From positions 1-28,522 of IMG/VR virus record IMGVR_UViG_3300032223_000997: DNA of 28,522 bases. One strand, 5' to 3'. The DNA is from a virus. Shown here piece after piece: positions 1 to 28,522 of this stretch; within the stretch, counting starts at the first letter, position 1; each line of letters begins with the position of its first letter. Made by a program: the position numbers and the translations under genes. The notes beneath the pieces are model-generated. The model had not been told where the DNA came from, made no database searches, and saw only the letters and a list, made by a program, of their open reading frames with translations.

Positions 1-1
1 A

Positions 2-886
2 CTAGTTAAAGAACTAGAACCAGGTTTAAACGCTCTGTTTGGACTTGAATATAAACGTTACGAAAACGAGCACGAAGAAATCTTCGATAAAGAAACTTCT
101 GAAAGAGCATTTGAAGAAGAAGTGATGTTATCAGGATTTGGTAATGCTGCGATTAAAGCTGAAGGCTCTGGCGTGTCTTATGACCAAGCTAACGAGACTT
201 TCACTGCTAGATATACGCACAATACTATAGCTCTTGCGTTCGCAATCACTGAAGAAGCGATTGAGGACAACTTGTATGACAGACTTGCGTCTAGATATAC
301 AAAAGCATTAGCTAGATCTATGGCGAATACTAAGCAAGTGACTGCAGCTAACGTATTGAACAATGGATTCAGCACTACTTATCCAGGTGGTGACGGATCT
401 CCGTTATTCTCTACAACGCATGCTACTATTGCTGGTACGTTTCAAAATACACTAACTACTGCTGCTGACTTGAATGAAACTTCATTAGAACAGTCGCTGA
501 TTGACATCGCGAACTTTACTGATGAACGTGGATTAAAAGTTGCTGCTCAAGGAATGAAATTAATCATCCCTGTGCAACTGCAGTTCACTGCTGACAGATT
601 AATGAAATCTGCTGGTAGAGTTGGAACTTCTGATAACGATATCAATGCAATTAGAAATATGGGAATGGTTTCTGGTGGATACACTGTAAATCACTTCTTA
701 ACAGATTCTGATGCATTCTTTATCAAAACAGATGTACCAAACGGTATGAAGTACTTTGAAAGATCACCGATTAGAACTTCTATGGAAGGTGACTTCGATA
801 CTGGTAACGTAAGATACAAAGCTAGAGAAAGATACAGTTTTGGCTGGTCTGACCCTAGAGGTATTTACGGTTCTCCAGGAGCGTAA
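2..886 (+). CDS. Major capsid protein, Mu gpT-like, 5' partial
   Basis: The reading frame is open from the window edge, giving 294 residues, so the true start lies upstream. An ATG at 122 is internal: the codons before it (LVKELEPGLNALFGLEY...) read as normal protein. The protein probably forms the icosahedral shell. The evidence is a stretch typical of Mu gpT-type/HK97-fold capsid proteins: a Gly/Pro-rich segment followed by PLFSTTHATIAGTFQN, and the C-terminal ending YSFGWSDPRGIYGSPGA. The gene is followed by a GC-rich terminator hairpin, which suits a very highly expressed gene. Its codons use more G and C than most later genes, as often seen for capsid genes. A scaffold or protease would be expected upstream, outside the window. 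Confidence 0.85.
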   Translation, partial: LVKELEPGLNALFGLEYKRYENEHEEIFDKETSERAFEEEVMLSGFGNAAIKAEGSGVSYDQANETFTARYTHNTIALAFAITEEAIEDNLYDRLASRYTKALARSMANTKQVTAANVLNNGFSTTYPGGDGSPLFSTTHATIAGTFQNTLTTAADLNETSLEQSLIDIANFTDERGLKVAAQGMKLIIPVQLQFTADRLMKSAGRVGTSDNDINAIRNMGMVSGGYTVNHFLTDSDAFFIKTDVPNGMKYFERSPIRTSMEGDFDTGNVRYKARERYSFGWSDPRGIYGSPGA

Positions 887-900
887 GGACTTTTATTTAT

Positions 901-921
901 GGGGCGGGCTTGACTCGCCCC
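901..921 (+). terminator. Terminator hairpin after the capsid gene
   Basis: GGGGCG at 901-906 pairs with CGCCCC at 916-921. The stem extends by a G-U and a G-C pair around the loop CTTGA. A short, interrupted T-rich tail follows (TTAAATTCTT). The hairpin lies 14 bases after the capsid stop codon and is one of the few GC-rich stems in the window. Confidence 0.7.
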
Positions 922-951
922 TTAAATTCTTATAAAGACATCTGTGAGAAG

Positions 952-1224
952 ATGACCTACCTAATAAAGATATTTATAAACGGCACTAAAATCCAATTCA
1001 CATTGGAATCTGAACCCATAAATTCAACAGAATCTTTACATCAGAAAGTACTTGACTTTCTGGGAAAAATGAGTAAAGAACAACTAGAAAAATTAATTAC
1101 TGTTAAACAGATAAGTAATTTTTCTTATATAACCTATGAGGAGGTTGAGCGTGACATCATTGTCCCAATCACTTCTGGCCAAGAAAATAAACTTGGAGTC
1201 ACAGTGGAACAAGTTATTTCTTGA
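952..1224 (+). CDS. Small conserved-type phage protein, function unknown
   Basis: A 90-residue protein starting MTYLIKIFINGTKIQF. A TTG at 910 would give a longer frame, but it lies inside the terminator hairpin and its first residues look like translated hairpin, so I take the ATG at 952. The sequence GTGAGAAG just upstream is a weak ribosome binding site. The N-terminal part looks like beta strands and the middle (SLHQKVLDFLGKMSKEQLEK) like helix. No signal peptide, membrane segment or catalytic motif is visible. Its last 74 bases overlap the next gene in another frame. It lies between the capsid and a probable decoration protein, so a minor head or assembly role is possible but not shown. 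Confidence 0.55.
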   Translation: MTYLIKIFINGTKIQFTLESEPINSTESLHQKVLDFLGKMSKEQLEKLITVKQISNFSYITYEEVERDIIVPITSGQENKLGVTVEQVIS

Positions 1225-1375
1225 ACAGGGTAGACTAACGACTGATATGCAGTGGTTAGAAGTTGAACTAAAAGAAGTTAAAAGACAAATGGTTCAACAG
1301 GATCTTGAAGCAGCTAAACAACAAAATAACGTTGTTTTAAGCGAAGAAGAAGATCCAGCATTTATAGCTAGCTAA
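1151..1375 (+). CDS. Small coiled-coil protein overlapping the previous gene
   Basis: A 74-residue protein read from GTG 1151. An ATG at 1136 is in frame, but the strong Shine-Dalgarno GAGGAGG at 1138-1144 lies downstream of it and six bases before the GTG, which decides the start. The centre (LEQGRLTTDMQWLEVELKEV and on to LEAAKQQ) is a likely single helix or coiled coil rich in Leu, Glu, Lys and Gln. The tail is acidic (SEEEDPAF). It overlaps the preceding gene by 74 bases in the +1 frame. Its function is unknown; short helical proteins beside capsid genes can be assembly or completion factors, which is only a guess here. Confidence 0.6.
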   Translation: MTSLSQSLLAKKINLESQWNKLFLEQGRLTTDMQWLEVELKEVKRQMVQQDLEAAKQQNNVVLSEEEDPAFIAS

Positions 1376-1385
1376 ACTAGCTATA
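1363..1385 (+). terminator. AT-rich stem-loop at gene end, possible weak terminator
   Basis: TATAGCTAG (1363-1371) pairs perfectly with CTAGCTATA (1377-1385), leaving a five-base loop that contains the stop codon. TATTT follows. The nine-pair stem has few G-C pairs, so it may end transcription weakly or act as an mRNA 3' end protector. Confidence 0.4.
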
Positions 1386-1422
1386 TATTTGGAATAAAAG
1401 TGAGAGAAATATAAGCCACCCC

Positions 1423-1451
1423 TTGCGCTATTCAATAAATTAAGATATATT
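1423..1451 (+). promoter_or_regulatory. Candidate sigma-70-type promoter in the 1376-1536 gap
   Basis: TTGCGC (1423-1428) and TATATT (1446-1451) are separated by 17 bases. The -10 box matches the consensus at five of six bases, the -35 at only three. This 161-base gap is the longest stretch without a gene in the window and precedes a gene with a near-perfect ribosome binding site, so a promoter here is reasonable. In such AT-rich DNA a match of this kind can arise by chance. Confidence 0.3.
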
Positions 1452-1453
1452 TC

Positions 1454-1463
1454 AATCACTATA
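1454..1463 (+). promoter_or_regulatory. AATCACTATA motif, possible phage-RNA-polymerase promoter core
   Basis: The ten bases AATCACTATA recur exactly at 17091-17100 and 28051-28060. The CACTATA part matches the core shared by T7-, SP6- and K11-type promoters. Here it lies 74 bases before the next gene and just upstream of a hairpin. The usual G at +1 is absent (C follows), and no single-subunit RNA polymerase gene is in the window, so this is a hypothesis. Confidence 0.3.
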
Positions 1464-1475
1464 CATTAACATCTG

Positions 1476-1498
1476 ATGTAGACGCGTATAGTCGACAT
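1476..1498 (+). other. Leader hairpin upstream of the decoration-like gene
   Basis: ATGT (1476-1479) pairs with ACAT (1495-1498). After one A/G mismatch, GAC (1481-1483) pairs with GTC (1491-1493), closing a seven-base loop. An alternative pairing joins ATGTAG (1476-1481) to CTACAT (1508-1513). Either could be a 5' leader structure protecting an abundant late mRNA. Confidence 0.3.
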
Positions 1499-1536
1499 GC
1501 CTAATGACTACATTGGATTAATAGGAGGATAAAAAC

Positions 1537-2022
1537 ATGGGAACACGTAGTACATTTCAAGGTTATGTAAGAACTTACGGTGGACAACAAAAAGAATCTG
1601 GTGTTGCACCAGGAGTTTTAGTTGCTTCAGAAGTAATTACATTCTTGTCATCAACAGCAACAGCAACTGCAGTATCAATTGGATCAACAGTAAATTCTAA
1701 TGTTCCATTTATATTACCACAAGGTGCTATACCACTTAGTTTTGCGGTATTATCAACTTCAGCTGGAGGAGCTACAACAACTATTAATTTAGGAACAGCA
1801 GCTAACTCAACTGGATTTGCACAAAATTTAGTTTCAGGTGCAAAAGGTATTAATGCACTTACAGGAACTTTAGTTGTTGCATCAGGTATTGCAGCTAATG
1901 CTACAGTTGTAGCAAATGTTGGATCTACAGCAGGTACAGGAAACGTTACAGGTGTATTTACATATACATTTGCTGATGGAACTGGACAACCTGGTGAAGT
2001 ATCAGGCACAAACGGTCTGTAA
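1537..2022 (+). CDS. Probable head decoration or major structural protein
   Basis: A 161-residue protein with the near-perfect ribosome binding site TAGGAGG at 1522-1528, a leader of its own and a strong hairpin after it, all signs of high expression. The composition is Ala, Thr, Gly, Ser and Val-rich with almost no charged residues after the first 25, typical of beta-rich virion surface proteins. The N-terminus (GTRSTFQGYVRTYGGQQKES) is polar and may be the docking arm. The rest reads as alternating short strands such as TTTINLGTAANST and TLVVASGIAANATVV. It stands directly after the capsid cluster. A tail or fibre component is the alternative. The family is not recognised with certainty. 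Confidence 0.6.
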   Translation: MGTRSTFQGYVRTYGGQQKESGVAPGVLVASEVITFLSSTATATAVSIGSTVNSNVPFILPQGAIPLSFAVLSTSAGGATTTINLGTAANSTGFAQNLVSGAKGINALTGTLVVASGIAANATVVANVGSTAGTGNVTGVFTYTFADGTGQPGEVSGTNGL

Positions 2023-2032
2023 TTAAAAATTC

Positions 2033-2064
2033 TTTTTTAGGAGCTCTCCGGGGCTCCTAAAAAA
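2033..2064 (+). terminator. Strong 12-bp hairpin, probable terminator
   Basis: TTTTTTAGGAGC (2033-2044) pairs perfectly with GCTCCTAAAAAA (2053-2064) around an eight-base loop. The T-run is on the 5' arm and the A-run on the 3' arm, so the textbook U-tail lies on the opposite strand. For + strand mRNA it is at least a stable 3' end structure. The A-run could instead pair with a second T-run at 2075-2080, leaving the AAGGAG ribosome binding site of the next gene in the loop. Confidence 0.55.
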
Positions 2065-2080
2065 TACAAGGAGATTTTTT

Positions 2081-2422
2081 ATGTCTTATAAAAGTGACGT
2101 CAAACCGATATATATAGCATCATCAAGTACAAATGCTGTTGCGTTTACCGGTAGAACACGTTTAAGAGGATTAGTTGTTCAATCAACTGGAAGTTCTGGA
2201 AGTATGATTATTAATGGTTTAGCAAATGCTACAACTGTTAGTTCTTCAACTAACACACAAGTATATTTCATCGTTCAAGTAGGAGCTGGTGGAACACAAT
2301 CTGTATATATACCAGAAGACGGTGTATTATATGGTTCTAACAATGCAGTAGGTTGTGTAGATGGTGTTGGTATAACAGGAAACTCTTCTTCGCTAAGTGC
2401 TGTATTATTTATAGATAAGTAG
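2081..2422 (+). CDS. Small structural-type protein, unknown
   Basis: A 113-residue protein with ribosome binding site AAGGAG at 2068-2073. It is rich in Ser, Thr, Gly, Val and Asn with few charges, starts MSYKSDVKPIYIASSSTNAV and continues as likely beta strands (RLRGLVVQS, SGSMIINGL, TQVYFIVQVG). The pattern of a short 'property per unit' strand protein near head-tail genes is common in marine phage genomes and recurs in this window at 6863 and 16555, although sequence identity between them is not obvious. It is probably a minor virion component at the head or neck. There is no catalytic motif. Confidence 0.5.
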   Translation: MSYKSDVKPIYIASSSTNAVAFTGRTRLRGLVVQSTGSSGSMIINGLANATTVSSSTNTQVYFIVQVGAGGTQSVYIPEDGVLYGSNNAVGCVDGVGITGNSSSLSAVLFIDK

Positions 2423-2429
2423 TAATAAA

Positions 2430-3161
2430 ATGACTACATCCGGAACTACTTCATTTAATCTGGATATTGATGAGCTTATTCAAGAAGCTTATGAACGTAT
2501 AGGTATTGACGGAAGTAGAAGCGGATATCAATTAAGATCAGCAAGAAGATCAATTAATTTATTATTATCTGAGTGGGATAATAGAGGTGTTCATTTATGG
2601 AAAGTCCAAAAAGCAACTGTTAATTTAGTATTAGGACAAGCTGAATATAATTACGCAGCTGATCCTACTAATTTTCCTAATAATATTAATGATGTTTTAG
2701 AAGCTTATGTAAGAAATAATACAGTTACAACTGCTCCTGTAGATATATCACTTACTAAAATAGATAGATCTGCTTATGCAGCTTTACCTAATAAATTATC
2801 ACAAGGAACACCATCTCAATATTATGTACAAAGAACTGTTAATCCTAGTATCTTTTTATATCAAACGGCAGGATCTAATTATTCTAATTCTTCTAATCCA
2901 AGCAATTATCAATTTATATTTTATTATTTAGCTAGAATTGAAGATGCAGGAACTTATTTAAATACACCAGATGTTGTATTTAGATTTTTACCAGCATTAA
3001 CTTCGGGACTTGCTTATTATTTATCAGTTAAACACGCTCCAGAAAAAATTGAACAATTAAGAATGTTATATGAAGATGATCTACAAAGAGCTTTACAAGA
3101 AGATAGTCAAAGAACATCTTTATATATTTCACCAAAATCATATTTTGGAGAAGGAATGTAA
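2430..3161 (+). CDS. Head-tail connector, P22 gp4-like
   Basis: A 243-residue protein likely to bind the portal ring and seal packaged DNA. Residues 10-60 (IDELIQEAYERIGIDG... then LRSARRSINLLLSEWDNRGVHLW) have the helical pattern of P22 gp4-type tail accessory factors, with the conserved run 'EA.ERIG...SG..L..AR.S.N.LL.EW.NRG..LW'. A middle strand region (TVNLVLGQAEYNY) and a C-terminal helix (LPALTSGLAYYLSVKHAPEK, LRMLYEDDLQRALQED) complete the fold. It is followed directly (TAA ATG) by the next structural gene. This is the better recognised of two adaptor-type proteins here; the other is at 3935. Confidence 0.75.
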   Translation: MTTSGTTSFNLDIDELIQEAYERIGIDGSRSGYQLRSARRSINLLLSEWDNRGVHLWKVQKATVNLVLGQAEYNYAADPTNFPNNINDVLEAYVRNNTVTTAPVDISLTKIDRSAYAALPNKLSQGTPSQYYVQRTVNPSIFLYQTAGSNYSNSSNPSNYQFIFYYLARIEDAGTYLNTPDVVFRFLPALTSGLAYYLSVKHAPEKIEQLRMLYEDDLQRALQEDSQRTSLYISPKSYFGEGM

Positions 3162-3932
3162 ATGACTACGTATTCAACTGGGAAGAAATCTTGGGCTATT
3201 TCAGATAGATCTGGACAAAGATTCCCGTACCAAGAAATGGTGCAAGAGTGGAATGGATCATTTGTACACATTTCAGAATACGAACCAAAGCAACCTCAAT
3301 TAGAACCTAAAATACCAGGCAACGATCCGCAAGGTTTAATGAATGCAAGACCTGATAGAGTAGAACCTGCTGTATTAGTAGAACTTAGCTTTAATCCTTT
3401 TTATTCAATTTCCGGAAGTTCAACAATATTAATTAATGATCCAGGTCATGGAAATAAACTTGGAACATCTATTGTTATAACGGGTTCATTAGCAGGAAAT
3501 GGTTTTACTATTCCAGTTTTAAATACAACTGTTGGTTCTACATTAACATCTGTTAGTTCAGATACGTATAGTATTAATTTACCTAATACTGCAAACGCTA
3601 CAGGATTTTTTGGTGGAAGAAGTGTAACTATTGGACCCGCTGCAGTAGAACTTGCTGATAATCCTTTTGTAATAACTTTAGGAAGTTCAACAATTAGAGT
3701 TAATCAATTTAATCATGGTAGAGTTACAGGTAATACTGTGGTATTTTCTGATGTTAACGCTTTAAATAACTTTAATAGTGCATCGGGGTTTACAGTTGAT
3801 GTATTATCAACAACAGTTGGATATAATATAACAGTTGTTAATGCTAATAATTATACCTTTAATGCTTACTCAGGAACTGCTATAATAAATGGAGTTATTG
3901 GTGGTGGGAATGCAACAGCACAAACGATATAG
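3162..3932 (+). CDS. Structural protein with two copies of a beta-rich repeat
   Basis: A 256-residue protein. Residues 10-50 form a small domain (SDRSGQRFPYQEMVQEWNG, then FVHISEYEPKQPQLEPK) of a type found in neck proteins of many phages. Two repeats follow, starting near residues 76 and 165. Each begins NPF, then GSSTI, then an N and an H-G pair, then G..(V/I)V. Copy one reads GSSTILINDPGHGNKLG and copy two GSSTIRVNQFNHGRVTG, and each continues with a VL.TTVG stretch. A related segment seems to sit in the nozzle protein at 14495. The function is inferred as head closure or neck from its place between the two adaptors. There is no ribosome binding site; it follows the previous stop immediately and is probably translationally coupled. 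Confidence 0.6.
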   Translation: MTTYSTGKKSWAISDRSGQRFPYQEMVQEWNGSFVHISEYEPKQPQLEPKIPGNDPQGLMNARPDRVEPAVLVELSFNPFYSISGSSTILINDPGHGNKLGTSIVITGSLAGNGFTIPVLNTTVGSTLTSVSSDTYSINLPNTANATGFFGGRSVTIGPAAVELADNPFVITLGSSTIRVNQFNHGRVTGNTVVFSDVNALNNFNSASGFTVDVLSTTVGYNITVVNANNYTFNAYSGTAIINGVIGGGNATAQTI

Positions 3933-3934
3933 AT

Positions 3935-4606
3935 ATGAATTACGGAGAACTAAGAGATCAAATTAGAAATTATTCAGAGTTATCTGATAACATGTTATCA
4001 GATTCAACGGTCGCTATTGTTGTACAAAATACAGAAAATAGAATTTATAGAGAAATTAATATAGATGCATTTAGACTATATGCATCTTCTATTACAGTTA
4101 CAGGAACTTCAACTATATCAGTACCATCAGGTTTACGTAATATTAGATACGTAGAAATGATTAATGGTAGTGGTGAAATTATTAATTTATTACAAAAAGA
4201 TAGTTCTTGGTTAGCTGAATATAATCCACAACCAGGATCTTCTACTTATTATGCAGAACCTAAATATTGGGCAAACTGGAATGCTACGACTTGGTTTGTA
4301 GCACCTACGCCAAATGCAGCTTATGCAATAAATATTGCATATTATCAACAACCTGCTACTATTACATCTAGTACTACAAGTACTAGCTATATTTCTACAT
4401 ATGCTCAGGATTTACTTTTGTATGGTTCTCTGGTAGAAGTATATAAATATATAAAAGGACCTGATAATATGATACAGGTTTTTGAACAGTCTTATCAACA
4501 AGCGAGAGAATCTTTCGGTGTTGAACAAACAGGTAGAAGAAGAAGAGACGAATATGTTGACGGGGAACCTAGAGTTGTGGTAGATTCACCGCCACCGGGA
4601 AAATAA
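3935..4606 (+). CDS. Second head-tail adaptor-like protein
   Basis: A 223-residue protein. The N-terminus (MNYGELRDQIRNYSELSDNM, then NTENRIYREINIDAFR) has the pattern of podovirus adaptor proteins of the SU10/T7 gp11 kind: an N-terminal helix, a loop, then a helix with 'E.RIYRE'. Next come strands with a YVEMI element, and then a helical region (YAQDLLLYGSLVEVYKYIKG, FEQSYQQARESFGVEQTGRR) where a leucine-rich helix is followed by 'Y..A...F'. The tail is basic, then acidic, and ends in a proline run. It probably adds a ring below the portal. With the 2430 protein, the phage has two candidate connector proteins. Confidence 0.7.
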   Translation: MNYGELRDQIRNYSELSDNMLSDSTVAIVVQNTENRIYREINIDAFRLYASSITVTGTSTISVPSGLRNIRYVEMINGSGEIINLLQKDSSWLAEYNPQPGSSTYYAEPKYWANWNATTWFVAPTPNAAYAINIAYYQQPATITSSTTSTSYISTYAQDLLLYGSLVEVYKYIKGPDNMIQVFEQSYQQARESFGVEQTGRRRRDEYVDGEPRVVVDSPPPGK

Positions 4607-4618
4607 CAAGGAGTTAAT

Positions 4619-5041
4619 ATGGCAAATATAGTACCAGATTCATTTAAACAAGAATTGTTCTTAGCAACACATAATTTTTCAACAAGTGCAGGTAACACTT
4701 TTAAATTAGCACTTTACACAACTGTGACTGGTTTTTCTGCTAGCACAACAAATTACATTACAACAAACGAAGCAAGTGGTACTGGATATTCTGCAGGTGG
4801 GACAACACTTGTTAATTCTACAGTGACAGTTGCACAAAATATTTCTTTTGTTAGTTTTAATAATGCAACTTTTTCTACTGCAACATTAACAGCTTCTTGC
4901 TGTTTAATTTATAACAGCACACAGTCTAATAAAGCTGTTGTTGTTTTAGATTTTGGTGGAAGTAAGACTTCAACAAACGGCGACTTTACTATTCAGTTCC
5001 CAACAGCTAACTCAACAAGTGCAGTTCTAAGAATCTCTTAG
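4619..5041 (+). CDS. Small tail or virion structural protein
   Basis: A 140-residue protein with ribosome binding site AAGGAG at 4608-4613. It begins MANIVPDSFKQELFLATHNF and continues with TFKLALYTTVTGFSAST and NEASGTGYSAGGTTL. This combination, in which a short helix precedes 'LALYT', then 'TNE.SGTGY.AGG', is one I recognise as widespread in marine podovirus genomes, with no agreed function. The rest is Thr, Ser and Asn-rich beta sequence ending in a strand of about ten hydrophobic residues. It sits between the connector genes and the fibre cluster, which suggests a virion role. No enzyme motif is seen. Confidence 0.6.
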   Translation: MANIVPDSFKQELFLATHNFSTSAGNTFKLALYTTVTGFSASTTNYITTNEASGTGYSAGGTTLVNSTVTVAQNISFVSFNNATFSTATLTASCCLIYNSTQSNKAVVVLDFGGSKTSTNGDFTIQFPTANSTSAVLRIS

Positions 5042-5048
5042 TAATTTT

Positions 5049-5067
5049 GCCATAGGAAATTTATGGC
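5049..5067 (+). promoter_or_regulatory. Hairpin holding the RBS and start codon of the 5063 gene
   Basis: GCCATA (5049-5054) pairs perfectly with TATGGC (5062-5067), so the AUG (5063-5065) lies in the 3' arm and the AGGAA ribosome binding site lies largely in the seven-base loop. It may tune translation of the downstream gene. Six base pairs is short, and part of the complementarity could be chance. Confidence 0.35.
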
Positions 5068-6061
5068 TACTAATACTTCATGGGGTGCTAATACTTGGGG
5101 TGTCTACAATTGGGGTGGTGTAGGTACAGATGTAACTGTATACGTAGGCGTTCAAAGCGGATGGGGAAGATCTAGTTTTGGATCATCTGGTTGGAATGAT
5201 AATGCTCCCGATCAAAATTTATTATTAACTGTAAATGCTCCACAAACTCAACCTTGGGGATTTGATGCTTGGGGTATAGATGAATGGGGTGGCGCAGTTG
5301 ATCCTGTAATTGTAAAAGCTTCTGCAAATGTAATTTTATCTTCTGCTGAACTTGGAATTTCTACAGGTACATTATCTTTTATTGGAAAAGCAAATGTAAC
5401 TACAACTGGAAATCAACTTACATTAACTCTAAATAATGCAACTGTACTTGCAAGTGCAGGAGCAAATGCTTCTACAAATTTATTACAATTTTTAGTTCAA
5501 AACCCAAGTATAAAAGCTAACTCATTTACTGAATCTGTAATAGGAAATGAATTAACTTCAACTACTGGAACGGTTACATTTAAATTAGATCAAAAAATAT
5601 CTGTAACTGGAAATGGTGTACAAATTGCAACAGGTCAAGTTGTAATTGCTCTTCCTACAATTGTAACTGCAACAGGTTCAAGTGTTACAACTCAAGTTGG
5701 AACTGCAACTGTTGTGGGTAAAAATTATGTAACTACAACAGGATCTCAAGTTAATATATCAACAGGTGATCCTACTTTATCTTTAGGAGTAAGAGTAACA
5801 GCTACAGGTTCTAGTGTAACTGTTCAAACTGGAACTGTTGGAATTGAAATAGCTTATAAAGTTACTGGAAATCAAGTAAATGTAGGAGTGGGTAATCTAA
5901 CAATTTCAACACAAAATATTATAATACCTACAGGAAATGCATTGACTTTATCTGCTGGAAATCCTATTGTCTACGCCTGGGCAATAATAGATCCAACAAC
6001 AGGTCAAGTATGGAACACTGTTAATGCTTCAAGTAGCCAAATATGGGTACAATTACCATGA
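5063..6061 (+). CDS. Repeat-containing appendage or fibre-like protein
   Basis: A 332-residue protein in two parts. Residues 1-80 carry Trp-Gly pairs (TSWGANTWGVYNWGG, SGWGRSSFGSSGW, QPWGFDAWGIDEWGG), a feature also seen near residue 200 of the nozzle protein. From about residue 82 to 310 there is a degenerate 22-residue repeat built on 'TGSSVT..TGT' (for example TATGSSVTTQVGTATV and TATGSSVTVQTGTVGI), likely forming a beta stack. The C-terminus (WAIIDPTTGQVWNTVNAS) looks like a separate small domain. A role as a tail spike shaft or neck appendage fits the position and composition; this is inference. The ribosome binding site AGGAA is five bases from the ATG and lies in a hairpin. Confidence 0.6.
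   Translation: MATNTSWGANTWGVYNWGGVGTDVTVYVGVQSGWGRSSFGSSGWNDNAPDQNLLLTVNAPQTQPWGFDAWGIDEWGGAVDPVIVKASANVILSSAELGISTGTLSFIGKANVTTTGNQLTLTLNNATVLASAGANASTNLLQFLVQNPSIKANSFTESVIGNELTSTTGTVTFKLDQKISVTGNGVQIATGQVVIALPTIVTATGSSVTTQVGTATVVGKNYVTTTGSQVNISTGDPTLSLGVRVTATGSSVTVQTGTVGIEIAYKVTGNQVNVGVGNLTISTQNIIIPTGNALTLSAGNPIVYAWAIIDPTTGQVWNTVNASSSQIWVQLP
5306..5992 (+). repeat. Degenerate 66-base (22-residue) coding repeats
   Basis: About eight to nine copies of a 22-residue unit of the form (V/T).(T)TG..V....G...... are read in the 5063 protein. The clearest four lie back to back around 5640-5900. The DNA copies have drifted apart, so these are old protein repeats and not a recent tandem expansion. 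Confidence 0.6.
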
Positions 6062-6099
6062 TGGACAAAACCTTAAAAAAGTGATAAGGAGAATATAAT

Positions 6100-6837
6100 A
6101 TGGCAAGTACATTTAGTAATTTAGGATTAAACTTACAAGCAACTGGCGAGAACTCAGGAACATGGGGAGCCATTACAAACGTAAATTTACAAGATATTGA
6201 TAACGCTATTTCTGGTGTTTATACCTTAACTGTAACGGGTTCTACAACTTTAGCTTTTACAACAAACTCATCTTCAACAACTTATACAGATGAAGTTGGA
6301 AGAAATAAAATTATAGTTCTTAATGGTTCTTTATCAGCAACAACAATTACAATTACAACTCCAAATATTGAAAAAGATTATGTTATTATAAATAACTCAG
6401 GAGCTACAGCTACAATTTCTGCTGGCGGTTCAACAACAGTATCTATCGGAACAAGTACAAAAGCATATATTTATGTGGACGGTGCATCTTCTGTTAATTT
6501 TGCATTACCACAATCTACAACTACTTCACCAGGTGGAACTACAACTGCAGTTCAATATAACTCTGCTGGTTCTTTTGCAGGTTCAACTAACTTTACATTT
6601 GATGGTACTAATATTGTATCTCATGGTAATAATGGTGTAATTAGATTGTATAATACAGCTAATACGTTTTATACAGCAATTAAAGTAGCAGCTGGAGCTG
6701 CAACTACTGCAACCTTTACTTTACCATCAGCTGATGGTACAAATGGTCAAGGTATTGGTACAAATGGCTCAGGAACATTAGGATTTTATCCATATGCTAC
6801 TGTTGGAAAAGCTATTGCAATATCATTAGTTTTTTAG
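6100..6837 (+). CDS. Tail fibre protein with conserved N-terminal anchor
   Basis: A 245-residue protein with ribosome binding site AAGGAG at 6087-6092. The first 40 residues (ASTFSNLGLNLQATGENSGT, then WGAITNVNLQDIDNAISG) match a module I recognise at the start of many marine phage fibres, 'LG...M.TGE..G.WG..TN.N...ID', which probably attaches the fibre to the virion. A beta-rich body follows (NKIIVLNGSLSATTITITTP, YVIINNSGATATISAGG). From residue 150 on, a segment (TAVQYNSAGSFAGSTNFTFD) resembles the Ala/Gly/Ser shaft repeats used in many tail fibres. No endosialidase or depolymerase motif is seen. The C-terminus is short, so host binding may be by the Gly-rich partners next to it. Confidence 0.7.
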   Translation: MASTFSNLGLNLQATGENSGTWGAITNVNLQDIDNAISGVYTLTVTGSTTLAFTTNSSSTTYTDEVGRNKIIVLNGSLSATTITITTPNIEKDYVIINNSGATATISAGGSTTVSIGTSTKAYIYVDGASSVNFALPQSTTTSPGGTTTAVQYNSAGSFAGSTNFTFDGTNIVSHGNNGVIRLYNTANTFYTAIKVAAGAATTATFTLPSADGTNGQGIGTNGSGTLGFYPYATVGKAIAISLVF

Positions 6838-6862
6838 TATTAATAACAAGGAGTAAAAAAAT

Positions 6863-7237
6863 ATGGCAAATCCAAATATAGTATCAGTAAACTCGATATA
6901 CGGTAATACAACCGGCTTTGCATTAACAACTACACTTACAAATGTATTGATTGCAAATGCTACAGCTTCAGGAAAAGTTTATAAAATAAATTCAATTTTA
7001 GTTGCTAACGTTACTTCAGCAGCTGTTAATTTAACTTGTCAATATCATACAGCAGCTAATGGAACAGCTGGATCTTCATTTGCATTTGCAAATGTAATTT
7101 CTGTTCCTTCTAGTGCATCATTAAATTTAATTGATAAAAATTCTTCTTTCTATCTAATGGAAAATCAATCTGTTATTGGTGGAGCTGCATCTAATAGTGG
7201 ATTACAAGTTACTATCAGTTACGAAGATATAAGTTAA
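6863..7237 (+). CDS. Small structural-type protein in the fibre cluster
   Basis: A 124-residue protein with ribosome binding site AAGGAG at 6848-6853. It begins MANPNIVSVNSIYGNTTGFA and contains a strand-rich core (TTLTNVLIANATASGKVYKI, NSILVANVTSAAVNLTCQY). The order 'vyKINsI...N.....v..t......g....F....vISVP' resembles that of the small protein at 16555, and both may be copies of one beta-sandwich virion fold. It has few charges, no signal peptide and no membrane segment. It is placed between a fibre and a Gly-rich adhesin, which suggests a fibre connector or accessory protein. The function is not proven. Confidence 0.5.
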   Translation: MANPNIVSVNSIYGNTTGFALTTTLTNVLIANATASGKVYKINSILVANVTSAAVNLTCQYHTAANGTAGSSFAFANVISVPSSASLNLIDKNSSFYLMENQSVIGGAASNSGLQVTISYEDIS

Positions 7238-7252
7238 CCGGAGGTTCAAGCT

Positions 7253-8167
7253 ATGTCTAATGGCGGAATTATCGGTCCAGTTACAATACCAACTTCTGGT
7301 TCTCAATCAGAATTAATAACATCATTTACCGCACCTGGAACATTTACAAAACAAGCATACACTACTGCTGTTGATTTAATTGTTGTTGCAGGTGGTGGGG
7401 GATCTGCTGGAGCGACAAATAATGCAGGCGGAGCTGGAGGAGCTGGTGGCGGAGGAGTTAGAGAAATTACATCACATCCAGTGCCTGGATCAGGTGTTCC
7501 AGTAACTGTTGGAGCAGGAGGATCTGGTTCAAGTGCATCACCAACTACACCTGGATCTGTAGGTAATCCATCTACATTTGGATCTGCAACACCTATATCT
7601 GCTAGTGGCGGAGGATTTGGTATGGCTGGAGCAGGACCTAGTTCAAGTCCAGGAGGATCTGGAGGAGCTGATGGCGGAACTGGTAACGCTGGAGGATATA
7701 CGCCAGCAGAAGGTCAAACTGCTGGAACAGGAGAATGGCATGGTAGAGCCGGAGGTGGAGGAGGTAGTGGAACTGGAGGAGCTGGAGGAGCACAAGTTGG
7801 AGGATCTGGTGGAGCAGGTAAATCTACAACAGCTGGAAGTCCAACAGCATCACCAACACCAACACTTTATGGTGGAGGAGGTGGAGGATCAACTTATGTA
7901 AGTGGATCAGGTGGATCACCTGGGCCTGGAGGCGGAGGAGCCGGTGGAGTTAGCAATGGATCATCTGGAGGTAGTGGTCAAACAAATACTGGAGGAGGCG
8001 GTGGTGGTGGTAATGGTCAACAAAACACATCACCAACATCTGGTGGATCAGGTGGTTCTGGAAAAATTGTTGTAAAAGAAAAAGCGGTAAGTTATTCAGT
8101 TGCATCCGGACGATGGGACATGAATGATGTTTATAATTATAGAAAAAACGGAACTTGGCCTTCATAG
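7253..8167 (+). CDS. Glycine-rich tail fibre adhesin A
   Basis: A 304-residue protein with ribosome binding site CGGAGG at 7239-7244. Residues 20-55 form the beta segment typical of phage Gly-rich proteins (FTAPGTFTKQAYTTAVDLIV, then VAGGGGSAG). From 55 to 265 the sequence is mostly Gly with Ser, Ala, Thr and Pro in runs such as GGGGGSGTGGAGG, a composition known from polyglycine-II sandwich receptor-binding tips such as T-even gp38. The last 20 residues (ASGRWDMNDVYNYRKNGTWP) carry a C-terminal motif 'G.W......N...NGTW' shared with the protein at 11808, probably an assembly or attachment signal. It is probably a surface adhesin; the loops between Gly runs would set host range. Confidence 0.75.
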   Translation: MSNGGIIGPVTIPTSGSQSELITSFTAPGTFTKQAYTTAVDLIVVAGGGGSAGATNNAGGAGGAGGGGVREITSHPVPGSGVPVTVGAGGSGSSASPTTPGSVGNPSTFGSATPISASGGGFGMAGAGPSSSPGGSGGADGGTGNAGGYTPAEGQTAGTGEWHGRAGGGGGSGTGGAGGAQVGGSGGAGKSTTAGSPTASPTPTLYGGGGGGSTYVSGSGGSPGPGGGGAGGVSNGSSGGSGQTNTGGGGGGGNGQQNTSPTSGGSGGSGKIVVKEKAVSYSVASGRWDMNDVYNYRKNGTWPS

Positions 8168-8176
8168 GATATAAAT

Positions 8177-8194
8177 TATGGCACATTTTGCAGA
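8177..8194 (+). repeat. Direct repeat, copy 1 (partner 11323-11340)
   Basis: The 18 bases TATGGCACATTTTGCAGA are identical at 8177-8194 and 11323-11340. Each contains the start codon of a MAHFAE paralogue. The pair brackets 3.1 kb holding one methyltransferase and two oxygenase genes. Confidence 0.85.
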
Positions 8195-8630
8195 GATAAT
8201 AAAAGATACGGATATTGTTTTAAGAGTTGTAGTTATTAATAATCAAGACGTTATTAACAACGGCGGTGAATTATCTACGCAAGCAGAACAATGGGTTGCA
8301 AATAATATTCCTAATGATGAATTAATCAAAGAAGAATTAAGTGGGATTTATCCAGAAACATATTGGAAACAAACTTCTTATAATCGTAGTTTTAGACATA
8401 CTTTTGCAGGAAGAGGATGGAAATATGATAAAATTAACAATGTTTTTATAGAACCACAACCTTTTCCATCATGGTCTTTAAATTCTAATTTTGATTGGAT
8501 TCCACCATTTGAAGCACCAAATGATAGTACTTATGGGGCTTTAGATTGGGATGAAAAATTACAAACTTATACTAATTATAATAAAACAGTTAAGTGGAAT
8601 GTTAATACTAACTCCTTTGTTAATATATAG
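8178..8630 (+). CDS. MAHFAE-type small protein, copy A
   Basis: A 150-residue protein starting MAHFAEI, a start I recognise from many cyanophage and marine phage proteins of unknown function. The signature is 'WKQTSYN.SFR..FAGRGW.YD...N.FI.P.PFPSW.LN', found here at residues 56-96. The first half holds two likely strands (VLRVVVINN) and a loop with 'GGELSTQAEQW'. The end is Trp, Asn and Tyr-rich. A paralogue lies at 11324. Both touch a Gly-rich adhesin gene, which fits a fibre-tip component or fibre chaperone; that role is inference. The ribosome binding site is a weak AGGA at 8166-8169. Confidence 0.7.
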   Translation: MAHFAEIIKDTDIVLRVVVINNQDVINNGGELSTQAEQWVANNIPNDELIKEELSGIYPETYWKQTSYNRSFRHTFAGRGWKYDKINNVFIEPQPFPSWSLNSNFDWIPPFEAPNDSTYGALDWDEKLQTYTNYNKTVKWNVNTNSFVNI

Positions 8631-8651
8631 ACATTTAATATAGATTGAGAT

Positions 8652-8677
8652 ACTAAACAGTAGAATGTTTAGTTTTT
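8652..8677 (+). promoter_or_regulatory. Hairpin with T-tail over the start codon of the 8665 gene
   Basis: ACTAAAC (8652-8658) pairs with GTTTAGT (8667-8673) around an eight-base loop; TTTT follows. The G of the AUG (8665-8667) closes the stem and the other two bases are in the loop. The only ribosome-binding-like sequence (TTGAGA) lies upstream of the stem. It may act as a weak terminator at the border of the accessory module, or hold the start codon. Confidence 0.35.
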
Positions 8678-9408
8678 GTAAAAGAAAGAAACCTGAAATT
8701 ACTTTTTGGTCAACAATACCAGGTATTGAAAAAACAACTCCTGTATTAGAAAGTAATAAATTTATACCTGACTGGTATAAAAAATTAAAAGCTTTTCCCG
8801 ATGAACAAGGTTTAAATTTTAAAGGAACAGTAAAAGTATGTCCTTCTTTTAAAGATTATTTTAATAGTGGATATATAATTATTTTATGGTGTGATTTAAT
8901 TTTAAATATAAAACCTAATAAATGGGAATGGAAAACTCCTAATTCTTTATTCACATTTTCTCATTTTTCTGAAAATCAATATTTTGATTATTTACCAGAG
9001 CATGAAAAAAATAAAATTAAACTTGTTTTAAAAGCAGATTGTCCTTGGAGATGTAAAACAAGCAAAGGATATAAATTATTACAATTACCTTTATATTATG
9101 ATTTTAATAAAATTTTTGAAGTCATGCCTGGGTTTATATCTACTGATGTTTATCATGAATTAAATCAACAAATAATAATTAAAGAATATGGTGAGTTTTT
9201 TATACCAAGAGGAACTCCTTTATGTATGTATATTCCGATTAAAGAAGAAGAATTTAATTTTACATGTACCAATAATGAAGATTCTTTAATAAAAAATTAT
9301 GTTTCAAGAATAGGATTAGAAGGCGATGGAAAAAGAGATATGATAAGAAGTTTATTTACGGGATCTTATAATGAAATAAGAAAGAAAGGTAAATGTCCAT
9401 TCAAATAA
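8665..9408 (+). CDS. Conserved-type protein of unknown function
   Basis: A 247-residue protein that opens the accessory module. The order of elements is: 'KPEI.FWSTIPG' (9-20), 'PDWYKKLKAFPD' (35-46), 'KVCPSF.DYF..GYII.LWCDL' (57-78), then 'CPWRCKTSKGYKLL' with 'LPLYYDF' (near 125-146), 'GFISTDVYHELNQQ' and finally 'FFIPRGTPLCMYIPI'. The combination 'PW..KT..GY.LL...P.Y', 'G.I.TD' and 'I..GTPL....P' resembles cupin-like proteins such as DUF6065, often seen near 2OG oxygenases in phages; this assignment is tentative. No HxD metal triad is visible. The gene ends 16 bases inside the methyltransferase gene that follows. The DNA is notably AT-rich. Confidence 0.5.
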   Translation: MFSFCKRKKPEITFWSTIPGIEKTTPVLESNKFIPDWYKKLKAFPDEQGLNFKGTVKVCPSFKDYFNSGYIIILWCDLILNIKPNKWEWKTPNSLFTFSHFSENQYFDYLPEHEKNKIKLVLKADCPWRCKTSKGYKLLQLPLYYDFNKIFEVMPGFISTDVYHELNQQIIIKEYGEFFIPRGTPLCMYIPIKEEEFNFTCTNNEDSLIKNYVSRIGLEGDGKRDMIRSLFTGSYNEIRKKGKCPFK

Positions 9409-10112
9409 ATCTATCTGATGATGAATTTTTTCATTGTTTTGTAAAAAATAAAAACTGGAATCCTTTACAAAATCATGGTTATTTTGATGATAAATATATT
9501 CTTAAAGAAGAAGATAAAGATTTTCCTTATCAAATAATATCTTATTTAAATTTATTAGATAATATTAATATCAAAAATAAAAATATTTTAGATATTGGAT
9601 GTGGTTTTGGAAGAGGTACTTATATTTTAAAAACTTATTTAAATTGTAATATTACAGGAACAGATATTAATAATAATTTTATTCAACATGCTTCTAATAA
9701 ATATAAAAAAGTTACTTTTATTGTAGACGATTTTTTAAATACAAAATTAAAAGAAAATGAATATGATATTATTGTAAGTAATTGTTCTTCTCATTTTTTT
9801 TATGATAAAGATAATTTTTATTTAAATTTAATAAAAGTATTAAAAGATAATGGAATAGTTTTAATTACCGACATTTTTACTAAAGACAGCATTAATATAT
9901 TAGAAAATAAACTATCTAAAAATAATTTAAAAATTAAAGAGAAAATAGATATTTCTAACCAAACAATAAAATCAATGGAATATGACATAAATACTTTATT
10001 TGATAGATTTGATAAAGAAATAATTAATCATTTTTATGAAATACAAAAACGAAGGTTGTATTTATTTAATACAAATGTTAATAAACAATATAAATTAATA
10101 ATAGAGAAATGA
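9393..10112 (+). CDS. Class I SAM-dependent methyltransferase
   Basis: A 239-residue protein. The SAM-binding motif I is NILDIGCGFGRGT (64-76), followed by the acidic end of strand two (GTDIN, about 88-92), a later DDF (motif II region), and the strand 'YDIIVSNCSSHFFY' with 'LKDNGIVLITDIF' (motif III). This is the full Rossmann methyltransferase order of the Methyltransf_11/25 type. It overlaps the upstream gene by 16 bases and the next by four (ATGA), so it is probably co-expressed with the two oxygenases that follow. The substrate is unknown: a small molecule, a sugar or a modified fibre residue are all possible. DNA methylation is less likely because the NPPY and DPPY motifs of N6/N4 enzymes are absent. 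The region is extremely AT-rich. Confidence 0.8.
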   Translation: MSIQINLSDDEFFHCFVKNKNWNPLQNHGYFDDKYILKEEDKDFPYQIISYLNLLDNINIKNKNILDIGCGFGRGTYILKTYLNCNITGTDINNNFIQHASNKYKKVTFIVDDFLNTKLKENEYDIIVSNCSSHFFYDKDNFYLNLIKVLKDNGIVLITDIFTKDSINILENKLSKNNLKIKEKIDISNQTIKSMEYDINTLFDRFDKEIINHFYEIQKRRLYLFNTNVNKQYKLIIEK

Positions 10113-10690
10113 ATATTAAACCCGCTTTTATAACACCTTTATTTTGTTTTAATATAAATAATAAGGATTTAATTAAAAAATTAGAAGAAGAAGCTTATAC
10201 ACAAGAAAAAAATAAAAACGGTCGTCTTGTAAGTAATCAAGGTGGTTTTCAAAGTGAACATATTTATACAGATAATAAAGTTGTTAAATCTTTCTTTGAT
10301 GAAGTTATTCCTTGCGTTGAAAAAATAAAAAATAAAATAAGATTTGATTCAGATCTAAATTTAACGGGTCTTTGGTTTAATATAAATAGAAAAAATGATT
10401 TTAATTTAATGCATTGTCACCCAAAATCATTTTTAAGTGCTGCATTTTATATTAAATGTGGTGATAAAACAGGAGATATTGTTTTTGAAAATACAGATAA
10501 AAATACAGTTTTTTTTAATACTAATAATGATGATTTTAAAAATGATCCCTGTTATTCTAATTTTTTTACACATAAACCTTCTGTGGGTGATTTAATATTT
10601 TTTTATGGTTGGTTAAACCATAGAGTTAGATCAAATTTATCTAACGAAGATAGGATTAGTTTATCTTTTAACGTTACTACCTACGTATAA
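10109..10690 (+). CDS. 2OG-Fe(II) oxygenase 1 (2OG-FeII_Oxy_5 type)
   Basis: A 193-residue protein of the putative 2OG-Fe(II) oxygenase family PF13759. Features seen are GLWFNINRKNDFNLMHCHP (87-105) with His102 and His104, then 'SAAFYIKCGD.TGDIVFEN' (110-128), 'P.VGDLIFFYGWLNHRV' (157-173) with the second metal His171, and 'EDRISLSFN' (180-188) with Arg182 in the position that binds the 2-oxoglutarate carboxylate. The length and order fit the family. These enzymes use iron and 2-oxoglutarate to hydroxylate a substrate; for this phage type the substrate is unknown. It starts in an ATGA overlap with the methyltransferase and ends one base into the next oxygenase, so the three genes form one translation-coupled unit. 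Confidence 0.8.
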   Translation: MNIKPAFITPLFCFNINNKDLIKKLEEEAYTQEKNKNGRLVSNQGGFQSEHIYTDNKVVKSFFDEVIPCVEKIKNKIRFDSDLNLTGLWFNINRKNDFNLMHCHPKSFLSAAFYIKCGDKTGDIVFENTDKNTVFFNTNNDDFKNDPCYSNFFTHKPSVGDLIFFYGWLNHRVRSNLSNEDRISLSFNVTTYV

Positions 10691-11259
10691 TGAATATAAA
10701 ATTTCCAACTCTTATAGTAGATAATTTTTTTGATAATCCTAATGCAATAGTAGATTTATCAAAAACATTAGAATTTTTTGAAGCTAATAAAGACGAATAT
10801 TGGCCGGGTAAAAGAAGTCGCCCATTACATCAGATAAATGACAAATTATTTAATTTTATAATATCTAAAGTTTTAAGTTTTTATTATGATTTCCAATTAG
10901 AGACTGTTACTTGGGATAATACATATGTTGCCTTTCATAAAATGAATTCAAAAATTGATTTAAAAGACATACATAAAGATAATTCAGCCATATTAGCCGG
11001 GATTATTTATTTAAATAAAAATGGAACTATAGATAATGGAACCACTATATATAATGAAAATAAAGATAAAAAATTAGTTTTAAGTAATACTTATAATACC
11101 TTGTTATGTTATGATGCTAATCAATTACATGGTGCTACAAGCACTTTAATGTATGATAATGAAGAAAGATTAAGTATTGTTTTCTTTATAGATACTTTAG
11201 TTGCTTATAGACTTCCTATGGAAAGAAGTATAAAATACCTTGAAAATAATAAGTTTTAA
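10690..11259 (+). CDS. 2OG-Fe(II) oxygenase 2 (DUF6445-like)
   Basis: A 189-residue protein that I place among DUF6445-like dioxygenase-fold proteins. The N-terminal half contains 'FF.NP..I..LSK' and 'YWPGKRSRPLHQIN' (37-50). The core has an HxD pair in KDIHKDNSAILAGIIYLN (His95, Asp97), 'GTTIYNENKDKK' (117-128), then 'LLCYDANQLHGA' with the distal His147 and 'EERLSIVFF' with Arg160. So all ligands of a double-stranded beta-helix iron site appear present. The TAATG overlap ties it to oxygenase 1. It ends at a T-rich terminator-like hairpin, so it closes the first accessory block. The product or substrate is not known. Confidence 0.7.
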   Translation: MNIKFPTLIVDNFFDNPNAIVDLSKTLEFFEANKDEYWPGKRSRPLHQINDKLFNFIISKVLSFYYDFQLETVTWDNTYVAFHKMNSKIDLKDIHKDNSAILAGIIYLNKNGTIDNGTTIYNENKDKKLVLSNTYNTLLCYDANQLHGATSTLMYDNEERLSIVFFIDTLVAYRLPMERSIKYLENNKF

Positions 11260-11280
11260 TTAAAAACTCTTTATTTTTTT
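11252..11280 (+). terminator. Terminator-like hairpin with T-run at the end of the first accessory block
   Basis: AGTTTT (11252-11257) pairs with AAAACT (11263-11268) around AATTA, followed by CTTTATTTTTTT. The U-tail is good but the stem has only one G-C pair, so termination may be partial. It overlaps the stop codon of oxygenase 2. Confidence 0.45.
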
Positions 11281-11300
11281 ATAAAATAATATATACAAAA

Positions 11301-11317
11301 TACTTAAAATTTAAGTA
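11301..11317. repeat. Perfect 17-base dyad, possible operator
   Basis: TACTTAAA and TTTAAGTA are exact inverted copies around a central A, seven bases before the ATG of the 11324 gene, which lacks a Shine-Dalgarno. It could be a protein-binding site or fold into a six-pair RNA hairpin. In DNA this rich in A and T the match is only mildly unusual. Confidence 0.35.
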
Positions 11318-11322
11318 ATTCA

Positions 11323-11340
11323 TATGGCACATTTTGCAGA
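11323..11340 (+). repeat. Direct repeat, copy 2 (partner 8177-8194)
   Basis: The second identical copy of TATGGCACATTTTGCAGA, over the start codon of the second MAHFAE gene. Recombination between the copies would delete or exchange the genes between them and leave a hybrid MAHFAE gene. Confidence 0.85.
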
Positions 11341-11815
11341 ACTAGACTCAGATAATAATGTTTTACAAGTATTAGTGTTTTCTAATGATGATATTAATGC
11401 TCACGGTGGAGATTTATCCATAGGAGCAGAACAATGGGTTTCAACAACCCCACATACAACTGCTGAAAATTCACACACAGGTAAACCTGGAGTATCTTGG
11501 AAACAAACATCTATGAATAAAAATTTTAGAGGTTCGTTTGCAGGAGTTGGTGGAACTTATGACCCTATTAAAAATATATTTATAAACCCAAAACCCTTTC
11601 CATCATTTACTTTAAATGCGGATGGTTCTTGGTCAGCTCCAGTTGCTGAACCAGCAAATCCGTTATTACCAAATAACACAAAAGAATTTTCTCAATGGTG
11701 GGACGAAGAAAATCAAAGATGGTTACGATTTAGAATTGAAGATCCAAAACCTAGAACAAATTATGTTTGGAATCCAAATAATTCTCAATGGGAGGAGGTT
11801 AATTTAGATGGGTAA
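11324..11815 (+). CDS. MAHFAE-type small protein, copy B
   Basis: A 163-residue paralogue of the 8178 protein. Shared blocks include MAHFAE at the start, then 'GG(D/E)LS..AEQWV', 'WKQTSMNKNFRGSFAG.GGTYD', 'N.FI.PKPFPSFTLNADGSW'. The C-terminal third (FSQWWDEENQRWLRFRIEDP, then NYVWNPNNSQWEEVNLDG) is longer and Trp-rich, different from copy A. That part may bind the matching Gly-rich partner. The gene overlaps the next by eight bases and contains the strong ribosome binding site GGGAGGAGG (11790-11797 region) used by it. There is no Shine-Dalgarno of its own. The function is unknown; it probably belongs to the fibre tip. Confidence 0.7.
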   Translation: MAHFAELDSDNNVLQVLVFSNDDINAHGGDLSIGAEQWVSTTPHTTAENSHTGKPGVSWKQTSMNKNFRGSFAGVGGTYDPIKNIFINPKPFPSFTLNADGSWSAPVAEPANPLLPNNTKEFSQWWDEENQRWLRFRIEDPKPRTNYVWNPNNSQWEEVNLDG

Positions 11816-12668
11816 TTTTAACGGAGGAGTAATTGGTGTAGTTAATACACCAACTTTTTTAAATAAAATAACTACTTTTACAAGTAGTAATCCAGCTTTT
11901 TCATTTAATCCAGCATCAACTACATTTAATTATTTAATTGTTGCAGGTGGAGGAGGAAGTAATACTACAGGAATTGGAAACGCTGGAACAGGAGCAGGTG
12001 GTCTTAAATCTGGAACTCAACCTGTAACAGGTGGTACATCTATTTCAGTAACAGTTGGAGCTGGAGGAGGAGATAGTTCAGGAGTTAATGGATCACCATC
12101 AAGTATTTCAGGACCAACACCAGTATCAACAACAGGTGGAGGTAGAGGAGTTGCTAGAGGACAAACTGGAGCACCTGGAGGATCTGGAGGTGGAGGAGGA
12201 GACGGATATCCAGCTAACGTAACTTCAGCAGGATCAGGAACACCTGGTGAAGGAAACCCAGGAGGAACAGGAGGACCTGGAGAACCATCTGGAGGAGGTG
12301 GCGGAGCGGGAGGAGCTGGAGGATCAGGATCAGGTCCTGGATCTCCTTACGGAGGATCTTATCCTGGAAATGGATCTTCTAGTTCTATAAGTGGATCAGC
12401 TGTAGTTTATGCAATCGGTGGAAATGGAGAAGGATTTGGAGATGTCCCTAGTCCAACAAACCCTGTTGGAAACAATCCATATGGAATAGATGTTTACACA
12501 CCAGCACCAGCACCAGCACCTAGACAAAACAAAGGTTATGGAAGTTTATATTCAGCTGGGGGACCTGGAGTTGTTATTATTTCAGAAAACGGTGGTGGAC
12601 CATTATCTGCTCCTGGAGTTTGGTCTTTAAAAGCAGCATATCAAAATAAAAGAAATGGGACTTGGTAA
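11808..12668 (+). CDS. Glycine-rich tail fibre adhesin B
   Basis: A 286-residue paralogue of the 7253 protein in layout. A short N-terminus leads to 'FNYLIVAGGGGSN' (about 40-52), then about 160 residues of Gly runs with Pro, Ser and Thr, such as GGPGEPSGGGGGAGGAGG. Next come a Pro-Ala run (APAPAPAP, near 12505) and an end domain 'GPGVVIISENGG' with 'APGVWSLKAAYQNKRNGTW'. The last motif matches copy A. The Gly-run loops differ from copy A, so two tips with different specificity are possible, or one is a spare. Gly-Pro-rich strings next to prolyl-hydroxylase-like genes raise the idea that these prolines are hydroxylated; that is inference. Confidence 0.72.
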   Translation: MGNFNGGVIGVVNTPTFLNKITTFTSSNPAFSFNPASTTFNYLIVAGGGGSNTTGIGNAGTGAGGLKSGTQPVTGGTSISVTVGAGGGDSSGVNGSPSSISGPTPVSTTGGGRGVARGQTGAPGGSGGGGGDGYPANVTSAGSGTPGEGNPGGTGGPGEPSGGGGGAGGAGGSGSGPGSPYGGSYPGNGSSSSISGSAVVYAIGGNGEGFGDVPSPTNPVGNNPYGIDVYTPAPAPAPRQNKGYGSLYSAGGPGVVIISENGGGPLSAPGVWSLKAAYQNKRNGTW

Positions 12669-12670
12669 TC

Positions 12671-12699
12671 TTTACAAAAAGATTAAGTAAGTATATAAT
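12671..12699 (+). promoter_or_regulatory. Good sigma-70-type promoter before oxygenase 3
   Basis: TTTACA (12671-12676, five of six) and TATAAT (12694-12699, six of six) are exactly 17 bases apart. The expected start of transcription is near 12706, three bases before the ATG at 12709, so the mRNA would be nearly leaderless. This agrees with the lack of a clear Shine-Dalgarno. A seven-pair AT hairpin (12667-12684) overlaps the -35 box. Confidence 0.5.
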
Positions 12700-12708
12700 A
12701 TAAAAAGA

Positions 12709-13350
12709 ATGGTATTAAAAGAACATTATTGGTTTTTTACTAAAGCATTATCAGATAGTTTTTGTGATGAAATTATTAAATATGGTAATTCTCAACAAGA
12801 GCAATTAGCACTTACTGGCGGACAAACTTCAAAAGTTGAAACTGGTCAACCTTTAACTGATGAAGATATTAAAGATTTAAAAAAGAAAAGAGATTCAAAT
12901 ATTGTATGGTTAAATGATCGTTGGATTTATGATGAGATTCAACCTTATATCCATACAGCAAATAAAAATGCTGGCTGGAATTTTGATTGGGATTACTCTG
13001 AAAGCTGTCAATTTACAAAATATAAATTAAATCAATATTATGATTGGCATTGCGATAGTTGGAATGCTCCTTATGATAAACCAAATGACCCTAATATTCA
13101 TGGTAAAATAAGAAAACTTTCAGTTACATGTTCTTTATCGGCTCCAGAAGATTATGAAGGAGGAGAATTAGAATTTGATTTTAGAAATATGGATCCAGAT
13201 AAGCCACAAAACGTTCACAAGTGTAATGATATAAAACCAAGAGGTTCTATTGTAGTATTTCCATCTCATGTTTGGCATAGAGTTTTACCTGTTACAAAAG
13301 GAACAAGATATTCATTAGTTATTTGGAATATTGGATATCCATTTAAATAA
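12709..13350 (+). CDS. 2OG-Fe(II) oxygenase 3 (PKHD/prolyl hydroxylase type)
   Basis: A 213-residue protein with a complete dioxygenase site: 'NQYYDWHCDSW' (108-118) with His114 and Asp116, 'SAPEDYEGGELEF' (144-156), 'KPRGSIVVFPSHVWHRVLPV' (176-195) with His190, and 'GTRYSLVIW' with Arg200 to bind 2-oxoglutarate. This is the order of PKHD-type hydroxylases, related to prolyl 4-hydroxylase, and the family is known in cyanophages and marine phages. The reaction is hydroxylation of a peptide or small substrate, coupled to decarboxylation of 2-oxoglutarate. It lies after a Gly/Pro-rich adhesin and starts a block of three oxygenases with no gap (next ATG directly after the stop). It has its own promoter candidate. 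Confidence 0.85.
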   Translation: MVLKEHYWFFTKALSDSFCDEIIKYGNSQQEQLALTGGQTSKVETGQPLTDEDIKDLKKKRDSNIVWLNDRWIYDEIQPYIHTANKNAGWNFDWDYSESCQFTKYKLNQYYDWHCDSWNAPYDKPNDPNIHGKIRKLSVTCSLSAPEDYEGGELEFDFRNMDPDKPQNVHKCNDIKPRGSIVVFPSHVWHRVLPVTKGTRYSLVIWNIGYPFK

Positions 13351-13827
13351 ATGATTTTAGAAGAATATCTAATAAAAGATATTTCTGTTATTACTTCTTT
13401 AAAAGAAGACATTAAAAATAATTTAGACACGTCTATGAAGAATACTACAAACGTAAAAGGTAGTATGACAAATTATAAACATTTTATAGGTAGAAAAACT
13501 TTTGAACCTATAAAAAAATTATTAAACAAATTTGCTATATACGAAGCTTGGGGAAATGTTTTAAAAAAAGGAGAACATGTCAAAGAACATCATCATATAT
13601 CTAATGAAATTAATAATTTTAAAATAAATATTAGTGGTATATTATATTTAACAGATATAAAACCAGGTACTTATTTTAAAGAATTTAATAAAACTATTGA
13701 TCCTGAAATAGGTAAAATTATTATTTTTAATAATACTTATTTACATTCTGTAGATAAATGTGATAGTAATGAAGAAAGAATTACGTTAGCTTTTAATGGA
13801 AGAATAAAAGAAAAATATGAGTTTTAA
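13351..13827 (+). CDS. 2OG-Fe(II) oxygenase 4, short form
   Basis: A 158-residue protein, short for the fold. The core 'YEAWGNVLKKGEHVKEHHH' (64-82) has His80-82, followed by 'ISGILYLTDIKPGTYFKEF' (94-112), 'IGKIIIFNNTYLHSV' with His132, and 'NEERITLAFN' with Arg143. The layout follows the 2OG-FeII_Oxy_5 type seen in oxygenase 1, but the N-terminal part is reduced. Which of the three neighbouring His residues binds iron, or whether Glu79 takes part, cannot be decided from sequence. It overlaps the next gene by 11 bases. It could be active or a degenerate copy; the retained His and Arg favour activity. Confidence 0.68.
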   Translation: MILEEYLIKDISVITSLKEDIKNNLDTSMKNTTNVKGSMTNYKHFIGRKTFEPIKKLLNKFAIYEAWGNVLKKGEHVKEHHHISNEINNFKINISGILYLTDIKPGTYFKEFNKTIDPEIGKIIIFNNTYLHSVDKCDSNEERITLAFNGRIKEKYEF

Positions 13828-14467
13828 ACAAAATAAATATACAATTATTAAGCAAGCTATATCAAAAGATTTGGCTGAATTTTGTTATGGTTATTTTTTA
13901 TTAAAAAGAAAAGTTGCCAGAACTTTATTTGATGAAAGAATAATTTCACCATTTAATTCAATGTGGGGCGTATGGAATGATCAACAAGTACCTGATACTT
14001 ATTCTCATTATGCGGATGCGGTAATGGAAACATTACTTGTAAAAACACATACTATTATGGAAGAAAAAACAGAATTAAAATTAATACCTAATTATTCATA
14101 TGCAAGAATTTATAAAAAAGGAGATATATTACATCGCCATAAAGATAGATTTAGTTGTGAAATATCTACAACATTAAATTTAGGTGGAGATCCATGGCCA
14201 ATATTTATTGAACCAGATGAAACTAAAGGAAAATATGTAGATAATAATTATGTAAGTGACAATACAGTTGGAATTAGAGTAGATTTAGAACCGGGCGATA
14301 TGTTAGTCTACAGAGGAAATATTTTAGAACATTGGAGAGATGCATTTGAAGGTGAGAATTGTGGTCAAGTATTTTTGCATTATAATGATGTAAATACACC
14401 TGGTGCCAAAGAAAATATGTATGATCGTAGACCTCATTTAGGACTTCCAGCAAACTTCAAAAGATGA
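13817..14467 (+). CDS. 2OG-Fe(II) oxygenase 5
   Basis: A 216-residue protein. The iron site is read in 'YARIYKKGDILHRHKDRFSC' (95-114), with His108 and Asp110, and in 'LEPGDMLVYRGNILEHWRDA' (157-176), with His172. Between these lies 'EISTTLNLGGDPWPIFIEP' (115-133), as in prolyl-4-hydroxylase-like phage proteins. The last strand reads QVFLHYN, so the usual Arg that binds the far carboxylate of 2-oxoglutarate is not at that place; another residue may replace it, as known for some members of the superfamily. The C-terminus ends in a basic 'DRRPHLGLPANFKR'. It is the last of the oxygenases and is followed by an 11-pair hairpin at the start of the nozzle gene. Confidence 0.75.
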   Translation: MSFKQNKYTIIKQAISKDLAEFCYGYFLLKRKVARTLFDERIISPFNSMWGVWNDQQVPDTYSHYADAVMETLLVKTHTIMEEKTELKLIPNYSYARIYKKGDILHRHKDRFSCEISTTLNLGGDPWPIFIEPDETKGKYVDNNYVSDNTVGIRVDLEPGDMLVYRGNILEHWRDAFEGENCGQVFLHYNDVNTPGAKENMYDRRPHLGLPANFKR

Positions 14468-14468
14468 T

Positions 14469-14496
14469 ATAAAATCTCTTTTAATAGAGGTTTTAT
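14469..14496 (+). promoter_or_regulatory. 11-bp hairpin covering the RBS of the nozzle gene
   Basis: ATAAAATCTCT (14469-14479) pairs with AGAGGTTTTAT (14486-14496) around a six-base loop, with one T-G pair. The 3' arm contains the ribosome binding site AGAGG and the first two bases of the AUG at 14495. The stem starts two bases after the stop codon of oxygenase 5. No T-run follows it, so translational control is more likely than termination. Confidence 0.5.
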
Positions 14497-16375
14497 GCCA
14501 ATTACAAAAGTAAAATTTCCTAGACCTGGTATTAACAAACAAGATACAGTTTATGGAGCCGAAGGCGGTTGGACAGACTGCGATAATATGCGATTCCGTT
14601 ATGGAATCCCTGAAAAGATAGGTGGCTGGCAAAACGTTGCGCCACCATTCCATCTTATTGGAGTTGCTAGAGATATTCACAATTTTACAGATTTAGCAGG
14701 AGATTCATTATCTGCTATTGGTACAGATAGAAAATTGTATATTTATTATGATAACAATTTTTACGATATAACTCCAATATCTACGACTAAATCTGCTGTA
14801 TTTACATTTACTTCAGGGACAACAATTGTAAATGTTTTATCTACGTCTAATGGATGTATAGCAGGTGACTTTGTTACATTTTCAACTGTATCTGGATCTA
14901 CTATTACAAATATTACTAATTCTGAAATGCAACAAGAATTTGAAGTCTATGATACTGTAGATCAAAATAACTTTTTAATTAACGTAGCTGAACTTGGAAC
15001 ACCAGGTTCATCAGGTACTAAAACAGCCGCCGCTGCCGCTTTTCAAATTAATATAGGTGTAGACACTTCTCAATTTGGTATTGGTTGGGGAGCTGCATCA
15101 TGGGGATTTTCTACTTGGGGAACAGCTAGACCAACAGGAGTTATAACTCAAAGATCAAGGATTTGGGTTTTAGATAACTGGGGAGAAGATTTAATTGCAA
15201 CTATTTATGGTGGAAAAACTTATTATTTACAAACAAGTGCCTTTATAACATCTAGAACTACTAGAGCTACATTATTATCTAATGCTCCATCACAATCTAA
15301 TTATATGATTGTATCTTCACGTGATAGACATTTAATATTTTTAGGTACTCAAACGACACCTAATACTACTACTACATACGATCCAATGGCAGTTTTATTT
15401 GGTGATCAAGAATCTATTACAAATTTTACTCCTAGTGCAACTAATACGGCAGGTTTTCAAAGATTATCATCAGGTAATAAAATTGTAACAGCTGTTAGAA
15501 CCAGAGGTGATTTAATTATACTTACAAATACATCCGCACACCAAATGCAGTTTGTAGGACCTCCTTATACATTTTCATTTAAACAAACAGGTACAAATTG
15601 TGGAGCTATATCACCACATTCTGCTGTTGAAGCGGAGAACGTTGTCTATTGGATGTCTACTGGTGGATTTTTCCTATTTGACGGGGTAGTAAAACAGATT
15701 CCATGTTCAGTACAAGATTATGTTTATAGTGATATAGATGATGAAGAACAGTTTACAACTTATGCAGGGGTTAATCTTCAATTTGCAGAAGTAAGCTGGT
15801 TCTATGCTTCTCAGAATTCAAATTATATCAATAGAGTTGTAACTTATAATTACAGAGAACAAGTTTGGACTATTGGAACTTTATCTAGGACTGTTTGGGC
15901 ACCAAGAGATATATTTGCTTATCCATTAGCAACGGATTATGATGCTAATTCAACAGCTCAAGCACAGCCTACTGTTATTGGTCTAACAGCTGGAAGAGCT
16001 ACAGTATTTAATCAAGAATATGGTAATCAAGCAGATGGTTATTATTTGCCTGCTTATATACAAACAGCTGAATTTGCTATAGGTGATAGTAATGATTCAA
16101 TGTTTATTAAACGTTATATTCCAGATTTTAAAAATCAAGTTGGTGGAGTTCAAATGGAATTTTTAGTAAGACAATACCCAGGATCAACGGTCCAAGTTGC
16201 GTCAAGCACTGTAGTTTATTCTACAACAACTAAGGTAGATATGCGAGCGCGCGGTCGCCAGGTATCAATTAAAATGTCAACGGTTGATGGAAATGATCCA
16301 CCAAATTCAACAGTAGCAACTACATTTAGATTTGGTACTTTACGTATAGATGCACAACCAGATGGATTGAGATAA
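14495..16375 (+). CDS. Tail nozzle / DNA stabilisation protein (P22 gp10/T7 gp12-like)
   Basis: A 626-residue protein beginning PITKVKFPRPGINKQDTVYG and then GGWTDCDNMRFRYGIPEKIGGW, a start typical of podovirus proteins that follow the adaptor and form the tail nozzle as a beta-propeller. At about 100-165 there is an inserted beta segment (FTSGTTIVNVLSTSNG, then GDFVTFSTVSG) that resembles the repeat of the 3162 protein. At about 195-208 a Trp-Gly element (GWGAASWGFSTWG) resembles the N-terminus of the 5063 protein. Further blades include 'MIVSSRDRHLIFLGTQ', 'IVTAVRTRGDLIILTNTSAH' and 'NVVYWMSTGGFFLFDGVVKQ'. It is longer than P22 gp10 and shorter than T7 gp12. It is separated from the connector genes by about 10 kb of fibre and accessory genes. 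Confidence 0.75.
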   Translation: MPITKVKFPRPGINKQDTVYGAEGGWTDCDNMRFRYGIPEKIGGWQNVAPPFHLIGVARDIHNFTDLAGDSLSAIGTDRKLYIYYDNNFYDITPISTTKSAVFTFTSGTTIVNVLSTSNGCIAGDFVTFSTVSGSTITNITNSEMQQEFEVYDTVDQNNFLINVAELGTPGSSGTKTAAAAAFQINIGVDTSQFGIGWGAASWGFSTWGTARPTGVITQRSRIWVLDNWGEDLIATIYGGKTYYLQTSAFITSRTTRATLLSNAPSQSNYMIVSSRDRHLIFLGTQTTPNTTTTYDPMAVLFGDQESITNFTPSATNTAGFQRLSSGNKIVTAVRTRGDLIILTNTSAHQMQFVGPPYTFSFKQTGTNCGAISPHSAVEAENVVYWMSTGGFFLFDGVVKQIPCSVQDYVYSDIDDEEQFTTYAGVNLQFAEVSWFYASQNSNYINRVVTYNYREQVWTIGTLSRTVWAPRDIFAYPLATDYDANSTAQAQPTVIGLTAGRATVFNQEYGNQADGYYLPAYIQTAEFAIGDSNDSMFIKRYIPDFKNQVGGVQMEFLVRQYPGSTVQVASSTVVYSTTTKVDMRARGRQVSIKMSTVDGNDPPNSTVATTFRFGTLRIDAQPDGLR

Positions 16376-16548
16376 TGGCTAAATTAAATCAACCAAGACT
16401 TGCAAACGCTACACCTGAATATACACCTGCTCAATTGGATCAAATTATTAGAACATTAGAGCAAATGGTTCTTCAATTAAATTCAACCTTTACACAAGAC
16501 GTGCAAGATGCTAATGAAGCACAAGCTTGGTATTTTATAAAAGTATAA
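16375..16548 (+). CDS. 57-residue conserved-type phage protein
   Basis: A short protein starting in a TAATG overlap with the nozzle gene: MAKLNQPRLANATPEYTPAQ, then LDQIIRTLEQMVLQLNSTFT, ending in NEAQAWYFIKV. The pattern, in which a polar N-terminus is followed by an amphipathic heptad helix and a W/Y/F end, is one I have seen in many marine podoviruses after the nozzle gene. A trimeric coiled coil, as in a needle or plug, would fit the helix, but the protein is far shorter than P22 gp26. The function is unknown. The gene is confidently real by its coupling and codon use. Confidence 0.65.
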   Translation: MAKLNQPRLANATPEYTPAQLDQIIRTLEQMVLQLNSTFTQDVQDANEAQAWYFIKV

Positions 16549-16554
16549 AGAAAA

Positions 16555-16893
16555 ATGTCTAACGTATATAAGAACGCAATTTATGTAGCTACAACAACGG
16601 CTAATACAACCGTTTATACTTGTAATGCTACAGCAAGAGCCATCATTCAAAATATACAATTTGCAAATTCAACAGGTACACATACGGTATCTGCTTATGT
16701 TTATAGTTATGCTAATTCAACAACAATTAAAATTAGTATTAATGATATAGCTGCTAAAACTTCTTTTAATTTAGCTTATGGCCCTATAGTATTACAAGAA
16801 AATGATGCATTGTTATTATCTTCTGATAGTACTTCAGATGTAACAGCGATTGTTTCTATATTAGAGGTGAACAGGGGAACGTTATCAAATTAA
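16555..16893 (+). CDS. Small structural-type protein
   Basis: A 112-residue protein. It begins MSNVYKNAIYVATTTANTTV and shows alternating strands (AIIQNIQFANSTGTHTVSAY, SFNLAYGPIVLQENDALLLS). This order, 'ARAIIQNIQFAN..G...V......S......I......', with 'L..GP.VL.E.D.L...S', is typical of small beta-sandwich phage proteins, related in style to the one at 6863. It is probably a virion or fibre-accessory component. A weak purine-rich ribosome binding site (AAGAAAA) is found before the ATG. It has no enzymatic motif. Confidence 0.55.
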   Translation: MSNVYKNAIYVATTTANTTVYTCNATARAIIQNIQFANSTGTHTVSAYVYSYANSTTIKISINDIAAKTSFNLAYGPIVLQENDALLLSSDSTSDVTAIVSILEVNRGTLSN

Positions 16894-17067
16894 ATGGAAG
16901 AAATAAGAATTGTTTGTGATTCAGAAATCACAATAGTAAATTTAAAGACCGGATACATCTATAAGGATGAAGCAGAAGCGCAAGCTGATACAACTGTTGC
17001 ACCTGAAGATATAAGACGTGATGTTAAAATTATAGTTCCGCCTATTCCCTTGTTTAGTAAAACATAA
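16894..17067 (+). CDS. 57-residue conserved-type phage protein
   Basis: A protein that starts directly after the previous stop and ends in a TAATG overlap with the FkbM gene. The sequence starts MEEIRIVCDSEITIVNLKTG; its end, DIRRDVKIIVPPIPLFSKT, is the recognisable part, resembling small proteins in marine cyanophage and pelagiphage late regions. There is no helix long enough for a coiled coil, and no membrane segment or metal-binding Cys pair. The function is unknown. Being coupled on both sides it could link synthesis of the nozzle-associated proteins to the sugar-modifying genes. Confidence 0.6.
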   Translation: MEEIRIVCDSEITIVNLKTGYIYKDEAEAQADTTVAPEDIRRDVKIIVPPIPLFSKT

Positions 17068-17681
17068 TGACACCACACGAGAAGAGATTTAATCACTATA
17101 AAAGTTTAAACATTGAATTTAACAATGTATTAGATATTGGCGCTTATGAAGGTCAGTGGGCAAGATTATTTACAAGTATTTATCCAGATGCAAATGTATT
17201 AATGATAGAAGCTAATACAGAAAAAGAAGATATTCTAAAACAAATAGGTAATTATAAAATAGCTTTATTAGGATCAAAAGATAATGAAGAAGTTGATTAT
17301 TATAAATGTTTAAATGGAGTACCAACAGGCAATGGTATTTATCCTGAAAATACTGAATATGAATTTAAACCAGAGAAAAGAAAAGCAATAACATTAACAA
17401 CTTTATTAGGTTCAGAAAAAGGATTTGATTTAATTAAAATGGATGTCCAAGGATCTGAACTTAATATTATTAAAGGAGCTTTGCCTATAATAAAGAATAC
17501 AAAGTATCTATTATTAGAATTACAAACTTATCCATACAATAAAGGTGCACCTCAAATAGAAGAAGTTGTATCTTATCTACATAGTCTTGGTTTTGGGTTT
17601 GTTGATTTATTTGATCTTATGTACTCAAATAATCACTTGATTCAAGTTGATGGATTGTTTATAAATAGAAATATAAAATGA
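17067..17681 (+). CDS. FkbM-family methyltransferase
   Basis: A 204-residue protein. SAM motif I is VLDIGAYEGQWARLF (21-35), with the acidic strand-two end MIEANTEKE (46-54). The signature of FkbM enzymes, LIKMDVQGSELNIIKGA (122-138), is present, followed by LLLELQTYPYN. These proteins O-methylate sugars or polyketides. It is followed by two glycosyltransferases with ATGA and longer overlaps, so a role in decorating a glycan, either on the virion or on the host surface, is the best reading. An AATCACTATA motif (17091-17100) lies in codons 9-12 and might start transcription for the downstream genes. Confidence 0.85.
   Translation: MTPHEKRFNHYKSLNIEFNNVLDIGAYEGQWARLFTSIYPDANVLMIEANTEKEDILKQIGNYKIALLGSKDNEEVDYYKCLNGVPTGNGIYPENTEYEFKPEKRKAITLTTLLGSEKGFDLIKMDVQGSELNIIKGALPIIKNTKYLLLELQTYPYNKGAPQIEEVVSYLHSLGFGFVDLFDLMYSNNHLIQVDGLFINRNIK
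17091..17100 (+). promoter_or_regulatory. AATCACTATA motif inside the FkbM gene
   Basis: The same ten bases as at 1454 and 28051, preceded by ATTT and followed by AAAG. ATTTAATCACTATAAAAG resembles the SP6 promoter, which starts ATTTAGGTGACACTATAGAAG, but the -8 to -12 part differs. Being coding sequence, it could be chance. Confidence 0.22.
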
Positions 17682-18613
17682 CTCCTAAAGGTGGAACAGA
17701 GATATTAAAAGAACAGTTAATTAGTCAATTAGATTCAGAATCTATTGAAGGGATTAATTTAATTGGTTCTATTTGTCATCCTCAATTAATTCAAAAAAAT
17801 AAAACAAACGTTGTTTGGCAACATTTAAGTTATGATCAACCTAATGTTCAATACATGCGTGATCGTAAGTTTGTAGATTCAGTAGATTATTTTGTTTACG
17901 TTAGTCATTGGCAATACAATAAGTTTAGAGAGCATTTTCAAATACCAGAATATAAATCATTTATTATTAAGAACGCTACATATGAATTTGAAGAAACACC
18001 TAGAAATAAAGCAGGTAGAATTAGACTTGCCTATACTTCAACACCATGGAGAGGTTTAGCTATTTTTATTAAAGCTATTGATATTTTAAATAAAACTAGA
18101 GATGATTTTGAAGTAGATATATTTTCATCAACTAAGATCTATGGTGATGCTTTTGAAGAATCTGAAAAAGGTAAATTTGATGCATTATTTGAAAAATGTA
18201 AAAATACAAAGAATGTTAATTATCATGGTTATGGTCTTAATGTTCAAATAAGAGAATTATTAAAAGATACTCATATCTATGCCTATCCATCAATCTTTGA
18301 AGAAACTTCATGTCTTGCTGCCATTGAAGCAATGTCAGCGGGCTGTCATGTAGTAACTACTAACTATGGTGCCCTTCCAGAAACTTGTGGTGAATTTGCA
18401 ACAATGATTGAATTTGATTCAAGTGTTAATAATTTAATTGAAAGATATGCACAAACATTAAATTCCGTAATTGACAATTATAAAAACAATCTTTATAAAG
18501 ACGACTTAGAAATGCAAACTAAATACTATAAAAAATATTATTCTTGGAACACAAGAATACAAGAATGGAAAAACTTTTTAAATTATGTCAGAGAACAAAA
18601 AAAAACAGATTAA
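17678..18613 (+). CDS. GT-B glycosyltransferase (GT4-like)
   Basis: A 311-residue protein with a GT4-type fold. An N-terminal glycine loop (MTPKGGTEILKEQL) is followed by a part with 'NVVWQHLSYDQPNVQYM' and 'VDYFVYVSHWQ'. The donor domain has 'LAYTSTPWRGLAIFIKAI' (115-132), and the catalytic-region motif is 'FEETSCLAAIEAMSAG', in which Glu209 and Glu217 fit the EX7E pattern, followed by 'HVVTTNYGALPETCGE'. The N-terminal acceptor domain is shorter than usual in the family. It uses a nucleotide sugar; the acceptor is unknown. It overlaps the FkbM gene by four bases and the next glycosyltransferase by 29, so the three are one unit. Confidence 0.85.
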   Translation: MTPKGGTEILKEQLISQLDSESIEGINLIGSICHPQLIQKNKTNVVWQHLSYDQPNVQYMRDRKFVDSVDYFVYVSHWQYNKFREHFQIPEYKSFIIKNATYEFEETPRNKAGRIRLAYTSTPWRGLAIFIKAIDILNKTRDDFEVDIFSSTKIYGDAFEESEKGKFDALFEKCKNTKNVNYHGYGLNVQIRELLKDTHIYAYPSIFEETSCLAAIEAMSAGCHVVTTNYGALPETCGEFATMIEFDSSVNNLIERYAQTLNSVIDNYKNNLYKDDLEMQTKYYKKYYSWNTRIQEWKNFLNYVREQKKTD

Positions 18614-19331
18614 ATTATTTATAGCAACTCCTGCTTTCGGGCATCAAGTTACTACTAATTACATGAATAGCGTAATGCGATTTGTATCAACTCAACATCC
18701 TAGAATAAATGTATCAACTGCAATACATTTACAATCAGGAATGGCACTTGTTACACAAGCTAGAAATAATTGTGTAGCGTCATTTATGAAATCAGACTGC
18801 ACGCATTTTCTTTTTATAGACGCGGATATTGGATTTGATCCAGATGCTATTTATAGATTATTAGAAAAAGATGAAGAAGTAGTTTTAACTCCATACGCTG
18901 TTAAAGGATTTGGAGCTAATTATGGATTACAGTTTATTGTACACTTCCCTAATAAAGATAATGTTAAATTAGGTAAAGATGGCTTTGTAGAAATTACTGC
19001 AGGACCAACTGGATTTATGATGATTAAAAGACAAGCATTTGAAAAATTAAAGAAAGCATATCCAGATAAAAAAACTGTTAATAAACAGTTAGTAGGTAAT
19101 AAAGTAGAGATTATGGATGAAGATTGGTACACATTCTTTGAAACAGGTGTTGATCCTAAAAATGGTTATTTAGGAGAAGATATTTGTTTTTGTAAACTAT
19201 GGACAGATATTGGTGGTAGAATATATGCCGATGCTACTAGTGAATTAACTCACTTTGGTGGTCATGCTTTTAAAGGTTCTTTAAGTATGATGTTCAAGCC
19301 AAAACCTGTTGACCTTACTATAAAATCATAG
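18585..19331 (+). CDS. GT-A-type glycosyltransferase (GT2-like)
   Basis: A 248-residue protein with start KKKQIKLFIATPAFGHQVTT, a nucleotide-sugar binding strand, then 'ALVTQARNNCVASFMKSDCT' and the metal-binding DxD in 'HFLFIDADIGFDPDA' (Asp79, Asp81). A later part has 'AGPTGFMMIKRQAFEKL' (about 141-157) and 'GYLGEDICFCKLW', the usual acid-containing ED motif, ending at a His-rich 'ELTHFGGHAF'. These are features of phage and cyanobacterial GT-A proteins, distant from GT2. It presumably transfers a hexose onto a glycan or a hydroxylated residue. It is the last gene before the internal virion proteins and is followed by a 70-base gap. Confidence 0.8.
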   Translation: MSENKKKQIKLFIATPAFGHQVTTNYMNSVMRFVSTQHPRINVSTAIHLQSGMALVTQARNNCVASFMKSDCTHFLFIDADIGFDPDAIYRLLEKDEEVVLTPYAVKGFGANYGLQFIVHFPNKDNVKLGKDGFVEITAGPTGFMMIKRQAFEKLKKAYPDKKTVNKQLVGNKVEIMDEDWYTFFETGVDPKNGYLGEDICFCKLWTDIGGRIYADATSELTHFGGHAFKGSLSMMFKPKPVDLTIKS

Positions 19332-19401
19332 TAAATTACTCCTTTTTGCTTACCTTCAAGACTAGCAATCTTGCTAAATTTAATATAATATTGGAATTAC
19401 C

Positions 19402-20910
19402 ATGGGATTTTTAAATAAGATATTCAAACCAGTAGCAAAAGTATTAGATAAAGTAATACCTAACGAAATTAAACCTGCATTGCCGTTTGCTGCTGCAGCA
19501 TTTCCATTTTTAGCGCCCGCAGAATTTGCAGGGCTTGGAAGTTTATTTGGTAGTATTGAAAACCCTATTCTTCAAAGAGCTATAGCTGGTGGATTAGTTA
19601 ATTTAGGTTCTCAAGCTTCTCAAGAAGGAGCAGAAAGACGTGGAATTAATCCTTTATCATTAGGAATTGGAACTATTGGTGGTGCTTTAACTGCCCCTGG
19701 TTCAGCTTTTAAAGATTTAATGGTTCCTGGGGCACCCTATGATGCAATTAACCAAATGGAATCATATGGGACTGGTTTATCTAATTTAGATAAAATTCAA
19801 AATGCAGTTTTAAGTGGTGGAGCAAAAGCTGGTGATTTCTTTAATGCGGGAGTAAAAGGTCTTAATGACAGTACCGCTGCTGGAGGTATACTTAATACAG
19901 ATTTTTTAAAAGCATATGCCCCTGGAGCAGTAGGAGCTGCATCTGATTTAGCTTACAATTCTGCAAAAGATGCTCAATTAAAATTCCAAGATCAACAAGC
20001 CGCGCTTGGACAAACAGCAACTGCAAATAAACAAAATCAAATAGATTACATTAGAAAAGCAATGGTATCAGCAGGATTTAATTCTAATGAAATAGATGAT
20101 GCTTTAAAACGATCTGGATTTGCTTATGGAGGTAGAGCTGGATATGGGTTAGGTGGAGATGTTTTAAAAGCATTAGGGGAATTATCAAGTAATATTAAAT
20201 ATGGTGGTGGTTTTAAAAAAGGAATAGCTAGAACATATGAAAATGTTAAAAAACCTATTTTAGATAAAATAGCAAGATTTAGAGATGATATTGATATTAG
20301 AATATCAAATTATGACTATGCCGATGATTCAGGGGAATCTTATGATATTATTGTAAAACCTAAAAATAAAAAAGGTGAAACAATAATGAATAAATTAGCA
20401 GAAGAAAATCCATTTGATAGAAAAAATCCTTATGAAGGAATAAAAAAAGAAGGATATGCAGGTTCACAAGATCCTGAATATTATTTACCACAAGGTGGAT
20501 TTGGAAGTCAATATTTAGATGATGCTCTTTCAAGAGGAGCTAAAGCTTCTGGTGTAACTACAAATACAGGAGAATTTTATAGAACAAAAGATTTATATAA
20601 AACTTCAGGGGATCCTTATGGTAATACATTATATAATCCAGAACAAGATGTTTATGATGCTCTATCAAAATATCAAAAAAAAGCAGATGGTGGAATAATG
20701 AGTTTAGATGGACATGAAATGGATTATAGAGCTGCCGGTGGATTTGTACCAATAGGTCAAAAAGAACGTGCAGATGATGTCCCAGCAAGATTAAGTAAGA
20801 ATGAATTTGTATTTACTGCTAAAGCTGTTAGAAATGCAGGCGGTGGAGATATTAAAGAAGGTGCAAAAAGAATGTACCAAATAATGAAACAACTAGAAGC
20901 AAGAGCTTAA
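19402..20910 (+). CDS. Internal virion protein 1
   Basis: A 502-residue protein. The N-terminus (GFLNKIFKPVAKVLDKVIPN) and residues 27-60 are amphipathic and hydrophobic, followed by Gly/Ala-rich parts. The last 75 residues carry a block I recognise from marine phage late genes: 'DGGIMSLDG.EMDYRAAGGFVPIG', 'KERADDVPARLSKNEFVFTA' and then 'AVRNAGGGDIKEGAKRMYQ'. Proteins with this block lie with the ejected core genes. It probably enters the cell with DNA or shapes the internal core. It has an exact TATAAT at 19384-19389 upstream but a poor -35 box. It is followed one base later by the next gene. Confidence 0.65.
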   Translation: MGFLNKIFKPVAKVLDKVIPNEIKPALPFAAAAFPFLAPAEFAGLGSLFGSIENPILQRAIAGGLVNLGSQASQEGAERRGINPLSLGIGTIGGALTAPGSAFKDLMVPGAPYDAINQMESYGTGLSNLDKIQNAVLSGGAKAGDFFNAGVKGLNDSTAAGGILNTDFLKAYAPGAVGAASDLAYNSAKDAQLKFQDQQAALGQTATANKQNQIDYIRKAMVSAGFNSNEIDDALKRSGFAYGGRAGYGLGGDVLKALGELSSNIKYGGGFKKGIARTYENVKKPILDKIARFRDDIDIRISNYDYADDSGESYDIIVKPKNKKGETIMNKLAEENPFDRKNPYEGIKKEGYAGSQDPEYYLPQGGFGSQYLDDALSRGAKASGVTTNTGEFYRTKDLYKTSGDPYGNTLYNPEQDVYDALSKYQKKADGGIMSLDGHEMDYRAAGGFVPIGQKERADDVPARLSKNEFVFTAKAVRNAGGGDIKEGAKRMYQIMKQLEARA

Positions 20911-20911
20911 T

Positions 20912-21814
20912 ATGGCAGATCCAGTACCTACCTCGATAACCCAAACCTTACCTAATCCGTATTTACAAGGGGCTTATACTGCTTTAGGTGAAAGATTATT
21001 ACCTTTATTATCAACAGCAGCAGGAATTAATTATTCTTCATTTATAGGTCCTGAATTTGTTGCAGGACAAAATCAATTACAACAACAAGCTGCTGGATTA
21101 GCAGGTGGACTTGGAAGTTATCAACCTTATTTACAACAAGCTGGGCAAATGGGAACACAAGCTGGGCAAACTTTAGCAGGAGCACAACAATATGCTGGAC
21201 CACAAGCATATCAACAATTTATGTCTCCTTATCAACAAGATGTTATTAATTCAACTTTAGCAAATTATGATGTTCAAGCTAAAATTGGAGCTCAACCTTT
21301 ATCTGCACAAGCTGTAGGTGCAGGTGCTTTTGGTGGAGCAAGACAAGGTATTCAACAAGCTCAATATCAATCTTCAAGTGATTTAAATAGAGCACAACTT
21401 CAAGCAAATTTATTAAATCAAGGTTTTGGTCAAGCTAATCAATTAGCTAATCAAGCTTACAATCAACAATTAGCTGCGGCTCAAGCTCAACAAGGTTTAG
21501 GAGCTTTTCAAGGACAATTAGGTCAAACAGCACAAACGTTAGCTGGTAATCAAATTCAAGGTTTAAACACATTAGGTCAACAGCAACAACAAGTAGAACA
21601 AGCTCGATTAAGTGCTCAACAACAAGCTTTACAACAACAAGCTTTCGAACCTTACACTAGATATGGTTTAGTGGGTCAACAATTAACTGGACTTGCTGGT
21701 GGATTCCCTGGACAAGTTCAAACTTACAATCCAATTCAACCTGTTAGTCCATTGCAATCGTTCCTTGGAACAGCAACTGGTCTTGGCGGTTTAGCTGGAA
21801 AAATATTTGGATAA
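20912..21814 (+). CDS. Internal virion protein 2, Gln/Ala-rich
   Basis: A 300-residue protein with about one quarter Gln and much Ala, Leu and Gly. It has 'YQQFMSPYQQDVINSTLANYD' in the middle (about 101-121) and 'SAQAVGAGAFGGARQGIQQA', 'NRAQLQANLLNQGFGQANQL'. This set is shared by the ejection-type proteins of marine podoviruses in my experience, and resembles the helical, Ala/Gln-rich character of P22 gp7/gp20-type pilot proteins. It probably forms long helices in a tube through the envelope, which is inference. It lies between two other internal proteins with gaps of one and three bases. Confidence 0.7.
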   Translation: MADPVPTSITQTLPNPYLQGAYTALGERLLPLLSTAAGINYSSFIGPEFVAGQNQLQQQAAGLAGGLGSYQPYLQQAGQMGTQAGQTLAGAQQYAGPQAYQQFMSPYQQDVINSTLANYDVQAKIGAQPLSAQAVGAGAFGGARQGIQQAQYQSSSDLNRAQLQANLLNQGFGQANQLANQAYNQQLAAAQAQQGLGAFQGQLGQTAQTLAGNQIQGLNTLGQQQQQVEQARLSAQQQALQQQAFEPYTRYGLVGQQLTGLAGGFPGQVQTYNPIQPVSPLQSFLGTATGLGGLAGKIFG

Positions 21815-21817
21815 CAT

Positions 21818-23050
21818 ATGCCTAATACTTTAAGAAGACCAATGTTTAGAGGCGGTCCTGTAAATAGTGAAGGTACAGGTATTACTTCAGGATTAGATCA
21901 AGGTTATGAATCTGGTGGAAGAGTTGGATTGAGAGATGGAGAAGGTATATTTGATTCTATAACTAATATTTTTAGTCCAGAAATTGTAAATGATGAAGAA
22001 GCAAAAAGACGTATTGCTGAAAAAACTCTTTATCCACCGGTTAAAAGAGATCCATCAGAATTATTATATTTAACTGGTTTAGGAAGATTAGGTGGAATTG
22101 GACAAGGTGCTTTAAAAACTGCTGGTAAATATCCTCAAGTATTAGATCAATATAAAAGATATGTAAGTGGCATTACAGATCCATTTGTAGGAGGAGAAAG
22201 CATGATTGTAAATGCTCCTGCAAATATTACAAGACCAGGTATGTTTACAAATGCAGCTATAAAAGAAGCTGTTGCTCCTTATATTAGTGGTGCAAAAGGA
22301 CTTGCGTCATCGGGTGCGGGAAAAGTATTGGATTTAGCTAAAGAATACGGTCTTGCTTTGACAGGAGCAGGGGGACTTGGATATGGTATTTATAAAGGTT
22401 TAGGTGGTGGTCAAGGTGGAGATAATAAAAATGCATCAAAAACAACATTTAATGAAGCTGAAGAACAAAAAAAATATTATGAACAATTATTAGCTGTTCA
22501 AAAAGAAAAACATGATGCAGAAATAGCTAGATTAACAGGAGCAGGAACTAAAGCTTCAGGGGAATCTGATGTTTCTCAATGGGCTAAAGAAGCTAGAGAT
22601 CTTTTAGGTTATGATGAAGCTAAAAAACAATCCATTTATGATGCCTTATTAGCTGCTTCACCTGGATTCTTTAAAGGAAGAAATTTAAAAGAAGCTGCTC
22701 CAAATGTACTTGAATCTATAAATAAATCAGGGGCTTTTGAAAAACCAACTAATATTAAACAAGCTGCAGCTCAATTAGCTATACAAAGAAAAATGATGCA
22801 AGAAAAAGCAATTGCTGAAGAAAAAACAAGATATGGATTATTAGAAGCAAAAGAAGGATTTAAATCTAAAAATCCTGTAGAAAGATTAAAAGCATTAGGG
22901 GGTGACCCAAGTATTAGTTGGGGTGGTCCATTACCTAGTAAAAAAGAATTAATTAAACCAGGTTTATTTTATCAAGATTCTGAAGGAAGATTAATTAAAG
23001 CAGTAAAAGATGAACAAACTAAATTAATTAATTTAATTCCATATGAATAA
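21818..23050 (+). CDS. Internal virion protein 3
   Basis: A 410-residue protein with an N-terminus that I recognise from marine phages: RRPMFRGGPVNSEGTGITSG followed by 'YESGGRVGLRDG'. A hydrophobic stretch near 172-200 (EYGLALTGAGGLGYGIYKGL) could insert into membrane. Next comes a likely coiled coil (FNEAEEQKKYYEQLLAVQKE), then helical parts with 'KQAAAQLAIQRKMMQEKAIA'. The C-terminus is 'GLFYQDSEGRLIKAVKDEQT' with strands. The gene is set between the Gln-rich pilot protein and the large internal protein with a two-base gap to the latter, so it is likely ejected with them. No enzyme motif is seen. Confidence 0.65.
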   Translation: MPNTLRRPMFRGGPVNSEGTGITSGLDQGYESGGRVGLRDGEGIFDSITNIFSPEIVNDEEAKRRIAEKTLYPPVKRDPSELLYLTGLGRLGGIGQGALKTAGKYPQVLDQYKRYVSGITDPFVGGESMIVNAPANITRPGMFTNAAIKEAVAPYISGAKGLASSGAGKVLDLAKEYGLALTGAGGLGYGIYKGLGGGQGGDNKNASKTTFNEAEEQKKYYEQLLAVQKEKHDAEIARLTGAGTKASGESDVSQWAKEARDLLGYDEAKKQSIYDALLAASPGFFKGRNLKEAAPNVLESINKSGAFEKPTNIKQAAAQLAIQRKMMQEKAIAEEKTRYGLLEAKEGFKSKNPVERLKALGGDPSISWGGPLPSKKELIKPGLFYQDSEGRLIKAVKDEQTKLINLIPYE

Positions 23051-23052
23051 AA

Positions 23053-26000
23053 ATGGCAACTTACGAAGAACTACAAAAGCAATTAGAAGAAGCTCAATCA
23101 GCTAAACTATTAGAGCAGGAAAAAAATAGTAATGTAAGTCAATTAGAATCTATTGTTGCAGGTATAGGTTCAGGTTTAATTCAAATACCAAAAGGTGCGG
23201 TTTCATTAGCAGCTACATTATATGATTTAGGAGCTGGTACAAATACAGCTGTTAAATTTGAAAAAATGTTTGATGATGCTACTACTTGGGATGAAAAAGC
23301 AGAAGCAACAGCATTAGGTAAATTAACCCAAACTTTAGTTAACTTAGGTATACCTGGAAGTTATGGTTTTAAGCTTGCTTCAAATTTAACTAAAGAAGCA
23401 ATCCTTGCAAAAAAAGCAGGTAATTACTTTAAAATAACTAATCCAGCATTACTTAATACAGCAGAAAAAGCAGCAGAACTTAATACAAAAGGTAAATTAG
23501 CTACATTTGCTGCTGGTGCTATAGGTGCAGGAGTATCAGATGCTGCATTTGTTGGTGATGTTGAAAAAATGGGAACCATTGGAGATTTATTAGGTGGTCC
23601 AACAGAACTTAATAGAGGAGAAAATGAAACAGATTATGATCCAGCTAGAGAATTAATAAATAGACTTAAATTTGGAACTGAAAGTGCTTTAATGTCTGGA
23701 GTTATAAGTGGAGTAGGTTCTAGTATTAAACAAATAGCTCAACGTGGACAAGATTTAAGAAAAAGTAATGGTAAAATAGATAATTTATTATTTAATATAT
23801 ATAAAAATCTTAATCCTACTGGAGGTAAAACAAAAGAATTTTTTGATCTTGAAAGACAACAAATTGGAAAAAGAGCTGCTGATGTTAATTTAGCTCAAGA
23901 AATATCAAGAACTTTAGATCAAGATATAGATAAAATATTTCCGCCAATTAAAACAGTATTTGATAAACAATTAGCTAATCAAAGAAGCCAGACATTAGAA
24001 AAAATAAATCAATTATTAAAATCAGGAAAACCTGAAATAGATGAAACCGGAAAAGTAGTTTTTGGATCATTAGACCAAAATCTTAAAAATGAAGTTACTG
24101 ATATTTTAAGAAAAGCAGGCGCTAATAATGAAACTATTGATAACATTACAAATGGTTTAAATTTAATTAGAGCTGGATGGGGAGATATGTTTAGTTCTAT
24201 TGGGGGAAAAATTGATCCTAAAAATATAAATTTATATAAAGAATTATTTGGTGAAAAATTTAAAGATTATTTAGGAGCAACTTATGATGTTTTTCAAAAT
24301 AAATCTATAATACCTTTGCTTAATTGGAAACCAGCAGAAGAAGCAGTTAATAAAACAAAAAATATGTTTAAACAAGTTGCTTCACAAAATGGTAGAACAC
24401 TTACAGACGAAGAAGCAAATTTTTATGTAGATAGATTAGTAAAATCAGCAAGACTTCCAAAAGGATTTAAATTAGATAAACCTTCAGATCCTATATTTCA
24501 ATTACCTGATTTTTTTGCTGGAAAAACAGTTTTAGATGATGCTATCTCAAGTAAAGGTTATACTTCTTTAAGTTCTTTACCAAAAGAAAATAAAGAAGTT
24601 ATACAACAATTATTAGGGAAATCTGAAAATCCAATACAAACTATATTATCAGGAACAGCAAGACTATCTTTAATAACAAGAAGAAATCAATTTTTTCAAG
24701 ACTTACTTGAAAAATCAAATGAATTAAAACAAGTGGGTAAAGGAATGTTTTATGATACTGAAGAAGAAGCTTTAAAAAATTTAGGTCCTAATTTTAAAAA
24801 AATTAATATTGATCCAAATAAAACATTAGAAGCTGGAGTTACAAATCCTTTAAATGGTAAATATGCAATTAATGAAATAGCCGATGCTTTGGAACAAACG
24901 GCTGCACAAACAAGAAGTGATAGTATGATTGGAAAAATATATGAAAATTTAATTTTATATCCAAAAGCTACTTCTCAAATAGCTAAAACAATATTATCTC
25001 CAGTTACTCATGTTAGAAATTTTGTAAGTTCAGGTGCTTTTGCAACAGCTAATGGAATAATACCTGATATAGAAGCAATGCGTAAAGCTTATAAATCATT
25101 ACAAACTGGATTACCTGGAACAAGACAAAATAATGATTTTTATAGAGAACTTTTAGAATTAGGGGTTGTTAATAGTAATACAAAATTAGGGGATTTAAGT
25201 AGGTTATTAAAAGATGTTGGTTTTGGAGATACTGTTAGTTCAGATAAAGTTTTACAAATGATGATGAAACCTTTTTCTAAATTAAAAAAAGTAGGAGAAG
25301 ATTTATATACAGCTGAAGATGATTTTTGGAAAATTACATCATATTTAAGTGAAAAAAGTAGATTAGAAAAAGCTTATTTAAAAGCGGGTATAACTAAATC
25401 AGCTAATGAGTTAAAACAAGAAGCTGCTGATATAGTTAAAAATAATATTCCTAATTATGATTATGTTGGAGATTTTATAAAAGGATTACGTAAATTACCT
25501 ATTGGTAATTTTATGGCTTTTCCAGCTGAAATATTAAGAACATCAACAAACATAGTTAAAAGATCTTTAGATGAAATATTTACAACAGTTAAAAATGATA
25601 AAGGAGAACTTGTTGCTCCACTAAGGGGTATTGGTATGCAAAGATTATTAGGAATGACTACAACAGCAGCAGTTGTACCTTATGCAACTGGAGAAGCTTT
25701 TAAAGCTTTATATAATGTTGCAGATGAAGAATTAGAAGCAATGAGAAGATATGTTCCAAAATGGTCTAAAAATTCAGTATTACTTCCTATTAGAGATAAA
25801 GAAACAAATCAATTAAAGTACATAGATTTTAGTCATGCAAATGCTTACGATACTATTTATAGACCTTTTTTAACTGTTATTAATGCAATTAATGAGGGTA
25901 AAAATGATAAAAATGGTATAATGGATGATTTTGTTAAAGGAACAATTGAAGCTACAAAAGAACTAGGTTCACCTTTTATAGATGAAGCTATTTGGACATC

Positions 26001-26940
26001 AGCCCTTGCAGATTTATATTATAGAAATGGTGTAACTAAAGAAGGAACTAAAATATGGAATCCAGAAGATACTGCTGGTAATAAAATAAAAGCAGGTATT
26101 GGACATTTAGTAGAATCTCAAGCTCCATTTTCTTATGAACAATTAAAACGATTAGATTTAGCTATTGAACCAGTAGATATAATTCAAAAGGGTAAATATG
26201 ATAAATATGGAAGATCTTATGAACTTGGAGATGAATTAGCTGGTCTTACAGGATTTAGACCTGTTAAGTTGGACGTGGAGCGTGGATTAGATTTTAAAAT
26301 TGCTGAATTTCAAAAAGGAGTTAGGGAATCAAGACAATTATTTACAAGTCAAACTTTAAAAGGTGGACCTGTAACACCCGAAGAAGTAGTTGATGCTTAT
26401 ATTAATGCTAATAGAGCTTTATTCCAAGTTAAAAGAAATTTAAATCAAGATGTAAAGGCAGCTCAAGTATTAGGAACTTCAAGTGATATTATTAATAAAG
26501 CTGGAGAAAGGGTATCTAAAAAAGAATTTAATGCTATTAATTCTGATGTATTCACGCCTTTAAATATATCAAAAGATATTTATAAAGTTTTTCAAGAAAA
26601 TGCTGATAAATTAGGTCAACCTAATCCTCTAGAACAAGCTTATTCTGTAATTTCTGATATTCAAAATACTTTAATGAGAACACCTTTATCAAAACCTGAA
26701 ATACCTGAAATAAAAAATCCATTTAAAAATTTACCTAAACCTAATTTAAATCAAATACAAGGTTTACCTGCATTACCAGATTCTACAAAAATACAAGGAT
26801 ATGGCCAAACTACTCTTAATTCAGCAGTTACAGGTAAACAAATTGATCCAACAACAGGATTGACTAGAACTGAAACTGCATTATTATCGCCGACCGAACA
26901 AATTATTAGACAAGAACAAAGACAAAAAGGAACGGTATGA
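23053..26940 (+). CDS. Large internal virion (ejection) protein, 1295 residues
   Basis: This is the longest gene of the window. It starts with a short helix (TYEELQKQLEEAQSAKLLEQ), then a hydrophobic part (VAGIGSGLIQIPKGAVSLAA) that could be membrane-active. The middle has 'ILSGTARLSLITRRNQFFQD' (about 534-553) and 'TILSPVTHVRNFVSSGAFA' (about 646-664), a pattern I recall from large late proteins of marine podoviruses, perhaps tied to phage polyvalent proteins. Many parts are helical. A late domain has 'GMQRLLGMTTTAAVVPYATG' near 862. It resembles T7 gp16 only in size and position. No lytic transglycosylase motif was seen. The tail is Pro-rich. Confidence 0.68.
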   Translation: MATYEELQKQLEEAQSAKLLEQEKNSNVSQLESIVAGIGSGLIQIPKGAVSLAATLYDLGAGTNTAVKFEKMFDDATTWDEKAEATALGKLTQTLVNLGIPGSYGFKLASNLTKEAILAKKAGNYFKITNPALLNTAEKAAELNTKGKLATFAAGAIGAGVSDAAFVGDVEKMGTIGDLLGGPTELNRGENETDYDPARELINRLKFGTESALMSGVISGVGSSIKQIAQRGQDLRKSNGKIDNLLFNIYKNLNPTGGKTKEFFDLERQQIGKRAADVNLAQEISRTLDQDIDKIFPPIKTVFDKQLANQRSQTLEKINQLLKSGKPEIDETGKVVFGSLDQNLKNEVTDILRKAGANNETIDNITNGLNLIRAGWGDMFSSIGGKIDPKNINLYKELFGEKFKDYLGATYDVFQNKSIIPLLNWKPAEEAVNKTKNMFKQVASQNGRTLTDEEANFYVDRLVKSARLPKGFKLDKPSDPIFQLPDFFAGKTVLDDAISSKGYTSLSSLPKENKEVIQQLLGKSENPIQTILSGTARLSLITRRNQFFQDLLEKSNELKQVGKGMFYDTEEEALKNLGPNFKKINIDPNKTLEAGVTNPLNGKYAINEIADALEQTAAQTRSDSMIGKIYENLILYPKATSQIAKTILSPVTHVRNFVSSGAFATANGIIPDIEAMRKAYKSLQTGLPGTRQNNDFYRELLELGVVNSNTKLGDLSRLLKDVGFGDTVSSDKVLQMMMKPFSKLKKVGEDLYTAEDDFWKITSYLSEKSRLEKAYLKAGITKSANELKQEAADIVKNNIPNYDYVGDFIKGLRKLPIGNFMAFPAEILRTSTNIVKRSLDEIFTTVKNDKGELVAPLRGIGMQRLLGMTTTAAVVPYATGEAFKALYNVADEELEAMRRYVPKWSKNSVLLPIRDKETNQLKYIDFSHANAYDTIYRPFLTVINAINEGKNDKNGIMDDFVKGTIEATKELGSPFIDEAIWTSALADLYYRNGVTKEGTKIWNPEDTAGNKIKAGIGHLVESQAPFSYEQLKRLDLAIEPVDIIQKGKYDKYGRSYELGDELAGLTGFRPVKLDVERGLDFKIAEFQKGVRESRQLFTSQTLKGGPVTPEEVVDAYINANRALFQVKRNLNQDVKAAQVLGTSSDIINKAGERVSKKEFNAINSDVFTPLNISKDIYKVFQENADKLGQPNPLEQAYSVISDIQNTLMRTPLSKPEIPEIKNPFKNLPKPNLNQIQGLPALPDSTKIQGYGQTTLNSAVTGKQIDPTTGLTRTETALLSPTEQIIRQEQRQKGTV

Positions 26941-27164
26941 AAAGAATTATAAAATCAAGGATTGATGAACATATGGTAGATTTATATAACAGAGTAGATA
27001 ATCTTAAAAAAGATATATCCATAATTAAAAACAATCACCTCAAACATATGAGTTGTGCTATTTACAAAATAGAAAAAAAAGTAGATAAAATACTTTGGTC
27101 TATGATTGGTGGAATGGGAGCATTAATTTTAGCCTTAATAGCAATTGTATTAAAATTAAAATGA
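26937..27164 (+). CDS. Holin-like protein, XhlA type
   Basis: A 75-residue protein. Residues 10-50 form a charged helix (DEHMVDLYNRVDNLKKDISI, KIEKKVDKIL) and the end is a single membrane segment (LWSMIGGMGALILALIAIVL) with a KLK tail. This 'coiled coil then C-terminal membrane helix' matches the XhlA/haemolysin group of holin-associated proteins. It overlaps the lysozyme gene by four bases (ATGA), a typical holin-endolysin pairing, and the upstream gene likewise. It may be the only holin; no second membrane protein is seen near it. Spanin genes are not visible. Confidence 0.75.
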   Translation: MKRIIKSRIDEHMVDLYNRVDNLKKDISIIKNNHLKHMSCAIYKIEKKVDKILWSMIGGMGALILALIAIVLKLK

Positions 27165-27601
27165 GTTTTGAAAAAGTAAAAGAAAGAATTAAAAAACACG
27201 AAGGTTTTAGAAACACTGTCTATTTAGATAGTTTAGGTAAAGCTACAATTGGTTATGGACATTTAATTACAAAAGCCGATAATTTTATACAAGGAAAAGA
27301 ATACAGTAAAGAAGAATTAGAAAATTTATTTGAAAAAGATTTTGATATTGCATGTGATCAAGCCATGACATTGGTTGGAGACTTTAATATTTGTGAAGAT
27401 GCTTTAGGAGTTGTTATAGAGATGGTATTTCAATTAGGCGTTGGAGGTGTAAGTAAATTTAAAAATATGTTAGAAGCTTTAAAAGAATCAGATTATGCTT
27501 ATGCTGCAGTTCATATGTTGGCTTCAAACTGGCATAAACAGACTCCTAAACGATGTGAAGAACTGGCAGAAGTTTTAAGAACTTGTGCCGATATTAATTA
27601 A
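27161..27601 (+). CDS. Endolysin, T4-type lysozyme (GH24)
   Basis: A 146-residue muramidase that cleaves peptidoglycan. I use the ATG at 27161, in an ATGA overlap with the holin; the frame is open further upstream to 27095, but those residues would only be holin sequence read in another frame. The active site is complete: Glu14 in KKHEGF, Asp23 in VYLDSLG and Thr29 in ATIGYGH. The spacing of 9 and 6 residues equals that of Glu11, Asp20 and Thr26 in T4 lysozyme. Also conserved are 'EMVFQLGVGGVSKFKNMLEA' and the end 'WHKQTPKRCEELAEVLRT'. No signal sequence is present, so the holin must release it. Confidence 0.92.
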   Translation: MSFEKVKERIKKHEGFRNTVYLDSLGKATIGYGHLITKADNFIQGKEYSKEELENLFEKDFDIACDQAMTLVGDFNICEDALGVVIEMVFQLGVGGVSKFKNMLEALKESDYAYAAVHMLASNWHKQTPKRCEELAEVLRTCADIN

Positions 27602-28052
27602 AATATCTTCTTGCAATAGTTTCAAAAAGTTGTATGACGCGTTTATGGATAATAAATTATTAGTGCATAAACATTTAATAGTCCGAGCAGAAGTTTACCG
27701 TCCTCCTATGGACGAGGAGTTTCTTAGGCGTTGGTTAAACAAATTTATAGAAGAAATTGGAATGAAAGTAATGATGGGTCCTTATGTTAAGTATTCTAAT
27801 ATGGTTGGCAATCGTGGTATTACTGGAGCTGCTATTATTGAAACATCTCATATAGTGATGCATATTTGGGATGAAGTACATCCAGCATTAATGCAATTTG
27901 ATGTGTATTCTTGTGGAGAATTTGATCCTCAAACAATATGTAATAAAATAGATAAAGACTTTACAGTTCATAAAATAGAATACAAATTCCTTGATAGAGA
28001 ACATGATTTAAAAGAATTACATGTAATTAACTTCTTGAAATCAGAAAATTAA
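27585..28052 (+). CDS. speD: SpeD-like pyruvoyl-dependent decarboxylase
   Basis: A 155-residue protein from ATG 27585, overlapping the lysozyme by 17 bases. ATG 27645 (135 residues) is an alternative start closer to the usual SpeD beginning (HKHLIVRAEVYRPP). The core 'ETSHIVMHIWDE' (86-97) has the Ser that would become the pyruvoyl group (Ser88) and His93 five residues on, as in S-adenosylmethionine decarboxylase; Cys110 lies in FDVYSCGEFDP. The classical ESH is TSH here, and the gap from Ser to Cys is two residues longer than usual (22 against 20). It may make decarboxylated SAM for spermidine synthesis, or act on another amine acid as some SpeD-like proteins do. It is an auxiliary metabolic gene. 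Confidence 0.82.
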   Translation: MPILIKISSCNSFKKLYDAFMDNKLLVHKHLIVRAEVYRPPMDEEFLRRWLNKFIEEIGMKVMMGPYVKYSNMVGNRGITGAAIIETSHIVMHIWDEVHPALMQFDVYSCGEFDPQTICNKIDKDFTVHKIEYKFLDREHDLKELHVINFLKSEN

Positions 28053-28062
28053 TCACTATATA
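28035..28062 (+). promoter_or_regulatory. Promoter region before hsp20 (sigma-70-like, overlapping AATCACTATA)
   Basis: TTGAAA (28035-28040, five of six) is followed after 16 bases by TATATA (28057-28062). The same place holds the AATCACTATA motif (28051-28060). Either a host or a phage RNA polymerase would start around 28061-28070, right before two hairpins that form the 5' leader of hsp20. Confidence 0.45.
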
Positions 28063-28068
28063 TATTCC

Positions 28069-28114
28069 AGGTTGCATCATGTGGATGGACCTATTAACTT
28101 GCTTAACAAAGGAG
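28069..28114 (+). promoter_or_regulatory. ROSE-like RNA thermometer candidate in the hsp20 leader
   Basis: Two hairpins fill the leader. The first pairs 28069-28078 (A, GGTT, bulged G, CATC) with 28084-28092 (GATG, GACC, T) around ATGTG. The second pairs C28098-G28114, U28099-A28113, U28100-G28112, C28102-G28111 and U28103-A28110, with G28101 bulged, around a six-base loop. In the second, UUGCU faces AGGA of the Shine-Dalgarno AAAGGAG. This is the conserved pairing, bulged G included, of ROSE thermometers that control bacterial hsp20/ibpA genes. Folding energy was not computed. Confidence 0.55.
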
Positions 28115-28120
28115 ATAATA

Positions 28121-28522
28121 ATGACTTTCAATTCATTATTCCCAAATAACGGTTTGATTAAAATGGATGAAATCCATAATCATTTCGTAAAACAAACTGA
28201 AGATATATTTGATAATATATTTGATAGTTGGTCTAAAATACCTTCATTCCCTTTTTACAATTTGGTAAAATACGGAAAAGGTAAATATGGTCTAGAAATA
28301 GGACTTGCTGGATACAATAAAGAAAACGTTCTTGTAGAAATAAAAGACGGTATTTTAACTGTTGAAGGTAAAGTTCAAGATAAAAATGTAGATTATATTC
28401 AAAAAGGATTAGCACTTAGAAAATTCGTTAAACAATTTGAGTTAGCATCTGACGTAATAGTAGATGAAGCTGAAATGGTTGATGGACTTTTAAAAATAAA
28501 ATTAGGTGTTAAAAATCCTGAA
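28121..28522 (+). CDS. Small heat shock protein Hsp20, 3' partial
   Basis: 134 residues are seen before the window ends, so the end of the protein is missing. The ATG at 28121 has the Shine-Dalgarno AAAGGAG six bases upstream. A longer in-frame start at 28079 would add 14 residues read from the leader hairpins and is rejected. The alpha-crystallin domain is clear: YGLEIGLAGYNKENVLVEIK, then GILTVEGKV (strands around 66-95) and 'GLALRKFVKQFELASDVIVD' with 'AEMVDGLLKIKLG', matching the IbpA/Hsp20 'GI..R.F...F.L...V.V..A...(D/N)GLL.I.L'. It is an ATP-independent holdase. Hsp20 is common in cyanophages and T4-like marine phages. It may aid folding of virion proteins in late infection. Confidence 0.93.
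   Translation, partial: MTFNSLFPNNGLIKMDEIHNHFVKQTEDIFDNIFDSWSKIPSFPFYNLVKYGKGKYGLEIGLAGYNKENVLVEIKDGILTVEGKVQDKNVDYIQKGLALRKFVKQFELASDVIVDEAEMVDGLLKIKLGVKNPE

Follow-up and report, generated by a model that had tools for sequence, protein, structure and literature searches.

The window, i.e. the whole stretch of 28,522 nucleotides that was analysed (IMG/VR record IMGVR_UViG_3300032223_000997, an aquatic bacterial virus), ends in a gene for a small heat-shock protein (hsp20). The predicted product is an Hsp20/alpha-crystallin protein (Pfam HSP20, E 5e-10; PHROG 432 Hsp20, E 6.7e-27). An S-adenosylmethionine decarboxylase gene (27663-28049; Pfam AdoMet_dc, E 3e-17) lies just 5' of the hsp20 leader, and the remaining window genes code for proteins of the phage head and tail. 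Phage 023Pt_psg01 and pelagiphage HTVC027P have major capsid proteins 77% identical to that of the window. Several adjacent ORFs at 10109-11259 and 12709-14467 resemble 2OG-Fe(II) oxygenases by eye, which is unusually many for one phage. An in-frame ATG at 28079 was ruled out as the start of hsp20, since one-base differences in relatives between 28079 and 28121 break the frame. The 52 nt before the AUG at 28121 form two tandem hairpins (element 28069-28120, ending just before the AUG), and the features of this region are as follows:

28034-28062, plus strand: promoter candidate (CTTGAAA at 28034-28040, TATATA at 28057-28062), conserved in the clade
28069-28092, plus strand: hairpin 1 of the leader RNA, AGGUUGCAUCAUGUGGAUGGACCU; stable, with G28074 bulged
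28092-28120, plus strand (as hsp20): hairpin 2, the proposed thermosensing hairpin, which sequesters the Shine-Dalgarno and extends to the AUG
28098-28103, plus strand: anti-Shine-Dalgarno CUUGCU with G28101 bulged; the ROSE U(U/C)GCU motif with its flanking C
28110-28114, plus strand: Shine-Dalgarno AGGAG, read directly, 6 nt 5' of the AUG
28121-28522, plus strand: hsp20, small heat-shock protein of the IbpA type; the last gene in the window, cut by the contig end

An anti-Shine-Dalgarno UUGCU with a bulged G and a flanking C-G pair is the hallmark of ROSE elements, known from bacterial hsp20/ibpA genes. A previous sequence-only reading had proposed such a pairing for the window leader, and direct inspection of the letters bears out both the pairing and its position: UUGCU (28099-28103) pairs with AGGA (28110-28113) through U28099-A28113, U28100.G28112, C28102-G28111 and U28103-A28110, G28101 is bulged, and the flanking pair is C28098-G28114. 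The lower stem of hairpin 2 (UAUUA 28092-28096 / UAAUA 28116-28120) abuts the start codon. The features by which ROSE elements are recognised in the literature are present, comprising U(U/C)GCU paired to the Shine-Dalgarno, a bulged G opposite the latter, a flanking G-C pair, and two to four hairpins with the Shine-Dalgarno in the last one and a more stable hairpin on the 5' side; a small heat-shock gene downstream, here identified by its Pfam HSP20 match, is the usual setting. The more stable upstream hairpin that the same reading had described is found at 28069-28092 and is supported by covariation in relatives.

Single-sequence nearest-neighbour folding of the window leader does not stand out (z = -0.55), and comparison with relatives was therefore needed. 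Leaders of close relatives (14 sequences, among them L054 and L056 from the RNA-motif scan) were aligned (alignment A3). Covariation was counted only on this close clade and on sequence-anchored hairpins, because the hairpin arms came out of register when diverged leaders were aligned with MAFFT (A2, A5, A6); the hsp20 alignment A1 was too diverged as a query for searching. Under the two-hairpin structure 99.1% of the cells of A3 are paired, with both-side changes in 6 of 18 pairs, and the covariation score of 0.279 was matched by 0 of 500 shuffles; slid structures score 0.02-0.08. Hairpin 1 is 100% paired with both-side changes at 5 of 8 pairs, and hairpin 2 is paired in 98.5% of cells with an outermost pair that covaries (U-A/A-U). 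The CUUGCU is invariant in the window's clade, as are most of the hairpin 2 core pairs, which are hence uninformative by covariation. RNAalifold, unaided, predicted the same two hairpins. Alignment of the leaders of related phages, which the sequence-only reading had named as a check, thus shows the anti-Shine-Dalgarno pairing kept, with compensatory changes around it.

For the window leader a weak change with temperature is calculated, which speaks against a thermometer (Shine-Dalgarno unpaired 0.25 at 5 C and 0.47 at 50 C), but by a nearest-neighbour method that treats bulged-G and non-canonical ROSE cores poorly; for the close relative L013 a strong opening is calculated, from 0.01 (4 C) to 0.59 (50 C). 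Hairpin 2 taken alone is calculated to be half-open at a lower temperature in the phages (median 62 C) than in E. coli ibpA (74 C) and in Pseudomonas-type loci (66-76 C), and three alpha-proteobacterial genomes that are AT-rich give 60-62 C; the absolute values are not physiological, and it is their order that, in this calculation, would suit cooler hosts.

The upstream bulged-G hairpin is present in 166 of 166 phage leaders and scores at least 8 in 98.8% of them versus 4% of shuffles. Its usual form is a stem ending in Y, the bulged G, CC, a tetraloop (e.g. UUCG, GAAA), GG, and a stem resuming with R. With the hairpin anchored by GCC..GG alone, and with pairing not demanded, the outer pairs 2-5 form in 81, 91, 97 and 71% of 89 leaders (shuffled means 60, 61, 53 and 39%). 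The same bulged-G hairpin occurs in the E. coli leaders (L409) of ibpA (GGACGC-G-CC-UGAU-GG-GUGUUC) and ibpB (AUGCUC-G-CC-GUCA-GG-GAGCAU), and the bulged G (Y-G-CC...GG-R) is found also in Pseudomonas-type loci (L439-L446), including L439-L441, which match ROSE_3. As this hairpin is common to phage, E. coli and Pseudomonas-type leaders, it is probably an ancient part of ROSE. Its bulged G makes no contact with the Shine-Dalgarno; in excerpts of the study of Pseudomonas ibpA (PMC3669281), hairpin I is described as conserved and its function as unclear, and the bulge is not mentioned there. In one locus (L032:2917-2970) hairpin 1 (UAGGUUGCUUAACCAAGGACCUA) itself holds a UUGCU/AAGGA core, which gives two ROSE cores in tandem.

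The occurrence of the element was surveyed on hsp20 genes gathered by protein similarity alone, with a strict motif defined as U[UC]GCU, 2-10 nt, and AGGA at 3-14 nt before the start codon. Of the 204 non-redundant phage hsp20 ORFs, 191 have this motif in front, and it is nearly absent elsewhere (3 of 585 other ORFs of the same loci; 6 of 3820 shuffled leaders). The core is UUGCU in 87 and UCGCU in 104 leaders, and the flanking pair forms in 191 of 191 (C-G 156, U-G 33, A-U 2). In the converse search, for which the bare RNA motif was run over 2.9 million viral contigs, the UUGCU form lay directly before hsp20 in 106 among the 120 matches listed, and the UCGCU form in 100 among the 121 listed; a scrambled motif gave 28 matches in all, 0 of 28 before hsp20. 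Chance occurrence of the motif is ruled out by the protein-selected leaders, the other ORFs, the shuffles and the scrambled-motif scan taken together. The ROSE-like element is not peculiar to the window phage: it is present on almost all sampled phage hsp20 genes, so that the finding is broader than first stated and the window element is one of a large set.

The phages with the element comprise pelagiphages, cyanophages, methylophages and rhizobial jumbo phages, and all named phages whose leaders were read carry it, among them Mosig, HTVC008M, HTVC115P, HTVC103P, S-SCSM1, S-T4, Melnitz, Phosso, the cyanophages P-SSM2 and P-SSM4, S-CRM01 and C48C1, with a shortened form in Atu_ph07. One group of phages (L382-L387, L378, L407) has a variant core, AACGCUUAACGGAGG, before hsp20 instead of UYGCU..AGGAG.

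A covariance model (R1) was built from 11 other phage leaders, one of which (L021) belongs to the wider clade of the window. It detects the window leader (28077-28117; 22.5 bits, E 2.6e-4) and, weakly, the E. coli ibpB leader (E 0.04). Of the Rfam ROSE models, also named as a check by the earlier reading, ROSE_3 (RF02523) aligns over its full length at 28066-28126, but with 16.6 bits (E 0.009 within the record) against a gathering score of 43 bits, and the window leader is not a member of ROSE_3 as now modelled. In other phages, too, ROSE_3 matches at this position without reaching its threshold (best 39.9 bits, E 5e-5). ROSE_2 (RF01832; gathering score 65 bits) has no match on the strand of the window hsp20 leader and a chance antisense match of 12.5 bits, with 100.4 bits for the E. 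coli ibpA control. Neither the window nor the scanned phage loci gave a match at threshold to any Rfam ROSE family, and this may explain why the phage leaders have been overlooked. Other Rfam matches in the leader (mgtC leader, microRNAs, CRISPR repeat) are weak and mostly antisense and were dismissed. A glutamine riboswitch (RF01739, 44.6 bits, above threshold) is predicted on another viral contig (L077:3275-3324).

In bacteria, R1 matches leaders of chromosomal hsp20 genes in five small alpha-proteobacterial genomes (L413-L417; 1.1-1.6 Mb) among 240 of the class, and the element of L413 (AACTTGCTTAACAAAGGAG) is near-identical to that of the window; transfer of the element between hosts and phages is therefore likely. 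The scan of genome contigs yielded one distant bacterial relative, a Sphingomonas MAG (L410), the leader of which has a variant motif only (CGCUCAG..UUUGGAGG).

Other genes were also found behind a ROSE-type element, in contigs whose viral assignment is that of IMG/VR. Hsp70 (dnaK) genes follow the element in five viral contigs (L091, L111, L113, L149, L519); hsp20 follows the Hsp70 gene where the fragment is long enough, with an R1 match of its own in L091 and L111. A Cpn10/GroES gene (L159:3855-4145) and an AhpC gene (L452:1910-2470) are similarly placed. Small ORFs of 69-97 aa lie directly after the element in L053, L101, L470, L482, L496, L510, L524, L554, L560, L565 and L571; they are phasin-like by eye, with no Pfam match where tested, and those of L470, L482 and L571 lie 13-20 nt before hsp20.

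The promoter candidate that the sequence-only reading had placed before the hairpins proved to be conserved: in the window's clade, 17 of 19 leaders have a CTTGAMA-N16-18-TATAAT-like pair immediately 5' of the element, versus 2% of shuffles, and an RNA made from it would begin with hairpin 1. The candidate agrees with the sigma-70 consensus and, though not as closely, with the heat-shock (RpoH) consensus of alpha-proteobacteria, so that by its letters it could be read by RpoH or by the housekeeping sigma factor. The alpha-proteobacterial relative L413 has an RpoH-type promoter (CTTGAAA..CCCATAT) before its near-identical element. In the Mosig-like group 67% of leaders have such a promoter pair, and 98% have TATAAATA, which is the T4 late-promoter consensus, within one mismatch (29% of shuffles); cyanophages have TATAAATA in 71% (13% of shuffles). 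One RNA element is therefore found behind different promoter types.

The nearest known systems are the short ROSE-like thermometers of Pseudomonas ibpA (Krajewski 2013, PMC3669281), for which the study describes two hairpins with the Shine-Dalgarno in the second one, established by probing and reporters, and a hairpin II that melts while hairpin I does not. The phage elements share with Pseudomonas ibpA/ROSE_3 the two hairpins, the Shine-Dalgarno in the second, U(U/C)GCU with a bulged G, the flanking C-G pair and the sHsp gene downstream; they differ in being phage-borne and AT-rich, in their shorter loops, in the window's score of 16.6 of 43 bits, and in the late-promoter-like TATAAATA just upstream in T4-like phages. 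The ROSE elements of E. coli ibpA/ibpB (RF01832 ROSE_2) are alike in their UCGCU/AGGAG core and upstream bulged-G hairpin, and differ in their longer leaders and in the 100 bits that ibpA scores with ROSE_2. ABC-transporter leaders are a 2024 addition to what is known (PMC11342760). RNA thermometers have been described in phages for lambda cIII, SP-beta blyA (fourU) and a gut phage sigma-70 gene (fourU) (PMC4166951, PMC11182007). The three phage examples are likewise temperature-responsive leaders in phage genomes; however, they are single cases with other RNA classes and genes, do not form a family distributed among phages, and none is a ROSE element. No description of a phage ROSE element was found in the open-access papers searched, in agreement with the sequence-only reading, which knew of none firmly described; the leaders go unmentioned in a 2013 study of cyanophage sHSPs.

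Taken together, we consider the window hsp20 leader very probably a two-hairpin ROSE-like RNA thermometer that acts by translational control. This reading is the best supported because the architecture equals that of Pseudomonas ibpA, which was probed and tested with reporters (PMC3669281). Transcription probably begins directly at hairpin 1 and from a promoter of the host type. At the normal temperature of the host, the Shine-Dalgarno would be held in hairpin 2, imperfectly paired with CUUGCU (bulged G, U.G pair), and little Hsp20 would be made; upon warming, hairpin 2 would loosen while hairpin 1 stays folded, and the ribosome could bind. The phage chaperone would then be made as proteins begin to misfold, presumably to the benefit of the phage.

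Control by chaperone occupancy is a plausible main rival, or partner, of the thermometer, and we regard it as possible with some doubt. Instead of temperature, or besides it, the leader would sense chaperone demand: free Hsp20, of the phage or as the host's IbpA, would bind the leader and repress, and misfolded proteins would titrate Hsp20 and so permit translation. E. coli IbpA represses its own translation via the 5' UTR, for which R93 and an aromatic residue at position 34 are needed (PMC10474464); among the aligned phage Hsp20s, 306 of 311 keep Arg at the R93 position and 313 of 313 are aromatic at that of Y34, although these residues may be kept for chaperone structure, and at the K98 position, where E. 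coli IbpA needs a charge, S, Q, A or T predominate in phages. Hairpin 1, a second hairpin with a bulged G, is conserved without touching the Shine-Dalgarno, as if it were a binding site. Such control is compatible with a thermometer.

Very unlikely is a reading of the element as a relic that came along with hsp20 from a host, with no regulatory role in the phage and with hairpin 1 merely protecting the 5' end of the mRNA. Transfer from hosts is made plausible by the near-identical elements on chromosomal hsp20 genes of small alpha-proteobacterial genomes, but the element is kept, with compensatory changes, across very diverged phage Hsp20s (most 31-43% identical to that of Mosig), and it is found with different promoters and also on other chaperone genes. 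An operator bound by a translational repressor of the phage (RegA, for example), suggested by the adjacency of hsp20 and regA in some cyanophages, is highly improbable, as the same element occurs with other neighbours (pelagiphages, rhizobial jumbo phages, the window phage) and in bacterial genomes, and as the pairing is conserved and not a linear site.

Beyond the thermometer of the single leader, we tentatively propose that many aquatic phages possess a small regulon of chaperone genes under ROSE control (hsp20, joined in some contigs by dnaK, groES, a peroxiredoxin gene and a small ORF), often behind late-promoter-like sequences, in which the RNA would read temperature and/or chaperone occupancy and set the folding capacity during infection; the bulged-G hairpin 1, shared with bacterial ROSE, might be a second module, e.g. 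a site for sHsp binding.

ROSE thermometers have so far been described as bacterial, and they are now found on nearly every phage hsp20 gene sampled, those of well-studied cyanophages among them. The implication is that lytic phages have kept or acquired the heat control of their hosts for a chaperone of their own. Temperature sensing by phages during infection becomes directly testable in cultured phage-host pairs, and hundreds of natural variants are at hand for studying how RNA thermometers are tuned to cool-water hosts.
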